Origin: Pseudomonas argentinensis
GTDB lineage: Bacteria; Pseudomonadota; Gammaproteobacteria; Pseudomonadales; Pseudomonadaceae
Direction of reading: 5' to 3'
Length of the DNA stretch: 64,000 nt
Assembly: GCF_001839655.2 (NCBI RefSeq)
Contig: NZ_CP056087.1
Span: 4,278,001-4,342,000, forward strand
Within the stretch, counting starts at the first letter, position 1, and the number at the start of each line of letters is the position of its first letter. Below are positions 1-64,000 of the stretch, piece by piece. Under the pieces are notes generated by a model. It was not told where the DNA came from. It made no database searches and was given only the letters and a program-made list of their open reading frames with translations. Both the position numbers and the translations under genes were made by a program.

Positions 1-1230
1 ACCGATCTGCCGTTCGGCAGGGTCGCCTACCGGAACGGCACGCACGTCGAACCAGCGTTCGAATGCCTCGGCATAATTCTCGAACGTAGCGGGCTCCCGT
101 GTTTTGGCGACGCTTCCATAGGTGTCGAACCAGAACTGCTCCAGATCCGGAGCGTACTCGGTTACCCATTTACCGCGCAGGTTGACGCCCGCCTCACGCT
201 CGAAGGCAGGATTGACCTCGATGAATCGGTAGTCCACCGGGCGATCGGTCTCGTCGAACTTGACTTCGACGATGGCGAATGCGGTCTCTATCGTTTCCAC
301 GATCGTCCTGAATCGCTCTTCGCTCTTGCGCAGTGCGGTCGCCGCTGAGCGACTCTGCGTCAGGTCGAGCATGGCACCGATCATGCGAACAGCCTTGCCC
401 TGGGCGTTGCGAATCAGGTGCCCTCGATCGAGCACCTCCGCATAGGTGCCGTCCTGGCGTCGAAACCGATATTCGTCCGTCCAGGCAGTACCCTCGCCGT
501 CAATGACCGCATGAATCGAGGTGTAGATGCGGTCCTGATCTTCCGGATGAATCTGCGCCATCCACCAATCACCACTGGTCTCTATGGTGGCGAGCGCATG
601 GCCATAGGCTTGCTCGAGCGCGTCGTTCCAGAGGACGTGATTGGCCACCAGGTCCCAGTCCCAAATCGCGTCGTTGGTCGCTTTGGAAGCGAGGCGGTAG
701 CGCTCCTTGGCTTCCTCCATTGCACGGCCCGCCAGGTGCTCACGGGTGCGATCGCGCAGGATCTTCATGAAACCCAGATGGGCATTGTTCTCGGCAAAAA
801 GCGGCATCATTTCGCCGGAGGCCCAGATCTGCTGCCCATCCTTGCGGATATGCCAGCGTTCGTCCGCTGCGCGCCCCGCTCGCAGCGCCTGCTGCATTTC
901 ATGTTCGACTCGGCCCGTCTGGCGATCCTCCGGCGTGAAGAAGCGATCTGCTGGCTGGCCACACATTTCATCAGCGCTCCAGCCGAACACCAGCGCAGCT
1001 GCAGAATTCCAGTTGGTGATCGTCCCCGAGGGGTCTATGAGAATGATCGCGAAATCGACAGCGCTCTCGAATACCGCCCATTGGCGTGCCGCGCGCTGGC
1101 TTAGCCCTGCTCCCGCGATTTCTCGAGTGGCAGCTGTTCGGTTGGCTCCACGCGCCGCCGCGCGCAATCGCAGCACTTCCGCTTCCAGTTCTTCGCGAGA
1201 AAGGTGATTCAAGTTCTGGTTCACACGCAC
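1..1230 (-). CDS. Multi-PAS sensor protein, 3' end outside window
   Basis: An open frame on the minus strand runs off the left edge, leaving about 410 N-terminal residues. A short helical N-terminus (LSREELEAEVLRLRAAA) precedes a first PAS domain (about residues 43-160, FAIILIDPSGTITNWNSAAA). A second PAS/PAC follows (about 165-290), with HPEDQDR and RRQDGTYAEVLDR before the PAC end GAMLDLTQS. A third PAS starts near residue 300 (KSEERFRTIVETIETAFAIV). There is no ATG; GTG at 1230 is chosen because GGGGAG (complement of 1236-1241) lies 5 nt upstream, with GTG at 1233 or 1224 as alternatives. No transmembrane segment is seen, so it is probably cytoplasmic. The output domain, likely a histidine kinase, is off-window and inferred only. 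Confidence 0.8.
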   Translation of the reverse strand, partial: MRVNQNLNHLSREELEAEVLRLRAAARGANRTAATREIAGAGLSQRAARQWAVFESAVDFAIILIDPSGTITNWNSAAALVFGWSADEMCGQPADRFFTPEDRQTGRVEHEMQQALRAGRAADERWHIRKDGQQIWASGEMMPLFAENNAHLGFMKILRDRTREHLAGRAMEEAKERYRLASKATNDAIWDWDLVANHVLWNDALEQAYGHALATIETSGDWWMAQIHPEDQDRIYTSIHAVIDGEGTAWTDEYRFRRQDGTYAEVLDRGHLIRNAQGKAVRMIGAMLDLTQSRSAATALRKSEERFRTIVETIETAFAIVEVKFDETDRPVDYRFIEVNPAFEREAGVNLRGKWVTEYAPDLEQFWFDTYGSVAKTREPATFENYAEAFERWFDVRAVPVGDPAERQIG

Positions 1231-1717
1231 CACTACTCCCCGGCGACGAGCCCGGCCAACGTAGAATGATTAGAGGGTAGCCATGCTGGCGTAGCAGGCC
1301 TTGGCGATTGGTTTTCCTGGAAGCTGCGAGAATGGCGGGCAAACCCTTCGATGGGCTGCGCCCTTGCGGCCAAGGTTCGAAAGAAAGGCGTGCCGGACAC
1401 TGTTTAATGATTCATTGAATAGGACTCGACAGCGGACGACCAAGCGGCAGTAAAGCGCTCGGCATGAGACGCGGGCGCGTTCATGCCGCTAGGCGGAAAA
1501 TACACCATCATACCGTTCACCGGCCTGTCACAAGCGACCAATGGCCGTAAGAAGTTTTTCATGAATCCGCCGCATCGAAGGCAGCGAGCCATCTGCCCTG
1601 GCCGTCACCGCCACGGTTCGCTGCACGGCCGTTTCGGGCAAGCGCATTTCCCGCAGCCTGTTCATGCCCTGGCTGAACTGCCCGGCGACAGTGCACGGCT
1701 CGCCGTCCGCGGAGAAA
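1231..1717. other. Intergenic region between two sensor genes
   Basis: No convincing gene is visible in these 487 bases. The only structure I noted is a small palindrome AATGA-T-TCATT at 1406-1416 in an AT-richer patch, upstream of the minus-strand PAS gene. It could be part of that gene's promoter. Short open frames here have no recognisable family features. Confidence 0.4.
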
Positions 1718-4327
1718 TCAGGGTGCCGAGACCTCGGCCTGGGGGGCTTCGTCCCAGGATTCGCCGCGAAGCTGAGCGAGGCTTGCGGCGAGTTCGCTCT
1801 TGCGAAACGGCTTGGTCAGGCGTGGCAGCTCCGGGTCCAGGCCCTCACGCTCCGCGTAGCCGGACACCAGCAGGATCGCGATTCCAGGCCGGGAGGTGCG
1901 CACCATCCGGGCCAGATCGGTGCCATTGATGCCCGGCATCAGGTGATCGGTGACGAGCAGGTCGAAGGGTTCGCCGCTGGCCACCCGCTGCATGGCCTCT
2001 TCGCCACAACCCGCCTCGATCACGCGATAGCCCAGCTCGGCCAGCATGTACGAGGTGCTGGCCCGTACCAAGTCCTCATCATCGACCAACAGCGCCGTGC
2101 CGCGCGTCAGGCGAGGCTCGGCTGCCTCGCCGATGCGCAACCCGGCGGCCGGCTCGGCGGCGCTGCGCGGCAACCACAGCTCGACGCTCGTGCCGAGGCC
2201 GGGCGCGCTCTGGATGGTCAGCGCGCCGTTCAGCTGGGATGCCAACCCGTGCACCATGGAAAGCCCGAGCCCGGTCCCTTTGCCCACGCCCTTGGTGGAA
2301 AAGAACGGCTCCACCGCGCGGGCCAGCGTTGCCGCGTCCATGCCGGTGCCGGTATCTGCAACGGACAGGCACAGGTATTGATCGGCGGGGAGCTTCGAAC
2401 GGTGCCCCTCGCCGACCGATTCCAGGCTGACCGAGATACGAATCGTGCCGCCCTCGAGCATGGCGTCGCGGGCGTTTACGGAGAGATTGAGCAGCGCCAT
2501 CTCGAGCTGGTTCTGATCGGCGATGGCAGCCGGCAGATTTTCCGGCGCATCGATGACCACCTTGATTTGCGGCCCGGTGGTGCTGGCCAGCAGATCGCCC
2601 ATGTCGCTGACCAGCTTGGCCAGGTCGACCGGTACCGTCTGCAACGGTTGACGGCGCGCGAAGGCCAGCAACCGCTGCACCAGGGTCTTGGCGCGCTCGG
2701 CCGACTGCATGGCGCCGGAAATGAGCCGCTGCTCGCGTTCGCCCCCCACGCCGCGCCGCTGCAGCATGTCGAGCGTGCCGACGATCGGGGTGAGCAGATT
2801 ATTGAAGTCATGGGCGACGCCACCGGTAAGCTGCCCCATCGCCTCCATCTTCTGGCTCTGGCGCAACGCTTTCTCGACCTCCTCCCGTTCGGCAATGGCC
2901 TCGGCGATTCGCCTTTCCAGGGTGTCATTGAGCTCGCGCAGCTCCTCCTCGGCAGCCTTGCGGCCAGTGATTTCGATGGCCGTACCGGTCACGCGCAGGC
3001 AGACGCCGGCGGAGTCGAACACCCCTCGCCCCTTGGCCGCGACCCAGCGCACGATGCCATCCTCGCGGCCGATGGTGCGGTAGTCGACTTCGTAGAGCGC
3101 ACGCTGCTCAGGGTCGGCGGCCGCCACGAAGGCGCTGATCGTCGCTTCGCGATCCTCGGGATGCAGACCGTCGTAGAAGTCCTGCAGGGTGACCTCCACG
3201 TCAGCCGAGATGCCGAACATCGCCTTGGTCTGGGCCGGCCAGACCAACGTGTTGCGGACGAAATCCACATCCCAGAAGCCCACATCGGCGTGGTCGACCG
3301 CCAGGCGCAGTCTCGCTTCGCTGATACGAATCGCCGACTCGGTACGCGCGCGGTGCACGGTCAACCCCACGGTGTGAACCACGAAGTCGATGATTTCGAT
3401 ATCCGCCGGCAGCGGCTCGCGGCGCTCTTTGTGATAGAGAACGAAGGCACCGAGCAGCGCGGCTTGCGCCGAACGGATCGGGATCGAACAGCAAAGGTGC
3501 AGATCCTGGCTGAGGGCAAGATCCCGTAAAGCGACCCAGTTCGGGTCATTGCCGATGTCGGCCAATGCGGTCACGGCGCCCGGGTCGATGGCGATGCCTT
3601 TACCGGCCTCCCTGAAGGCGCTGGGCAGGCTCGGCCCCGCGCAATGGGCCAGATGCCCGCCGTCCTCATCAAGCAGCAGGATGCCGCCCAGGAAACCCGA
3701 CACGGATAGCCCGTCCACCTCGCGGATGATCGCCTCCAGCGTGGCGTTCAACGGCGTTTCTTCCACCGCCAGTTGGAGGATGCGTTTCTGCGCGGCTCCC
3801 ATGGCGACCTCACGATTGCGCGCCTGGGTCAGGCGTGCGTTGTCGATGGCAATGGTTGCCAATTGCGCCAGGCTTTCCAGGCGCCTGATGGTATCGGCGG
3901 GGTGATCACGGACATCGGACCAGTATGCGCCAAGCGCTGCGATCGGCACCGGCCTGCCAATGGGCACCATCACCAGGCTACGCACGAAGGTCGCCGCATA
4001 GGCCGCCTGGGGGATGCGTGGGTCGAGGCGAACGTCACGGATCGCGACCGTCTCCCGGTTATGCATCGCCCAGCCGGAAATACACTGCTCGGACGGAAAG
4101 CTCTGGCCCTGCCAAAGCGGCGACACCGCATCTTCGGCCACATAGGAACAGCAGCCTTGGTTTTCGATGACCACCGCAATACCCTCAGCGCCCACCGTGG
4201 CGCGCGCCGTGTCCCGCAGGATGGCGACGACCTGGTCGACCGATACCGCCCTGGCCAGCCGCTCACTGGCACTCAGCACATGAACGAGGCGGTCATCATC
4301 CATCAGGTCCAGCGGAACGGTCAGCAA
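1718..4327 (-). CDS. Hybrid sensor histidine kinase (GAF-GAF-PAS-HisKA-HATPase-REC)
   Basis: An 869-residue cytoplasmic hybrid kinase. Two GAF-like modules (about 15-165 and 185-330) precede a PAS/PAC domain (about 335-460), a short coiled coil (460-495), and a HisKA domain with GGVAHDFNNLL, whose phospho-acceptor is H506. The HATPase domain has the N box NLSVNARDAM (N618), VADTGTGM (D658) and [11 protein letters not shown]-terminal receiver domain has the acidic cluster DDED at 749-752, phospho-acceptor D794 in VTDHLMPG and K839 in TKPF. No membrane segment is present. HDFNN kinases of this kind are typically soluble, with the fused receiver as the phosphorelay output. It follows the PAS gene on the same strand but 487 bp away, so co-transcription is doubtful. 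The ligand is unknown. Confidence 0.92.
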   Translation of the reverse strand: MLTVPLDLMDDDRLVHVLSASERLARAVSVDQVVAILRDTARATVGAEGIAVVIENQGCCSYVAEDAVSPLWQGQSFPSEQCISGWAMHNRETVAIRDVRLDPRIPQAAYAATFVRSLVMVPIGRPVPIAALGAYWSDVRDHPADTIRRLESLAQLATIAIDNARLTQARNREVAMGAAQKRILQLAVEETPLNATLEAIIREVDGLSVSGFLGGILLLDEDGGHLAHCAGPSLPSAFREAGKGIAIDPGAVTALADIGNDPNWVALRDLALSQDLHLCCSIPIRSAQAALLGAFVLYHKERREPLPADIEIIDFVVHTVGLTVHRARTESAIRISEARLRLAVDHADVGFWDVDFVRNTLVWPAQTKAMFGISADVEVTLQDFYDGLHPEDREATISAFVAAADPEQRALYEVDYRTIGREDGIVRWVAAKGRGVFDSAGVCLRVTGTAIEITGRKAAEEELRELNDTLERRIAEAIAEREEVEKALRQSQKMEAMGQLTGGVAHDFNNLLTPIVGTLDMLQRRGVGGEREQRLISGAMQSAERAKTLVQRLLAFARRQPLQTVPVDLAKLVSDMGDLLASTTGPQIKVVIDAPENLPAAIADQNQLEMALLNLSVNARDAMLEGGTIRISVSLESVGEGHRSKLPADQYLCLSVADTGTGMDAATLARAVEPFFSTKGVGKGTGLGLSMVHGLASQLNGALTIQSAPGLGTSVELWLPRSAAEPAAGLRIGEAAEPRLTRGTALLVDDEDLVRASTSYMLAELGYRVIEAGCGEEAMQRVASGEPFDLLVTDHLMPGINGTDLARMVRTSRPGIAILLVSGYAEREGLDPELPRLTKPFRKSELAASLAQLRGESWDEAPQAEVSAP

Positions 4328-4614
4328 ATGGATCTCCCGACGGCTGCAGCATCGTCGTCTGCAGGCCCGTTCAAGTTGGGGTAGGGAAAGCGGCAGGGGG
4401 TGCGCGTCTTCTCGTCTCAGTATGGTCGGGTTTCAGCGTCTCGGAAAGCCGACCCTCACACCTATTCGTGACAAGGGTTGGCGGGGCATGGCAGGTGGCC
4501 GATGCCCGGCTGCGAACGGCAATCACCTGGCCCACGCAGATTGCCGTGAGCGCACGCCAGGCGCTCGAACGCGGCAGTCGCGGCGCTGGCTCGGCTGCCT
4601 GTTGCCAATCCCCG

Positions 4615-5544
4615 CTAGAGACTGTTGCCGATGGGGTCGCAGCGGAACTGATCTCGATCCAGCAAGCAGTCTATGAACGCACTCAATGCCGCTGGCCGGT
4701 GCTGCCTGTTCGGGTAATAGAGGAACAGGCCCGGGCGCGAGATCGACCAGTCGGCAAGAACCTGGATCAGACGCCCCTGGGCGAGAAGCTCACCCAGGCT
4801 TTCTCTCTCGAAATGGTAGGCAATGCCGAGGCCCTGAACGGCAGCAGCGATGCCGATGTCAGGGTGATTGGTGACCACCGGCCCCTCCACCGCCACGTCC
4901 AGGGGCTGTCCCCCATCCTGGAACTCCCAGCGATAGGGCCTGCCGTCCATCTGCAACCGCCAGTTGATGCAGGCATGGTCCTGCAATTCGGCAGGTGACT
5001 GGGGCGTGCCCCGACGTGCGAGGTACTGCGGAGCGGCCACAGCCACCATGTTCATATCCGGGGTCAAGCGGATGGCCACCATGTCTTTCTCGAGCCGGCC
5101 CCCCACACGGATACCCGCGTCGAAACGGCCAACAACGATATCGGTCAACGCATCCTCGACCACGATGTCGAGCAGCACATCGGGGTGTGTCTGGTGGAAG
5201 CGTGCCAGGCGCGGTGCAATCAGGGTTCTGGCGGCGATGCCGGGCGCATTGATACGCAGCGTGCCGCTTATCCGTCCCGTCGCCTCACTGACTTCGGCGA
5301 CGGCTACCGCCATTTCACGAAGCAATGGGGCGATGCGCCTGTAGAGCAGCTCGCCACTGGTCGATGGCGCCACGCTGCGGGTCGTGCGATTGAGCAGGCG
5401 GGCACCCAGGCGCCTCTCGAGCTGGCGGATGGTCTGGCTCAGGGCAGAAGGCGAAAGCCCCAGATGCTCTGCCGCGCGGGCGAAGCTCTGACGCTCCACG
5501 ATGGCCACGAAGGCTTTCAGCTCGGCAAAGTCCGATCCACGCAT
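4615..5544 (-). CDS. LysR-family transcriptional regulator
   Basis: A 309-residue protein of normal LysR length. The N-terminal winged HTH (about 1-65) shows SFARAAEHLGLSPSALSQTI and a conserved dimer-helix start. The C-terminal effector domain (about 90-295) has the type-2 periplasmic-binding fold signature, including RFDAGIRVG. The NRTTRSVAPSTSGE stretch is typical of the subgroup that regulates small oxidoreductase or drug-related genes. It diverges from the NTF2-like/SDR pair starting at 5648, and by family precedent it probably controls that pair and itself. The effector is unknown. Confidence 0.92.
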   Translation of the reverse strand: MRGSDFAELKAFVAIVERQSFARAAEHLGLSPSALSQTIRQLERRLGARLLNRTTRSVAPSTSGELLYRRIAPLLREMAVAVAEVSEATGRISGTLRINAPGIAARTLIAPRLARFHQTHPDVLLDIVVEDALTDIVVGRFDAGIRVGGRLEKDMVAIRLTPDMNMVAVAAPQYLARRGTPQSPAELQDHACINWRLQMDGRPYRWEFQDGGQPLDVAVEGPVVTNHPDIGIAAAVQGLGIAYHFERESLGELLAQGRLIQVLADWSISRPGLFLYYPNRQHRPAALSAFIDCLLDRDQFRCDPIGNSL

Positions 5545-5584
5545 TATGCATTCTTCCCTACATAGCCAATGCCGATTCTAGGGG

Positions 5585-5595
5585 ATTAATTTAAT
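5585..5595. promoter_or_regulatory. AT-rich palindrome in LysR/SDR divergent promoter
   Basis: A perfect short palindrome ATTAA-T-TTAAT sits in the 103-bp space between the divergent LysR gene (start 5544) and the NTF2-like gene (start 5648). It is the only AT-rich patch there. It is a candidate LysR operator or promoter core, inferred from position alone. Confidence 0.35.
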
Positions 5596-5647
5596 TCTGT
5601 CCGGTACGCATCCTAGGGCTGTCATTAAACCCGATGGAGCCGCCACC

Positions 5648-5974
5648 ATGCCTACCCTGCCCCTGCCCGAACCAATCGCCGCCTACTTCGCGGCCGAACA
5701 CGACCCACAGGCCCTGGCCCATTGCTTCACGGCGCAAGCCATCATGAAGGACGCCGGCCACACCTACGCAGGCATCGACGCCATCAAGGCGTTCATGGCC
5801 GAGGCATCGGCCAGGTACAGCGCAACGAGCGTGCCCTTCGCCATCGAGCCAGAGGATGGCGTACAGCTCGTGCGCGCCGAGGTCACCGGCAATTTCCCCG
5901 GCAGCCCCCTCGCTCTGTCGTACCGATTTCGCCTGGAACGGGGCCTGATCACCTCACTGGAGATCAGCGCATGA
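5648..5974 (+). CDS. NTF2-like (SnoaL-type) small protein
   Basis: A 108-residue protein with the compact NTF2-like cone-fold pattern. It begins with a helix (PIAAYFAAEHDPQALAHCF), followed by a segment like AGIDAIKAFMAEASARY and beta strands ending SYRFRLERGLITSLEIS. Such proteins are small hydrolases, isomerases or ligand binders, and the chemistry here cannot be read from sequence. GGAG lies about 8 nt before the ATG. Its stop overlaps the start of the next gene (ATGA at 5971-5974), so it is translationally coupled to the SDR and likely acts in the same small pathway under the divergent LysR. Confidence 0.85.
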   Translation: MPTLPLPEPIAAYFAAEHDPQALAHCFTAQAIMKDAGHTYAGIDAIKAFMAEASARYSATSVPFAIEPEDGVQLVRAEVTGNFPGSPLALSYRFRLERGLITSLEISA

Positions 5975-6753
5975 ACTACGACCTTCAACTCGATGGCCTG
6001 CGCACGGTCGTGACCGGCGGCACTCAGGGCCTTGGCGCTGCAGTCGTGCAGACCCTCGTGGAAGCGGGCGCCCGGGTGGCGACATCGGCGCGCGACGTGT
6101 CCGTACGGCCTGTGGATGGCGTCATCTACATCGGTGCCGATCTGACGACGGCAGAAGGCGTGGCCCACCTCGCGCAGACCGCCCTCCAGCGCCTGGGCGG
6201 TATCGATATCGTGATCAACGTGCTCGGAGGTTCCAGCACGCCCGGTGGCGGCTTTGCCGCCATCAGTGACGAACAGTGGCTTGCCGAACTGAATCTGAAC
6301 CTGATGCCTGCCGTACGCCTGAATCGCGCGCTATTGCCCGCCATGCTGGCCCAGGGCTCAGGCGTCATCATCCATGTGAGCTCGATCCAGCGCATCATGC
6401 CGCTGCCCGCCTCCACCACCGCCTACGCTGCCGCCAAGGCAGCGCTCACCACCTACAGCAAATCCCTGGCAAGGGAAGTAACGCCCAAGGGCGTGCGCGT
6501 GCTGAGCGTAGCGCCTGGATGGATCGAGACCGAGGCGTCCGTGAGGCTGGCAGAGCGACTGGCTGCCCAGGCCGGGACGGACTACGAAGGCGGCAAACGA
6601 ATGATCATGGAGTCGCTCGGCGGCATCCCGGTGGGCAGGCCGGCCAGGCCCCGGGAAGTGGCCGATCTGATCGCCTTTCTGGCGTCCCCCAGGGCCGCCT
6701 CGATCGCCGGCTCCGAGCACCGGATCGACGGCGGTACCATCGCCACGCTGTAA
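5971..6753 (+). CDS. Short-chain dehydrogenase/reductase
   Basis: A 260-residue classical SDR. The cofactor motif TGGTQGLG (about residues 14-21) suits NAD(P)H. NVLGG matches the NNAG region. The active site has the serine in HVSS with YAAAK twelve residues later (Tyr and Lys conserved), and the C-terminus carries SIAGSEHRIDGG. I start at the ATG at 5971, which overlaps the preceding stop in ATGA; the frame is open further upstream but reads through the previous gene. The substrate is unknown. Pairing with an NTF2-like protein and a divergent LysR is common in detoxification or secondary oxidoreductase loci. Confidence 0.93.
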   Translation: MNYDLQLDGLRTVVTGGTQGLGAAVVQTLVEAGARVATSARDVSVRPVDGVIYIGADLTTAEGVAHLAQTALQRLGGIDIVINVLGGSSTPGGGFAAISDEQWLAELNLNLMPAVRLNRALLPAMLAQGSGVIIHVSSIQRIMPLPASTTAYAAAKAALTTYSKSLAREVTPKGVRVLSVAPGWIETEASVRLAERLAAQAGTDYEGGKRMIMESLGGIPVGRPARPREVADLIAFLASPRAASIAGSEHRIDGGTIATL

Positions 6754-6839
6754 CCACACGGCCAAGAGCCGGAATCCCCCAGGCCGCGGGCCGCTCACAT
6801 GGCGTACTACCGATAGCGGGCGGGCCACTCCAATGGCCT

Positions 6840-7055
6840 GCAGAAGCGGCTTTTGCCGTCGCGTGCCGCGGCATCGCCAATGCCTTGGTGGAGCGCCGCC
6901 TTTCGGGCCTCGCGAAACTCGGCATAGACAAATGCCAGCTGGACGTTCTCATGACCAACGCCACGGCGGCCCGCTACCGGCAACGTCAGGGCTGGCAGCT
7001 CAGCTCCGGTATCGAGCGGTATTCGTTTACCCGTTCGGGTAACGAAAACGCCTGA
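6840..7055 (+). pseudogene. GNAT acetyltransferase C-terminal remnant
   Basis: The frame ending with TGA at 7053-7055 encodes a recognisable C-terminal half of a GNAT acetyltransferase: IANALVERRLSGLAKLG, KCQLDVLMTNATAARY, then RQRQGWQLSSG. This matches the acetyl-CoA-binding helix, beta strand and the N..A..Y..GW motif of the family. The N-terminal half is absent, and the sequence upstream back to the SDR stop does not continue the fold. No credible start with a ribosome site precedes it. I read it as a decayed, 5'-truncated gene. Confidence 0.55.
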
Positions 7056-7266
7056 ATGGGCCGGCCACGTCAGCAGTCAGGGGTCGCACGCGTTGCGCCC
7101 TCGATACCGGGCGTAGCCTCTCGTCAACCGCAGCGATCGGCCAGGGTCGATGCTCGCCAGGCACCAGTGCCGGGCGCAGCTGAAACAGTCTGCAATCCTG
7201 GCGGGTTGAAACACGAACCGCACCGGCGGTAGTATTCCGCTCCTAAGGCGTGTGCTGCGTGCGCCC

Positions 7267-7308
7267 GGGGCCTGCCCCGTATACGGAGAACGACCCGTCG
7301 TTTTCCGT
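7267..7308 (+). promoter_or_regulatory. Adjacent hairpins in the long nhaA leader
   Basis: Within the 467-bp gene-free stretch before nhaA, two hairpins lie side by side. The first is GGGG-cctg-CCCC (7267-7278). The second is a 12-bp arm pair, ACGGAGAACGAC (7283-7294) and GTCGTTTTCCGT (7297-7308), complementary throughout with one G-U pair. There is no U-run after the stem, so it is not a standard terminator. The position 215-255 nt upstream of the nhaA start suggests a structured leader RNA or a regulator site. I see nothing else recognisable in 7056-7522. Confidence 0.45.
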
Positions 7309-7522
7309 AAGGCTTCGAGACCATGCAGCAGTCCCGTATTCCATGGCAATGCCCCGCTTCCGAGAAGCGTCTCCGGGCACACCCCGCCAACCTGATCCCC
7401 CTCATCTTGCGCACCTGGCAGCACTGCAGCTGGCCAGTGCTTCGCTGTGTCCGTCGTCCAGCCGATGCCGCCTGTTCACGGCCGCACAGCGCCCGCTTTC
7501 GTTCGTCAAAGGAGACCCCTGC

Positions 7523-8788
7523 ATGACCCAATCGTCATCAATCCCAGGGCCGTCAGCGCTCAAGCGCTTTCTCGCCAGCGAGGCCGCCGGTGGCGTGCTG
7601 CTGATGATCGCCGCCGCCGCTGCCGTAATGGTTGCCAACAGCCCATTGGCGAGCACGTACTTTCATCTGCTGCATGCCGAAACCGGCCCGACGCTCAGCG
7701 AGAAGCTGGGACCCATGACGCTGCACCTGTGGATCAACGACGGGCTCATGGCGATCTTCTTTCTGCTGGTAGGCCTGGAGATCAAGCGTGAGCTGGTGGA
7801 CGGTCGGCTCTCGTCCTGGGAGCAGCGCCGCTTGCCAGCCCTGCCCGCCTTGATGGGTATGGCGGTGCCGGCACTGATCTACCTGGCGATCACGGGCGGT
7901 GATCCGTTGCTGACCAACGGCTGGGCCATTCCGGCCGCCACCGATATCGCGTTCGCCGTTGGCGCCCTGGCCCTGCTGGGCCGACACGCGCCGCTGTCGC
8001 TCAAGCTGATGCTGGTCTCCGTGGCGATCATCGACGACATGGGCGCCGTGGCCATCATCGCGATCTTCTATACCTCGTCGATCAAGCTTGGCGCGCTGCT
8101 TGCCGCAGCCCTGATCATCGCCGTTCTGCTGATGCTCAACCGCAGGCGCGTGATGGTGCTCTGGCCCTACCTGATCGGCCTGGTCCTGCTGTGGTACGTG
8201 ACCTTGCTCTCCGGCGTGCACGCCACCATCGCCGGGGTAGTGGGCGCGTTTCTGATTCCGTACATCCCTACACCGGGCCAGCCGGATGCGGCCGAGTCGC
8301 CCCTGCACCGCCTGGAACATGGAATCGCGCCCTGGGTGGGATTGCTGATCGTACCGGCCTTCGGCTTCGCCAACGCCGGCGTTTCCTTCACCGGTCTGTC
8401 GCTGGCGGACGTCCTGGCCCCCTTGCCGCTGGGCATCGCCGCTGGCCTGTTCCTCGGCAAGCAGCTCGGGGTTTTCGGCGGTGTAGTGCTGGCGGTGAAA
8501 TCCGGGCTGGCGGCGAAGCCTCGCGGCTGCACCTGGCTGCAGATCTACGCGATATCGATGCTCTGCGGTATCGGCTTCACCATGAGCCTGTTCATCAGCG
8601 GCCTGGCCTTTGCGGGCTATCCGACGTTGGTCGAGGAGTCAAAGATCGGCATCATGCTCGGCTCGCTGCTTTCGGCCATCGTGGCGTGCCTGATCCTGCG
8701 CTTAGCGCCGAAAGCCGCGGATCAACGGCAGGAACAAAGGGCGCAGGAGACCGAGATCGCTCAGGACGGAGACGTCGCCCGCCTCTAA
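7523..8788 (+). CDS. nhaA: Na+/H+ antiporter NhaA
   Basis: A 421-residue inner-membrane sodium/proton antiporter with about twelve hydrophobic segments. Signature stretches include FLASEAAGGVLLMIAAAAA at the N-terminus, FFLLVGLEIKRE, and VAIIDDMGAVAIIAI carrying the paired ion-binding aspartates. TDIAFAVGALALLG and the end AISMLCGIGFTMSLFISGLA also match. The frame is open back to 7250, but ATG 7523 has GGAGA seven bases upstream and gives the normal NhaA N-terminus. It swaps cytoplasmic Na+ (or Li+) for periplasmic H+, helping salt and alkaline-pH tolerance. It is monocistronic, with a convergent nicP downstream. Confidence 0.96.
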   Translation: MTQSSSIPGPSALKRFLASEAAGGVLLMIAAAAAVMVANSPLASTYFHLLHAETGPTLSEKLGPMTLHLWINDGLMAIFFLLVGLEIKRELVDGRLSSWEQRRLPALPALMGMAVPALIYLAITGGDPLLTNGWAIPAATDIAFAVGALALLGRHAPLSLKLMLVSVAIIDDMGAVAIIAIFYTSSIKLGALLAAALIIAVLLMLNRRRVMVLWPYLIGLVLLWYVTLLSGVHATIAGVVGAFLIPYIPTPGQPDAAESPLHRLEHGIAPWVGLLIVPAFGFANAGVSFTGLSLADVLAPLPLGIAAGLFLGKQLGVFGGVVLAVKSGLAAKPRGCTWLQIYAISMLCGIGFTMSLFISGLAFAGYPTLVEESKIGIMLGSLLSAIVACLILRLAPKAADQRQEQRAQETEIAQDGDVARL

Positions 8789-8942
8789 GCGGGCGCAGCC
8801 CAGGCGGCGTGATTGCCGAGGCGCCGCTGGTCCTTCGAGCGTTGCCTGCAGTCAGGTGCTGGTCAGCGCCGAACCGACGACTGCAGCCGGCAGCGGCGCA
8901 ACCCGGGCTTGCCTTGCAGCGCCGCTCGAACCTGGCCGTGAT

Positions 8943-8966
8943 GGCGACCGGCCGCTGCTGGTCGCC
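8943..8966. terminator. Hairpin between convergent nhaA and nicP
   Basis: GGCGACC (8943-8949) and GGTCGCC (8960-8966) form a perfect 7-bp stem with a 10-nt GC-rich loop, in the 207-bp space between the convergent ends of nhaA and nicP. It lacks a U tract on either strand. If it terminates transcription it would do so weakly or with a factor. Confidence 0.3.
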
Positions 8967-8995
8967 TGAACGGCCGCCCCCTGCCAGGTTGACCC

Positions 8996-10261
8996 CTAGA
9001 AAAGACTCAGCGTGTAGCTGACGATCAGCCGGTTCTCGTCGATATCGGTGCGGTAGTTGGAGCGCGCGGTGACGTTGCGCCAACGCACGCCCACACCCTT
9101 GAGCACACCACTTTGCACGACATAGGCCAGGTCCAGGTCGCGCTCCCAGTCCTTGCCCTCGAAACCCCGTCCCGTTTCCACACTGTCACCCTTCACATAG
9201 CGCAGGGTACTGGTCAGGCCGGGGATGCCGAGTGCGGCGAAGTCGTAGTCGTGGCGAACCTGCCAGGAGCGTTCGCCGGGCGCGGAGAACTCGTAGGTGG
9301 GCAAGGTATTGCCCATGGGGTTGGTGTTGGCGCCCACCTGGATGAAACCGTCGTCACCGTCGATACGCTGATGCCCGATGTAGAAGGTATGCCCGCCGTG
9401 CCTGGCCGACAGCAGCGCATAGGTCGACTGGTTATCCAGCTTGCCGGCGCTGCTGCGCCCTTCGTCGCGGGTGTCGAAGTAGCCGAAGCTGGCGCCCAGG
9501 GTCCAGTCGCCCAGCGGCTCGGCATGCTTGAGGCTGTAGAAGCGCTGGGCGTAGATATCCTCCAGCCGGGCCTGCCAGATGCCGACGCTGGTGCGCTTGG
9601 CATTGAAGGCGTAATCGGCGCCCAGGTAGTTGAAACGGTCGCTGGTGAAGCGGGCGATGCGCGCCGGGTTGATGGGGTCGTTGATCAACCCGTACAGCTC
9701 CTGGCGATCGGTGGAGTCGCGCAGGCTGGTGGAACGCATCTGCCCGGCCTGCAGGGTCAGCCCCTGAATTTCGTTGGAAACCAGGGCGGCGCCCTGATAG
9801 GTCGGCGGCAGCAGGCGCAGGTCGCTGTGCACCAGCACCGGCAGATGGGGTCGCAACTCGCCGACCTTCAGCTCGGTCTCTGACAGCTTGACCTTGAGCG
9901 CCGCGCCCATGCGCCCGTATTCATCGGCCGCCCGGCCATCGTGCACCGGCAGCAGGCCGCTGCTGGTATGGCCGCGGCCGCTGTCGAGCTTGATGCCATA
10001 CAGGCCCAGCACATCGACCCCGAAGCCCAGCGGGCCCTGGGTGTAGCCGGAGCGAAAATCGAAGATGAAGCCTTGTGCCCATTCCTGGGTGCGGGACTGC
10101 GGGTTGCTACCGACGATGCCGGAGTAGTCGCGGCTGAAGAAATAATTACGCAGTTGCAGATCGGCGTGAGATCCCTCGATGAAGCCGCCCTCTTCCGCCT
10201 GGGCGGAAACGCTCAAACCAGCCGCCAGGCAGCTGCCGAACACACGACGCAGATAGATCAT
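8996..10261 (-). CDS. nicP: OprD-family outer-membrane porin NicP
   Basis: A 421-residue OprD-family porin. A signal peptide ([20 protein letters not shown], cleavage before EEGGF) precedes the family start [20 protein letters not shown]. Alternating beta strands follow (for example [17 protein letters not shown]), ending in an outer-membrane aromatic terminus, SYTLSLF. It starts at the ATG at 10261; the open frame extends upstream without a signal peptide. It is last in the nicCDEFTP order, matching the P. putida nicotinate regulon, where it is the presumed uptake porin for nicotinate or an intermediate. A terminator-like hairpin separates it from nicT. Confidence 0.9.
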
Positions 10262-10335
10262 GGCGATTCCCCATAACACGGGCACGAACGTGCCCCACCA
10301 CCCATGAAGGTGGCAAACGTAAAGGTGAGTGGAGC

Positions 10336-10368
10336 AAAAGGCCGGAGCGTGAGGAGTCACGCCCCGGC
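10336..10368 (-). terminator. Terminator-like hairpin between nicT and nicP
   Basis: Read on the minus strand, GCCGGGGCGTGA (complement of 10357-10368), loop CTCC and TCACGCTCCGGC (complement of 10341-10352) form a 12-bp stem with one G-U pair. CTTTT follows immediately. This is the layout of an intrinsic terminator, lying 21 nt past the nicT stop and 75 nt before the nicP start. Inside an operon it may lower nicP expression relative to upstream genes. Confidence 0.65.
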
Positions 10369-10389
10369 AGCACCAGGAGCAGGTTCCGG

Positions 10390-11706
10390 CTAGCGGTTGA
10401 CCAGCTTGGCCGGCAGGGCGATCACCAGCAGGCAGCTGAGGATCAGGCACCCGGCGAAGAACCACAGCGCCGCGTGGCTGGTGCCGGTCAGGTCGGTGAC
10501 CAGGCCCATCAGCGAGTTGCTCACCAGCCCGGCGATATTGGCCAGCGAGCAGGCCAGGGCGAAGCCGGTCGCTGCGGCCGTGCCCTTGAGAAAGGTCGCC
10601 GGCAGGCTGAAGAACACCGGCACGGCGCCAATGATCGCCGCCGAGGCGATGGCGAACAGGGTCACGGTCATCACCAGGTTGTGGCTGAACAGCGTGCTGC
10701 TGGCCATGGCCGCGGCACCGACGATGAAGGGCACGATGATGTGCCAGCGCCGCTCACGGTGACGGTCCGAGCTGGCGCCGATCAGCAGCATGCCGGCCAG
10801 GGCCGCCAGGCTGGGAATGGCGGTCAGCAGGCCGATATGAAAGGTGTCGGTCACCCCGGTATTGCGGATGAAGGTCGGCATCCAGAAACCCATGGCGTAG
10901 GCGCTGAGCAGGATGGAGAAGTCGATGCCGCCGAGCATCCACACCTTGAGGTTGAAGAAGCCGTCGCGAAAGCTGTGCTTGCTGTCCTTGCCTTCCGCGT
11001 CGTCGGCCGCCAGGTCACTGGCCAGCTGCGCCTTTTCCTCGGCACTCAGCCACTTCGCCTGATTGAAGTGATTGGGCAGCGCCCAGAAGGTGAGGATGCC
11101 GAGCAGCACGCTGGGAATCGCCTCGAGCAGGAACAGCCACTGCCAGCCACGCAGGCCGTTGACCTGGTCGAAGTGGTTCATGATCCAGCCGGAAAGGGGC
11201 CCGCCGATCACGCTGGACAGCGGCAGGCCGATCATGAACAGCGCGATGATGCGCCCGCGTCGGTAGGTCGGGTACCAGGTGGTCAGGTAGTACAGCACGC
11301 CCGGCAGGAAGCCGGCTTCGGCGGCGCCCAGCAGGAAGCGGATGATGTAGAACTGCGTGGTGGTGGTAACGAACATGGTGCAGGCCGACAGCAGCCCCCA
11401 GGTGATCATGATGCGGGCGATCCACACCTTGGCGCCGACCTTCTGCAGTACCAGGTTGCTGGGCACCTCGAAGAGGATGTAACCGACGAAGAACAGCCCG
11501 GCACCGAGGCCGTAGGCCGCCTCGCTGAACTGCAGGTCGCTGAGCATCTGCAACTTGGCGAAACCGACGTTGATGCGATCCAGATAAGCGGCGAGGTAGC
11601 AGAAGCACAGGAAGGGGATGAGCTTCCAGGTCACTTTGCGGTACAGCTCCCTCGAGCTGTCGGCGGCACTGCCCATGGCGGTGCTGGTAGCGGGTACGTA
11701 AGGCAT
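10390..11706 (-). CDS. nicT: Nicotinate MFS transporter NicT
   Basis: A 438-residue MFS permease of the anion:cation symporter (ACS) type, with twelve predicted membrane segments in two halves. Family marks are [18 protein letters not shown] in helix 1, [19 protein letters not shown], and the loop [21 protein letters not shown]. The start at 11706 has GGAGA in front. It lies between nicF and nicP, as in the P. putida cluster where NicT is the inner-membrane importer of 6-hydroxynicotinate/nicotinate. The 175-bp gap to nicF is unusually long for this otherwise overlapping operon and holds an A-rich Crc-like motif. Confidence 0.9.
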
Positions 11707-11734
11707 TGCGTTGTCTCCTGGCGGTGACTTGTGA

Positions 11735-11742
11735 TTGTTGTT
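11735..11742 (-). promoter_or_regulatory. A-rich Crc/Hfq-type motif in nicT leader
   Basis: The minus-strand sequence AACAACAA, 29-36 nt before the nicT ATG, fits the AANAANAA pattern recognised by Hfq/Crc in Pseudomonas. It could let preferred carbon sources repress translation of the transporter. The match is short and the role is inferred. Confidence 0.35.
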
Positions 11743-11881
11743 GAAGCCAGCAGTCGTCGACGCGTTGAGCGTCGCAACGGCGACTTCCCAAGGCAGCGTC
11801 AGTGCCATGCATGCATGGCGATCGCCCTCCGTGGAGCGACCAATGGAGCAGGCAGCGTACCGCCAGCGCCTTATGGGTGAA

Positions 11882-12520
11882 TCAGCGGGTAACCTCCTGC
11901 AGATAGCTCAGGGTTTCCTGCAGGCTCACGACATCGCCGTACTTGCTGTCGATGTCGAACAGGTTGGCCTCGTGGGGCGCCTGGTGACGATCACCGACGC
12001 ACTCGCGCACGACGATGGTGCGAAAACCATGCTGCACCCCGTCCACCGCACTGGCACGAATGCAGCCGCTGGTCGAGCAGCCCGCCAGAATCAGAGTGTC
12101 GACACCCTGGGCATGCAACTGTGCAGCCAGGCTGGTGCCGAAAAATACACTGGCGTACTGCTTGGTCACCACCTGCTCCCCCGGCAGCGGTGCGACCGGT
12201 GCGCAGAATTCGGCCAGCGGGTTGCCGTCGACCATGTCCTTCATCACCGGCGCCTTGCGCACCCACATGCCGCCGTCGGCACAATCGGCGGCCTGGTAGC
12301 GGATATTGCTATGCACCAGGGTGATACCCAGCCGGCGCGCCGCGTCCAGCAAGGCCACCGACTGCTCCACCGCGCTGACCACGCCAGGCGCGTACAGCGG
12401 CGCGCCCGGCGTGGTGTAGCCCTGCATGAAGTCGATCATCAGCAGGGCCGGCCGCGCGCCGAAGCCGATACGCTGGCCCCAGACGCCCTGATAGTTGTCG
12501 CTAAGGCTCTGCCCGCTCAT
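11882..12520 (-). CDS. nicF: Maleamate amidohydrolase NicF
   Basis: A 212-residue cysteine hydrolase of the isochorismatase fold. It deaminates maleamate to maleate and ammonia in the lower nicotinate pathway. The catalytic triad is visible: D30 in ALLMIDFMQGY, K120 in QVVTKQYAS, and the nucleophile C153 in GCSTSGCIRASAVD. It is about the usual length. It sits 10 bp after nicE in the same transcription unit, and the surrounding nic genes make the substrate assignment firm. Confidence 0.95.
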   Translation of the reverse strand: MSGQSLSDNYQGVWGQRIGFGARPALLMIDFMQGYTTPGAPLYAPGVVSAVEQSVALLDAARRLGITLVHSNIRYQAADCADGGMWVRKAPVMKDMVDGNPLAEFCAPVAPLPGEQVVTKQYASVFFGTSLAAQLHAQGVDTLILAGCSTSGCIRASAVDGVQHGFRTIVVRECVGDRHQAPHEANLFDIDSKYGDVVSLQETLSYLQEVTR

Positions 12521-12530
12521 GGCGATCTCC

Positions 12531-13279
12531 TCAGTAGGCGCCGGACAACAGCGCGCCGGCGCCGGGCACGATCGGCTCCAGGTCCAGTGCCTTGAGCATG
12601 CAGTAGGTGGTGGCGATGGCCGCCGTGACCACCGGTTTGCCGGTCAGCGCCTCGACCTTGGCCACCGCCGGCAGCGACTGCATCTGCACGCAGGCCGACA
12701 GCACCACCACATCGACGCCCTCCAGGTTCATGCCGGCGACGATGCCCGGCAGGTTGGCCGGGTCGTGGCGCGCCACCTGCAGGTTGTCGGGAATTTCCAG
12801 GGCACGCCAGTCGACCACCTCGAAGCCTTCTTCACGGATGTAGTCGACCACCAGTTCGGTGAGCGGCTTCATGTAGGGCGCGACGATGGCGATGCGCTTG
12901 GCCTTCATCACCTTGAGCGCCTCGACCAGGGCACCGGCACTGGTGATCACCGGCGAGTTGGCGTCGTTGTCGGCGGTCACCTGGCGCAGACGCTGTTCGG
13001 ATTGGCGATGGTAGCCCAGGCCCATGGCCATGATCGCCACCAGGCAGGCATAGCCGAGCACGTCGACCTTGGCGTCGGACAGCTCCAGCGCGCAGCGGTC
13101 GGACTCGGCATCCATGGCTGCCAGCTCTTCCTTCTTCACCTGCTTCATGCGCATGCGCGCCGAATGGAAAGTGAAGCGTTCCGGGCGGATGGCCTGGCGC
13201 GCGCTGAGCATCGCCGGGATCTCGGTTTCCATGGTGGTGTTGGAGCTCGGCACGATCTGGCCGATGCGATAGAGCCTGT

Positions 13280-13283
<4 letters not shown>
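12531..13283 (-). CDS. nicE: Maleate cis-trans isomerase NicE
   Basis: A 250-residue member of the Asp/Glu racemase superfamily that isomerises maleate to fumarate, the last nic step. Two active-site cysteines are present, C80 in LGYACLVAIM and C198 in VVLSACVQMQS, as expected for the two-cysteine mechanism. The N-terminal IVPSSNTTMETEIP matches maleate isomerases. Its start overlaps the nicD stop by four bases (13280-13283), so translation is coupled. Confidence 0.95.
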
Positions 13284-15267
<1,984 letters not shown>

Positions 15268-15299
15268 CTACTGAGCGGGACGGTGCCCGCAAGACAATT

Positions 15300-15315
15300 A
15301 CAGTGTATGCACTAT
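15300..15315. promoter_or_regulatory. Candidate NicR operator, nicC side
   Basis: ACAGTG-TATG-CACTAT is an inverted repeat with five of six arm positions paired, 54 nt upstream of the nicC start in the 318-bp nicC/nicX control region. MarR-family repressors bind palindromes of this size over promoters. Its arm pattern (ATAGNG with CNCTAT) resembles the repeat on the nicX side. Assignment to NicR is inferred from context. Confidence 0.45.
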
Positions 15316-15473
15316 ATTTTTGACTTGGGAAGATGGATCTGAAAGTATTTTTTCAATGCCGTAAAAAGAACTAAAACCTTACAAACACCAAATAAAACGG
15401 CATTTGTGTAGATTGGTAACGTTTCAACAGAAAGATTGCCAAGCGCTTCAGCATGGGGTCTCATTGAAAGCAA

Positions 15474-15491
15474 ATAGAGCGAACACTCTAT
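15474..15491. promoter_or_regulatory. Candidate NicR operator over nicX promoter
   Basis: A perfect inverted repeat ATAGAG-cgaaca-CTCTAT overlaps a plausible sigma-70 promoter for nicX: TTGAAA at 15464-15469 and TCTATA 17 bases later. A repressor bound here would block RNA polymerase. It lies about 75 nt before the nicX start. The rest of 15316-15473 is AT-rich and holds no gene. Confidence 0.5.
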
Positions 15492-15564
15492 AAAAACGCA
15501 CCAACACCCAGCAGCCCGATCCACGATGGTGCGCACAGCGAGCAACCCAATCAGGAGACCTGCC

Positions 15565-16617
15565 ATGCCGGTAAGCGATAGTGAACTGACCCAGATGTTC
15601 GAACAGGTGCTGACCCTCTCGCGGGTCGACGAGACCCAGAGCGTGGCCATTCTCAAGAGCCATTATTCCAATCCGCGCACCGTGCGTGCGGCGATGGATG
15701 CCGCGCAGCGCCTGAAAGCCAAGGTGTATGCCGTGGAGCTGCCGTCCTTCAATCACCCGCGGGCCATGGGCAATGACATGACGGCCTACTGCGGCGACAC
15801 CGCCCTGACCGGCAACCTGGCGGCGCAACGTGCGCTGGAGGCCGCCGACCTGGTGGTCGATACCATGATGCTGCTGCACTCGCCCGAGCAGGAGCAGATC
15901 CTCAAGACCGGCACGCGCATCCTGCTGGCCGTGGAGCCGCCCGAAGTGCTGGCACGCATGCTGCCGACCGAGGAGGACAAGCGCCGCGTGCTGGCCAGCG
16001 AGGCACTGCTCAAGCAGGCACGTCGCATTCACGTACGCTCGGCAGCGGGCAGCGACTTCCATGCCGAGCTGGGGCAGTACCCGGCGGTGACCGAATACGG
16101 GTTCGCCGACGAGCCGGGGCGCTGGGATCACTGGCCCAGCGGCTTTCTGTTCAGCTGGCCCAACGAGGAAACCGCCCAGGGCACCCTGGTACTGGATGTC
16201 GGCGATATCGTGCTGCCGTTCAAGAACTACTGCCGCGAGCGCACCACGCTGGAGATCGACAAGGGCTTTATCACCGGTATCCACGGCGGCTTCGAAGCCG
16301 AGTACCTGCGCGACTACCTGAAGTACTTCAAGGACCCCGAGGTCTACGGCATTTCCCATATCGGCTGGGGCCTGCAGCCACGCGCCCAGTGGACCGCCAT
16401 GGGCCTGCACGACCGTAACGACGGCATGTGCATGGACGCCCGCGCCTTCTACGGCAACTTCCTGTTCTCCACCGGCCCGAACACCGAAGTCGGCGGCACC
16501 CGCAAGACGCCGTGCCACCTGGATATCCCGCTGCGCGGCTGCGATATCTACCTCGATGACCGGGCCGTGGTGCTGGCCGGCGACGTGGTCTACCCGGAGG
16601 AATCGAAGGCCAGCTGA
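15565..16617 (+). CDS. nicX: 2,5-Dihydroxypyridine 5,6-dioxygenase NicX
   Basis: A 350-residue extradiol-type, Fe(II)-dependent ring-cleaving dioxygenase of the leucyl-aminopeptidase-like M29 fold. It converts 2,5-dihydroxypyridine to N-formylmaleamate. E177, H265 (GISHIGWG), H318 and D320 (TPCHLDIP) fall at the positions recalled as functional in P. putida NicX. The start is the ATG at 15565, with AGGAGA 6 nt upstream, although the frame is open from 15526. It is followed by nicR after 108 bp on the same strand. Confidence 0.96.
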   Translation: MPVSDSELTQMFEQVLTLSRVDETQSVAILKSHYSNPRTVRAAMDAAQRLKAKVYAVELPSFNHPRAMGNDMTAYCGDTALTGNLAAQRALEAADLVVDTMMLLHSPEQEQILKTGTRILLAVEPPEVLARMLPTEEDKRRVLASEALLKQARRIHVRSAAGSDFHAELGQYPAVTEYGFADEPGRWDHWPSGFLFSWPNEETAQGTLVLDVGDIVLPFKNYCRERTTLEIDKGFITGIHGGFEAEYLRDYLKYFKDPEVYGISHIGWGLQPRAQWTAMGLHDRNDGMCMDARAFYGNFLFSTGPNTEVGGTRKTPCHLDIPLRGCDIYLDDRAVVLAGDVVYPEESKAS

Positions 16618-16725
16618 CAACGCGCCAGCTGCCGATCCTCAATACCCGCAAGCCGGCGAGGCGCACACCTTGCCGGCCTGCGCGGTTATACTCGGCGCCC
16701 TGCGCCTGTAAGCGAAATTTCCCCC

Positions 16726-17175
16726 ATGTCGATCGACGATTCGTCCGCCACCACCTATCAGGTCACCGAACAGATCGGCCACTTGCTGCGCAAGGCCTAC
16801 CAGCGCCATACCGCGATCTTTCAGCAGAACGCCTGCGACGCCCAACTCACCTCCATCCAGTTCGTCACCCTGTGCGCCCTGCGCGACCATGGCCCCAGCT
16901 CGCAAGCCGAGCTGATCAAGGCCACGGCGGTGGATCAGGCCACCATTCGCGGCATCGTCGATCGCCTCAAGGCCCGCGACCTGGTCGCCCTGTCGCCGGA
17001 CCCCAGCGACAAGCGCAAGGTCATCGTCGAACTCACCACTGCCGGCAGCGCGCTGCTCGCCGCCATGATCCCCTGCGCCCAGCAGATCAGCGAACTGACC
17101 ATGGGCAGCCTCAACCCTGGCGAACGCATCGCCATCCTCTACCTGCTGCGCAAGATGAACGACAGCGGCGAGTAA
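16726..17175 (+). CDS. nicR: MarR-family repressor NicR
   Basis: A 149-residue MarR-type winged-helix regulator. The DNA-binding core runs about 45-110, with SSQAELIKATAVDQATIRG as HTH and the wing LVALSPDPSDKRKVIVELT. In P. putida, NicR represses the nicC and nicX promoters and 6-hydroxynicotinate relieves this; the same is inferred here from synteny. It lies downstream of nicX, so its own expression would rise with the pathway. Confidence 0.92.
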   Translation: MSIDDSSATTYQVTEQIGHLLRKAYQRHTAIFQQNACDAQLTSIQFVTLCALRDHGPSSQAELIKATAVDQATIRGIVDRLKARDLVALSPDPSDKRKVIVELTTAGSALLAAMIPCAQQISELTMGSLNPGERIAILYLLRKMNDSGE

Positions 17176-17230
17176 GCCGCAAGCTGTTTACTTGCGACAA
17201 ACAGTGCGTCGATAGCGGCCGTTCGATTCT

Positions 17231-17305
17231 GGTGGGCTGAAGCGGATCGCCGCCCGCCCCACCCTACAGCCGCGCACCTTCGGGTAGGGTGGGCTTCAGC
17301 CCACC
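17231..17305. repeat. Nested palindrome, REP-like
   Basis: GGTGGGCTGAAGC (17231-17243) pairs perfectly with GCTTCAGCCCACC (17293-17305). Inside, CCACCCTAC (17259-17267) pairs with GTAGGGTGG (17284-17292). Nested GC-rich palindromes of this wording are typical of Pseudomonas intergenic REP-like repeats. It may also act as the nicR 3' terminator. The rest of 17176-17560 shows no gene. Confidence 0.6.
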
Positions 17306-17562
17306 AATTGGCGCACCGTCGCCCCGCAACCGTGACAATCAACTAGCAGCCCGTAGGACGGACCGGAACGCCGGCCGCTCCGTCGGTCCATACCCGCGAT
17401 TCGTGCGCATGGCGCACTCCCACAAACGCCGATCAGTCGCAGTTCCCTCCAACTTGCAGGCATAGCACTCAAGATTTTCTGCGGGAATCGCAGTTAGCTA
17501 GCTGGCGCCTCTCCCCGATTTACCCAAACCACCCTCCGCTGGCCCATTCCTTGCGTAGCACA

Positions 17563-17588
17563 AAGCACTTTTCATGAAGTAAGCACTT
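17563..17588. promoter_or_regulatory. Direct repeat in nicA promoter, candidate NicS site
   Basis: AAGCACTT occurs twice, at 17563-17570 and 17581-17588, 18 bp start to start and separated by TTCATGAAGT. The pair lies 70-100 nt before the nicA start. Tandem half-sites on the same helix face suit a TetR-type repressor such as NicS, but this is inferred. An A-rich AACAAAAA at 17593-17600 also fits the AANAANAA Crc pattern. Confidence 0.4.
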
Positions 17589-17660
17589 AACGAACAAAAA
17601 GCCTGTTTCCTGGGTATTGCGGTAACGCCGGGTTCGGGCACACAAGGCAGCAAGGCATCC

Positions 17661-18155
17661 ATGGAAAAGACCCTGAACCTGCAGGTAAACGGGCAGGCGG
17701 TGCAGCTCAGCGCTGAGCCGCAGACTCCACTGCTCTACATTCTGCGCAATGATCTGGCCCTCAATGGCCCCAAGTACGGCTGCGGCCTGGGTGAATGCGG
17801 CGCCTGCACGGTGATCGTCGATGGCCGTGCCACCCGCTCGTGCGTATTTCCCGTCGGCGGTGCGGTAGGCCGCAGCGTGACCACCCTGGAGGGCCTTGGC
17901 AATCGCCAGTGCCCTGATCCGGTGCAGCAGGCCTTTATCACCGAGCAGGCTGCGCAATGCGGCTACTGCCTCAACGGCATGATCATGACCATCAAGGCCC
18001 TGCTGCTGCGCGACCCCTACCCCAGTGACGAACAGCTGCGCCGCGAGCTGTCCGCCAACCTGTGCCGCTGCGGCACCCACGTCGAAATCATGCGCGCCGC
18101 CCTGCGCGCCGCCGGCCGCCCGGCCGCCCCGCACGGAGACACCCCATGCAGCTGA
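17661..18155 (+). CDS. nicA: Nicotinate dehydrogenase small [2Fe-2S] subunit NicA
   Basis: A 164-residue iron-sulfur subunit of the nicotinate hydroxylase. The plant-type cluster ligands are C41, C46 and C49 in CGLGECGACT, plus C61. The second cluster lies in CGYCLNGM and CRCGTH, as in xanthine-dehydrogenase small subunits. It passes electrons from the molybdenum centre of NicB to that subunit's cytochrome domain. It overlaps nicB by 10 bases (18146-18155), consistent with translational coupling. Confidence 0.95.
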   Translation: MEKTLNLQVNGQAVQLSAEPQTPLLYILRNDLALNGPKYGCGLGECGACTVIVDGRATRSCVFPVGGAVGRSVTTLEGLGNRQCPDPVQQAFITEQAAQCGYCLNGMIMTIKALLLRDPYPSDEQLRRELSANLCRCGTHVEIMRAALRAAGRPAAPHGDTPCS

Positions 18156-21100
18156 CCCTCGAGCAATGGCTGGCCCAGCCCGACGTATTGCTGGTCGTCG
18201 ATACCATCCAGCCACCGTCCGGCCCCATGCCCAAGGGCCAGAGCGCCACGCTCAAGCCCAAGGAGCTGGGCCTGTTCCTGGCCATCACCGGAACCGGCAA
18301 GGTGTACGCCTTCAACGGGCACGTGGACCTGGGCACGGGTATTCGCACCTCACTGGCACAGATCGTCGCCGAAGAGCTGTACCTGCGGCTGGATCAGGTG
18401 GAGATGGTACTGGGCGACACCGAGCGCGCGCCCAACCAGGGCGCCACCATCGCCAGCGCGACCATCCAGATAAGCGCCGTGCCCCTGCGCAACGCCGCCG
18501 CCGAAGCCCGCCGTCACCTGCTGCAGCTGGCCGGTGAACGCTGGCAAACGCCAGGCGAACAACTGACCCTTCAGGAGGGTGTATTCACCCATCCCGATGG
18601 CCGCCAGCTGGGTTTCGGTGAGCTGCTCACCGGCGGGCATATTCGCCTGGAAATCAGCGGCGAGGCACCGCTCAAACCGGCCAGCGAATACCGCCTGGTC
18701 GGCCAGGGCGCGGCCCGCGTCGACATCCCGGCCAAGGCCACCGGCGAATTGATCTACGTGCACGACATGCGTCTGCCTGGGATGCTGCACGGCCGCGTCA
18801 TTCGCCCGCCCTATGCCGGTTACGACAGCGGTGATTTCGTCGGCAACAGCCTGCTGGCGGTGGATGAAAGCTCCATCGCCGACCTTCCCGGCATCGTCGC
18901 CGTGGTGGTGATCCGCGACTTCGTCGGCGTGGTCGCCGAGCGCGAAGAGCAAGCCATCCGCGCCGCCCAGCAACTGCGCATCGAGTGGAAACCCTGGCAG
19001 CAAAAATTGCCCGACCTGCGTGATGTCGCCCAGGCCATTCGCGACAACCCGCGTATCGCCCGCACCGTGCTGGACAAGGGCGACGTCGAGCAGGCCTTGC
19101 AGGACGCCGACCAACGCCTCACCCGCACCTACCTGTGGCCCTACCAGCTGCACGCCTCCATCGGCCCGTCCTGCGCCCTGGCCGACTACGGCGAGCAACA
19201 TTCGCGGGTCTGGTCCGGCACGCAGAACCCGCACCTGCTGCGCGCCGACCTGGCCTGGCTGCTGGAGTGCGATGAACGCAGCATCGAGATCATTCGCATG
19301 GAGGCCTCGGGCTGCTACGGCCGCAATTGCGCCGATGATGTGTGCGCCGATGCGCTGCTGCTCTCCCGCGCCGTTGGCAAGCCGGTACGCGTGCAGCTGA
19401 CCCGCGAACAGGAACACGTGTGGGAGCCCAAGGGCACCGCGCAGCTGATGGAAGTGGATGGCGGCCTGAACGCCGATGGCAGCATCAGCGCCTACGACTT
19501 CCAGACCAGCTACCCGTCCAACGGCGCGCCGACCCTGGCCCTGCTGCTGACCGGCCGGGTCGAGCCGCTGCCAATGATGTTCGAGATGGGCGACCGCACT
19601 TCGATACCGCCCTACGACTACGAGCACATGCGCGTGACCATCAACGACATGGCACCGCTGGTACGCGCCTCCTGGATGCGCGGTGTCTCGGCGCTGCCCA
19701 ACAGCTTCGCCCATGAGTCCTATATCGACGAGCTGGCCTTCGCCGCTGGCGTCGATCCCGTGCAGTACCGGTTGCAGCATCTGAAGGATGATCCCAGGGC
19801 CCGCGAACTGATCGAAGCCACGGCCAAGCGTGCCGACTGGCAACCCCATACCCAACCGCAGCAGACCCCTTCCGAGGGTGACGTGCTGCGCGGTCGCGGC
19901 TTCGCCTACGCGCGCTACATCCACAGCAAGTTCCCCGGCTTTGGCGCGGCCTGGGCAGCCTGGGTCGCCGACGTGGCGGTGGACAAGCGCACCGGTGAAG
20001 TGGCGGTGACCCGCGTGGTGATCGGCCACGACGCCGGCATGATGATCAACCCCGACGGCGTGCGCCATCAGATCCACGGCAACGTGGTGCAGTCCACCAG
20101 CCGGGTGCTCAAGGAGCAGGTGCAGTTCGAGGAATCCAAGGTGGCCAGCAGCGAATGGGGCACCTACCCGATCCTCACCTTCCCGGAAGTGCCGGCCATC
20201 GACGTGATGATGATGCCGCGCCAGAGCGAGCCGCCCATGGGCAGTGGCGAGTCGGCCTCGGTGCCCAGCGCCGCGGCCATCGCCAATGCCATCTATGACG
20301 CCACCGGTCTGCGCTTTCGCGAACTGCCGATCACCGCTGAACGCGTCCGCGCCGCCCTCAACGGCGGATCCCCCGGCGCAGACACGCCGGCCACCGCAAC
20401 CGGCAAGAAACGCAGCAAATGGTGGCTTGGCGGCCTGGCGGGTGTATTCGGCACCGCCCTCGGCCTACTGGCCACCGCCATGCCCTGGCGCGCCGAAATC
20501 GCTCCGGTAGCGCCCGCGGCGTCGGGCACCTGGTCCGCCGCGACGCTGGAGCGTGGCCGCTTGCTGGCAGCGGCTGGCGATTGCGCCGTCTGTCACACCG
20601 CCCCGGACGGCGCGTCCAACGCCGGCGGCCTGGCGATGGAGACGCCGTTCGGCACCCTGTACAGCACCAATATCACCCCGGACCGGGAAACCGGCATCGG
20701 CACCTGGTCGTTCGGCGCCTTCGAACGCGCCATGCGCGAAGGCATCAGCCGCGACGGCCGGCACCTCTACCCGGCCTTCCCCTACACCGCCTTTCGCACC
20801 ATCACCGACACCGACATGCAGGCGCTCTACGCCTACCTGATGTCCCAGGCGCCGGTAAAGCAATCCGCCCCCGCCAACCAGATGAGCTTTCCGTTCAACA
20901 TCCGCCCGCTGATGGCCGGCTGGAACGCCCTGTTTCTCGGCCGTGGCGAATACCAGGCCGATACCAGCCGCACCGAACAATGGAACCGCGGCGCCTACCT
21001 GGTCAACGGCCTGGGCCACTGCGCCGCCTGCCACTCGCCGCGCAACCTGCTGGGCGCGGAGAAAACCGGCAAGGCCTTTCTGGCCGGCGGCATGGTCGAT

Positions 21101-21694
21101 GGCTGGGAGGCCCCGGCCCTGAATGCCCTGGGCAGCAGCGGCGTACCCTGGACGGAAGCCGAGCTGAGCGAATACCTGAGCAGCGGCTTCTCCAGCCAGC
21201 ACGGCGTGGCGGCCGGGCCCATGGGGCCTGTGGTCAGCGAACTGGCGACCTTGCCGAAAAGCGATGTGGAGGCCATCGCCCACTACCTGGTTTCACTGGA
21301 TACCGGCACCACAACAAGCACCACAGCGGTCGCCGCCACGGGCATCGACACCCTCTCCCTCAACCGTGGCCAGCGGATCTTCGAGGGTGCCTGCCAGGCC
21401 TGTCATAGCGACGGCAACGGCCCCCAGCTGTTCGGCGTCAGCCCGTCCATGGCGGTCAACAGCAACGTGCACAGCGCGGTGCCGGACAACCTGCTGAACG
21501 TCATCCTGCACGGGATCGACAAGCCGGCCACGCCCGATCTGGGCTACATGCCGGCATTCAAGGACAACCTCAGCGACCGCCAGGTGGCTGACCTGGCCGG
21601 CTACCTGCGCCAGCGTTTCGCCGGCGACCAACCGGCCTGGAAGAACCTGCCGGAGAGGGTTGCCCACGTGCGCGCCAACCCAGGCAGCCACTGA
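18146..21694 (+). CDS. nicB: Nicotinate dehydrogenase NicB, Mo-cofactor/triheme cytochrome fusion
   Basis: A 1182-residue fusion. Residues about 1-745 are a xanthine-dehydrogenase-type molybdopterin domain (MGSGESASVPSAAAIANAI near its end). Residues about 758-775 form one membrane helix (GGLAGVFGTALGLLATAM). The C-terminal third has three heme-c motifs: CAVCH near 813, CAACH near 958 and CQACH near 1082. It hydroxylates nicotinate to 6-hydroxynicotinate and uses cytochromes instead of an FAD subunit to feed the respiratory chain. The frame is open from 18062, but the ATG at 18146 follows GGAGAC and gives the right N-terminus. Confidence 0.95.
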   Translation: MQLTLEQWLAQPDVLLVVDTIQPPSGPMPKGQSATLKPKELGLFLAITGTGKVYAFNGHVDLGTGIRTSLAQIVAEELYLRLDQVEMVLGDTERAPNQGATIASATIQISAVPLRNAAAEARRHLLQLAGERWQTPGEQLTLQEGVFTHPDGRQLGFGELLTGGHIRLEISGEAPLKPASEYRLVGQGAARVDIPAKATGELIYVHDMRLPGMLHGRVIRPPYAGYDSGDFVGNSLLAVDESSIADLPGIVAVVVIRDFVGVVAEREEQAIRAAQQLRIEWKPWQQKLPDLRDVAQAIRDNPRIARTVLDKGDVEQALQDADQRLTRTYLWPYQLHASIGPSCALADYGEQHSRVWSGTQNPHLLRADLAWLLECDERSIEIIRMEASGCYGRNCADDVCADALLLSRAVGKPVRVQLTREQEHVWEPKGTAQLMEVDGGLNADGSISAYDFQTSYPSNGAPTLALLLTGRVEPLPMMFEMGDRTSIPPYDYEHMRVTINDMAPLVRASWMRGVSALPNSFAHESYIDELAFAAGVDPVQYRLQHLKDDPRARELIEATAKRADWQPHTQPQQTPSEGDVLRGRGFAYARYIHSKFPGFGAAWAAWVADVAVDKRTGEVAVTRVVIGHDAGMMINPDGVRHQIHGNVVQSTSRVLKEQVQFEESKVASSEWGTYPILTFPEVPAIDVMMMPRQSEPPMGSGESASVPSAAAIANAIYDATGLRFRELPITAERVRAALNGGSPGADTPATATGKKRSKWWLGGLAGVFGTALGLLATAMPWRAEIAPVAPAASGTWSAATLERGRLLAAAGDCAVCHTAPDGASNAGGLAMETPFGTLYSTNITPDRETGIGTWSFGAFERAMREGISRDGRHLYPAFPYTAFRTITDTDMQALYAYLMSQAPVKQSAPANQMSFPFNIRPLMAGWNALFLGRGEYQADTSRTEQWNRGAYLVNGLGHCAACHSPRNLLGAEKTGKAFLAGGMVDGWEAPALNALGSSGVPWTEAELSEYLSSGFSSQHGVAAGPMGPVVSELATLPKSDVEAIAHYLVSLDTGTTTSTTAVAATGIDTLSLNRGQRIFEGACQACHSDGNGPQLFGVSPSMAVNSNVHSAVPDNLLNVILHGIDKPATPDLGYMPAFKDNLSDRQVADLAGYLRQRFAGDQPAWKNLPERVAHVRANPGSH

Positions 21695-21703
21695 CGACGC
21701 AGC

Positions 21704-22357
21704 CTAGACGCCCTCGCCCGCTCGCGCCAGGCCGCGCAGCACCAGGTCGCAGATGAATGCCAGCCAGTGCTGCTTCTCCTTCGGCGAGGCCAGCGCATCG
21801 TCGAGAAAGCAGCTCAGGGTGTGCAGGTTCGAGTTGTAGAAGTAGCAGAGCGAGGCGATCATCAGGTAGACGTGGCGGATATCGATGTCCTGACGAAACA
21901 GCCCCTGCTCCTGCCCCGCCCTGACGATGGGTTCGAGCATCCCCACCGTCGTACCGGATAGTGCCCGCAGGTTGCTCGACTTGCGCGCATGGACGCCCTG
22001 CAGCAGGTTTTCCGTCCCCAGGATGGTGATGAACTCCGGGTGCTTGAGGTAGTGGTTCCAGGTGAAGGCCACCAGATCGCGGATCGCCTGCCGGGGATCC
22101 GTCAGATCGAAGCGCTGGCGCGCCTCGGCGCGGTTGAACTGGGCGTAGATATGCTCCAGCACACTGACGAACAGCTCGTCCTTGCTGCCGAAGTAGTAGT
22201 AAATCATCCGCTCGTTGCATTGCGCCTGGCTGGCGATCTGCTCGGTGCGCGCCCCGGCGTAGCCCTGCCGGCTGAACACCTTGACCGCCGCCTTGAGAAT
22301 GGCCGTGCGGGTGCGGTCTGCCTGAGCAGCTCGGGTACCAGCCCCAGGCTTTTGCAT
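21704..22357 (-). CDS. nicS: TetR-family repressor NicS
   Basis: A 217-residue TetR regulator, with HTH region RTAILKAAVKVFSRQGYAGA and CNERMIYYYFGSKDELF, then a helical ligand domain. I choose the ATG at 22357, with GGAG six bases upstream; the open frame extends to 22426 without a site. It converges on nicB, the stops being only 10 bp apart. In P. putida, NicS represses nicAB and is released by nicotinate or 6-hydroxynicotinate. That role is inferred from matching gene order. Confidence 0.9.
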   Translation of the reverse strand: MQKPGAGTRAAQADRTRTAILKAAVKVFSRQGYAGARTEQIASQAQCNERMIYYYFGSKDELFVSVLEHIYAQFNRAEARQRFDLTDPRQAIRDLVAFTWNHYLKHPEFITILGTENLLQGVHARKSSNLRALSGTTVGMLEPIVRAGQEQGLFRQDIDIRHVYLMIASLCYFYNSNLHTLSCFLDDALASPKEKQHWLAFICDLVLRGLARAGEGV

Positions 22358-22434
22358 GATCAACTCCACCTCCAAGACGAAGGCGAAGTATGGAGCATCG
22401 ACCGCCCGATACCAATTGCTCGCCACCGCCCGAA

Positions 22435-22648
22435 GCCTAGGGTCTGTTGACGTTTCACGCCCGGCCCTACGGATGGGGCCGCCTAGGTTGTGCGGGAAAT
22501 CTCGCCATGCGTCGTTGGAGGACTTGGCAAGGGAAAACGCGGACGGCTAGTCCATTGCCTGCGTCCTCCGCCTAGCGGATCGCCGCCCGGCCTGGCGAGA
22601 TTTCTCGCGGTAACGCGGCTCGCGTTGGAACGTCAACAGACCCTAGGC
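22435..22648. repeat. 214-bp inverted-repeat (MITE-like) element
   Basis: Perfect 20-bp terminal inverted repeats GCCTAGGGTCTGTTGACGTT (22435-22454) and its complement (22629-22648) bound the element. Internally GAAATCTCGCC (22496-22506) pairs with GGCGAGATTTC (22594-22604). It encodes no protein. No clear target-site duplication is visible at the ends. The size and symmetry suggest a non-autonomous mobile element or large palindromic repeat, inserted between nicS and the GlxA-type regulator. Confidence 0.65.
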
Positions 22649-22663
22649 AGGCGAGCGGTGGGA

Positions 22664-23644
22664 TCAGCCTTCGACCGACCGCGCCTGTCGCTGTCCGAAG
22701 CGCTCGCGGTAGAACGACGGAGCCAGGCCGACCAGCTTGCGAAACGCCACGCGAAAGCTTTCCACCGAGGCGAACCCACAGCGCTCGGCAATCTGTTCGC
22801 TGTTCAGGCCCGTGCTTTCCAGCAGCGCGCGGGCCTGGGCCATGCGCGCATGCTGCAGCCAGCGCTTGGGCGTCATGCCGGTGGCCTCGCTGAAACGCCG
22901 CAGGAAGGTGCGCTCGCTCATCAAGGCCCTGGCCGCCAGTTGGCTCACCGTCAGGGGATCGCCGAGGTGCTGACGTGCCCACTCGAGCACCGCGGACAGA
23001 TCGTCCCTGGGCGCCTGGGCAACCGGTGCCGGGATGAACTGGGCCTGCCCACCGGAGCGTTGCGGGGCCATTACCAGGCGGCGTGCCACGCTATTGGCGA
23101 CATGGGCGCCGAAGTCGCGCTCCACCAGATGCAGGCAGGCATCGATGCCGGCTGCGCTACCGGCCGAGGTGATGACCTGGCCGCTGTCGACGTAGAGCAC
23201 CGCCGGGTCGACAGCGATCGCGGGGAAGCGGGCTGCCAGTTCATCCGTGTAGCGCCAGTGGGTCGTGGCGCGCTGGCCATCGAGCAGCCCGGCAGCCGCC
23301 AGCACGAACACCCCCGAGCAGATCGACAGCAGCCGCGCGCCTCTGCCGTGGGCCGTGCGCAGCGCATCGATCAGCGGCTGCGGCGGTCGCTCGTTGCGGT
23401 CACGCCAACCCGGCACGATGATCGTGCGCGCCTCGCTCAGCGCCTCGAGACCGGCATCGGCGCTTACCTGAATGCCGCCCAAGGCGCGCATCGGCCCCGG
23501 GTCCACGGCGACGATGCAGTACCGGTACCAGGGGAAATCGAACTCCGGCCGCGGCAGACCGAAGATTTCCACGGCGATGCCGAATTCGAAGGTGCACAAG
23601 CCGTCATAGGCCAGCACGGCCACCAGGCCCGGGTCGCGGTTCAT
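22664..23644 (-). CDS. GlxA/FtrA-type AraC regulator with DJ-1/PfpI domain
   Basis: A 326-residue regulator with an N-terminal DJ-1/PfpI-like domain (about 8-175), including the elbow SICSGVFVLAAAGLLDG and cysteine. The C-terminal AraC double HTH (about 220-315) has SQLAARALMSERTFLRRF and IAERCGFASVESFRVAFRK. FtrA-like proteins of this layout often neighbour rhodanese genes, as here, where a rhodanese gene starts 95 bp away divergently. It probably regulates that pair. The ligand is unknown. Confidence 0.88.
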   Translation of the reverse strand: MNRDPGLVAVLAYDGLCTFEFGIAVEIFGLPRPEFDFPWYRYCIVAVDPGPMRALGGIQVSADAGLEALSEARTIIVPGWRDRNERPPQPLIDALRTAHGRGARLLSICSGVFVLAAAGLLDGQRATTHWRYTDELAARFPAIAVDPAVLYVDSGQVITSAGSAAGIDACLHLVERDFGAHVANSVARRLVMAPQRSGGQAQFIPAPVAQAPRDDLSAVLEWARQHLGDPLTVSQLAARALMSERTFLRRFSEATGMTPKRWLQHARMAQARALLESTGLNSEQIAERCGFASVESFRVAFRKLVGLAPSFYRERFGQRQARSVEG

Positions 23645-23739
23645 TTGGCGGAAAACTACCGGTCAATGTCGATTGCGCCACTGTAGCGCGCCTGGCGCGT
23701 TAACTAAAGTGGACGCTCCGTTAACCAGGAGCTACCACC

Positions 23740-24180
23740 ATGCCAAGTCTGATCAGCGAAATCCCCACCGCCTCCTGTGCCGAAGCGCAGGCGCATTTCG
23801 GCAATCGGCTGCGTTTCGAAACCGACTGCTCGGATGTCCATCGCAGCCAACAGCGCGGCGATGTCGACTACCTGCTGGTGGATGTGCGCGGCCCCGAGGC
23901 TTATGCCGCCGGCCATGTTCCCGGTGCCATCAATATACCCACCGCAGCCATCACAGCCGAGCGGCTGGCAGCCTTCAGCCCTTCGACGCTGTTCGTCGTC
24001 TACTGCGCCGGCCCCCACTGCAACGGGGTGCACCGCGCGGCCCTGCGCCTGGCAAGCCTCGGCTACGGGGTAAAGGAAATGCTCGGTGGGGTGACCGGCT
24101 GGCTCGACGAGGGCCTGGCGCTGGTTGGCGAGAACGTAGAGCAAGCCGCGCCGGCCTCCGCCATTTCCTGCGCATGCTAA
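23740..24180 (+). CDS. Rhodanese-domain protein
   Basis: A 146-residue single-domain rhodanese. VDYLLVDVRGPEAYAAGHVP and GAINIP form the CH2A region. The active loop is VVYCAGPHCNGVHRAA, whose first cysteine would carry the persulfide. It likely transfers sulfane sulfur to thiols or a dedicated acceptor in the cytoplasm. The C-terminus ends in CAC, adding two more cysteines. Its stop overlaps the next gene's start, and it diverges from the GlxA/FtrA-type regulator. Confidence 0.9.
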   Translation: MPSLISEIPTASCAEAQAHFGNRLRFETDCSDVHRSQQRGDVDYLLVDVRGPEAYAAGHVPGAINIPTAAITAERLAAFSPSTLFVVYCAGPHCNGVHRAALRLASLGYGVKEMLGGVTGWLDEGLALVGENVEQAAPASAISCAC

Positions 24181-24689
24181 GCCCCCACGATGCCGTTCGA
24201 GCGGCCGAACCTGCGGACGTGCCCGTGCTGCTCGACCTGATGCGCGAGCTGGCCGAGTTCGAGGACTACCTCGATGACTTCAGGGTCGATGAGCAGGCAC
24301 TGCTGAGCCGCGTTTTCGGCCCGGATGCCCAGTGCGAGGTACTGGTGGCCGACGTCGGGCGCCACCTGGCCGGTTATGCCGTGGCGCTGGCAATCCCCTT
24401 CACCTTCGATCTGCGCCCCACCCTGCTGCTCAAGGAGCTGTACGTCCGCGAAGGGTATCGCCGCGCAGGGCTGGGCCAGGCGCTGATGCAGGGGGTCGCC
24501 CTGCTGGCGCAGCGCAAGGGTGCGGGGCGGCTGAAATGGGATGTGCTGCGGGGAAACGCGCGCGCGCAAGCCTTCTATGCCCGCCTTGGCGGCAAGCCCG
24601 ACGACAAATGGGTGGCCTACCAGATGGACCGGCAGGCGCTCGACCGACTCGTCGCCTCAGCCGAGATGGTCGACTCGCACCGTTCTTGA
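24174..24689 (+). CDS. GNAT-family N-acetyltransferase
   Basis: A 171-residue acetyltransferase. The N-terminal helices include DVPVLLDLMRELAEFEDY. The acetyl-CoA motif is KELYVREGYRRAGLGQALM (R/Q-x-x-G-x-G/A form), and NARAQAFYARLGGKPDDKW closes the fold. It resembles diamine-acetyltransferase-like GNATs by the early EFE segment, but the substrate is not assignable. The ATG at 24174 overlaps the rhodanese stop by seven bases, so the two genes are coupled. Confidence 0.9.
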   Translation: MLSPHDAVRAAEPADVPVLLDLMRELAEFEDYLDDFRVDEQALLSRVFGPDAQCEVLVADVGRHLAGYAVALAIPFTFDLRPTLLLKELYVREGYRRAGLGQALMQGVALLAQRKGAGRLKWDVLRGNARAQAFYARLGGKPDDKWVAYQMDRQALDRLVASAEMVDSHRS

Positions 24690-24704
24690 AAACCGGCACC
24701 CCAC

Positions 24705-24905
24705 TCAGCGCGCGGGCTGCTTCACCCGTCCCAGCGCCCGGTAGAGCGTCGAGCGATGTACACCGAGCTTGCTGGCAGCTTCGCTGACCGAGCGGCCCTG
24801 CCCGATCATCTGCTTGGCGAACGCGATCTGCTCTGCGCACAGGCACGGTTTGGCGCAAATTGCACGCCGCGCGCCTTGGCGGCTGCGCGGCCGGGGTTGT
24901 TGCGC
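24705..24905 (-). pseudogene. Serine recombinase (resolvase) C-terminal remnant, frameshifted
   Basis: Directly after the kdpE stop, the minus strand encodes ERNNPGRAAAKARGVQF, matching the arm of Tn3/Hin-type resolvases. After a frameshift near 24840 comes AEQIAFAKQMIGQGRSVSEA and KLGVHRSTLYRALGRV, the DNA-binding HTH, ending at TGA 24705-24707. The catalytic domain is missing. It is a decayed fragment of a mobile-element recombinase whose 5' part was replaced by, or recombined with, the kdpE end. Confidence 0.7.
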
Positions 24906-25601
24906 TCAGTGTTCCTCATCGATCAAGCGGTAACCGACGCCCACGATGGTCTGGATCACTCGCGAGGCACCCGGGTCGTCCTGGAATTTCTGGCGCAGCC
25001 GGCCGACCGCCGTGCGCAGGCTGCGGCTGTCGCCCAGGTGACTGGGGCCCCAGACCAGGCGGATCAACTGTTCGGCGGTGACGATGCGGCCGTGATTGCG
25101 GGCGAGAATCTCCAGCACGCCGTACTCCTTCCTGCTCAGGCTGATCGCCACACCGCGCAGAGTCACCAGGCGCTGGGACAGGTCGACGTACAGCTGCCCC
25201 AGGCGGATGGCGGGCTGCAGCATCAGCTCGTCCGACGAGGCGCGCAGCAGCCCACGGACGCGGGCCATGAACTCCTGGATGCCGAAGGGCTTGGTGACGT
25301 AGTCGTTGGCGCCCAGATCCAGCAGGCGCACCTTCTCCTCCTGGCTGTTGCGCACCGACAGCACCAATACCGGCACCTCTGACCAGGCGCGCAGCTCGCG
25401 CAGCACCTCGCTGCCGTCCATGTCCGGCAGGCCCAGGTCGAGAATGACCAGGTGCGGCGCCTGGATCGCCGCCAGCGTCAGGCCCTTGGCCCCGGTGGCG
25501 GCCTCCAGCACGGTGAACGACTGGGTGGCGAGGCTGATGCGCAGCAGCTTGCGGATCTGCTTCTCGTCGTCGATCACCAGAATGCGCGGCGACTCATTCA
25601 C
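24906..25601 (-). CDS. kdpE: KdpE, response regulator for potassium transport
   Basis: A 231-residue OmpR-type regulator. The receiver domain has D11/D12, phospho-acceptor D55 in VILDLGLPD and K104 in YVTKPF. The winged-helix C-terminus ends IQTIVGVGYRLIDEE. The start is a GTG at 25601 inside the end of kdpD (GTGAATGA), giving an 8-base overlap and normal family length; no ATG fits this frame. It activates kdpFABC when phosphorylated by KdpD under low potassium or osmotic stress. A resolvase remnant begins at its stop codon. Confidence 0.95.
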   Translation of the reverse strand: MNESPRILVIDDEKQIRKLLRISLATQSFTVLEAATGAKGLTLAAIQAPHLVILDLGLPDMDGSEVLRELRAWSEVPVLVLSVRNSQEEKVRLLDLGANDYVTKPFGIQEFMARVRGLLRASSDELMLQPAIRLGQLYVDLSQRLVTLRGVAISLSRKEYGVLEILARNHGRIVTAEQLIRLVWGPSHLGDSRSLRTAVGRLRQKFQDDPGASRVIQTIVGVGYRLIDEEH

Positions 25602-28239
25602 CGGCGCCTCCCGCCACCCCGGCATTGCTGGCCAGCGGCAGGTGCAGCGACAGGGCCGTGCCGCGCCGATCGTCACCGTCTGCCACCTCGACGTGGCCCC
25701 CATGGGCACCGAGCATGCCCCGGCAGATGGCCAACCCAAGCCCGGTGCCCTTGCCGCCCCGGTCGCCGCGCGCCGCGGTGTAGAACATGTCGAAGATCTG
25801 CTCGCGCTCGGCCGCGGGAATGCCCGGGCCCTGGTCGGCCACGCGCAACACCAGCTCGCGCTCGTCATGGGCGACGCTGACCGTGACCCGACCGCCCTCC
25901 GGCGAGAAGCGCGCGGCGTTTTCCAGCACGTTGACCAGCGCCTGCTCGATGAGCGCCGCGTGAACGTGCAGCAGCGGCAGGTCGGGCGGCACGCTGACGC
26001 TGAGCTGCAGGTCGCTGAGCACGTGGCGCAGGCGATTGACCGCACTGCTGACGATATCGCCGGGCGCCACCCAGTCCCGGGAGAGTTTCAGGCCGCCGTG
26101 CCCGAGGCGGGTCATGTCCAGCAGGTTCTGGATGTAGCGGTCCAGCCGCTCGGCTTCGTCGCGGGTGCCTTCCAGCAGCTCGATGCGCTCGGCGGGCGGG
26201 ATGACGCTACCCAGGCTGAGCAGGCTGTCGATCGAGCCGCGCATGGCGGTCAGCGGTGTGCGCAGGTCGTGGGAGACCGAGGCCAGCAAGGCGCTGCGCA
26301 GTTGCTCGGTTTCGCCATGCAGGCGAGCGGCCTCGAGGTTCTCGGCCAGGCGCGCACGGGCCAGGGATTGGGCGATGGGTTGGCTGAGCGCGGTGAGCGC
26401 GCGGCGCTGCACGGCGGTAAGGGCGCCGCCCCCGCGTGGGCGAGCGCCGAGGACGGCGAGCGGGCCGTCTTCGTCGGTCAGCGGAAACCACCACCAGGCA
26501 CACTCCGGCAAGGTGTCGGTACCCAGGCCGGCGGGCTCCCTATGGCGCCAGGCCCAATCGGCGGCCGCTTCGTCGCGTTCGCCCAGCTCGGCCTGCAAGC
26601 CGCTCTGGGTGCGCCACTGCTGGTGCTCACCTCGGCCTAGGATCAGGAAATCCATGGCCATGCGCTCTTGCAGGTGCGTGACCGCCGCACTGATCACCGC
26701 CTGGCGATCCGTCGCCCTGGCCAGGCTGCGCGACAGCTCCAGCAGCGCCACCGTCGCGCCCTGGGTTTCGCGCAGGCTCTGCAGCTGGCGGCGCTGGTGC
26801 GAGGCCAGGTTGCCCGTCAGGGCGGCCATGAACAGGAAGAAGAACAGCGACAGCAGGTCCTGGTGGCGGTCGATCGTCAGCGAATACCGGGGCTCGATAA
26901 AGAACCAGTTGTAGGCGATGAACGACAGTACCGCGCAGCTCAGCGCCGGGCCGATGCTGCTGCGCACCGCCACCACCAGCACGGCGGACAGAAATACCAG
27001 GGCGACGTTCGGCAGCTCCAGGACGTGGGTCAGCCCCATGGCCGCCAGGGTCGCCGCGACGCTGACCAGGGCGGCCAGCGCATAGGGCCGCCAGGCCAGC
27101 TGCGGCGGCGGGCGCGGCCGGTCGTCACGGGCCTCAGAGGCGATATCGAGCACGCTGATTTCCAGGCCCGCGCCAAGGGCGAGCAGGCGTGCTGCCAGAT
27201 TCCTGCGCCAGAAGGCGCGCGGTTCGCCGCGGGCGATCAGGATCGAGCTGGCGCGTCGGTCATGGGCATGCTCGACCAGGCTTCTGGCCGGCTCGCCGCG
27301 CAGCGTGACCACTTCGCCGCCGAGCCGCTCGGCCAGCTGGCAGGCCGCCTGCAGGCGCTGGCGCCAGCGGTCGTCGACGGGCGTGCCGGCATCGACGTGC
27401 ACCACTGTCCAGGGCAAGTGACGCCGCTGCGCCACGCGGCTGGCGTAGCGCACCAGCGCCTGGGCGCACTCGTCGCCCTGGATGCCCACCAGCAACCGGC
27501 CGCGCACCGCCGGCAAGGCGTCGCCGTGCTGCAGCGCGCGGCGGTCGAGATCGGCATCCACCCGGGCCGCAGCGGTCTGCATCGCCAGCTCGCGCAGCGC
27601 GGTGAGGTTGGTCTGGCTGAAGAACGCATCGATGGCCGCCCTGGCCTGCTCCGGCACGTAGACCTTGCCCTCGCGCAGGCGCTCGAGCAGATCCCGGGGC
27701 GGCAGATCGATGAGCAGGATCTCGTCGGCCTCCTGGATCACCCAGTCCGGCACGGTTTCGCGCACCCGGATGCCGGTAATGGCATGCACCTGATCGTTGA
27801 GGCTTTCCAGGTGCTGGACGTTGATGGTCGAGTAGACGTCGATCCCCGCCGACAGCAGCTCCTGCACATCCTGCCAGCGCTTGGTGTGGCGGCTGCCCGG
27901 GGCGTTGCTATGGGCCAGCTCGTCGACCAGGGCCAGGTCGGGCCTGATGGCCAGCAACCCGTCGAGGTCGAGTTCGGCCAGGGTCATGCCGCGGTAGGGC
28001 ACGGCGCGCGGCTCCTGCTGGCTGAGGCCGACGGTCAGCGCGGCGGTTTCGCTGCGCCCGTGGGTCTCGACGATCCCGCAGCGCACCTCGACGCCCAGCG
28101 CCTGCTGGCGGCGCGCGGCCTGCAGCATCGCGTAGGTCTTGCCGACCCCCGGCGCCGCGCCCAGAAAGATCTTCAGCCTGCCACGGTCGTCCCGCGGCAG
28201 GTCAGCCAGCAGGGCATCTGCTCGCTGGGTGCTGTTCAT
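25594..28239 (-). CDS. kdpD: KdpD, sensor kinase for potassium limitation
   Basis: An 881-residue membrane sensor kinase. The N-terminal KdpD domain has a Walker A motif ([14 protein letters not shown]) and [21 protein letters not shown] universal-stress-like domain, four membrane helices near 390-490 and a GAF region follow. HisKA has H657 in [11 protein letters not shown]; HATPase has [20 protein letters not shown] and [11 protein letters not shown]. All usual domains are intact. Start overlaps the kdpC stop (ATGA at 28236-28239). Confidence 0.96.
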
Positions 28240-28832
28240 CGCGCCCGATCCCCTGCCAGCTCGGCGAGCGATGCGTTGAGGTCGAGGATGTTGACCACGG
28301 CCGGGCCGATGGCCGGGCGCTGCGCCAGGGCCTGCACCTGCCCGCGCAGCACCTGCGGGTCGATACCCCGCGCCGCCGCCACGCGGGGCAGCTGGTAGAG
28401 CACGGCAGCCACGGGCAGGTCGGGGTCGAGCCCGCTGCCCGAGGTGGTCACCAGGGCCAGGGGCGCCGGCGCCTGTGCGTTGGCACCCAGATCAGCGGCC
28501 TCTTTCGAGACCCGCTCGGCCAATGCCGGGTTGGAGAACGACAGGTTGCTCGCCGCGCTGGCGACCGTGGCGAAGTCGCCGGCGGAAGGACGGGAGTGAA
28601 ACCACGGGTCGCCCTCGAACTTCTGCGCGATCAGCCGGCTGCCGCGCACGACACCGCTCGGGTCTTGCAACAGGCTGCCATTGGCCTGTTCGGGAAAGGC
28701 GCTCTGCGCCACCACGGTGACGAACAGCGGGTAGGCCGCACCGGTGATCAGCGTCATCAGTGCCAGGGTGGCGACGGCCGGGCGCAGATGGGTGAACCAA
28801 CTGACGGGTTGCTGGATAGCGTTCATGTTCAT
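28236..28832 (-). CDS. kdpC: KdpC subunit of K+-transporting ATPase
   Basis: A 198-residue single-span subunit of the KdpFABC pump. One N-terminal membrane helix ([20 protein letters not shown]) is followed by a periplasmic domain with [20 protein letters not shown] and [20 protein letters not shown]. KdpC stabilises the complex and aids K+ loading. It starts 4 bp after the kdpB stop and overlaps kdpD. A second in-frame ATG two codons later is possible. Confidence 0.95.
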
Positions 28833-28836
28833 CTCC

Positions 28837-30882
28837 TCACACCAATCCCAGGGCGACCATCGACAGGTCGATCAACTTGATGCCAACGAACGGCGCGACG
28901 ATGCCGCCGAGGCCGTAGATCAGCAGGTTGCGGCGCAGCAGGCTCGACGCATCGGCGGCCTGCACGCGCACGCCGCGCAGGGCCAGGGGAATCAGCGCGA
29001 CGATGATCAGCGCGTTGAACACGATGGCCGAGAGGATCGCGCTCTGCGGGCTGTGCAGCTGCATCAGGTTCAGGGCGCCGAGCTGCGGGTAGATACCGGC
29101 GAACAGCGCCGGCAGGATCGCGAAGTACTTGGCGACGTCGTTGGCGATCGAGAAGGTGGTCAGCGCACCGCGGGTGACCAGCAGTTCCTTGCCGACCTGC
29201 ACCACGTCGAGCAGCTTGGTCGGGTCCGAATCCAGGTCCACCAGGTTGGCGGCCTCGCGGGCGGCCTGGGTGCCATCGTTCATCGCCAGGCCCACGTCGG
29301 CCTGGGCCAGCGCAGGGGCGTCGTTGGCGCCGTCGCCACACATGGCCACCAGCTTGCCGTCGGCCTGCTCGCTGCGAATGCGCTGCAGCTTCTTCTCCGG
29401 CGTGGCTTCGGCGATGACGTCGTCGACGCCCGCCTCGGCAGCGATCGCCGCGGCGGTCAGCGGGTTGTCGCCGGTCACCATCACGGTGCGGATGCCCATG
29501 CGGCGCAGCTGGGAAAAACGCTCGCGGATGCCGGGCTTGATCACGTCCTTCAGGTGAATGGCACCGAGCAGGCAACCATCGCTGGCAACCAGCAGCGGAG
29601 TGCCGCCGCTTTGCGCGATCTGCTGGACTTCCCGCGCCAGCACCTGGGGCATCTCGTCTCGCGTCAGGCTGAGCCAGTTGAGCACCGAATCCACGGCACC
29701 CTTGCGGTACCGAATGCCCTGGTAGTCGACGCCGGACAGGCGGGTTTGCGCGCTGAATGGCACCACCTCCAGGCTCTCGCGGCGCGGCTCGTCGATGGGT
29801 TGCAGGGCGCGCAGGTAGTCGACGATCGATTTGCCCTCCGGCGTGTCGTCGGCAAGCGATGCCAGCAGCGCGGCGTGGGTCAGCTGCGGCGTGGTGACGC
29901 CAGGTGCCTGGAACAGCGCGCTGCAGCGGCGGTTACCGAAGGTGATGGTGCCGGTCTTGTCGAGCAGCAGGGTGTGCACGTCCCCCGCCGCTTCCACCGC
30001 GCGCCCCGACTTGGCGATCACGTTGAGACGCACCAGGCGATCCATCCCGGCGATGCCGATGGCCGACAGCAGGCCGCCGATGGTGGTGGGAATCAGCGTC
30101 ACCAACAGCGCGGCGAGGTACACCAGCGGCAGGTCGCCACCGGCGTAGCGGGCGAAGGGCTGCAGGGTCGCCACCACGAGCAGGAAGATCAGCGTCATGC
30201 CGATGAGCAGGATGTCCAGGGCGATCTCGTTGGGAGTCTTCTGCCGCTTGGCGCCCTCGACCAGGGCGATCATGCGGTCCAGGGTCGACTCGCCGGGGTT
30301 GGCGGTGATGCGGATCATCAGGCTGTCGGAGACCACCTGGGTGTTGCCGGTCACTGCCGAGCGATCGCCGCCGGATTCGCGAATCACCGGTGCCGACTCG
30401 CCGGTAATGGCCGCCTCGTTGACCGCGGCGACACCCTCGATCACCTCGCCATCACCAGGTATCAGCTCCCCGGCATCGACGCGCACCACATCGCCCTTGC
30501 GCAGCCGCGAGGCCGGCACCTGCTCGAAGTAGCCGTGAGCCGTCCTGTAGCGGGCGGTGAGGCCTTCGCTGCCCGACCTGAGGTTGTCCGCCCGGGCCTT
30601 GCCACGGCCTTCGGCGAGGGCCTCGGCGAAGTTGGCGAACAGCACGGTGAACCACAGCCACAGGGCGATCTGCAGGGTGAAGCTGGTGCTCACCGCGTCG
30701 CTGGGAATGACGCACAGGAGGGTGGTGACCAGCGCCGTCAGCGCCACGGTGAGCATCACCGGGGAGCGGGTCAGCTGGCGTGGGTCGAGCTTGACGAAGG
30801 CCTGCTTCAAGGCCGGGCGCCACAGCGCACGGACCGTGGTGTCAGCCGCAGCGCCCACGGGCGCCTGAGTATGCATGTTCAT
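28837..30882 (-). CDS. kdpB: KdpB, P-type ATPase catalytic subunit
   Basis: A 681-residue P-type ATPase. TGES with S163 is in the actuator domain. The phosphorylated D308 lies in [14 protein letters not shown]. The hinge has [20 protein letters not shown] and [18 protein letters not shown]. It hydrolyses ATP to drive K+ through KdpA. It begins 12 bp after the kdpA stop, and all motifs look functional. Confidence 0.97.
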
Positions 30883-30894
30883 GTTCGCTCCGCC

Positions 30895-32589
30895 TTACAG
30901 GGCCGCGCCGAGGTGGTCGGCAATCGGGCCGAGCGCCAGGGCGGGTAAAAAGGTGAGGCCGCCGACCAGCAGGATGGTCAGGGCCAGAAGGGTCACGAAA
31001 AGCGGGCCATGGGTGGGGAAGCTGTTCGGCCCGAGCGGGGCCTGCTTCTTGGCCGCCAGGCTGCCGGCGATCGCCAGGATCGGCAGGATGTAACCGAAGC
31101 GCCCCAGCAGGATGGCGAAGCCCAGCATCAGGTTGTGAAAGGCCGTATTGGCGCCGAAGCCAGCGAACGCCGAACCGTTGTTGGCCGTGGCCGAGGTGTA
31201 GGCGTACAACGCCTGGCTGAACCCGTGGGGGCCGGGGTTGCTGATGGACGCCGCCGGCCCGGCCAGGCCGACCGCCAGGGCACAGAACACCAGCACGCCC
31301 ACGGGCATCACGATCAGCGTGGCGACCAGCAGGCGCACCTCCCGGGCATCAAGCTTCTTGCCCAGGTATTCCGGCGTGCGGCCGATCATCAGGCCGGCCA
31401 GGAACACGGCGATCAGCACGAACAGCATCATGCCGTAGAGGCCTGCGCCGACGCCGCCGAAGACCACCTCGCTGAGCATCATGTTGGACATCGAGATCAT
31501 CCCGGCCAGCGGGCTGAGGCTGTCGTGCATGGCGTTGACCGAGCCATTGGAGGCCGCCGTGGTAGCCACCGCCCAGAGAATCGAGGCGGCAACGCCGAAG
31601 CGGCTCTCCTTGCCCTCCAGCGACCCCGCCTGCTCGACCGGCAGGCCGGCGAGCGCCGGGTTGGGCTGGTATTCGGCGTGGAGCGCAACGCCCAGGCCGG
31701 TCACGAACAGGACCAGCATGCAGGCCAGCAAGGCGCGGCTCTGGCGCATGTCCTTGACGTAATGGCCGAAGGTGAACAGCAGTGCGGCGGGGATCAGCAG
31801 AATCGACACGACCTGGGACAGATTGCTCCACACCGTCGGGTTCTCGAACGGGTGCGCCGAATTGACGCCGAAGAAGCCACCGCCGTTGGTGCCCAGCTGC
31901 TTGATGGCGATCTGGCTGGCTGCCGGGCCGAGGGGAATGCTCTGCTCCTGGCCCTGCAGCGTGGTGGCGTTGACGTAGGCCTCGAAGCTCTGCGGCACGC
32001 CCTGCCAGACCAGGAACAGCGCCAGCAGGGTGCTCAGCGGCAGCAGCGCATAGAGGGTCGCGCGGGTCAGGTCGACCCAGAAGTTGCCCAGGCTGTGGGA
32101 CGAGCGTGCGCTGATCCCACGGGCCAGCGCGGCGAGTACCGCCAGGCCGACCGCCGGGCTGAGGAAGTTCTGCACGGTAAGGCCGGCCATCTGGCTCAGG
32201 TAGCTGAGGGTGGCTTCGCCGCTGTAGGCCTGCCAGTTGGTGTTGCCGACGAAACTGGCGGCGGTGTTGAAGGCCAGGGTCCACTCCACGCCCGGCAGGC
32301 CCTGCGGGTTCAGGGGTAGCAGGCCCTGGCCGATCAGCAGCGCGAAGAGCACCAGCAGGCTCAGGGCCGAGAACACCAGCACCGCACCGGCGTACTGTTG
32401 CCAGCTCTGGCCATGGCCCGGCCTGATGCCGGCGCAGCGGTAGATGCACTGCTCGACCGGCTCGAGGATCGGTTGCAGCCAGGTTCGCTGCCCCTCCATG
32501 GCCTTGTAGATGAATTTGCCCAGCCAGGGCGCGGGCAGCAGCACCAGCGCGAAGAAGGCGACCAGCAGCATCAGGTCCTGTAGCGTCAT
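30895..32589 (-). CDS. kdpA: KdpA, potassium-binding subunit
   Basis: A 564-residue multi-span K+ channel-like subunit. Selectivity-filter segments are recognisable: TNGGGFFGVNSAHPFENP, GSVNAMHDSLSP and NNGSAFAGFGANTAF, with the first filter near FVGNTNWQAYSG. It starts at the ATG at 32589; an ATG at 32594, touching the kdpF stop, would be out of family register by a few residues but has only 3 nt to its GGGAG. The former has about 9 nt spacing. Confidence 0.95.
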   Translation of the reverse strand: MTLQDLMLLVAFFALVLLPAPWLGKFIYKAMEGQRTWLQPILEPVEQCIYRCAGIRPGHGQSWQQYAGAVLVFSALSLLVLFALLIGQGLLPLNPQGLPGVEWTLAFNTAASFVGNTNWQAYSGEATLSYLSQMAGLTVQNFLSPAVGLAVLAALARGISARSSHSLGNFWVDLTRATLYALLPLSTLLALFLVWQGVPQSFEAYVNATTLQGQEQSIPLGPAASQIAIKQLGTNGGGFFGVNSAHPFENPTVWSNLSQVVSILLIPAALLFTFGHYVKDMRQSRALLACMLVLFVTGLGVALHAEYQPNPALAGLPVEQAGSLEGKESRFGVAASILWAVATTAASNGSVNAMHDSLSPLAGMISMSNMMLSEVVFGGVGAGLYGMMLFVLIAVFLAGLMIGRTPEYLGKKLDAREVRLLVATLIVMPVGVLVFCALAVGLAGPAASISNPGPHGFSQALYAYTSATANNGSAFAGFGANTAFHNLMLGFAILLGRFGYILPILAIAGSLAAKKQAPLGPNSFPTHGPLFVTLLALTILLVGGLTFLPALALGPIADHLGAAL

Positions 32590-32594
32590 GGCAT

Positions 32595-32684
32595 TCACTC
32601 CCTGCCTGCCTGGAGCAGCGCATGCAGCAGGTAGACGAAGAGGCCGGCAACCAGAAGCAGCGATAGCCCATCGAGAACGTTCAT
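32595..32684 (-). CDS. kdpF: KdpF, 29-residue accessory peptide
   Basis: A 29-residue open frame (MNVLDGLSLLLV, then AGLFVYLLHALLQAGRE) directly upstream of kdpA. It is one hydrophobic helix with a short polar tail, the normal form of KdpF, which stabilises the pump complex in the membrane. Its stop is immediately followed by the next ATG (TGAATG). GGAG lies 5 nt before its start. It is first of the kdpFABCDE unit. Confidence 0.92.
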   Translation of the reverse strand: MNVLDGLSLLLVAGLFVYLLHALLQAGRE

Positions 32685-32762
32685 CTTTCACTCCTCGGAT
32701 ACGGGGGATCCCGTGGTCCGAAAAGTCTCGTTGGAATGGCTGTAAATTATCGATTCCGAAAA

Positions 32763-32797
32763 ACCCCAGGCGCGTAAAAAAAACGTATTTTCTGGGG
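32763..32797 (-). promoter_or_regulatory. Candidate KdpE box and hairpin upstream of kdpF
   Basis: On the minus strand a TACG-T8-ACGCGCC stretch resembles the T-rich/C-rich KdpE-binding site before the E. coli kdp promoter. It lies about 85-105 nt upstream of kdpF. It is enclosed by CCCCAG (complement of 32792-32797) and CTGGGG (complement of 32764-32769), followed by TTTTT, so it may instead be a terminator for the upstream LysR transcript. A GATAAT further down is a possible -10. The remainder of 32800-33096 holds no gene I can support. Confidence 0.45.
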
Positions 32798-33096
32798 CTT
32801 GCGCGTGCCTGGAGCGCGCCAGTGCTTGCCTCCGGATCTCTATGGATCTATGCAGGCAGCACCTTTCTCTGGCCGCATTCACAGCCACATCGTCAGCGTG
32901 ATCTGCGGGGCCTGCTGCGCTGCGGTAACTCGCTGAGTGCGGCGTTCAGCTACTAGTGATCGTCGGCAAGATCAAGCGCGTCGAGCTCAGGGGCCTCGAG
33001 CCTGAGGCCAACGACGCGCCGGCCACGCCACTGGCCAAGTCACACGCTGACGGTTGCCGTGGTGGTCATCCCATCGCCGGGATAGCCACCTGTGGC

Positions 33097-34011
33097 TCAA
33101 CGATTGATCACGCCGCCCGGCGACACGGGCCCGCCACCCAGATGGGCGAGCAGGCTGCGCATCGGCCTCGACAGCTGGTTCCAGTCCCTGAAACACAGGC
33201 ACAGTTCGCGCCGGGCCCAGGCATCGTCGAGGGCGATCACCTTGAGGCCGTAGCGGCGCCTGTGCAGCCGGGCGATGCCTTGGGGCAGGATGCCGAGGCC
33301 GATGCCATGGGCGACCATCTGACAAAGCGCTTCGAAGCCGTTCATGCGGATGCGCAGGTCCAGTGGTCGACCGGCCAGCCGCGCCTGCTCGTTGATGTGA
33401 TCCTGCAGCGCACTGGCCTGGCCCAGCCCCACGAACGCCTCGCCCAGCACCTCGGCGAACGGCAGGGTGCCGCGTTGCGCGAGGGGGTGCCCCGGAGCGG
33501 CGATCAACACCAGATGATCCCTGGCCACCGGTTGCAGCTGCACGCCCTCGGCGCTGACCGCACTGGACACGATGCCCGCCTCGGCCAGGCCGCAGGCCAG
33601 GTTGCGCACGATATCCACGCTGGTACGCTCCTTGAGCTCGATATGCAGGCGTGGCCGTTCGGCCAGCCAGGGCGCCAGCCGGCCCGGCAGGAACAGCGTC
33701 AGCGCGGCGGTATTGGCATACAGATCGAGGGAGCCCCGCGCCCCTGCCGCATAGTCCTGCAGCTCGTCGTTCAAGGCTTGCTGTTGGCGCAACATCAGCC
33801 GGGCGTGATGGGCCAACGCCTCACCGGCCTCGGTGGTGATCACACCGCGCGGGCGCCGCTCCAGCAAGGTCACCCCGACGGCCCCTTCCATCTTGCGCAG
33901 CCGTTCGCTGGCAGACGCCAGGGCGAGGTTGGCCCGTGCCGCGCCCGCGGTGATGCTGCCGGCATCGGCGATGCACAGAAACAGCTGAAGATCCGCCAGG
34001 TCGAGTCGCAT
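33097..34011 (-). CDS. LysR-family transcriptional regulator
   Basis: A 304-residue LysR protein. HTH: ITAGAARANLALASASERLR followed by the dimer helix. Effector domain: LIAAPGHPLAQR and MVAHGIGLGILPQ, typical of the CysB-like fold. It diverges from the TauE/SafE permease at 34122 with a 110-bp shared promoter region, and by family habit probably regulates that exporter in response to its substrate. An alternative role in kdp is unlikely, since kdp has its own regulators. Confidence 0.92.
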   Translation of the reverse strand: MRLDLADLQLFLCIADAGSITAGAARANLALASASERLRKMEGAVGVTLLERRPRGVITTEAGEALAHHARLMLRQQQALNDELQDYAAGARGSLDLYANTAALTLFLPGRLAPWLAERPRLHIELKERTSVDIVRNLACGLAEAGIVSSAVSAEGVQLQPVARDHLVLIAAPGHPLAQRGTLPFAEVLGEAFVGLGQASALQDHINEQARLAGRPLDLRIRMNGFEALCQMVAHGIGLGILPQGIARLHRRRYGLKVIALDDAWARRELCLCFRDWNQLSRPMRSLLAHLGGGPVSPGGVINR

Positions 34012-34121
34012 CGGGGCCTCTCTTCCTCTGGTTTTTCCGAAGGCTGCACTGAGTTTTCCGCATTGTGCCGGGTGCCGGGAGCGGCTTCAATTGCACCAAC
34101 CACTCAATCGAGCCCTCGCCC

Positions 34122-34868
34122 ATGCACGACGCCACGTTCTACCTGCTGTTTCTTATCGGCACCTTCCTGGCAGCGGGGCTGGTCAAGGGCGTGACCGGTA
34201 TGGGCCTGCCGACCGTGGCCATGGGCCTGCTGGGCACGCTGATGGCGCCTGCGGCGGCGGCGGCGATCCTGATCATCCCCTCCTTCGTGACCAACCTCTG
34301 GCAGCTGTTTGGCGGCCCTGCACTCGGGCCCCTGCTGCGCCGCCTGTGGCCGATGATGCTATGCATCGTGCTCGGCACGCTCGCGGCTTCGACCTTGCTG
34401 GTGGTGGCCAATCCGCTCTGGTCGGGGTTCTGGCTGGGCATCGCGTTGATCGCCTACGCGCTCTACGCACTGCTCGCGCCAGCATTCCGCATGGCGGCGC
34501 GGCTGGAGCGTTGGGCATCTCCGGTGGTGGGGTTGGCAACGGGTGTGATGACCGGCGCGACCGGCGTATTCGTGATGCCGGCGGTGCCCTACCTGGGCTC
34601 GCTGAACCTCAGCCGCGACGAGCTGGTGCAGGCCCTGGGCCTGTCCTTCAGCGTGTCCACCCTGGCGCTCGCCATCGGGCTCTACTGGCACGGCGCGCTT
34701 CAAGTCAGCCAACTCGGTACCTCGGCCGCGGCCATCGTCCCGGCGCTGCTTGGCATGTGGCTGGGCCAACGGCTGCGCGCGCAGATCAGCCCCGTGCGCT
34801 TTCGTCAGTGCTTCATGGCGTTCCTGATCCTGCTCGGCCTCGAACTGGCCTCGCGGCCGTTGTTCTGA
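34122..34868 (+). CDS. TauE/SafE-family membrane permease
   Basis: A 248-residue inner-membrane protein with about eight hydrophobic segments. Family marks are GTFLAAGLVKGVTGMGLPTV in the first repeat and GLATGVMTGATGVFVMPAVP in the second. Members export sulfite, sulfoacetate or other small organic anions, and the substrate here is unknown. I start at the ATG at 34122 because it gives the expected N-terminal helix; the open frame extends further upstream. It converges with the TonB gene 14 bp away. Confidence 0.9.
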   Translation: MHDATFYLLFLIGTFLAAGLVKGVTGMGLPTVAMGLLGTLMAPAAAAAILIIPSFVTNLWQLFGGPALGPLLRRLWPMMLCIVLGTLAASTLLVVANPLWSGFWLGIALIAYALYALLAPAFRMAARLERWASPVVGLATGVMTGATGVFVMPAVPYLGSLNLSRDELVQALGLSFSVSTLALAIGLYWHGALQVSQLGTSAAAIVPALLGMWLGQRLRAQISPVRFRQCFMAFLILLGLELASRPLF

Positions 34869-34882
34869 AGCGATAGCCGCGC

Positions 34883-35689
34883 TCACTGTATCCGGTAGCT
34901 GAAGGTGTTCTTCACATTGGCCACCGCCACCGCCTGGCCATTGACCACGCGAGGTTGGTAGCGGAAGGTTTTTGCAGCCGCCAGCGAGGCTTTGACGAAC
35001 ATGGGGTGGCAGCTGCCCACCACCTGCGGGTCTTCAACGCGGCCGGCGGCAGTGACCGTGTAGGCAACGGTGCATTCGCCCTCGATCTTGCGCTCCAGGG
35101 CGCGCGCGGGGTAATCCGGTGCCTGCTTGGCGATGGGCAGGTACTGGCGGCTGGCAGCCTCCGCCTCGGCACCTGCAGCCGCGGCGGCTGCGGCATTTGC
35201 CGCAGCCTGGCGCTCGGTTTCGGCCTGACGGGCCCGGGCCAGTTGCTGCTCCCTCAACGCCTGCCGCTGCTGCTCCTCACGGGCCAGACGTTCCTCACGT
35301 AGCGCTTGCTCACGCTGCTGGCGCTCGCGCTGCACCTGGCGGGCTTTTTCCCGACGTTCCTGCTCCACCCGCTTGAAGGCGAGATCGGCCTGCTCGACAA
35401 CCGGCGCCCGGGCCACCGGCTCAGGTTCCGGCACCGGGACAGGCGCTGGTGCAGGTGGCTCGGCAAGCACCGGCACAACCGGCGCTACCACGGGCGCCGG
35501 CAAGGTGATCAACTGGGTGGTGAGCACCGCAGAAACCGGTGCCGGCATCGGCGCCTGGTGGGACAGGTTGAGCAGTACGTAGGCCAGGCCGGCATGTAGG
35601 GCCAACGCCACCCCGAAGGCAAAACCGTGTTCACGCCAGGCTGGCCAGACGAAACGGGATGCGGGTATTTCCAGGGTCAGACCGTTCAT
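34883..35689 (-). CDS. TonB-type energy transducer with TolA-like linker
   Basis: A 268-residue transducer. One N-terminal membrane anchor (GFAFGVALALHAGLAYVLLN) is followed by a Pro/Val-rich stretch (about 60-100). A long charged Arg/Glu/Gln coiled coil comes next (about 105-165, EERLAREEQQRQALREQQLA), and then a TonB C-terminal domain (about 185-268) with PDYPARALERKIEGECTVAY and TFRYQPRVVNG. The coiled-coil linker is like TolA domain II, not the usual Pro-Glu/Pro-Lys linker of TonB. It is last of a run with TolR-like and TolQ-like genes and likely energises the receptor at 38948-41422. Confidence 0.9.
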   Translation of the reverse strand: MNGLTLEIPASRFVWPAWREHGFAFGVALALHAGLAYVLLNLSHQAPMPAPVSAVLTTQLITLPAPVVAPVVPVLAEPPAPAPVPVPEPEPVARAPVVEQADLAFKRVEQERREKARQVQRERQQREQALREERLAREEQQRQALREQQLARARQAETERQAAANAAAAAAAGAEAEAASRQYLPIAKQAPDYPARALERKIEGECTVAYTVTAAGRVEDPQVVGSCHPMFVKASLAAAKTFRYQPRVVNGQAVAVANVKNTFSYRIQ

Positions 35690-35690
35690 C

Positions 35691-36134
35691 TCAAGGCGCC
35701 TCGGTGATCAGGCCCAGGCGACTGACACCGCCACGCTGCAGTTCGGCGATGCCGGTCACCACCGATGCGTAGTCGGCGTTCTGGTCGGCGCGCACGTACA
35801 CCTTGGTATCCGGGCTGGCGGCGACCAGGGCGGCGATCTTCTCGCGCATCTCGTTCTTGTCCACCGCGCTGTCGGTCTGCGCCTCGACGTTCACCTCGCT
35901 GCCCAGGTTCCAGTAGAAGCTGCCGTCCTCCTTCACCGACAGGGTGACGATGCGCTGCTCACCCGGCGTTGGCAGCGCCTCGGCCGCCACCTTGGGCAAT
36001 TCGATCTGCACGCCCTGGACCAGCATCGGCGCGGTGACCATGAAGATCACCAGCAGCACCAGCATCACGTCGATATAGGGCACCACATTCATCTCGGCCT
36101 TCAGGCCATGCTTGTGCTTCGGTCGAACCAGCAT
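35691..36134 (-). CDS. ExbD/TolR-family biopolymer transporter
   Basis: A 147-residue single-span protein. The N-terminus KAEMNVVPYIDVMLVLLVIF carries the conserved aspartate in the membrane helix used for proton coupling, with the wording typical of TolR. The periplasmic part ends VTGIAELQRGGVSRLGLITE. It lies 13 bp after the TolQ-like gene and 1 bp before TonB, so the three are one unit. Given the TonB next door I infer an ExbD role, despite the TolR-like sequence. Confidence 0.92.
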   Translation of the reverse strand: MLVRPKHKHGLKAEMNVVPYIDVMLVLLVIFMVTAPMLVQGVQIELPKVAAEALPTPGEQRIVTLSVKEDGSFYWNLGSEVNVEAQTDSAVDKNEMREKIAALVAASPDTKVYVRADQNADYASVVTGIAELQRGGVSRLGLITEAP

Positions 36135-36147
36135 TGCGCTCTCCTCC

Positions 36148-36867
36148 TCAGGCTGCCGCGGCCATGCTCGGCGCCGCGCCGTTCAGGCGACGGTGCAGGC
36201 GGCCCTGCAACTCGTTGCCAAAGGCGTAGTAACGGGCGATCAGCGTCTGGCTACGCGCCGAGAAACGGTTATAGGCCATCACCGCTGGAATCGCTGCGAA
36301 CAGACCGATGGCGGTGGCGATCAGTGCTTCGGCGATGCCCGGGGCGACGGTGGACAGCGTGGCCTGCTGCACCTGGGACAGGCCCAGGAAAGAATTCATG
36401 ATCCCCCACACGGTACCGAACAGGCCGATATAGGGGCTCACCGAGCCGACCGTCGCGAGAAATGGCAGGCCCTTCTCCAGGCGTTCTTCCTGCTCGGCGA
36501 TGGCCACAGCCAGGCTGCGCTCGACACCGTCGAGCACCGCTTCCGGGCTGTTGCCGGCATGGGGTTGCAGCTGGCTGAAGCTCTGGTAGCCGGCCAGAAA
36601 GATGCGTTGCAGGGCGGCCTCGGCCGGCAGGTCCTGCTGGCTGCCTTCGCGATACAGGCCACCGATCTCGTCGGTACGAAAGCGCTTGAGAAAGGCTTTG
36701 GCCAGTTGCTCGCTACGCCGCAGCACGGCGCCGCGCTGGACGATCAGGTACCAGCTGGCCAGCGAGGCCAGCACCAGGCAAAGCATCACTGCCTGCACGA
36801 CGATGCTGGCTTCGCTGATCAGGCCCCAGACGGTCATGTGTTCGAGGTGGGCTTGGTTTTGCATCAC
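36148..36867 (-). CDS. ExbB/TolQ-family proton channel
   Basis: A 239-residue, three-span MotA/TolQ/ExbB protein. MTVWGLISEASIVVQAVMLC at the N-terminus and ATVGSVSPYIGLFGTVWGIM plus ATVAPGIAEAL-type segments (here LSTVAPGIAEALIATAIGLF) read like TolQ. It forms the proton-driven motor with the TolR/ExbD-like neighbour. No tolA, tolB or pal is present here; instead a TonB follows, and a phytase and receptor precede it. I therefore infer a dedicated TonB motor derived from the Tol branch. Confidence 0.92.
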   Translation of the reverse strand: MMQNQAHLEHMTVWGLISEASIVVQAVMLCLVLASLASWYLIVQRGAVLRRSEQLAKAFLKRFRTDEIGGLYREGSQQDLPAEAALQRIFLAGYQSFSQLQPHAGNSPEAVLDGVERSLAVAIAEQEERLEKGLPFLATVGSVSPYIGLFGTVWGIMNSFLGLSQVQQATLSTVAPGIAEALIATAIGLFAAIPAVMAYNRFSARSQTLIARYYAFGNELQGRLHRRLNGAAPSMAAAA

Positions 36868-36917
36868 GGATTTCCTTCAGTTGCTCGAGCCCGTGGGCTC
36901 ACATTGGAAGACCAGCA

Positions 36918-36944
36918 CGTTGCGCACTGATGACAGGCGCAACG
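36918..36944. promoter_or_regulatory. Hairpin between phytase and exbB genes
   Basis: CGTTGCGC (36918-36925) and GCGCAACG (36937-36944) form a perfect 8-bp stem around an 11-nt loop in the 86-bp space between the phytase stop and the exbB-like start. No U tract follows. It may stabilise or process the transcript between cistrons. Confidence 0.4.
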
Positions 36945-36953
36945 CCATTCGTC

Positions 36954-38867
36954 TCACTCCAGGTCCAACGCGGCAGCGACCGCCGTCCAGGGCACGTACT
37001 TGTAGTTCTGGTTGCCTTCGGGCATGCGCTTGCGGCCGTCCTGCACCACCAGCAGGCCGGCGCTCCAGGGCCCGCCGAGGCTGGCCGAGGTGACGTCCAG
37101 ACCGTCGGTCTCCGATGCGCCGTCGATACCCAGCGCGGCGTTCAGGCCAATGCGAAAACTGCCGCGCAGGCGGTACGGTGCCTGCGCCTCGACCACCACG
37201 TAGCTGTCGTTGCCCTGGCTGGAGATCACCAGGTAATCGCGCTGCTCGCCGTGGTAGAGCGCCATGCCCTCGATGTCGTCCTTGACCGGGCCACCGACGG
37301 CGATCACCTGATCGAAGGTGGTCGGCGCCTCGGCGCGCGCATCCAGCGCCCACACAGCGACGTCTTCCTCACCGATGTACAGGCGCTCATTACGGTCATC
37401 GGCCACACAACCCTCGGGCTGGGTCTCGGTCTTGAAGCGACGCACCAGCTGACCGCTGGCCTTGCCGTTCACACTGCCCAGGCGGTACTGCAGGAAGCTG
37501 CCGTCCTTGTCGTTGACGATGGCATGGATGGCGCCCTGGCGATCCTTGAACAGGCACAAGCCGTAGATCTCCGCGAGCGGCGTGGCGATCTGACCGATGT
37601 CGGCGAGCACGCCGCTGGCAGGGTCGATGGCGAACAGATGCAGGCTGTTGTGATCGCGGTTGCTGGCCACGGCCAGATCGACCTGGCGTTCGCCCAGCTG
37701 GAAGCCGGGGCGCACGTCGACGTTGTTCAGGCGACCGACGCGCAGGCTCTGCACCTGCTTGCCGGCGAGGTTGTAGGCGAGCAGGCCGCCCTTCTTGTCG
37801 GTGCCCAGCACACGGCTGCGTTCGGGGTGCGCGCGGTCAATCCAGATCGCCGGATCGTCCGCCGCATCGCCAAGGCTGGGCACGCCATCGGTCTGCACCA
37901 GGGGCGCGAGCACCGGGATGCTCGGCTGTGGTTCGCTGCGCCGAGGCATCCAGTTCAGCGAGGCGCTGCGCGCGCCTGCGTCGTCGACCAGCAACAGATC
38001 GAGCCCCTGCGAAGTCACGCGGGCGCTGACCTGCTCCGGCTCATCGAGGCCCGCCAGGCTGACCACACCGGCGCGCTGCCACTGCGAGGCGCTGCGCTGA
38101 TACAGGTGCAGGTTGGCAGCACCGGCATCGACCAGCAGCAGCGCATCCGGCGATACCGCCATGCCGGTGGCCTTCTGGCGCAACTCACCGAAGGGTGCGA
38201 CCAGCGCCACTGGCTCACGCACCAGTGGCGCTTCCGCACCGGCGTCATAGCGCCACAGCCCCACGTTTTCTTCGTTCACGTAAAGGCTCTCGCTGCGGTC
38301 ATCGACCTGGCAGAAACCGCTCTGCGGCGGCAGGCTCAGGGTTCGCACCCGGCCCGGTTCGGCCAGCGGGCGCCCCTGCTCGGCCACCAGCCACTGCTCG
38401 CCGGTGCCCTCTTCGCCAACCAGGAACAGGAAGTCGTTGCGCGCACTGTCGCGGTACAGGCACAGGCCTTCGATGGCGAAACGGGTTTTCGGCAGATAAC
38501 GCGGCGCGCTCCACTGCCGCGCGGAGTCGAGGCGCGTCAGCAGCGCCTGCTGGCGTTTGCGGTCGAGACTGGCAACCAGCACGCCATCGGAATCGACACG
38601 ATGATCGAGGGTCTCGAAGCGGCCCGGCAGTTCGCTGAGAATCTGGCCGTCGCGACCGATCACCTGCAAACCGCTATGCGCCACCTGCAGGCGCTGGGCG
38701 TCGGCGAGAAACGCCAGCGGCGCCAGCCACTGAGTGCTTTCAGTGGCGACCACGGTAGCGCCGATCGTCAGCGTCGGAGCGGCTACAGCGGGCGTGCGCC
38801 GCTCACCGCTCTGGCAGGCGGCCAGGGCAACGCAGAGTCCCAACAGGGACAAGTTGAAAAGACGCAT
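36954..38867 (-). CDS. Beta-propeller phytase lipoprotein, tandem-domain
   Basis: A 637-residue lipoprotein with lipobox LAAC (C18), so probably outer-membrane anchored. The C-terminal half (about 300-637) is a complete beta-propeller phytase: DDPAIWIDRAHPERSRVLGT, DKKGGLLAYNL, NNVDVRPGF, EIYGLCLFKD, QPEGCVADDRNERLYIGEED, DDIEGMALYHG and ASETDGLDVTS, with the usual calcium/phosphate acidic residues. The N-terminal half (about 35-290) is a degenerate second propeller (GFCQVDDRSESLYVNEENVG). Tandem BPP phytases are known. It hydrolyses phytate to lower inositol phosphates and phosphate, next to a TonB-dependent receptor, a recognised pairing. Confidence 0.92.
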   Translation of the reverse strand: MRLFNLSLLGLCVALAACQSGERRTPAVAAPTLTIGATVVATESTQWLAPLAFLADAQRLQVAHSGLQVIGRDGQILSELPGRFETLDHRVDSDGVLVASLDRKRQQALLTRLDSARQWSAPRYLPKTRFAIEGLCLYRDSARNDFLFLVGEEGTGEQWLVAEQGRPLAEPGRVRTLSLPPQSGFCQVDDRSESLYVNEENVGLWRYDAGAEAPLVREPVALVAPFGELRQKATGMAVSPDALLLVDAGAANLHLYQRSASQWQRAGVVSLAGLDEPEQVSARVTSQGLDLLLVDDAGARSASLNWMPRRSEPQPSIPVLAPLVQTDGVPSLGDAADDPAIWIDRAHPERSRVLGTDKKGGLLAYNLAGKQVQSLRVGRLNNVDVRPGFQLGERQVDLAVASNRDHNSLHLFAIDPASGVLADIGQIATPLAEIYGLCLFKDRQGAIHAIVNDKDGSFLQYRLGSVNGKASGQLVRRFKTETQPEGCVADDRNERLYIGEEDVAVWALDARAEAPTTFDQVIAVGGPVKDDIEGMALYHGEQRDYLVISSQGNDSYVVVEAQAPYRLRGSFRIGLNAALGIDGASETDGLDVTSASLGGPWSAGLLVVQDGRKRMPEGNQNYKYVPWTAVAAALDLE

Positions 38868-38906
38868 GGAAGAAGGATGTCCTGAAATCGAAAGGTGACA
38901 GGCCGA

Positions 38907-38925
38907 TCGCGGGCATGGCCCGCGA
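38907..38925. promoter_or_regulatory. Strong stem-loop between receptor and phytase genes
   Basis: TCGCGGGC (38907-38914), ATG, GCCCGCGA (38918-38925) is a perfect 8-bp GC-rich stem with a 3-nt loop. It lies about 40 nt upstream of the phytase start, in the 80-bp gap after the receptor stop. There is no U-run. It could attenuate or stabilise transcript ends so that receptor and phytase are made in different amounts. Confidence 0.45.
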
Positions 38926-38947
38926 GGCGTATGGGCGGGTCGCGCGG

Positions 38948-41422
38948 TCAGAAGTGCGTGAGGGTCAGGCCAACCTTGTAGGTCGGGCCGTATTCCTCGT
39001 ATTGGGCGTTGTAGCCATGGCGCCCGGTGTACACGTAGTAGGACTCGTCGGTGATGTTCTGCGCCTCGAAGGTCAGCTGCAGTTCTGGGCTGATGAAGTA
39101 GCCGGCCTTGAAATCGACGAACAGCTGATCATCGACGTACAGGTCGTTGCGCTTGTCCTCGACCGAACCGATCTCGTACAGGTAGCTGGACTTGTAGTTG
39201 GCCGCCACGCGCAGGTTGAAGCGATCGTTCTCCCAGCCGACCATGAGGTTACCGACGGTGTCGGACTGGTTCGGCAGGTCGATGGAGCGCTTGGCGCCTT
39301 GCCCATCAATGGTCGCGTCGGATTTGCTCAGGGTCAGGTTGGCGCCCAGCAGCACGCCGTTCCACGGTGCCGGCAGCCAGTCGAACTTCTGCGAGTAGGC
39401 CAGCTCGACGCCGTACAGCTTGGCGCCACCGCCGTTCTCGAAGCTCAGCGCCTCGTCGAAATCCGCCCAGGCACCGCTGCCGGCCAGGTCGGTGTTGTAG
39501 ATGAAGTTGTCGATGTCCTTGTAGAACAGGAACCCCGAGACCACGCCGGCACGGCCCATGTGGTGTTCGATGCCAAGATCGAAATTCATCGACTCCAGAG
39601 GCTTGAGATCGGGGTTACCGAACGACGCATCGCCGCCGTCAATGGCGAAGCCCGGTGCCAATTGGCCGAAGGTCGGGCGCACCACGGTGTTGGTCCATGC
39701 GGCGCGCACCGCGGTGGAGGGCGACAGTTGATACCGCCCATGCAGGCCTGGCAGCCAATGGTCGTAGCGATTCTTGCTGTGACTGTCCTCGTAGACGCCA
39801 TCACGCAGGCCAGTGCCCTTGGCCTCGAACTCGGTGCCCTCGTAACGCAGGCCGGCGATGAAGCGCCAGTCATCTACATCCAGGGTGTTCATCAGGTAGG
39901 CCGCGTTGATGTCCTCGCGCATGTCGAAGTCGTTGATGCGAGAGTTTTCCTCGTCGTAGAACTCGCTGCGATCCAAGCCGCCAATCAGATCTTTGATCGC
40001 GCCGGCGCTGATACCGTTGCCGAAGTTGCCCAAGGAATAGTCGACGTTGCCGCTCTGCACGCCGCCCAGGTCGATGCCGCCAAAATCGTCGTAGACCCAC
40101 ACCTCGGTGTCGCTGGTCTTGTCGCGACGGCTGAGCTTGCCGCCGAACTTCACCTGAGCAGCGTTGCCAGCCAGGTCGTAGTCGCGGGCCAGATCCAGGC
40201 GGATGTTCTTTTCCTGATCCTTGCCGCTGACCTTCTCCCATTCCACCTCGTCGAGCTCGAAGGACGCCGGGTCATAGAACCCGCTGCCCACGCTCAGGTG
40301 CGGCTTGCGTGTGCCATCGAAGCCGACATCGGTGAAATCACCGACGAACTTCGCCCCGGCGATGCCGCCCGGGTCCTTCTCGGTGGCCTGGCTGTAGCCC
40401 GCCTGGCCGCTGACCGTCCACAGCTCGATCATGCGTTCGCCGCCGAACACATAGGACTGGATCTCCTGGGTATCCTGGCGCGATTTCAGGTCGCGCCAGC
40501 CCTCGGCGTCACCGCGCTCGCCCGAGGCCTGGGCATCGGCGAACTCGACCCCAGCGGCGTTGCGCGTCTCGGTGTCCTTGAACTTGCTGTACAGGGTACG
40601 CAGGTAGTAGTTGGAGTAGTCGTCGGGCTGGTAGTCGAAGTTCAGGCCAAAGCCGGTACGTTCACGGGTGATCTCGTAATCACGCTGCTCGACTTCCCCT
40701 AGCCGGGCACCATCGTCGAAATCCCAGGCGCCGCCGGTCTCGACGTTCTCCGAGCCGAACTTGCGCTTCTGCCAGCTGAACGCCGCCGCTACGCCGAAGT
40801 TGTCGGTGCCGTCGCCGAGGCTGAAACGGTCGCTGATGGCACCGGAGAACTTGGGGCTGTTCTTGCTGACGTTGGTGTCGTGGCTGCCCTCGCCGGACAA
40901 GGTGTAGAACAGGCCGTCATGGTCGAAGGCCGAAAGGCTTTCCACCTCGATGGTGCCGCCCAGGGAGTTGGCATCCATGTCCGGGGTCAGGCTCTTGACC
41001 ACCGACAGGGACTGCACCAGCTCGGCGGGCAGCACATCCAGCGCCACCGCGCGGCGGTCACCTTCCGGCGCCGGCACCAGGGTGCCGTTGATGGTCACGC
41101 TGTTCAGATCAGGAGCGATGCCACGCACGCTGACGAAGCGGCCCTCGCCTTGGTCGCGTTCTACCGACAGGCCCGGAATGCGCTGCAGAGCTTCGGCGGC
41201 GTTATCATCCGGTAACTGGCCGACGCCGTCGGCATGCACCACACTCTTGATGCTGTCGGCGCTCTTCTGTTCGCGCAGCGCCTTGTCGATGCTGGCGGCC
41301 TGGCCGATCACCTCGACGCGCTCGATGACTTCCTCTGCCCAGGCCGGCGCTGCGCTGATGGCGATGGTCAGCAAGCTGATGCGAAAACCGGCGTTGCGGC
41401 TATGACGAAATGGCTTTGCCAC
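38948..41422 (-). CDS. TonB-dependent outer-membrane receptor
   Basis: An 824-residue receptor. The signal peptide includes ISLLTIAISAAPAWA. The early EEVIERVEVIGQAASI contains a TonB-box-like VEVIG. The plug domain has LQRIPGLSVERDQGEGRFVS, VRGIAPDLNSVTING and PDMDANSLGGTIEV, as in the TonB-receptor subgroup of oligosaccharide/phosphate-ester receptors. A 22-strand barrel ends in TYKVGLTLTHF. I start at the GTG at 41422, with GGGAG 6 nt upstream, because it gives a proper signal peptide; the frame is open to 41530. First gene of a run with phytase and its own TonB motor. Confidence 0.92.
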   Translation of the reverse strand: MAKPFRHSRNAGFRISLLTIAISAAPAWAEEVIERVEVIGQAASIDKALREQKSADSIKSVVHADGVGQLPDDNAAEALQRIPGLSVERDQGEGRFVSVRGIAPDLNSVTINGTLVPAPEGDRRAVALDVLPAELVQSLSVVKSLTPDMDANSLGGTIEVESLSAFDHDGLFYTLSGEGSHDTNVSKNSPKFSGAISDRFSLGDGTDNFGVAAAFSWQKRKFGSENVETGGAWDFDDGARLGEVEQRDYEITRERTGFGLNFDYQPDDYSNYYLRTLYSKFKDTETRNAAGVEFADAQASGERGDAEGWRDLKSRQDTQEIQSYVFGGERMIELWTVSGQAGYSQATEKDPGGIAGAKFVGDFTDVGFDGTRKPHLSVGSGFYDPASFELDEVEWEKVSGKDQEKNIRLDLARDYDLAGNAAQVKFGGKLSRRDKTSDTEVWVYDDFGGIDLGGVQSGNVDYSLGNFGNGISAGAIKDLIGGLDRSEFYDEENSRINDFDMREDINAAYLMNTLDVDDWRFIAGLRYEGTEFEAKGTGLRDGVYEDSHSKNRYDHWLPGLHGRYQLSPSTAVRAAWTNTVVRPTFGQLAPGFAIDGGDASFGNPDLKPLESMNFDLGIEHHMGRAGVVSGFLFYKDIDNFIYNTDLAGSGAWADFDEALSFENGGGAKLYGVELAYSQKFDWLPAPWNGVLLGANLTLSKSDATIDGQGAKRSIDLPNQSDTVGNLMVGWENDRFNLRVAANYKSSYLYEIGSVEDKRNDLYVDDQLFVDFKAGYFISPELQLTFEAQNITDESYYVYTGRHGYNAQYEEYGPTYKVGLTLTHF

Positions 41423-41487
41423 CTTGACTCCCTCGTTCGATGACCCTGGCGACACCAGGCAATGGCAGCGAAAGCTAGAAATCCTTT

Positions 41488-41505
41488 GTGGCACTTGCGT
41501 GACAG
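41488..41505 (-). promoter_or_regulatory. Weak Pho-box-like site before receptor gene
   Basis: On the minus strand CTGTCAC-gcaa-GTGCCAC has the 7-4-7 spacing of a PhoB box; the first half matches six of seven consensus bases and the second four. It lies 66-83 nt upstream of the receptor GTG. Phosphate-starvation control would suit a phytase locus, but the match is partial. Confidence 0.3.
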
Positions 41506-41794
41506 GCTCGGCGGCCAAGGGGTTGAACACACGGTTTTATGGCCTAAGGCCGGGTGATTTGAGCTGAATTGACCTCCCCGGCACGCCAGGAAGATATCTG
41601 CCAACCCGATTTCACCCAACCGCAGAAACGGACATTAGCCGCAGCAAGACCCTGCTGCCGATCCGCCATGCGCCTGGCTATGGAGGCTCCCGACTGGTAG
41701 ACGCCTGGCTCACCAACGCTTGATTCAGCCTGAAAAATTTGCCCTTTGCTGCAGCGATGACCTGAGCCGAATCGACCCCCAGCTGGTAACCGAA

Positions 41795-41812
41795 CCGTCA
41801 TACGCCTTTGTT
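41795..41812 (+). promoter_or_regulatory. Weak Pho-box-like site before phosphatase gene
   Basis: CCGTCAT-acgc-CTTTGTT has Pho-box spacing, with six and four of seven matches, 47-64 nt before the phosphatase ATG. With the site on the receptor side it would give both divergent units the same control. Apart from these two sites, the 436-bp gap 41423-41858 shows no gene. Confidence 0.25.
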
Positions 41813-41858
41813 TCCTTGGCGCCCCAACGCACCTCAGCCTTACCCAAGGAAACCGCTC

Positions 41859-43259
41859 ATGCATCGCCCCCTGCTGCTGGCCACGTTACTGGCCACCGCC
41901 CTGACCTGCTCCCCGTGCTTTGCTCAACAGCCCGTACCGCATTCGCCCGGCCAGCCCTACGCCGCCGGTAAACTGGCCGACCGCATCGTGCTGACTCCGG
42001 GTGCCGACGCCGCCACGCAGATGGCCGTCAGCTTTCGCACCGACCTGCAGCAAGGCACTGCCCAACTGGAATTCGGCCCAGCGCTGGCCGGGCCGCAGTT
42101 GACCCTCAAGGCGCTGCCACGCAGTGGTCAGACCCGCCGACTGGACGCCGAGAACGGCCCCTCCAACTACCACCAGGTTCGCCTGGAGCAGCTGACCCCC
42201 GACACCGCCTACGTCTACCGGGTCAAGGGCAGCGCCGGCTGGAGCGAGTGGCATCAGTTCCGCACCGCCAGGCAAACCTTCGCGCCATTCACCTTCCTGT
42301 ACCTGGGCGATACCCAGAACGACATCCTCGCCGTGGCTTCGCGCACCATTCGCCAGGCACTGCGCAGCGTCGCCCGCCCGGCGCTGGTGGTGCACGCCGG
42401 CGATCTGGTCGCCTCGCGGGACGAGCTGGCTCATGACGACGAATGGGGCGAGTGGAACCAGGCCGGCGGCTGGGCCTATGCCGCCATCCCGCAACTGGTG
42501 GCCGCCGGCAACCACGAGTACATCGACACCCTGCTGGCCGACGGCAGCGAGAGCCGCGCCCTGGGCGAGCACTTCCCTGCCCAGTTCGCCCTGCCGCGCA
42601 ACGGCGCCGAGGGCGTGGCCGATACCAGCTACGTCAGCGACTACCAGGGCGTGCGTTTCGTGGTGCTGGACGGCACCTCGGCGCTCGACCTCGGCACCCT
42701 CGAGAACCAGACCCGCTGGCTGGAAAACGCCCTGAAGACCAGCCAGGCGACCTGGAACCTGGTGGTCATGCACCAGCCGATCTACACCTGCGCGCGCCCC
42801 GAGGACACCGAAGAGCTGAAGGCCGCCTGGCAACCGCTGTTGGAGCGCTACAAGGTCGACCTGGTGCTGCAGGGCCACGACCATTGCTACAGCCGCCTGA
42901 CCCACGCCGCCGGCCGCAATGCCACGCTCCAGGCGCAACAGGCCAAACAGCCCATCGGCCCGGTGTACCTGGTCTCGGTGACCGGGTCGAAGATGTATGG
43001 CCTCAACGACCGCGCCCATACCCAGCCCGACCGCAGCGCCGAGGACACCCAGCTGTTCCAGACCATCGCGGTGGAACAGAATCGCCTCAGCGTGCGCACC
43101 CACACCGCCGACGACCGCCTGTACGACGCCTTCGATATCCAGCGCGACGCCAAGGGCAACAACTACCTGCACGAACCGAAGCTGGAGAAACCGGCCGAAC
43201 GCTTCTGCAACGCCGAGCGCGGCCCCGATGGCCTGCCCTGCAGCGCGCGGGACAAATGA
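41859..43259 (+). CDS. Secreted purple-acid-type metallophosphatase
   Basis: A 466-residue exported phosphoesterase. Signal peptide MHRPLLLATLLATALTCSPC ends near FAQQ. An N-terminal fibronectin-III-like domain (about 40-135) is followed by a calcineurin-type domain with dinuclear metal motifs: FLYLGDTQND, VVHAGDLVASRDE, AAGNHEY, VVMHQPIYTC and LQGHDHCYSR. This order matches purple acid phosphatases. ATG 41859 has AAGGA 8 nt upstream. It is divergent from the receptor/phytase unit and could finish dephosphorylation of inositol phosphates outside the cell. Confidence 0.92.
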   Translation: MHRPLLLATLLATALTCSPCFAQQPVPHSPGQPYAAGKLADRIVLTPGADAATQMAVSFRTDLQQGTAQLEFGPALAGPQLTLKALPRSGQTRRLDAENGPSNYHQVRLEQLTPDTAYVYRVKGSAGWSEWHQFRTARQTFAPFTFLYLGDTQNDILAVASRTIRQALRSVARPALVVHAGDLVASRDELAHDDEWGEWNQAGGWAYAAIPQLVAAGNHEYIDTLLADGSESRALGEHFPAQFALPRNGAEGVADTSYVSDYQGVRFVVLDGTSALDLGTLENQTRWLENALKTSQATWNLVVMHQPIYTCARPEDTEELKAAWQPLLERYKVDLVLQGHDHCYSRLTHAAGRNATLQAQQAKQPIGPVYLVSVTGSKMYGLNDRAHTQPDRSAEDTQLFQTIAVEQNRLSVRTHTADDRLYDAFDIQRDAKGNNYLHEPKLEKPAERFCNAERGPDGLPCSARDK

Positions 43260-43330
43260 CCGTCATCGTTCTGAGACATTGCCCCGGCATGCTCGGCAGC
43301 GCCCACAGGCGGCGCTGCGAGGAGAATCCC

Positions 43331-44245
43331 ATGAAGTCGTTGCTGAAACTGCACGCCGTGACCCTGACCGGGCTGGTGCTGGCCGCCAATGCCGGCCTGC
43401 TGGTCTACCTGGCCGCCGGCGATATCAAGCGCTGGGCCGAGATCAACTGGATGGACGTGGCCGGCGAAGGCGGCACCTGCCTGATTCTCTGTGGCTGGTT
43501 GGTCATGCTGCTGCGCGGTCGCCCGGCCGGCCGTGTTACCCGCCTGCTGTCGCTGGGGCTGTGCTTCATCGCCTTCTCGATGTGGATGGATTGCCTGGAC
43601 GAATTCATCCGCCTGCCCGCCGAGGCGATCTGGGACAACTGGCTGGAAACCGCGCCCATGCCCGTGGGCATGCTGTTGCTGACCCTGGGCATGTATCACC
43701 TGCAGCAGGAACAGCGCGCCATCAGCGAGCAAATGCGCAAGCGCGAGCAGCGGCTTCGCGACCATCGCCTGTTCGACAAACTCACCCCGCTGTCGGGCGC
43801 CCAGTACCTGCGCCAGTACCTGCAACAGGCCTTGGTGCAGGCACGAACCGAACAGCAGCCGCTGTCGGTGGTGGCCATCGACCTGGACGACTTCAGCCTG
43901 ATCAACCAGCGCTACGGTCAGGACGAAGGCGATCAGGTGCTGCAGGCCGTCGCCCAGTTGCTCCTGCTCAACCTGCGCCAGCAGGACATGCTCTGCAGGC
44001 TGGCCGGCGACCGCTTCGTTGCCGTGCTGCCCAACACGGGCGAGCACCAGGCACTGAGCATGGCGGGTGAATTGCGCCAGAGCATCGCCAACCTCGCCCA
44101 TCGCAGCCAGCACCACGGCGAACGCCTTCAGCTACGCGCTACGGTGGCCGCGGTCATGGCCCTGGATGAAGACGAAGCGCAACTGCTCAAGCGCCTCAAC
44201 CTGGCACTGGCCTGTGCCAAACCGCGCCTGGCACGCAGCGCATGA
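43331..44245 (+). CDS. Membrane GGDEF-like protein with degenerate active site
   Basis: A 304-residue protein with three or four N-terminal membrane helices (TLTGLVLAANAGLLVYLAAG, then GGTCLILCGWLVMLL), a short coiled coil (about 125-150) and a GGDEF-type domain. The metal-binding VVAIDLDDFSLINQRYG and DEGDQVLQAVAQLL are preserved, but the signature loop reads RLAGDRFVAVLP, that is AGDRF in place of GGDEF/GGEEF. Loss of the glutamate makes cyclase activity doubtful; it may be a c-di-GMP or GTP sensor. Its last codon overlaps the AraC start (ATGA 44242-44245). It follows the phosphatase gene by 71 bp. Confidence 0.88.
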   Translation: MKSLLKLHAVTLTGLVLAANAGLLVYLAAGDIKRWAEINWMDVAGEGGTCLILCGWLVMLLRGRPAGRVTRLLSLGLCFIAFSMWMDCLDEFIRLPAEAIWDNWLETAPMPVGMLLLTLGMYHLQQEQRAISEQMRKREQRLRDHRLFDKLTPLSGAQYLRQYLQQALVQARTEQQPLSVVAIDLDDFSLINQRYGQDEGDQVLQAVAQLLLLNLRQQDMLCRLAGDRFVAVLPNTGEHQALSMAGELRQSIANLAHRSQHHGERLQLRATVAAVMALDEDEAQLLKRLNLALACAKPRLARSA

Positions 44246-45279
44246 GCGCCGCAGGTTACGAGCGCGACAGCCGCTTCATCGCCGCTCACCATCTGCCCGC
44301 TGTATTGATCGACCTGGCGCGCTCACGTGGTATCGACACCCATCACCTGCTACGGGGTTGCGAGCTTTTCTATGACGACATCGTCACCGGCCAGGCACGG
44401 ATCAGCCCCGGGCAGTTTCTGCGCCTGATCGCCAACGCACAGAAACTGCTGAATGCGGCGGATACCAGCTTTTTGTTCGGCCAGCGTCTGTGGCCCGGTC
44501 ATTACGGCGCCGGTAGCCATCTGCTGGAACAGGCCGATCACCTGTTGCAGGCATTGGAGGATCTCTCTACCTACCGCGCCCTGCTGTCGCCACTGCTCAC
44601 GCCCGTGCTGCACCTCGACGACCGCTACCTGCACCTGTATTGGCGCGACAGCTGCGGCGCCGCCGAGCGATTACCCTTTCTGCTCGAAGCGAGCATGACC
44701 GCAGTAGTCGCCCTTGCCCGCCGTCAGCAGAACGAACGCCTGCCGTGGCGCTTCCAGTTCGCCTACGCCGAACCAAACCATGTCGAGCAATACTGGGTGC
44801 ACCTGGGCGATGCACTGAGCTTCGACCACCCTTCGACGGTCATGAGCCTGCCCCGCGAATACCTGCTGCGCCCCTGGCCGAATGGCGGCGCCACGGGCGC
44901 GCGGGTCGCCCGCCAGGCCTGCAACGAGCAGCTGCAACACTGGGGCTGGCAGCACAGCCTGCTCGACGAACTGCATGGCCACCTCAGCGCCCATATCCGT
45001 CAGCCGCTAAGCCTGGAGCGCGTCGCCGGCGCATTCGCCACCAGCCCGGCCACGCTCAAGCGCAAGCTCGGCAAACACGGCACCCACTTCCAGGAGCAGC
45101 TCGACCTGGCGCGTCGCGATCTGGCGCTTTACCTCTATCAGGTCAAGGGCTACAACAATGATGAAGTGGCGCAGCGGCTGGGCTTCAACGACATCACCAA
45201 CTTCCGCCGCTCGTTCAAGCGCTGGACGGGTCGCGTGCCCAGCGATCTGGCCGCCTTCGCACTGCATGGCAAGGCTTGA
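44242..45279 (+). CDS. AraC-family regulator with arabinose-binding-type N domain
   Basis: A 345-residue regulator. The N-terminal domain (about 20-210) follows the arabinose-binding-like family found in OruR/ArgR-type Pseudomonas regulators (SPGQFLRLIANAQKLLN, FGQRLWPGHYGAGSHLL). The C-terminal AraC HTH (about 245-340) has LERVAGAFATSPATLKRKL and EVAQRLGFNDITNFRRSFKR. It is translationally coupled to the degenerate GGDEF protein, implying the two act together. The target genes are unknown. Confidence 0.9.
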   Translation: MSAAGYERDSRFIAAHHLPAVLIDLARSRGIDTHHLLRGCELFYDDIVTGQARISPGQFLRLIANAQKLLNAADTSFLFGQRLWPGHYGAGSHLLEQADHLLQALEDLSTYRALLSPLLTPVLHLDDRYLHLYWRDSCGAAERLPFLLEASMTAVVALARRQQNERLPWRFQFAYAEPNHVEQYWVHLGDALSFDHPSTVMSLPREYLLRPWPNGGATGARVARQACNEQLQHWGWQHSLLDELHGHLSAHIRQPLSLERVAGAFATSPATLKRKLGKHGTHFQEQLDLARRDLALYLYQVKGYNNDEVAQRLGFNDITNFRRSFKRWTGRVPSDLAAFALHGKA

Positions 45280-45404
45280 CCCGGCCGCCTACCCTATCGG
45301 TGAGCATCCATAGCCCGCCGGGCAACCTACATCCGTAGCCAGCGTTCGGCCGGGCGCTCGCCGTCTTGGTGCGCCGCTGAATCAACGGGCCAAAATCGTC
45401 CGCC

Positions 45405-46217
45405 TCACACCACGCTGGCGCGCTGCAGGTCGCTGCGGTGGCCAACGCCGGCCGCTTGCAGGCGCTGCACCAGGTCCTCACGGGCGGCCCGGCCACCGGC
45501 ACGCACGTAGTCCAGCTCGCTGGTGGTGATCAGCACCACGGGAATCAGGCTGACCGGCGACAGCGGCATGTCGTCCAGGCGCATCGGGAAGTCCGCTGGG
45601 GGGCTGCCGAGCAGTACGCCGACGGTATCGTCGTCGCTGACGAAGTGCGCGGTCAGTTGCTCGCCGATATGCTGCGACTGGCTCACGCCGGGCAGCTCCA
45701 GGGACAGCACGCCGTGCTGCTCGATCTGCTCGGCGATGCCGCCGGCGTCCGCGACCGTGCCGGCCACATGGCTCAGCAGCTCGAAGGCCCAGCTGTACTT
45801 GAGCGGGTCGACTTCGCCCGGCGTGCCCCGGGCATGCTCGGGAATATCGGCGGTTTCCAGGAACAGCTCCATCTCGAAGCCGTTACCCATGCCCTCCACG
45901 TCGTCGAAGGGATCGGACAGGCCTTCGGTGGCCAGGAGGATGGACTCGCCACGGCGCACCACGCGGTAGGCCTGGCGAGTCGACGGCCACTGCGGGCCGC
46001 CGGTGAAGCTGGGGCTGATCAGGTAGCCCAGCACGTCCTGCTCGACGGCGCCGACACCCTGCCAGTGGCGATCCAGGCAGTCGGCGCTGGCCTCGCGGGC
46101 GGCCAGATTGGCCGCTTCGGCGTCTTTTTCAGATGTTTGCCGAGCGGGCACCGCGGGCAATTCAGGCTCGGCGGAAGGTTTGGACGACAGGCCGAACAAT
46201 TTGCGGAAAAAACTCAT
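45405..46217 (-). CDS. Hypothetical protein, SUFU-like
   Basis: A 270-residue soluble protein without signal peptide. Stretches such as SILLATEGLSDPFDD, GFEMELFLETADIPEH, SWAFELLSHVA and SLIPVVLITTSELDYVRAGG resemble suppressor-of-fused (SUFU)-type domains, which in bacteria include toxin-immunity proteins. This match is from memory of the fold's sequence style and is tentative. The ATG at 46217 has AAGGA 6 nt upstream. No toxin gene is seen nearby. It stands alone between the AraC gene and the aro operon. Confidence 0.75.
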   Translation of the reverse strand: MSFFRKLFGLSSKPSAEPELPAVPARQTSEKDAEAANLAAREASADCLDRHWQGVGAVEQDVLGYLISPSFTGGPQWPSTRQAYRVVRRGESILLATEGLSDPFDDVEGMGNGFEMELFLETADIPEHARGTPGEVDPLKYSWAFELLSHVAGTVADAGGIAEQIEQHGVLSLELPGVSQSQHIGEQLTAHFVSDDDTVGVLLGSPPADFPMRLDDMPLSPVSLIPVVLITTSELDYVRAGGRAAREDLVQRLQAAGVGHRSDLQRASVV

Positions 46218-46366
46218 GGGCAATCCTTGCTATCGGGCTGCTCGAAGGGACGAGCAACGGCTGAAGAGGCGGCCGCCATTCTGGCGTGCCGGCAAGTGGC
46301 GTGAATGCCAAATGTGCCACCCGCCGATCAGCCCATTCGACCGTCGGCGCCCGCAAGGTTCACTGC

Positions 46367-46392
46367 CTGGCCGCTCTTCCCTGAGCGGCCAG
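46367..46392 (-). terminator. Strong hairpin just after aroQ
   Basis: CTGGCCGCTC (46367-46376) and GAGCGGCCAG (46383-46392) form a perfect 10-bp stem with a 6-nt loop, starting 5 nt past the aroQ stop on the minus strand. It probably ends the six-gene operon, although no U tract follows. Confidence 0.55.
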
Positions 46393-46397
46393 TTCGC

Positions 46398-46844
46398 TCA
46401 CGCCTGTTCGCCACGGGCCGCCGTCACCGCCGTGCGCAAGCCCAGCAGGTAGCTGTCCACACCGAAGCCGCTGATCTGCCCACGCACCACCTCGGCGAAT
46501 ACCGAGTGGTGGCGGAAGGCTTCGCGGGCGTGGATGTTGGACATGTGGATTTCCACCACCGGCACGCTGAGGATCGCCAGCGCGTCGCGGATGCCGTAGC
46601 TGTAGTGGGTCCAGGCGCCGGCGTTGATCAGCACCGCATCCGTGCCCTCCAGAAAGGCCTGGTGGATGCGTTCGCACATGGCGCCTTCGTAGTTGCTCTG
46701 GAAGCTCTCGATTTGCACACCGAGGGATGCGGCCAGCTCGTCCAGGCGCGCGTCGATTTCGTCCAGGGTGATGGTGCCGTACTGCAGCGGGTCGCGCTTG
46801 CCGAACAGGTTGTGGTTGATGCCGTGCAGCATGAGTACGTTCAT
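46398..46844 (-). CDS. aroQ: Type II 3-dehydroquinate dehydratase
   Basis: A 148-residue small dehydratase converting 3-dehydroquinate to 3-dehydroshikimate. Catalytic features are intact: R17 and Y22 in GKRDPLQYG, N74 and H80 in LINAGAWTHYS, H100 in EIHMSN and a following arginine. The N-terminal LHGINHNLFG differs from the common NGPNLNLLG of housekeeping AroQ, suggesting a catabolic paralogue. It is last of the six-gene operon, 11 bp after the AroE-like gene. Together they suggest quinate/shikimate-type substrates. Confidence 0.92.
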   Translation of the reverse strand: MNVLMLHGINHNLFGKRDPLQYGTITLDEIDARLDELAASLGVQIESFQSNYEGAMCERIHQAFLEGTDAVLINAGAWTHYSYGIRDALAILSVPVVEIHMSNIHAREAFRHHSVFAEVVRGQISGFGVDSYLLGLRTAVTAARGEQA

Positions 46845-46855
46845 CGTCTGCTCCC

Positions 46856-47674
46856 TTACACCAGCGGCACGCTGAGTCGTTTGATTACCGGCCCGGTTTG
46901 CGGACGCACGCCGCGCCACCACTCGAAGGCTTCGGCAGCCTGCTCGACGAGCATGCCGACGCCGTCCGCCAGGCTGCTTACGCCGGCCTTCTTGGCCACC
47001 TGCAGAAAGGGCGTCAGCCCCTTGCCGTAGGCCAGCTCATAGGCCAGCGCCGCATTGGCGAACACCGCTTCCGGCACCGGTGGCAGCTCGCCGGTGAGGC
47101 TGGCCGAGGTGGCGTTGATGACCAGGTCGAACGACTGCCCGGCCAGGTCTTCATAGGTGCTGAGCGACAGGCGCGGATCATTCACTTCGCTTTCCAGCAC
47201 CCGCGCCTTGGCCATGTCGCGGTTGGCCAGTACCAGGCGCGCCGGGCCGGCTCCCAGGAACGGCAGCAAGGCACCGCGCACCGCACCGCCGGCGCCGAGC
47301 AGCAGAACACGGCGGCCTGCCAGCGGCTGGCCAAGATTGTGCTCGATATCACGCAGCAGCCCGACGCCATCGAAGTTTTCGGCCAGCACCGCATCGCCCT
47401 CGAACTTGAAGGCGTTGGCGGCCCGCGCCAGGCGTGCCCGCTCGCTGGGCTGGGTGGCCAGCCTGAAGGCCTGCAGCTTGAACGGCGCGGTGATGTTCAT
47501 GCCCAGCCCGCCCTTGGCCTGGAAACGCGCCACGTCACCGGCGAAGTCGCTGGTCGAACCTTCGATGGCGGTGTACTCGATCTGCTGCCCGCAACTCTCC
47601 GCGAACAGTCCGTGAATCAGCGGCGACTTGGTGTGCCCGATGGGGTTGCCGATCACGGCGTATTGGTCTGTCAT
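46856..47674 (-). CDS. Shikimate/quinate dehydrogenase family protein (AroE-like)
   Basis: A 272-residue NAD(P)-dependent dehydrogenase. Substrate-site motifs are VIGNPIGHTKSPLIH, MNITAPFK with catalytic K66, and AENFDGVG with D102 (housekeeping AroE has NTDG). The Rossmann motif is LLLGAGGAVRGAL. The substituted residues and operon context suggest a paralogue specialised for quinate, shikimate or an analogue. The start overlaps the CaiB stop (ATGA 47671-47674). Confidence 0.9.
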   Translation of the reverse strand: MTDQYAVIGNPIGHTKSPLIHGLFAESCGQQIEYTAIEGSTSDFAGDVARFQAKGGLGMNITAPFKLQAFRLATQPSERARLARAANAFKFEGDAVLAENFDGVGLLRDIEHNLGQPLAGRRVLLLGAGGAVRGALLPFLGAGPARLVLANRDMAKARVLESEVNDPRLSLSTYEDLAGQSFDLVINATSASLTGELPPVPEAVFANAALAYELAYGKGLTPFLQVAKKAGVSSLADGVGMLVEQAAEAFEWWRGVRPQTGPVIKRLSVPLV

Positions 47675-48903
47675 GCGCTTTCTCCATGGCTGTACAGCAC
47701 GCCGTCGGCCTGCAGCTGGGTGATTTCCTCGAGGCTGAAGCCGAGCTGCGCGGCGACTTCGGCGTTGTGTTCACCCAAGTCCGGTGCGACGCGGGTGACC
47801 GTGGTATCGCAGTCGGAAAAACGGAACGGTAGGTTGGGCAATTTCAGGGTGCCGTAGCGCGGGTGCTGCTGCCCCATGATCATGCCGCGCGCCTGGATCT
47901 GCGGGTCGTTGACCACCTCGTCGATGCGCTGCACCTTGGCGCTCGGCACATCCACCTCATCGAGCAGCGACAGCAGGCGGGCCACCGGGTTGGCGGCCAC
48001 CCAGCGGCGCACGATGGCGAGAATTTCTTCGCGGTGCGCGTTGCGGCCGCCGGGAGTATGGAAACGCGTGTCGCTGCTGAACCCGGCCACGCCGGCATCG
48101 GCTTCCACCAGGGCGGCGAAGCGCTTCCAGGAATCGTCGACCTGGGCGGCGATCACCAGGTCGCCGTCGGCGGCGCGGAATACGCCGTAGAGCGTCGAGG
48201 TCGGCATGTCATGGCCGGTCTGCTGCGGCAGGATCTGCCCGCCGGACAGGGTGTAGCACTGCACCGCGTACTCGTGCATCGACACCAGGGTGTCGTAGAG
48301 CGCCATGTCGATGTGCTGCCCCTTGCCACTGCTCACCCGGCCCAGCAGGGCGGCGTTGATGGCCGCCACCGCGTGAATGCCGGTGTACATGTCGCCCAGG
48401 GAAATGCGCAGCAGCGGCGGCGCCTCACCAGGCGTGCCGACCATCTGCATGATGCCGCTCTTGGCCTCGGCGATCAGCCCGAAACCGGCGCGGTGCGCAT
48501 CCGGGCCGGTGTGGCCGTAAGCGGAAATCGAGCAATACACCAGCTTCGGGTTGCGCGCGGCGAGGTCCTTGTAGCCCAGGCCGAGCTTGTCCAGCGCGCC
48601 GGGGCGGTAGTTCTCGATGAACACGTCGGCGCTGTCGCAGAGTTTCTGCATGAAGGCTTTGCCGCGCGGGTCCTTCATGTTCACGCTGACACCCTGCTTG
48701 CCCATGTTGAGCTGCAGGAAGTAGCCGCTCTGCTGGTCATCGAGGACGAAGGCATGCTGGCGGCCGGCGTCGCCGCTGCCGGGCCGCTCGACCTTGATCA
48801 CCTCGGCGCCCAGGGCCGCCAGGCAGCGGCCCACATAGGGGCCGGCGAGAAAATGGCTGTAATCGATGACACGGATGCCTTTGAGCGGCAATGGCTGGCT
48901 CAT
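47671..48903 (-). CDS. CaiB/BaiF family (class III) CoA-transferase
   Basis: A 410-residue class III CoA-transferase, which moves CoA between carboxylic acids through an aspartyl anhydride. Marks are RVIDYSHFLAGPYVGRCLAA at the start, LGAEVIKVERPGSGDAGR, the loop FIENYRPGALDKLGLGY, and GDMYTGIHAVAAINAALLGR. DMALYDTLVSMH is conserved. It overlaps both neighbours by four bases. The acid it activates is unknown; with a MaoC hydratase next to it, an unsaturated or hydroxy acyl-CoA is likely. Confidence 0.92.
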   Translation of the reverse strand: MSQPLPLKGIRVIDYSHFLAGPYVGRCLAALGAEVIKVERPGSGDAGRQHAFVLDDQQSGYFLQLNMGKQGVSVNMKDPRGKAFMQKLCDSADVFIENYRPGALDKLGLGYKDLAARNPKLVYCSISAYGHTGPDAHRAGFGLIAEAKSGIMQMVGTPGEAPPLLRISLGDMYTGIHAVAAINAALLGRVSSGKGQHIDMALYDTLVSMHEYAVQCYTLSGGQILPQQTGHDMPTSTLYGVFRAADGDLVIAAQVDDSWKRFAALVEADAGVAGFSSDTRFHTPGGRNAHREEILAIVRRWVAANPVARLLSLLDEVDVPSAKVQRIDEVVNDPQIQARGMIMGQQHPRYGTLKLPNLPFRFSDCDTTVTRVAPDLGEHNAEVAAQLGFSLEEITQLQADGVLYSHGESA

Positions 48904-49358
48904 AGGCTGGCCTCCCGGCGCGGCACCATCAGGCGATGTTCACCGCGCTGCACCACCTCGCCCTTGTGGTTGATCAAGTCCGACGGCAGCACCACGATGC
49001 CCCAGCCCGGCTTGCTCTTGCTGGCGCGCATGGCGCCGACGCGCATCTTCACGTGCAGCACGTCGCCGACGCGGATGGGCTGCAGAAAATCCCAGGTCCA
49101 GCCCAGCGACATGCCGGGCAGGAAGCGGTAGTCGCACTGGGTCTTCAGGCCGTCGGCGATGGACAGCCCCATCAGCCCGTGGGCGACCAGGCCGCCAAAA
49201 TGGCTGGCCTTGGCGTATTCCTCATCGACGTGCACCGGCGTGTGGTCGCCGGTCAGGTCGGCGTACGCGAGGATGCGTTCCTTGGTCATGGTGTAACTGG
49301 GGGTAATGGCTTCGTCGCCCTCGCGGGCATCATCCCAGTATTTCTCGACGATGCTCAT
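48900..49358 (-). CDS. MaoC-family (R)-hydratase
   Basis: A 152-residue hot-dog-fold hydratase/dehydratase. The catalytic motif region is YADLTGDHTPVHVDEEYAKA with Asp and His, followed by FGGLVAHGLMGLSIADGL. It would hydrate or dehydrate an acyl-CoA made by the adjacent CoA-transferase. It is of usual length for a single-domain MaoC. The ATG at 49358 overlaps the VOC stop, and its own stop overlaps the CaiB start, both in ATGA form; upstream open frame is non-coding here. Confidence 0.92.
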   Translation of the reverse strand: MSIVEKYWDDAREGDEAITPSYTMTKERILAYADLTGDHTPVHVDEEYAKASHFGGLVAHGLMGLSIADGLKTQCDYRFLPGMSLGWTWDFLQPIRVGDVLHVKMRVGAMRASKSKPGWGIVVLPSDLINHKGEVVQRGEHRLMVPRREASL

Positions 49359-49756
49359 GCCGCCCCCTCCACCCGTGCATTCACCGCCAGGGCTTCGGCC
49401 ACCGCACTGGCCGGCGACGCCTGGATGAATTCCACGGCCAGGCCATCGGGCAGGCGCAGCCAGTTGCGACCCTGGGTCATCTCGGCCACGCCCTCGAAAC
49501 GTAGCGCGGTGGCCAGCGCGGCCTCCATGTCCTCGCACATCATGCCCAGGTGGCCCATGCGCCCTTCCGGGCCGGCAAAGCCGGGCTGGCTGATGAACTG
49601 CATGCCGCCGAGGGTCCAGTACTGGGTCGGCTCTTCGAGGGTGCCGTGCACCTCGCGCATGGTCATGCCGAACACGTCGTGGAAGAACTTGATGTACCAG
49701 TGGATATCACTGACCGGGAAGGCCACGTGCTCCAGGTAGGCTTTGGGAATACTCAT
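49355..49756 (-). CDS. VOC-fold (glyoxalase/dioxygenase superfamily) protein
   Basis: A 133-residue single VOC protein. YLEHVAFPVSDIHWYIKFFH begins the first beta-alpha-beta-beta-beta unit, and MGHLGMMCEDMEAALATAL the second, ending DGLAVEFIQ. Possible metal ligands are H10 of the first module, H near GHLG and E in VEFIQ. Family members are epimerases, lyases or dioxygenases. A methylmalonyl-CoA-epimerase-like or isomerase role would fit the CoA context but is inference. Overlaps both neighbours by four bases. Confidence 0.88.
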   Translation of the reverse strand: MSIPKAYLEHVAFPVSDIHWYIKFFHDVFGMTMREVHGTLEEPTQYWTLGGMQFISQPGFAGPEGRMGHLGMMCEDMEAALATALRFEGVAEMTQGRNWLRLPDGLAVEFIQASPASAVAEALAVNARVEGAA

Positions 49757-50703
49757 CGCTTGGTTTCCTCTTGTTGTTGATCGCCCATGGCGCGTTCGAT
49801 GCCCTTGACGCACGCCACCAGCGTGGCATTGACGGGCGTGGCGATCCCGTAACGCTGGCCGAGCCGCACCACGGCGCCGTTGATGAAATCGATTTCGGTG
49901 ACCGAGCCCTTTTCCAGGCTCTGCAGCATGGACGTCTTGAACGAGGCCGGCAGCCCTTCGCAGGCCAGGTTCCAGGCCTGCTCCGGTTCGGTGAGGCTGA
50001 GGGGCACGCCCGCCGCCTGTGCCACGGCGATGGCTTCAGCCACCGCGGCCAGGGCGGTTTCGCGCAGCAACGGCTCGCTATAGAGCTGGCCGTAGGTGAG
50101 CATGGTGATGCCGGTCAGCGCGCCGGTGGAGACGTTGACCAGCAGCTTGTCCCACATGGTGCCAAGGATGTTTTCGCTGACCCTGGTGTCCAGGCCGGCG
50201 CAGCGGAACACCTCGGCGATATGGCTGACGCGCGCACTGACCTGGCCATCGAGCTCGCCGATAAAGGTCTGCTTGCTCTCCACGCCGCAGCGGATGCGCC
50301 CCGGCGCCAGCAGCACACCGCCCACGTAGGTCTTGCCGGCGATGACCTTGTCGCGGCCGACCGCCTCGGCGAGCAGGTCTTCGTGGCCCAGGCCATTCTG
50401 CAGCGACAGCACCACGGTCCGTGGTCCGACCAGCGCGCCGGCGTCGGCGATGGCTTCGCGGGTGGCGAACGACTTGACCAGCACGACAAGCAGGTCGACG
50501 GCACCGACCTCTTCGGCACGCGAGGTGGCATTGATACGCACGCTGCGCTCGACGTCCTCTTCGATCACCGTCAGGTCGCTCTGTCTGATGGCGTCTATGT
50601 GCGCGCCGGCGCGGTTGAGCAGCCAGGTTTCATGGCCTGCCTCGCTCAGCGCGGCGCCAAAGGTGCTGCCCAACGCACCGGCTCCGAGGATGCAAATTTT
50701 CAA
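49753..50703 (-). CDS. Ketopantoate reductase-like dehydrogenase (PanE/ApbA family)
   Basis: A 316-residue NADPH-dependent 2-oxoacid reductase-family protein. The N-terminal Rossmann motif is CILGAGALGSTFGAAL, and the C-terminal helical domain has TMWDKLLVNVSTGALTG and EIDFINGAVVRLGQRYG. The conserved Asn of the NPLTAL motif is replaced by Gly (STGALTG), so it may not act on ketopantoate. The start is a TTG at 50703 with AGGAG 9 nt upstream, inside a hairpin-capable leader. First gene of the operon, divergent from LysR. Confidence 0.88.
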   Translation of the reverse strand: MKICILGAGALGSTFGAALSEAGHETWLLNRAGAHIDAIRQSDLTVIEEDVERSVRINATSRAEEVGAVDLLVVLVKSFATREAIADAGALVGPRTVVLSLQNGLGHEDLLAEAVGRDKVIAGKTYVGGVLLAPGRIRCGVESKQTFIGELDGQVSARVSHIAEVFRCAGLDTRVSENILGTMWDKLLVNVSTGALTGITMLTYGQLYSEPLLRETALAAVAEAIAVAQAAGVPLSLTEPEQAWNLACEGLPASFKTSMLQSLEKGSVTEIDFINGAVVRLGQRYGIATPVNATLVACVKGIERAMGDQQQEETKR

Positions 50704-50734
50704 GGTGAGGCGCTCCTGCTTTTTTTCTCACCTT
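50702..50734 (-). promoter_or_regulatory. Inverted repeat around the panE-like ribosome site
   Basis: AAGGTGAG (50702-50709) and CTCACCTT (50727-50734) are perfect 8-bp arms. In the minus-strand mRNA the hairpin loop contains the AGGAG ribosome site (complement of 50712-50716) and an A7 run, and its 3' arm meets the TTG start. This could tune translation of the operon. Confidence 0.5.
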
Positions 50735-50746
50735 AAACACGCCCCC

Positions 50747-50764
50747 ATTGTTGAGCTATACAAT
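50747..50764. promoter_or_regulatory. LysR-type operator in divergent promoter
   Basis: ATTGT-tgagctat-ACAAT is a perfect 5-bp inverted repeat with 8-bp spacer, containing a T-N11-A pattern, in the 92-bp space between the panE-like gene and the divergent LysR start. This is the classic placement for a LysR activator of the adjacent operon. Confidence 0.55.
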
Positions 50765-50795
50765 GAAACCAATAGCTCCATCAGAAAATCTAATA

Positions 50796-51710
50796 ATGAC
50801 CAAGATCGATGCTTTGCCAGAACCCAAGCTGCTGCACCTGTTCGACGTGCTCTACGACACCCGCAGCGTGACTCGAGCGGCCGAGCAGCTGGGCCAGAGC
50901 CAGCCGACCATCAGTCTGTGGCTCGGCAAGCTGCGCGAGCAACTGGGCGACCCGCTGTTCGTGCGCACCCCCACCGGCATGGCGCCCACGCCCCGGGCGG
51001 AAGCGCTGATCACCCCATGCCGCGAGGTACTGGAATCGCTGCGCCGGCTGACCGCCTGGGAGATCGGCTTCGACCCGGCCAGCGCGCAGCGGCGCTTCCG
51101 CCTGTGCCTGAGCGACGCCAGCCATATCACCCTGCTGCCGAAGATTCTCGAACACCTGCGCAGGGAAGCGCCCGGCATCCGCCTGGAAGTGGCGCGTATC
51201 GATGGCAATACCGAGCGCGCCCTGGAAACCGGCGAGGCCGACCTGGCGGTTGGTTTCGTGCCCTGGCTGGGCGGCGGCATCTACCAGCAGGTGCTGTTTC
51301 CGCAGGATTGGGTCTGCCTCGCCAGCCCAGGCCACCCGCGCATCGGGGGTGCGCTACAGCTCGATGAATATGTGCGCGAAGGCCATGTGTTCGTGAGTGC
51401 CGGCACCGGCCAGAAACTGCTGGAAGCCGCCCTGGCGCGCAACGCCATCGAGCGGCAGATCGTCCTGGAGCTACCGGGCTTCCTCGGCCTCGGCGCCGTG
51501 GTGGGCAGCACCGACCTGATCGCCACCCTGCCTCGGCATATCGGCGAAACGCTAGCCGGCGCCCACGGCCTGAGGGTGCACGCCTGCCCTTTCCCGATCG
51601 ACACTTTTCTGGTCAAACAGCACTGGCACGCCCGCTACCACCAGGACCCCGGCAACCGCTGGCTGCGCATGACCCTCTCGACACTGTTTCAAGGAGCCGA
51701 GCCACGGTGA
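50796..51710 (+). CDS. LysR-family transcriptional regulator
   Basis: A 304-residue LysR protein. HTH segment SVTRAAEQLGQSQPTISLWL is followed by RTPTGMAPTPRAEALI, wording typical of the NahR/NodD/PcaQ-like branch that binds aromatic or hydroaromatic acids. The effector domain contains GEADLAVGFVPWL. I choose the ATG at 50796 (MTKIDALPEPKLLHLF); ATG codons at 50763 and an open frame to 50748 precede it but would add an atypical tail over the operator. It is likely the activator of the divergent six-gene operon. Confidence 0.9.
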   Translation: MTKIDALPEPKLLHLFDVLYDTRSVTRAAEQLGQSQPTISLWLGKLREQLGDPLFVRTPTGMAPTPRAEALITPCREVLESLRRLTAWEIGFDPASAQRRFRLCLSDASHITLLPKILEHLRREAPGIRLEVARIDGNTERALETGEADLAVGFVPWLGGGIYQQVLFPQDWVCLASPGHPRIGGALQLDEYVREGHVFVSAGTGQKLLEAALARNAIERQIVLELPGFLGLGAVVGSTDLIATLPRHIGETLAGAHGLRVHACPFPIDTFLVKQHWHARYHQDPGNRWLRMTLSTLFQGAEPR

Positions 51711-51734
51711 TGCCTGCAACGCCGGCGACACGCC

Positions 51735-52760
51735 CTAACGCGTCGATTTCACGTTGCCGTGGCGGACTTCCCTGGACGGCGAGTTACCGAAGTACGCCGT
51801 GTAGCATTTGCTGAAATGGCTCGGCGAGACGAAGCCGCAGGCCACGCTGACGTCGAGTACCGGCAGGTCCGAGTGCTGCAGCAGACGGCGGCCTTCGGTG
51901 ATGCGCAGTTCCAGGTAATAACGGGCGGGCGTAGTGCCAAGCTGCTGCTGAAACAGTCGTTCGATCTGCCGCCGCGAGCGCCCCGAGTAGGCGGCCAGCT
52001 GGTCGGTGCTCAACGGCTCTTCGATATTCGCGCTCATCAGGTTGATCACCGTGCGCAACGGCTCACTCATCTTCGCGTGCAGGGTCGGCTTGACCCGTTT
52101 GTAGCGCGACTCCTCGAACGCCAGGATGCCGACGATACCCTCGGCCAGGTCGTTGCCATGCAGCGTGCCGATCCACTCCAGCACCATATGGAAGGCCCCG
52201 GTCGGGCTAGCCGCGGTCAGCCGGTCGCGGTCGACCACGAAGCTTTCCGCGGTCACCTGGCTGTGCCGGGCGATTTCCGCCAGTGCCGCGCGGTGCTCGG
52301 GGTGGATCGCGCAGCGGTAGCCATCGAGCAGCCCGGCCTGGCCGATAAACCAGGCGCCGCTCCACAGTCCCGCCAACGCCACCTGCTTGTCGGCGGCGCT
52401 ACGCAGCAGCTGCCTGAGTGCCGGAATCGATCGCAGCGGCGTGCGCAGGCCGGCGCAGATCACCAACAGGTCCAGCTCGGCGAGATCCCTGGCGGTCAGC
52501 TCGGCGTCCGGGCAGATGACGATGCCCAGGTCGCTGGTCACCGCCTGACCATCCAGGCTGAAGGTGCGGGTGACGAACAGGCCGCGCTCGATCAAGTTGG
52601 CGGTCACCAGCACGTCCAGCGCCTGGGTGAAGGCCGGCAGGGAAAAGTGCTCCTGCAGCAGAAAGCCCACGCGGGTCTGCCGGGAAGGATCCGTCTTCGC
52701 CGCCACGAAGCGCAGGTTCTGCCCCTGCAGCGTCTCGCTGAAACTGCGTCTGTCCGCCAT
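51735..52760 (-). CDS. GlxA-type AraC regulator with DJ-1/PfpI domain
   Basis: A 341-residue regulator. The N-terminal amidotransferase-like domain (about 25-210) includes [20 protein letters not shown] and [20 protein letters not shown], where the usual nucleophile Cys is Ser/Gly-like. The C-terminal AraC HTH (about 235-335) has [20 protein letters not shown] and [15 protein letters not shown]. It resembles Pseudomonas GbdR/CdhR-type regulators of carnitine/betaine and amino-acid catabolism, but no such genes are beside it. It diverges from the Nudix gene by 122 bp. Confidence 0.9.
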
Positions 52761-52882
52761 CGCCCGCCCCTTTCTGCAGCCCGCTCACGTCTGGCCGATT
52801 GTGGCAGCTGACGGCGGACTTGGGGCGTTCATTTGAGTGTGAAACACTGCAGCGCTTCAATGGCCGGCAAGGAGACCTGCCC

Positions 52883-53749
52883 ATGAGCAGCCCGAAGGTT
52901 CGCATCCTCAAGCAGCACCTGCTTTCGGATAACTGGTACCTACTGAAGAAGATCGACTTCCAACTGCAGCGCCGCGACGGCAGCTGGCAGACCCAGACCC
53001 GGGAGGTCTACGACCGTGGCAACGGCGCCACCATCGCCTTGTACAACCGGGCCAAGGGCACCGTGATCCTGACCCGGCAATTTCGCATCCCGGCGTTCGT
53101 CAACGGGCACGATGGCTACCTGATCGAAGCGGCCGCCGGGCTGCTGGACGACGCCAGCCCCGAGGAGCGCATTCGCCTGGAAGCCGAGGAAGAAACCGGC
53201 TACCGGGTCAGATCGGTGCGCAAGGTCTTCGAGGCATTCATGAGCCCGGGCTCGGTGACCGAACGGGTGCACTTCTTCGTCGGTGAATATCAGCCCGAGG
53301 ATCGCGTTGCCGAGGGCGGCGGCCTGGCCGAGGAAGGCGAAGATATCGAGGTGCTGGAGCTGCCCTTCGCCGAAGCCCTGGAGATGGTCGACGATGGCCG
53401 CATCATGGATGGCAAGACCATCATGCTGCTGCAGTACCTGAAGACGCTGATGCCCGCTGCACCGCAGATGATCCTGATCGCCGGCGCCGATGACGAGGTG
53501 CAAAACTGCGCGGCCAGGTTGCTGCAGGCCGGGCACCTGCCGGTCACGGCAACCTGGCCGATGCAGGGCGATTCACCGGTGGATGCCGAGCGCTACGGAC
53601 AACTGCTGCTCAGCCGCTGCGATGCGCTGCTGCGTGTGGCGGGGCCGTCCAGCCAGGCGGATCGGCTGGTGGCGCTGGCGGAGCAGAAAGGGATGGTGGT
53701 TTACCACAACCTGGATGAGATACCCGGCATGCAAGCGGTCCGCGTATAA
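52883..53749 (+). CDS. Two-domain Nudix hydrolase (NudK-like)
   Basis: A 288-residue protein. Residues 1-195 are a NudK/ADP-ribose-pyrophosphatase-type Nudix domain ([36 protein letters not shown]). Its Nudix box reads [21 protein letters not shown]100, E103 and E104 are kept, but the usual E after G-x5 is Ser and the usual R is Leu. Residues about 205-288 form a separate small alpha/beta domain ([20 protein letters not shown]) resembling nucleoside-deoxyribosyltransferase/DUF4406-like folds. NudK is about 190 residues, so this is a fusion. Likely cleaves a nucleotide-sugar diphosphate. ATG 52883 follows AAGGAG. Confidence 0.88.
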
Positions 53750-53879
53750 CTTGCGAGATGCTTAGTCAGGGTTGGTCGCAGGCTGGCGAGATGGATGAGC
53801 GAGATGTGCGCCAAGAGCCTGTTCATTATCCGTCAGCCCAGGTTCGTCGATTTTGGCAGCTAAGTGGCGGGAGCGGTTG

Positions 53880-54180
53880 TTCGGCCACTTTGCCTTTTTG
53901 GTGCTTTTCATGCCAAAAAACTAGCAGGCGAAACCAATCGCCCCTTCAGGAGGCCGAGCGGAATCGTTGTGGAGAGGGTTGAGCGGCATGGATGCCGCGA
54001 GAGCCGCGATGGGCCAGGGATGGCCCTTCACGGCGTGCCCTCGGAGCAATGATGGAGCGAGGGACCCCCAGCGAAGCTGGGGCCGTATGTCGGGGCTAGA
54101 CCTTTTGGTTTCTTTTGGGGCGATGCCAAAAGAAACCCGCTCGACAGAGCGGAACCGAATGTATGAACAGCACGATAACG
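53880..54180. repeat. Palindrome-rich intergenic repeat block
   Basis: This part of the 630-bp gene-free stretch (53750-54379) is packed with stems: TTTTTGG/CCAAAAA (53895-53901 and 53913-53919), GGGCCA-ggga-TGGCCC (54014-54029), CCCAGC-gaa-GCTGGG near 54070, and GGTTTCTTTTGG (54107-54118) with CCAAAAGAAACC (54126-54137), a perfect 12-bp stem. Blocks of this wording recur in Pseudomonas genomes and are often mistaken for small genes. No protein-coding pattern is seen. Confidence 0.6.
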
Positions 54181-54224
54181 CTGGCAAACCGCAGCTAACG
54201 CATCGAGTTCGGAACGTAAAGAAC

Positions 54225-54246
54225 TCGGGGCTAAAGCCCCTCCTAC
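54225..54246. repeat. REP-like palindrome
   Basis: TCGGGGCTAAAGCCCCTCCT followed by AC contains the stem GGGGC-taaa-GCCCC (54227-54240 region) and the tail characteristic of Pseudomonas REP repeats. It is intergenic, downstream of the larger palindrome block. Confidence 0.65.
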
Positions 54247-54379
54247 GGGTTACGCGAACGGCCGCTTCTGCCTTGTAGTTGCCGCTTAATGCGCATAACG
54301 ATAGTGACCAGGTTCTAAGCAAAGCGCCGCGATCGATAAGGGTCGTGGGGCCTCCCTTCCCCGTTGAACAAAGCGCCGA

Positions 54380-54691
54380 TCAGGTTTCCACGCTGTCATT
54401 GGGAAAGCTGCGCGGCTTTTCCTGCTCAGGCTTCTCCTGCTGTTCGCCCTCCTCCTTGGCGCCCTCCTTCTCCGGTTTGCCGAGCATTTCGTTGGTGGAT
54501 TTCTGCACCTCGTCGATCTGCTCGTTGAAGGCATTGACCGTATCGCTGACCGCTTCGCGGGCGATTTCCTGCACGGCCTGCTCGGCCTTTTCGGTGAGTT
54601 TCTGCGCCGATTCTTCGGCCATCTCGCAGCCGGCCAGGGTCAGGCCGATCACGGCGACCAGGGCCAGCGCGGAAAGGGGGGACGGATTCAT
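54380..54691 (-). CDS. Small lipoprotein, function unknown
   Basis: A 103-residue predicted lipoprotein: signal peptide SALALVAVIGLTLAGC with lipid-attachment C22, followed by a charged helical segment (AEESAQKLTEKAEQAVQEIA) and an acidic Lys/Glu/Gln-rich tail. GGAG precedes the ATG. It resembles no family I can name; the helix pattern suggests a short coiled coil on the periplasmic side. It lies 51 bp downstream of the TerC gene on the same strand, separated by a terminator-like hairpin. Confidence 0.8.
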   Translation of the reverse strand: MNPSPLSALALVAVIGLTLAGCEMAEESAQKLTEKAEQAVQEIAREAVSDTVNAFNEQIDEVQKSTNEMLGKPEKEGAKEEGEQQEKPEQEKPRSFPNDSVET

Positions 54692-54714
54692 GGCTCATCT
54701 CCTGTAGTTGAGAA

Positions 54715-54733
54715 GCCCCGGCAGCGCCGGGGC
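54715..54733 (-). terminator. Terminator-like hairpin between terC and lipoprotein genes
   Basis: GCCCCGGC-agc-GCCGGGGC (54715-54733) is a perfect 8-bp GC stem with 3-nt loop, followed on the minus strand by TTCTC. It sits 9 nt after the TerC stop and 23 nt before the lipoprotein ATG, so it likely limits read-through. Confidence 0.6.
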
Positions 54734-54742
54734 GTGGGATCG

Positions 54743-55747
54743 TCAGTGAGGGGTCTTTTCGGCGTCGAGGGCCGGCGGGTCGTTGCGGGTTTTCCACAGC
54801 GACAGCAGCACGCCACCGATCAGCAGGCCCAGGGTCACGCTCAGGGAGATCACCGGCGGGGTCTTGCCGATGATGCCGACCAGGAAGATCTTGCCGCCGA
54901 TGAACACCAGCACCAGGGCCAGGGCGTACTTGAGGTAGGCGAAGCGGTGGATCATCGCCGCCAGGGCGAAGTACAGCGCGCGCAGACCGAGGATCGCGAA
55001 GATGTTCGAGGTGTAGACGATGAACGGGTCCTGGGTGATGGCGAAGATCGCCGGTACGCTGTCGATGGCGAATACCAGGTCGGCACACTCGATCAGCACC
55101 AGCGCCAGGAACAGCGGCGTGGCCCAGCGCACCATGTTGCCGTTGGCATCCGGCTGCCGCACGAAGAAGCGGCCCTCGTGCAGGCGGTCGGTGACCCGCA
55201 TGTGCCGGCGCACGAACTTGATCAGCTTGTTCTCGGACAGGTCCGGGTGGTCGTCGACCTTGCTGAACAGCATCTTCACGCCGGTCAGCAGCAGGAAGGC
55301 GCCGAACACATAGAGAATCCAGCTGAACTCGGAGATCAGGGCGGCGCCCAGGCCGATCATGATCGCGCGCAGCACGATGACCCCGAGGATGCCCCAGAAC
55401 AGCACCTCGTGCTGGTACTTACGCGGGATGGCCAGGAAGCTGAAGATCATCGCCATCAGGAACACGTTGTCCATGGACAGCGACTTCTCGATCAGAAAAC
55501 CGGTATAGAAATCCATACCGGAGGCGGCGCCTTTCATGTGCCAGACCCACAGGCCGAACAGCAGGCCCGCGGTGATGTAGCCGCCGGACAGCAGCAGGCT
55601 TTCCTTGACGCCGATTTCGCGGTGCTCACGGTGCAGCACCCCGAGGTCGAAGGCCAGCAGGCTGATGACGATGGTGATGAAGATCAGCCACAACCAGGTG
55701 GCCGTACCGAGGAACTCGGCGGTGAGGAACGGTACTAGGGTGCTCAT
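54743..55747 (-). CDS. TerC/Alx-family membrane protein
   Basis: A 334-residue polytopic inner-membrane protein of the TerC/Alx family, with about nine hydrophobic segments. Conserved stretches include FDLGVLHREHREIGVKESLL, EKSLSMDNVFLMAMIFSFL, RKYQHEVLFWGILGVIVLR and ADLVFAIDSVPAIFAITQD with membrane acidic residues. E. coli Alx exports manganese and is alkaline-induced; TerC types take part in tellurite resistance or metal loading of exported proteins. The start follows AGGAGGGG and a leader hairpin. Confidence 0.93.
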   Translation of the reverse strand: MSTLVPFLTAEFLGTATWLWLIFITIVISLLAFDLGVLHREHREIGVKESLLLSGGYITAGLLFGLWVWHMKGAASGMDFYTGFLIEKSLSMDNVFLMAMIFSFLAIPRKYQHEVLFWGILGVIVLRAIMIGLGAALISEFSWILYVFGAFLLLTGVKMLFSKVDDHPDLSENKLIKFVRRHMRVTDRLHEGRFFVRQPDANGNMVRWATPLFLALVLIECADLVFAIDSVPAIFAITQDPFIVYTSNIFAILGLRALYFALAAMIHRFAYLKYALALVLVFIGGKIFLVGIIGKTPPVISLSVTLGLLIGGVLLSLWKTRNDPPALDAEKTPH

Positions 55748-55760
55748 GAGCCCCTCCTAA

Positions 55761-55789
55761 GTCAGAGTTGTACAAACTGCAACTCCGAC
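55761..55789 (-). promoter_or_regulatory. Leader hairpin of the TerC gene
   Basis: GTCAGAGTTG (55761-55770) and CAACTCCGAC (55780-55789) pair over ten positions with one wobble pair, forming a hairpin that ends 5 nt before the ribosome site. Alx/TerC genes are often controlled by leader RNAs (yybP-ykoY manganese riboswitch in E. coli); I do not see that consensus here, but a regulatory stem at this spot is notable. Confidence 0.45.
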
Positions 55790-55955
55790 ATGGCAGCCTG
55801 GTAGCTGTCAGAGGGGCCCGGCGTCGCAGCGCCAATCTAGCAGGCGCGGCGCGGTTCTCAAGTGGCCACTCGTTGCAAATTATAACGAGGCGAAAAGCCG
55901 GAAAATCAATTCTAAGTTCGCGAAAAAGTTCCCGTTCCGACCAGGAAAAGTCGCT

Positions 55956-56879
55956 TCACGCCTCAGCCGTGACGGCCTCCGCTGGCTGGGCAGGTGCCCA
56001 GGCGCTACCACGCAGGCGGCTGGCATCCCTGGCCGGCGGCAGGCCGAATAGGCGCGCGTAATCGCGACTGAACTGCGATGGGCTCTCGTAGCCCACGCGG
56101 TAGCCGGCGCCCGCGGCATCCAGCGCTTCGGCGACCATCAGGCGCCGCGCCTCCTGCAGGCGCAAGTGGGTGCGAAATTCCAGCGGGCTCATGGCCGTGA
56201 CGGCCTTGAAGTGGGCATGAAAGGTGGAGCGGCTCATGCCGGCGATATCGGCCATCTCATCGATTCGGCAGGCCTCGGCGTAATGGCTGCGCAACCAGAC
56301 GATGGCCTTGGCGATCTGGCTGAGGCGGCTGTCGGCCCTGACCATCTGCCGCACCATGGCCCCGCCACTGCCGATCAGCAGGCGGTAGAGCATTTCGCGC
56401 ACCGTCAGCGGTGCCAGCTCGGCAATATCGCCGGGCGCGTCCAGCAAGCTGGCGAGCCGGGCGGCGGCATCGAGTAACTCCGGTGTGGTTTCGCCGAGCT
56501 GGATGCCGGCGGCGGGCGCGCCATCCTTGTCGTCCGCCGGGTAGCGCAGGGCCAGATCGCTCAGCACGGTCATGTCCAGATCGACCACCAGGCACAGGTA
56601 GGGCCGCTCCTCGCTCGCCTCGATCACCGCGCCCATCACCGGCACGTCCACGGAGGCGATCAGGTAATTGGCCGCATCGTAAACGTAGGTCGTGGTGCCG
56701 GCCGTTACCCGCTTGCGGCCCTGGACGATCAGGCAAAGGGTTGGCTCGTAGACCACCGGCATCGGCACGGTCGGCGTGGCGGAACGCACCAGGCTGACGC
56801 CGGGAATCGGCGTCGGCTGAATGCCGTCACGCGGCGTATGGCGGCCGATGATCTGTACCAGCTTGTGCAGCGAATCCAT
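55956..56879 (-). CDS. AraC-family regulator with cupin-like N domain
   Basis: A 307-residue AraC regulator. The N-terminal sensing domain (about 20-180) has VSLVRSATPTVPMPVVYEPT and LCLIVQGRKRVTAGTTTYVY. The C-terminal HTH (about 205-300) has DEMADIAGMSRSTFHAHFKA and RVGYESPSQFSRDYARLFG. The ATG at 56879 has AGGAG 5 nt upstream; an upstream GTG adds eight residues. It diverges from two small exported proteins at 57156 and 57662, which it probably controls. Confidence 0.92.
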   Translation of the reverse strand: MDSLHKLVQIIGRHTPRDGIQPTPIPGVSLVRSATPTVPMPVVYEPTLCLIVQGRKRVTAGTTTYVYDAANYLIASVDVPVMGAVIEASEERPYLCLVVDLDMTVLSDLALRYPADDKDGAPAAGIQLGETTPELLDAAARLASLLDAPGDIAELAPLTVREMLYRLLIGSGGAMVRQMVRADSRLSQIAKAIVWLRSHYAEACRIDEMADIAGMSRSTFHAHFKAVTAMSPLEFRTHLRLQEARRLMVAEALDAAGAGYRVGYESPSQFSRDYARLFGLPPARDASRLRGSAWAPAQPAEAVTAEA

Positions 56880-56898
56880 GGCTTCTCCTCTGCTAACC

Positions 56899-56921
56899 AA
56901 GGTTTTACAAGGTTTTTCAAG
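56899..56921. promoter_or_regulatory. Tandem direct repeat upstream of AraC gene
   Basis: AAGGTTTTAC and AAGGTTTTTC are tandem 10-bp units (56899-56918) followed by AAG, 20-42 bp before the AraC start. A further 9-bp inverted pair, TCAGGTAAG (56929-56937) and CTTACCTGA (57032-57040), lies in the same divergent space. Direct repeats at helical spacing are typical of AraC-type binding sites. Confidence 0.4.
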
Positions 56922-57155
56922 CGGATGATCAGGTAAGTATCCGGGACGATCCAGCTACGGCCACAACAGGCTGTGTGGGCAGACTCGTTCACGACGGATC
57001 GGCGGGCAAGCCTGTGTGGCGCCCATCTTGCCTTACCTGAGTCGCGCTCGACAGTCCCAGGGGCTCGGACGATCAGGCAGGCGAGACGCAGACACCGGCC
57101 AGCATAGATCAGGCACGCCGATCAGATGGATCAAACAATGAAGAGGAGTTCAACC

Positions 57156-57665
57156 ATGCGTATTACCACCTCTCGTAACACCCGCGTCGCCGCCCTGTAC
57201 GGAGTCCTTTTGCTCGGCGCCCTGGTGCCGGGCCTGGCCCAGGCCGACGCGAATGTCGAGGCCCGCAACAAGCAGGCGGTCAGCCAAGCCTTCGACCGCT
57301 GGGCGGCCGGCGGCAACACCTTCTTTCGCGACATCCTCACGCCCGACGTGGTGTGGACCATCAAGGGCTCGGGCCCCAGCGCCGGGGTCTATCGCGGCGT
57401 TGACGAATTCGTGAGCAAGGCGGTACAGCCGTTCGCCGCACGCCTGTCCACACCGGTCCGCCCGGTCAGCAAGCAGGTGTGGGCCGATGGCGACCACGTG
57501 ATCATCCAGTGGGACGGCACCGGTATGGCCGGCGATGGCCAGCCCTATCGCAACAGCTACGCGTGGATCTTCCGCATGCGCGACGGCAAGGCCTACGAGG
57601 TGTCGGCCTACCTCGACCTGCCGGCCTATGACGATGTGCTGCAGCGCATCCCCGACCCGGCATGA
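57156..57665 (+). CDS. Exported NTF2-like (SnoaL-type) protein
   Basis: A 169-residue protein with a signal peptide (VAALYGVLLLGALVPGLAQA) and a NTF2-like ketosteroid-isomerase-type domain: KQAVSQAFDRWAAGGNTFFR, VVWTIKGSGPSAGVYRGVDE, and YRNSYAWIFRMRDGKAYEVS. The ATG at 57156 has AAGAGGAG 7 nt upstream; earlier in-frame ATGs at 57126 and 57138 lack one and would spoil the signal peptide. Periplasmic, substrate unknown. Stop overlaps the next start (57662-57665). Confidence 0.88.
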   Translation: MRITTSRNTRVAALYGVLLLGALVPGLAQADANVEARNKQAVSQAFDRWAAGGNTFFRDILTPDVVWTIKGSGPSAGVYRGVDEFVSKAVQPFAARLSTPVRPVSKQVWADGDHVIIQWDGTGMAGDGQPYRNSYAWIFRMRDGKAYEVSAYLDLPAYDDVLQRIPDPA

Positions 57666-58033
57666 CGGCCATGACCTGCCGAGCAACCGACCTGCGCGCC
57701 CTGCTGCTGAGCGCGCTCCTTCTGGCGGCACCCTGTGCGGTGCTCGCCTCCCAGCCAACCACGGCGGCCACGCCGCCAAGCCAGGAGAACGCCATGGCCA
57801 ACCATCCCTACGTGGGCATGTGGGTCACCGACGACGGCCAGATCCGCCATGAACTGCTGCCAGACAACCGCTACGACGAAGCGCGCGGCACAAGGCAAAG
57901 TGCCTATCAGGGGCGCTACGAGATCAACGGCACGCATATCGATTACTGGGACGACACCGGCTTCACCGCCGATGGCGAATTCGTCGACCAGGATACGTTG
58001 CACCACGGCGGCATGATCTTCCGCCGCCGCTAG
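57662..58033 (+). CDS. Exported Atu4866-like small protein
   Basis: A 123-residue protein. A hydrophobic N-terminus (LRALLLSALLLAAPCAVLA) precedes a small beta domain with HPYVGMWVTDDGQIRHELLP, GRYEINGTHIDYWDDTGFTA and DTLHHGGMIFRR, resembling the Atu4866 (agropine-synthesis-associated) family, whose function is not established. An internal ATG at 57794 preceded by CAGGAG would give a cytoplasmic version beginning MANHPY, so two starts are possible. Coupled to the NTF2-like gene through ATGA. Confidence 0.78.
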   Translation: MTAMTCRATDLRALLLSALLLAAPCAVLASQPTTAATPPSQENAMANHPYVGMWVTDDGQIRHELLPDNRYDEARGTRQSAYQGRYEINGTHIDYWDDTGFTADGEFVDQDTLHHGGMIFRRR

Positions 58034-58074
58034 CGCGATGCGGCCCGCCTCGGTATCGGGGCGGCCCGCACCGT

Positions 58075-58557
58075 TCAGCCAGCCGTGCCGATCAGCAGTT
58101 CGGGCTCATGGCTGACCGGGAAATTCACCGAGCGGGCGATAAAGCACAACTCATGAGCCTGGTGATGCAGCGCGCGGGCCTTTTCCAGATCGCTGCCGGC
58201 GGCCAGGGTCACCCTGGGCCGCAGTACCACCGAGGTGAACTGCCCGGCGCCATCGGCCTGCTCGAGCATCGCGCCCTCGGCATTGTCCTCGTAGGCGGTC
58301 ACCACCACGCCAGCCCCGGCGCACAGGCCCAGGTACCAGAGCTTGTGGCAGGCGGAAAGCGAGGCAACCAGCAGCTCTTCCGGGTTCCAGCGTGCCGGAT
58401 CGCCGCGAAAACTCGGGTCGGATGAACCCTCGATGGGCAACTTGCCCGGCGCCTCGATGCTGTGCGCCCGGCTGTAGCCGCGATGGGACGCGGTGCCGCT
58501 GCCCTCGTTGCCGGTCCAGGTCACGCGCACGTCGTAGTGATGCTGTTTTTCCGCCAT
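58075..58557 (-). CDS. OsmC/Ohr-family peroxiredoxin-like protein
   Basis: A 160-residue OsmC-family protein with the two redox cysteines in LVASLSACHKLWYLGLCAG and HELCFIARSVNFPV. The glutamate and arginine expected near the active site are in RWNPEELLVA and FIARS. Such thiol peroxidases reduce organic hydroperoxides in the cytoplasm. It is monocistronic and convergent with the Atu4866-like gene. The SACH form and GNEGSGTASHRGYSR start fit the OsmC-like subgroup and not Ohr. Confidence 0.92.
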   Translation of the reverse strand: MAEKQHHYDVRVTWTGNEGSGTASHRGYSRAHSIEAPGKLPIEGSSDPSFRGDPARWNPEELLVASLSACHKLWYLGLCAGAGVVVTAYEDNAEGAMLEQADGAGQFTSVVLRPRVTLAAGSDLEKARALHHQAHELCFIARSVNFPVSHEPELLIGTAG

Positions 58558-58820
58558 CTGATACTCCCTGAATGATCGCCAATCTGTTCGTCGAGCCTAG
58601 CGCTTTCGCGCGCCCGGCGGTTGTACGTTTGGCTGATTCTCGGGCAGCGAAAAGCGCTCTGCTGGTTCTTCGCTCAAGGGGAATGAAGGCCGAAAACGGC
58701 ACTGACGTTGCGTCAGCACCGGGCGTGTGACGACGGAGCCGTTACCGGGCGCCGGCCTGGATGATCAGCGCCCGATAATCGCAGCATCCCGCGGCGGCCA
58801 AGCGCCCCGAGACCGCCTGC

Positions 58821-60113
58821 TCACGGGTTACGCGTCACCCGCCAGATAGTATTGGACAGGTCATCGGCGATGATCAGCGCGCCTTTCGGGTCGACCGTCA
58901 CGCCCACCGGGCGGCCACGGGTCTTGCCATCCTCGCCGCGGAAACCGGTGGCGAAATCGATGGGTTCGCCGGCCGGACGGCCATTGGCGAAGGGCACGAA
59001 GATCACCTTGTAGCCCACCGGGTTGTCGCGGTTCCAGCTGCCGTGCTCACCGACGAACACGCCGTTGGCGAACTGCTCGCCCATCTCCGGAATGGAGAAG
59101 TCGACGCCCAGTGCCGCCACGTGGGAGCCGAGGCTGTAGTCCGGCTTGATGGTGATGTCGACCATTTCCGGCTTGTGCGGCTGCACCCGGGTGTCGGCAT
59201 TTGGGCCCCAGTAGGCGTAGGGCCAGCCGTAGAACTTGCCCTCCTGCACCGAGGTCAGGTAGTCCGGCACCAGGTCCGGGCCCAGCTCGTCACGCTCGTT
59301 GACCACCGCCCACAGCTGGCCGGTTTCCGGCTGGATGGTCAGCGCGGTCGGGTTGCGCAGGCCGGTCGCATAGGGCTTGTGCATGCCGCTTTCGGCATCG
59401 ATCTGCCAGACCAGCGCGCGGTCGGCCTCGACCTCCATGCCGCGCTCGCCGATGTTGCTGTTCGAACCGATGCCAACGTACAGGTAACGGCCATCGGGGC
59501 TGATGGTCATCGCCTTGGTCCAGTGGTGGTTGATCTCTTTCGGCAGGTCGGTGACCTTGGTCGGCGCAGCGCTGGCCTGGGTCTGGCCGTCCTGGTAGTC
59601 GAAGCGCACCACGGCGTCCTGGTTGGCCACGTACAGGTTGCCCTGGTGGAAGGCCAGGCCATAGGGCGCGTTGAGGTTCTCGGCGAATACCGTCTGGGTT
59701 TCGTAGGTGCCGTCACCGTCGGCGTCACGCAGCAGGGTCAGGCGGTTGCCGCCCTTGACCTTGGTATTGCCCTGGGCCTTGATGTAGCTGGCGATCACGT
59801 CCTTGGGCTTGAGCTTGGCCGCATTGCCGCCACGGCCTTCGGCCACCAGGATGTCGCCATTGGGCAGCACCAGGGTCTGGCGGGGAATCTTCAGGTCGGT
59901 GGCGATTGCCGTCACGCTGAAGCCGTCCGGCACCTCGGGCTTGCGGTCGCCCCACTCGGCCGGCTCGGCGATCTTCATGCTCGGCAACAGGCCGCGTTGC
60001 GGTTCCGGCAGCTTGGGGTTGGGGCCGCGCTCGATGGTGGTGTCCGCTTCGCCGCCACAGGCGCCAAGCAGCAAGGCCATGCTCAGGGTGGTCAGTGTGC
60101 CTGCAGTTTTCAT
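58821..60113 (-). CDS. PQQ-type glucose/sorbosone dehydrogenase lipoprotein
   Basis: A 430-residue lipoprotein (lipobox LLGAC, C19) with a six-bladed propeller of the soluble-glucose/L-sorbosone dehydrogenase family. Signs are VPDGFSVTAIATDLKIPRQT, APYGLAFHQGNLYVANQDAV, YLYVGIGSNSNIGERGMEVE, TGLRNPTALTIQPETGQLWA, FVGEHGSWNRDNP and RGRPVGVTVDPKGALIIADD. The GLRNP and EHGS parts suit PQQ/sugar binding. Periplasmic oxidation of an aldose or related sugar is likely. Its start overlaps the stop of the membrane protein upstream (60110-60113). Confidence 0.9.
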   Translation of the reverse strand: MKTAGTLTTLSMALLLGACGGEADTTIERGPNPKLPEPQRGLLPSMKIAEPAEWGDRKPEVPDGFSVTAIATDLKIPRQTLVLPNGDILVAEGRGGNAAKLKPKDVIASYIKAQGNTKVKGGNRLTLLRDADGDGTYETQTVFAENLNAPYGLAFHQGNLYVANQDAVVRFDYQDGQTQASAAPTKVTDLPKEINHHWTKAMTISPDGRYLYVGIGSNSNIGERGMEVEADRALVWQIDAESGMHKPYATGLRNPTALTIQPETGQLWAVVNERDELGPDLVPDYLTSVQEGKFYGWPYAYWGPNADTRVQPHKPEMVDITIKPDYSLGSHVAALGVDFSIPEMGEQFANGVFVGEHGSWNRDNPVGYKVIFVPFANGRPAGEPIDFATGFRGEDGKTRGRPVGVTVDPKGALIIADDLSNTIWRVTRNP

Positions 60114-60538
60114 CGGGCACCTCCCGAACGCAGGTTGCTCAGGCCCAGCCAGGCGGTGATCACCGCCAGCACGGCGACGATGGCCGACAGCACCAGGCCG
60201 GTGGGCATCATCGCCCAGGCGTCCTTGGCGTGTTCGAAGGCGTTGATCAACCCGAGTACCCAGGTGACCAGCAGCAGCAGGAAATACAGCAGCGGGCGAC
60301 CGGCCTTGCGCTCGGCACCGATCAGGTTGGCCAGGGCGAACAGCAGCGCCAGACCGGCGAACAACAGCCCGCCGGCGATCAGCCAGGCGGCGAAGTTGGC
60401 CCACTGGATCTGGAAGCTGTTCTGGTAGGCGATATCGCTCAGCAGGGCGCCGAGAAACAGTGGAACGGTACCTGCCAACAGCATCGCATGCAGCGGCCCT
60501 GGCCTGTATCGGTAGTCGGGGTGAGTGGTAACGGTCAC
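60110..60538 (-). CDS. DUF2231-like four-helix membrane protein
   Basis: A 142-residue membrane protein with four helices (LHAMLLAGTVPLFLGALLSD, FAAWLIAGGLLFAGLALLFA, LLYFLLLLVTWVLGLINAF, VLSAIVAVLAVITAWLGL). HP near the N-terminus and the HAKDAW loop are the type of His-bearing positions found in DUF2231, often paired with redox enzymes. Coupled to the sugar dehydrogenase lipoprotein by ATGA, it may pass electrons to the quinone pool, an inference only. Confidence 0.82.
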   Translation of the reverse strand: MTVTTHPDYRYRPGPLHAMLLAGTVPLFLGALLSDIAYQNSFQIQWANFAAWLIAGGLLFAGLALLFALANLIGAERKAGRPLLYFLLLLVTWVLGLINAFEHAKDAWAMMPTGLVLSAIVAVLAVITAWLGLSNLRSGGAR

Positions 60539-60782
60539 GGTGGCTCCTTATCGTTGAGCGATCCCGGGGCTGAAGCCGGTGCACAGCCTCGCGCTGACAG
60601 CGCATAGGGGAAGATTGCCCTGCTGGAGCGTTAGTTCACCTCCATTTCCCGGCGAAATATCTTGAAAGATCCGCCGCCGACGACTTTTGCGCTTCTACGC
60701 CCGGTTGCCGGTACTGCTGCATCATCGGCCGCCGGCCTCGCGAGGCCTCGTCGAAACCGCGGCAAGACGCCTGGTGATCGGC

Positions 60783-61799
60783 TCAGCCCAGCAACCCCGT
60801 AAAGAACCGCGCGGCGTTTTCGTCGAGGGTGGCGATGTCATAGCCGCCCTCCTGCACCACCACGCACGGCAGGCCCAGGGCGCGGATGCGACGGCCCAGC
60901 GCCTCGAAACCGGCGTGGCTGACCGCCACCTTGGCCTGCGGATCGTTCTCGTAGATATCGAAGCCCAGCGACAGCACCAGCACCTGGGGCGCGAAGGCGA
61001 TGATCGCCTGCTCGGCCTGGCTCAGGTAGGTGAAGAAGTCCGCCTCGCTGGCACCATGGGGCATCGGCAGATTGAGGTTGTAGCCCAGGCCGGCACCCGC
61101 GCCGCGCTCGTCCTCGAAGCCGGCCACCACCGGGTAGAAGTTGGTCGGGTCGCCATGGATGGAAACGTACTGCACGTCATCGCGCTCGTAGAAGATTTCC
61201 TGGATGCCCTGGCCGTGGTGCATGTCGGTGTCGAGGATGGTGACCCGCTGGAAACTGGCGCGCAGCACCTGGGCAGCGATGGCCGCGTTGTTGAGAAAGC
61301 AGAAGCCGCCGGCTGCCTCGGCCCGCGCGTGGTGGCCAGGCGGGCGACACAGCGCATAGGCCTGGGGCTCGCCATCACGTACCGCCAGGGCGGCGGCGAC
61401 GGCGGCCTGGGCCGACCAGTAGGCGGCCGTCCAGGTGTGCTCGCCGATCGGGCAGCTGCCGTCGGCCAGGTAGCGCGCGGTCTTGCCGAGGACGCCGCGC
61501 AGCGGGTTGTTCTCGCGGATGAAGATGTTCGACATCACCTCGTCGCCCCAGTCCTCGTCGACCTCGTGCCACTGGGCGTAGGCGCTCTGCAGGTAGTCCA
61601 GATAAGCGTCGCTGTGCACTGCCCGCAGCGGCGCGAGGCCGTGATCGGCCGGCTCGCTGACCGTGAAACCGAGCTGGCGGGCCATGGCCAGCAGCGGGTC
61701 GATGCGCGCGGGGATTTCCTGGGGCTCACGCATCTGCCCGCGGGACAGGTAGCTGCGCGGGTGATGCAGGCGTTGCTGAGGATGGAAAAAGGTTTTCAT
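60783..61799 (-). CDS. Histone-deacetylase-fold amidohydrolase (acetylpolyamine type)
   Basis: A 338-residue zinc deacetylase. The catalytic pair is in RPPGHHARAEAAGGFCFLNN, zinc ligands in ILDTDMHHGQGIQE and LGFDIYENDPQ, and the transition-state tyrosine in VVQEGGYD. The N-terminal RGQMREPQEIPARID and the length match bacterial acetylpolyamine amidohydrolases, which release acetate from acetylated polyamines such as acetylputrescine. It is 47 bp downstream of the dehydrogenase at 61847-62800, on the same strand. Confidence 0.92.
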   Translation of the reverse strand: MKTFFHPQQRLHHPRSYLSRGQMREPQEIPARIDPLLAMARQLGFTVSEPADHGLAPLRAVHSDAYLDYLQSAYAQWHEVDEDWGDEVMSNIFIRENNPLRGVLGKTARYLADGSCPIGEHTWTAAYWSAQAAVAAALAVRDGEPQAYALCRPPGHHARAEAAGGFCFLNNAAIAAQVLRASFQRVTILDTDMHHGQGIQEIFYERDDVQYVSIHGDPTNFYPVVAGFEDERGAGAGLGYNLNLPMPHGASEADFFTYLSQAEQAIIAFAPQVLVLSLGFDIYENDPQAKVAVSHAGFEALGRRIRALGLPCVVVQEGGYDIATLDENAARFFTGLLG

Positions 61800-61846
61800 G
61801 GCGATTATCCGTAGTCATGTGGCCGACGAACGCGCGCGTCGGCGAT

Positions 61847-62800
61847 TCAGTAACCCAATTCAGGATCGACTTGATGGTTCAGCGGCCTGCCGGTCTGCAG
61901 GCGGTGCAGGTTGTCGGCGATCTGCCGGGCGATGCAGGCGTCGGAGGCCGCTGACGCCATATGCGGGGTGACCCACACGCCCGGCGTCTGCCAGAGCGGT
62001 GAGTCGCGGTGCAGGGGCTCCTCGGCGAACACGTCCAGCAATGCGCCGCGCAGCTGATCACTGGCCAGGGCGTCGAGCAGGTCGGCCTCGACCAGGTGCT
62101 CGCCGCGGCCGCAGTTGATCAGCGCCGCGCCCGGGGCCATATGGGCGAACAGGTGGCGGTCGAGCAGGCCGCGTGTGGTGGCGGTCAGCGGAAGCAGGTT
62201 GACCAGCAGGTCCAGGCCATCGAGAAAGCCGGGCAAGGCCTCGGCACCGGCAAAGGTGGCGATGCCTTCCAGTCCTCGGGATGTGCGCGCCCAGCCACGC
62301 ACCCCATAACCGGCCAAGGCCAGCCGCGTGGCCACCGGCGTGCCGATGGCGCCCAGGCCCATGACACCGACCCGATAATCCCGCGCGGCGCGCTGTACCG
62401 GTCGCTGCCATTGCTGGCTCGCGCGACCGTTGACCACCTGGTCGAAACCGCGGTGAAAATGCAGCACGCCCCAATGCACATATTCGGCCATGCCCTGGGA
62501 GTGGTCGGGGTCGACCACCCGGCAAATGGGCAGCCCGGCAGGCCTGGAGCGATCATGCTCGAGGTGGTCGACACCCGAGCCGATCGAGTGGATCAGCCGC
62601 AGGGCCGGCAAGCGACCCAGGCTGCCTTCGGCGGGGTACCAGCAGGCCGCGACCTGGGCCCGTTCGGCGCCTGGCTCATCGGGGCGCAGTGCCCTGAGTT
62701 CGGGGGCATGGCGGGCGAATACCTCGGCGAGCCAGTCCTCGAGGGGCCGCTCGCGGCACAGCAGCACCACGCTGGGCAGGGGTTCAGCGGCACCAGTCAT
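61847..62800 (-). CDS. D-isomer 2-hydroxyacid dehydrogenase (GhrA-like)
   Basis: A 317-residue NAD(P)H-dependent reductase. The cofactor motif is VGVMGLGAIGTPVATRLALA. Catalytic R, E and H of the family appear in INCGRGEHLVEADLLDAL and LHRDSPLWQTPGVWVTPHMA. Its IHSIGSGVDHL start of the cleft is typical of glyoxylate/hydroxypyruvate reductase A. The likely reaction reduces a small 2-oxoacid. Its start lies within the last codons of the class II aldolase gene (17-base overlap). Confidence 0.92.
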   Translation of the reverse strand: MTGAAEPLPSVVLLCRERPLEDWLAEVFARHAPELRALRPDEPGAERAQVAACWYPAEGSLGRLPALRLIHSIGSGVDHLEHDRSRPAGLPICRVVDPDHSQGMAEYVHWGVLHFHRGFDQVVNGRASQQWQRPVQRAARDYRVGVMGLGAIGTPVATRLALAGYGVRGWARTSRGLEGIATFAGAEALPGFLDGLDLLVNLLPLTATTRGLLDRHLFAHMAPGAALINCGRGEHLVEADLLDALASDQLRGALLDVFAEEPLHRDSPLWQTPGVWVTPHMASAASDACIARQIADNLHRLQTGRPLNHQVDPELGY

Positions 62801-63539
62801 CGCGCTGCTCCTCGATCAGGCTAAGGGCGGCCTGCCAGGCCAGGTCGATGATGCCGTCGATGCCATCGCGGGCGAATTGCGCCGCGGTATGCCGACAGAC
62901 TTCCTCGCTGGGAATGTTCAGCGCCACGCCTGCCGCCATGGCCTGGATCTGCGCCTGGCAGGCGCGCTCCAGGAAATAGATCTCGTGAAAAGCGTGGGCC
63001 ACGCTCTGCCCGCCCGCCAGCAGGCCGTGGTTGCGCAGGATCATCGCCTTGTGGCTGCCCAGGTCCGCTACCAGGCGCACGCGCTCTTCCAGCGACAGGG
63101 CGATGCCTTCATAAGTGTGGTACGCCAGGTTGCCATGGAACTTCAGCGCGTGCTGGGTCAGCGGCAGCAGGCCGTCACGCTGGGCCGCCACCGCCATGCC
63201 GGCGGCGGTATGGGTGTGCACGATGCAGCGCATGTCCGGGCGGGCTTCGTGGATCGCCGAATGGATGACGAAACCGGCGGCGTTGACCCGCCGCTCGCCA
63301 CCCAGGGGATCCACCACGTTGCCCTGCAGGTCGATCAGCACCAGGTCGCTGGCGCGCATCTTCTCGAAGGCCACGCCGTAGCGGTTGATCAGGAAGTGAT
63401 GCGCCGGCCCCGGCACCCGCAGGGTGATGTGGGTGTCGATCAGGTCGGTCATGCGGTAGTGGGCGACCAGCCGGTACAGGGCGGCCAGCTCGCAGCGCGC
63501 CTGCCATTCGGCATCGCTGATGATCTCGGGCTTGCTCAT
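62784..63539 (-). CDS. Class II aldolase/adducin family protein
   Basis: A 251-residue zinc aldolase-fold protein. DLIDTHITLRVPGPAHHFLI holds the phosphate-loop region, HTHTAAG and LRNHGLLAGG the zinc histidines, and IHEARPDM lies between. It begins at the ATG at 63539, which overlaps the MFS stop. The family includes fuculose-, ribulose- and oxo-acid-processing aldolases, epimerases and decarboxylases. Paired with a 2-hydroxyacid dehydrogenase and MFS importer, it probably works in a small hydroxy/oxo-acid catabolic route. Confidence 0.92.
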   Translation of the reverse strand: MSKPEIISDAEWQARCELAALYRLVAHYRMTDLIDTHITLRVPGPAHHFLINRYGVAFEKMRASDLVLIDLQGNVVDPLGGERRVNAAGFVIHSAIHEARPDMRCIVHTHTAAGMAVAAQRDGLLPLTQHALKFHGNLAYHTYEGIALSLEERVRLVADLGSHKAMILRNHGLLAGGQSVAHAFHEIYFLERACQAQIQAMAAGVALNIPSEEVCRHTAAQFARDGIDGIIDLAWQAALSLIEEQRDDWCR

Positions 63540-64000
63540 GGGCTCACGACCTCCGGGCTGGACGGGCCAAGATGGCGGCGCTCTTCGGCGCGCAGGCGCG
63601 ACAGGCCGATCACGCCGACCAGCGACATCAGGGCCAGCACGCTGAAGAACAGCGCCAGCGGCAGCCACTGCCCGGCGAACTGTCCGGCCAGGTAGGTGCC
63701 GATCAGCGGCGTGAGGCCGCCGGTCAGGCCGCTGCCCAGTTGATAGGCGATGGAAATGCCCGAGTAGCGAACCTGGGCGGTAAAGGCCTCGGCCATGTAG
63801 CCGGCGATCGCCGAATACAGCGCCGCCAGCAGCAACACGGCCAGGGCGATACCGGCGGTCATGTAGATCAGGTTGCCGGTCTGCACGAGCAGGAACATCG
63901 GGTACGGCACCAGCATGCACAGCGCCGCCACCCACGTCAGGAAACGCCCTTCACCGAAGCGTTCGGCCAGCAGTGCCGAGCATGGCTGGGAGAGGAACTG
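63536..64000 (-). CDS. MFS transporter, N-terminal part outside window
   Basis: The frame is open to the right edge, showing about 154 C-terminal residues: loop CSALLAERFGEGRF and four or five membrane helices (LCMLVPYPMFLLVQTGNLIY, GIALAVLLLAALYSAIAGYM, LALFFSVLALMSLVGVIGLS). The segment MAEAFTAQVRYSGISIAYQL is typical of the metabolite:H+ symporter (ProP/KgtP-like) group. Stop overlaps the aldolase start (63536-63539), so it is first in this operon and likely imports the substrate. Confidence 0.88.
   Translation of the reverse strand, partial: QFLSQPCSALLAERFGEGRFLTWVAALCMLVPYPMFLLVQTGNLIYMTAGIALAVLLLAALYSAIAGYMAEAFTAQVRYSGISIAYQLGSGLTGGLTPLIGTYLAGQFAGQWLPLALFFSVLALMSLVGVIGLSRLRAEERRHLGPSSPEVVSP

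Follow-up and report, generated by a model that had tools for sequence, protein, structure and literature searches.

A conserved six-gene operon of Pseudomonas argentinensis that may form a CoA-dependent entry route for hydroaromatic acids

The operon lies on the minus strand of the window (the whole stretch of 64,000 nucleotides that was analysed) and consists of six open reading frames, none with an internal stop, next to a divergent LysR-type regulator gene (Table 1). The PanE reading frame starts with TTG, with AGGAG upstream. Rechecked coordinates reproduce the packing described in the original prediction: the four-base ATGA overlaps are exact at the PanE/VOC, VOC/MaoC, MaoC/CaiB and CaiB/AroE junctions, and AroQ follows the AroE-like gene after 11 bp. 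The six family assignments made there were likewise confirmed with Pfam and NCBIfam. A QuiC-type 3-dehydroshikimate dehydratase was not among the six operon genes in the Pfam search.

Table 1. Genes and features of the operon and its divergent regulator (window coordinates).
Feature	Position	Strand	Basis
PanE/ApbA-like NAD(P)-dependent oxidoreductase, operon gene 1	49753..50703	-	ApbA + ApbA_C (Pfam); TIGR00745; alignment
VOC-fold protein	49355..49756	-	Glyoxalase PF00903 (Pfam); alignment; AlphaFold2 model
MaoC-like hydratase/dehydratase	48900..49358	-	PF01575, 72.2 bits; alignment
Family III (CaiB/BaiF) CoA-transferase	47671..48903	-	PF02515, 385.1 bits
AroE-like shikimate dehydrogenase (predicted), 3pwz class, NFDG motif	46856..47674	-	3pwz match; alignment
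Type II 3-dehydroquinate dehydratase (AroQ), separate operon clade	46398..46844	-	TIGR01088; 6cv6; tree
Conserved intergenic element	50751..50772	.	Alignment of 21 divergent regions
LysR-type regulator, divergent (probable start)	50796..51710	+	HTH_1 + LysR_substrate (Pfam)

The PanE-like protein passes the ketopantoate reductase family model TIGR00745 (242.4 bits, cut-off 141.35). The predicted loss of the conserved Asn of the NPLTAL motif, a feature of PanE ketopantoate reductases, is real: this position is Gly in 15/15 aligned proteins. With the family score reached and the Asn replaced, the protein is probably a member of that family with a different substrate. The VOC protein scores 23.3 bits against PF00903 (cut-off 20.6). 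Its H10, Q53, H69 and E109, invariant in 14/14 aligned proteins, form a possible metal site; for a methylmalonyl-CoA epimerase, the expected metal ligands are His, Gln, His and Glu. The AlphaFold2 model (pLDDT 85.4) has a fold resembling FosA and glyoxalase I, which match best, and reaches a TM score of only ~0.28 against the human epimerase. In the MaoC protein, Asp38 and His43 are invariant (17/17 aligned). The CaiB/BaiF protein stays below every NCBIfam equivalog cut-off; its closest named models include the succinate-glutarate (278.7 bits, cut-off 750) and mesaconate (241.1 bits, cut-off 700) CoA-transferases, and it misses the carnitine CaiB model PRK03525 (146.1 bits, cut-off 413).

The AroE-like protein matches PDB 3pwz with 409.7 bits, the next chain reaching 247.2 bits, and the genome's other AroE is only 50% identical to it. 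The NFDG motif singled out in the original prediction is invariant in 17/17 aligned proteins. The enzyme is thus placed as a predicted shikimate dehydrogenase of the 3pwz class. 3pwz bears the name “Shikimate dehydrogenase 3” and is reportedly the P. putida enzyme Ael1 described by Peek et al. in 2011. S16, K65, N86, D101 and Q244 are retained in the alignment and, read against AroE structures, suggest a substrate with a free carboxylate. The operon protein shares sequence class and catalytic residues with Ael1; the latter has reportedly been studied as a single enzyme, whereas the protein described here is tied to an operon with a CoA-transferase and a hydratase.

The last gene product passes TIGR01088 (173.2 bits, cut-off 169.85) and matches 6cv6 with 247.2 bits. 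R14, Y19, N71, H77, D84, H97, R104 and R108, presumably the catalytic residues of type II dehydratases, are invariant in 14/14 aligned proteins. In the tree, the operon AroQ forms a separate clade that includes an Enterococcus version; the unusual N-terminus noted earlier is a feature of that whole clade. Two further AroQ proteins are encoded elsewhere in the genome (46% and 44% identical). A quinate-type AroQ stands in for the operon type in Bradyrhizobium and in two further genomes (G111, G1344), and because of this replacement the operon AroQ is suggested to act on true 3-dehydroquinate. The view that the AroE-like, AroQ and PanE-like proteins are specialised thus survives at the level of clades, but the catalytic residues known for these families are retained in the alignments. 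Isozymes for aromatic amino acid synthesis were rejected as an explanation, given the other AroE and the two other AroQ and the accessory nature of the operon, the AroE-like gene being found in 22 of 249 Pseudomonas genomes.

The AroE-like gene also occurs in 113/398 genomes of a Burkholderia-type family. The neighbour survey covered 123 loci, or 117 distinct ones after six pairs with identical AroE-like DNA were merged; as they were picked via the AroE-like gene, the core counts are selected for that gene. The five-gene core PanE-VOC-MaoC-CaiB-AroE-like is present in 108/117 distinct loci, with all core genes on one strand in 107. This grouping is not a chance neighbourhood, and the loss of co-occurrence that would have spoken against the original prediction was not observed. 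The operon-type AroQ is present in 73 of the distinct loci and absent from 44. An Enterococcus raffinosus version combines CoA-transferase, MaoC, PanE, VOC and AroQ, with no AroE gene in its array, and a PanE 57% identical to the operon protein lies in a Paraburkholderia fungorum region without Aro genes. A VOC gene from a Shinella region was dropped because a comparison with the operon VOC gave no match at E 1e-4.

Of the 117 distinct loci, 86 have a LysR relative placed divergently within 400 bp of PanE, and 19 have one downstream in the same orientation. The original prediction of a divergent regulator in the style of NahR/PcaQ is upheld for the arrangement, not for the PcaQ style: BsrA (204 bits, cut-off 480) and LeuO (137.5 bits, cut-off 262) outscore PcaQ (46.2 bits). 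The intergenic element, a probable LysR site, reads TTG-N16-CAA here and as a full dyad, TTGAG-N12-CTCAA, in other loci (e.g., L026).

The arrays of relatives add further genes, namely shikimate-symporter-like transporters, a second AroE (7/123 loci), a Gfo/Idh dehydrogenase (14/123) and an intradiol dioxygenase. An MFS transporter (MFS12) is a neighbour of the operon in 10/123 loci and shares 73% identity with the MFS encoded at the QuiC locus in the genome studied here; for both, the nearest substrate-named model is the shikimate transporter, below its cut-off. A multidrug-type MFS resembling MdtD comes next in 11/123 loci. The intradiol dioxygenase, near the core in 4/123 loci, is closest to hydroxyquinol rather than protocatechuate dioxygenases, so that it may point to another aromatic product. 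In Massilia putida, AroQ and another AroE lie in the same array as the operon, together with a QuiC that shares 52% identity with that of the present genome.

The CoA-transferase and the hydratase are elsewhere swapped for enzymes of like function, and in two further contexts hydroaromatic genes are joined by a CoA-transferase of a different family. In two loci (L066, L077), the AroE-like gene is preceded by an acyl-CoA dehydrogenase, in place of MaoC, and by a CoA-transferase of family I; in our reading, this set would be an alternative way to an enoyl-CoA. A gene of these loci considered as a QuiC-like dehydratase was rejected, its match being confined to residues 287-547 of QuiC, the HPPD-like C-terminal half. 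Three further loci (L045, L082, L120) have a crotonase downstream of the AroE-like gene.

The genome itself has a complete-looking QuiC locus at a separate site, so quinate and shikimate as such do not require the operon. A QuiC-type dehydratase, scored at E 1e-100 or better with the N-terminal dehydratase domain covered, was found in 66/66 operon-bearing genomes tested. Within Pseudomonas it occurs in 22/22 genomes with the operon versus 37/44 without (the 44 taken in listing order from 227), and in other genera in 44/44 versus 3/8, 51 of these 52 genomes being under the QuiC family cut-off. One partial match (G400) was counted as present and one of E 8e-46 (G648) as absent. Phylogeny confounds this association. 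Fisher's test gives p 0.049 within Pseudomonas and, with all genera pooled, 2.4e-5, a value inflated by phylogeny.

From the observed gene content, order, conservation, families and hydroaromatic linkage, we infer a substrate type, an order of steps, a direction for MaoC and roles for PanE, VOC and LysR. The operon would provide CoA-dependent entry for a hydroaromatic acid, which is turned into shikimate or 3-dehydroshikimate and so reaches the protocatechuate route, a reading to which we assign a probability of roughly 0.4. The starting acid would be a polyhydroxylated cyclohexane or cyclohexene carboxylate akin to quinate or shikimate. The CoA-transferase would load it with CoA that, in the manner of carnitine CaiB, is drawn from the thioester of the product, and PanE and VOC would adjust configuration and oxidation state. 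MaoC would dehydrate at the ring position adjacent to the carbon with the carboxyl group, producing an enoyl thioester similar to shikimoyl-CoA, from which the CoA-transferase would then free the acid. The AroE-like enzyme would oxidise this shikimate-type acid to 3-dehydroshikimate, AroQ would feed in any 3-dehydroquinate, and QuiC, encoded elsewhere in the genome, would lead to protocatechuate. LysR would switch the operon on upon sensing the acid or an intermediate. Several observations speak against this reading: the separate QuiC locus, the 44 distinct loci lacking operon-type AroQ, the missing AroE gene of the Enterococcus version, the hydroxyquinol-type intradiol dioxygenase, the MdtD-like MFS, and the Paraburkholderia PanE outside any Aro context. 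The originally guessed breakdown of a quinate/shikimate conjugate through a CoA ester is retained here in two of its parts: the link to hydroaromatic acids, by the neighbours in relatives and the constant co-residence of QuiC, and the CoA-ester chemistry, by the families and the CoA-transferase swaps. The conjugate itself is not retained; an unsystematic look revealed no esterase in the arrays read.

The opposite course would use this set of enzymes as well, in an order that is chemically common. AroQ and the AroE-like enzyme would make shikimate from 3-dehydroquinate, the CoA-transferase would form shikimoyl-CoA, MaoC would hydrate it, PanE would oxidise the new hydroxyl with the assistance of VOC, and the ring would be opened by beta-oxidation without aromatisation. 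This would fit the fermenter E. raffinosus, and no fermenter is known to use the protocatechuate route, which sits against our preferred route for the Enterococcus version. However, a look through the arrays, again unsystematic, revealed neither a thiolase gene nor one for a ring-opening hydrolase, QuiC accompanies the operon in every operon-bearing genome tested and lies within the Massilia array, and L066 and L077 have an acyl-CoA dehydrogenase instead of MaoC. Ring beta-oxidation is on balance unlikely.

Recruitment of the AroE-like enzyme and AroQ to an open-chain acid, with the operon degrading a C4-C6 diacid, unsaturated or branched like itaconate and mesaconate, appears very improbable. 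Such pathways also contain a CoA-transferase and a MaoC-type hydratase, and two CoA-transferases for diacids are among the closest named models of CaiB. Those models are nevertheless missed widely, RipB/Ich reaches 38.5 bits against a cut-off of 340, and Pfam found no CitE-type lyase among the six genes; the match to itaconate or mesaconate degradation that could have overturned the original prediction was thus sought and rejected. Moreover, relatives have hydroaromatic genes near the operon, and the operon type of AroQ can be exchanged for the quinate type. We consider it equally improbable that the operon is a second, partly redundant quinate/shikimate set whose CoA genes act on some unrelated acid, with only the regulator in common. 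The optional AroQ and the separate QuiC locus would agree with this, but PanE, VOC, MaoC, CaiB and the AroE-like gene stay together in 108/117 loci, and a different CoA-transferase family is joined to hydroaromatic genes in two other settings.

The preferred entry route resembles the QuiC route in its AroQ and AroE-family enzymes, in the shikimate-symporter-like transporters of relatives and in the QuiC of the Massilia array; it differs in the added CoA-transferase, MaoC, PanE and VOC and in having QuiC outside the operon. Like carnitine CaiB/CaiD, it pairs a family III CoA-transferase with a hydratase, and the crotonase of some relatives is of the CaiD kind, whereas the operon core has MaoC and hydroaromatic partners. 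More tentatively, these genes could represent an undescribed CoA-dependent way into hydroaromatic catabolism, a cycle of CoA-transferase and hydratase for the dehydration or isomerisation of quinate-like ring acids. Such a cycle would be present in both Pseudomonadota and Bacillota and would have been put together repeatedly from exchangeable parts: a CoA-transferase of family III or family I; MaoC, a crotonase or an acyl-CoA dehydrogenase; and PanE or perhaps an aldo/keto reductase.

Searches of the open-licence literature found no account of this operon and, for the AroE-like class, a solved structure but no settled pathway. Plant matter is rich in acids of the quinate and shikimate type, and no bacterial route known for them involves CoA. 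This widespread gene set, so far uncharacterised, appears to draw on CoA to channel ring-shaped plant acids akin to quinate and shikimate into an established catabolic pathway. A CoA module conserved among bacteria of soil, plants and the gut would assign a role to the AroE-like class, and would point to plant acids with a breakdown still undescribed.

The six operon genes lie where the original prediction placed them, with refined starts, and their family assignments were confirmed, as were the exact 4-base overlap at four junctions and the 11-bp gap before AroQ. The LysR gene is indeed divergent from the operon. The operon has a G+C content of 0.662, compared with 0.659 for the window. Downstream of aroQ, a SUFU-domain protein is encoded (45405-46217, minus strand; 26.3 bits against a cut-off of 25).

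Genes of the operon and its divergent regulator
Gene	Position in window	Strand	Remark
LysR	probably 50796-51710		divergent from operon, 92 bp between
PanE	49753-50703	-	operon gene
VOC	49355-49756	-	operon gene
MaoC	48900-49358	-	operon gene
CaiB	47671-48903	-	operon gene
AroE-like	46856-47674	-	operon gene
AroQ	46398-46844	-	operon gene

Conservation was determined in 123 loci (the best 80 of an AroE-like protein scan and 43 further genome stretches), representing 117 distinct AroE-like genes. The counts are conditional on this gene, as every locus was selected by it. At >40% identity, all five core genes (PanE to AroE-like) are present in 108 of the 117 distinct loci and share one strand in 107; operon-type AroQ is found in 73. 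Among the nine loci without a full core, three are contigs <4 kb (L057, L084, L085), L110 terminates close to the core, L109 lacks VOC and MaoC, L087 lacks VOC, and L041, L066 and L077 carry the AroE-like gene in a different setting. A LysR relative is present in 107 of the 117, divergent from PanE within 400 bp in 86, on the same strand and downstream in 19, and otherwise placed in two; in the other ten loci there is no pairing with PanE. Alignment of 21 LysR/PanE intergenic regions, taken from Pseudomonas and its close relatives (with Pantoea as the title of one record), revealed the conserved element TATTG-N4-CATTGTATAGC-N-CAA, and some members contain the full dyad TTGAG-N12-CTCAA.

The operon is accessory. 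The AroE-like gene (≥461 bits, versus ≤324 bits for other AroE) occurs in 22/249 Pseudomonas genomes, one copy having an inner stop, in 113/398 genomes of a family taken as Burkholderiaceae, and in 2/385 of a class taken as Alphaproteobacteria. The VOC profile matches 4/398 genomes of the phylum, including P. argentinensis itself; at E 1e-10, 1033 relatives of VOC are present in the protein database. PanE relatives were found on 24 plasmids.

In other settings, enzyme families are replaced. In L066 and L077 (both 6111-10819), the AroE-like gene is preceded by genes for a Gfo/Idh protein, an acyl-CoA dehydrogenase and a family I CoA-transferase, standing in place of the PanE-VOC-MaoC-CaiB core. 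The similarity of a neighboring gene to QuiC is confined to the C-terminal half and leaves the dehydratase domain unmatched, so this gene was not counted as a QuiC-like dehydratase. On plasmids of Bosea and Shinella, an operon-like MaoC (52%) is encoded together with a family I CoA-transferase that shares 59-60% identity with the L066 enzyme, and with an ABC transporter, an aldo/keto reductase and a shikimate dehydrogenase; 5 kb away, Shinella also encodes an intradiol dioxygenase with 59% identity to its L082 counterpart. A Bacillota version, beside a LysR gene on an Enterococcus raffinosus megaplasmid (L143:8944-13758), comprises a family I CoA-transferase (42%), a distant MaoC (25%), PanE (51%), VOC (41%) and operon-type AroQ (60%); AroE is absent from this array. 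This retention of functions with swapped families argues for one pathway, in which hydroaromatic enzymes are combined with a CoA-transferase and either a hydratase or a dehydrogenase. Counting against it, a PanE with 57% identity occurs in Paraburkholderia fungorum among CoA genes, in a region that has no Aro genes; PanE by itself is thus no marker of the pathway.

P. argentinensis also encodes QuiC, a 3-dehydroshikimate dehydratase (1303.8 bits; cut-off 1200), in a separate locus at 2.862-2.880 Mb with AroE2, AroQ2, a TetR-like gene (recognized by eye) and an MFS transporter, whose nearest substrate-named model is a shikimate transporter (268.5 bits; cut-off 538). The operon thus supplements the ordinary quinate/shikimate route. 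Near the QuiC locus (L088:26-1773, about 2.862 Mb) lie a gene resembling Gfo/Idh (41% to the L080 one) and another for a single-domain protein with weak similarity to the QuiC dehydratase domain (49.8 bits). In Pseudomonas, a QuiC-type dehydratase domain accompanies 22/22 operons and occurs in 37/44 genomes without one. The corresponding values in other genera are 44/44 and 3/8, where only 1/52 genomes passes the curated cut-off and the rest are homology matches, mostly of 790-950 bits. This co-occurrence is consistent with a funnel into 3-dehydroshikimate, although phylogeny is a confounder.

Free acids are the expected substrates of the AroE-like enzyme and AroQ, which would place the CoA steps before or after these two enzymes, and the CoA-transferase would link both kinds of step. 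The pathway would more probably run in the dehydrating direction, yielding a shikimate-type acid, than in the opposite one, ring beta-oxidation, because all 66 operon-bearing genomes tested have a QuiC-type enzyme, because the arrays read contained no gene recognized as encoding a ring-opening enzyme, and because an acyl-CoA dehydrogenase, whose product is an enoyl-CoA, occupies the place of MaoC in L066/L077.

Neighboring genes (>42% identity, 123 loci) include Gfo/Idh dehydrogenase (14), MdtD-like multidrug-type MFS (11), MFS12 (10; sharing 73% identity with the MFS transporter encoded at the P. argentinensis QuiC locus), MFS31 (7), AroE2 (7, with a quinate-type AroE in one further locus), TRAP permease (5) and intradiol dioxygenase (4), the last closest to hydroxyquinol 1,2-dioxygenases. 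In L045, L082 and L120, a crotonase gene (nearest model DpgD, 262.4 bits, below the cut-off of 400) comes after the AroE-like gene. Just upstream of the operon, L014 (160-5948) has a cluster that contains a crotonase, two MFS genes and additional copies of CaiB (60% identical to the one in the operon) and LysR (53%). On a Massilia putida plasmid, a single array reads PanE-VOC-MaoC-CaiB-AroE-AroQ-AroE2-QuiC, its QuiC being 52% identical to that of P. argentinensis.

The protein families of the operon are already known; a description of the operon was not found in searches of open-licence papers. Data on newer family members, AroE-like enzymes included, are described as limited in a review (PMC7144000), which cites Peek 2011. 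We interpret the operon as a putative CoA-based branch of hydroaromatic catabolism. Its aromatic product may be named by the substrate of the related hydroxyquinol-dioxygenase-like intradiol enzymes encoded near the arrays (L082:14594-15502, L101:7393-8286 and L150:1987-2880), in L082 and L101 immediately after AroQ.
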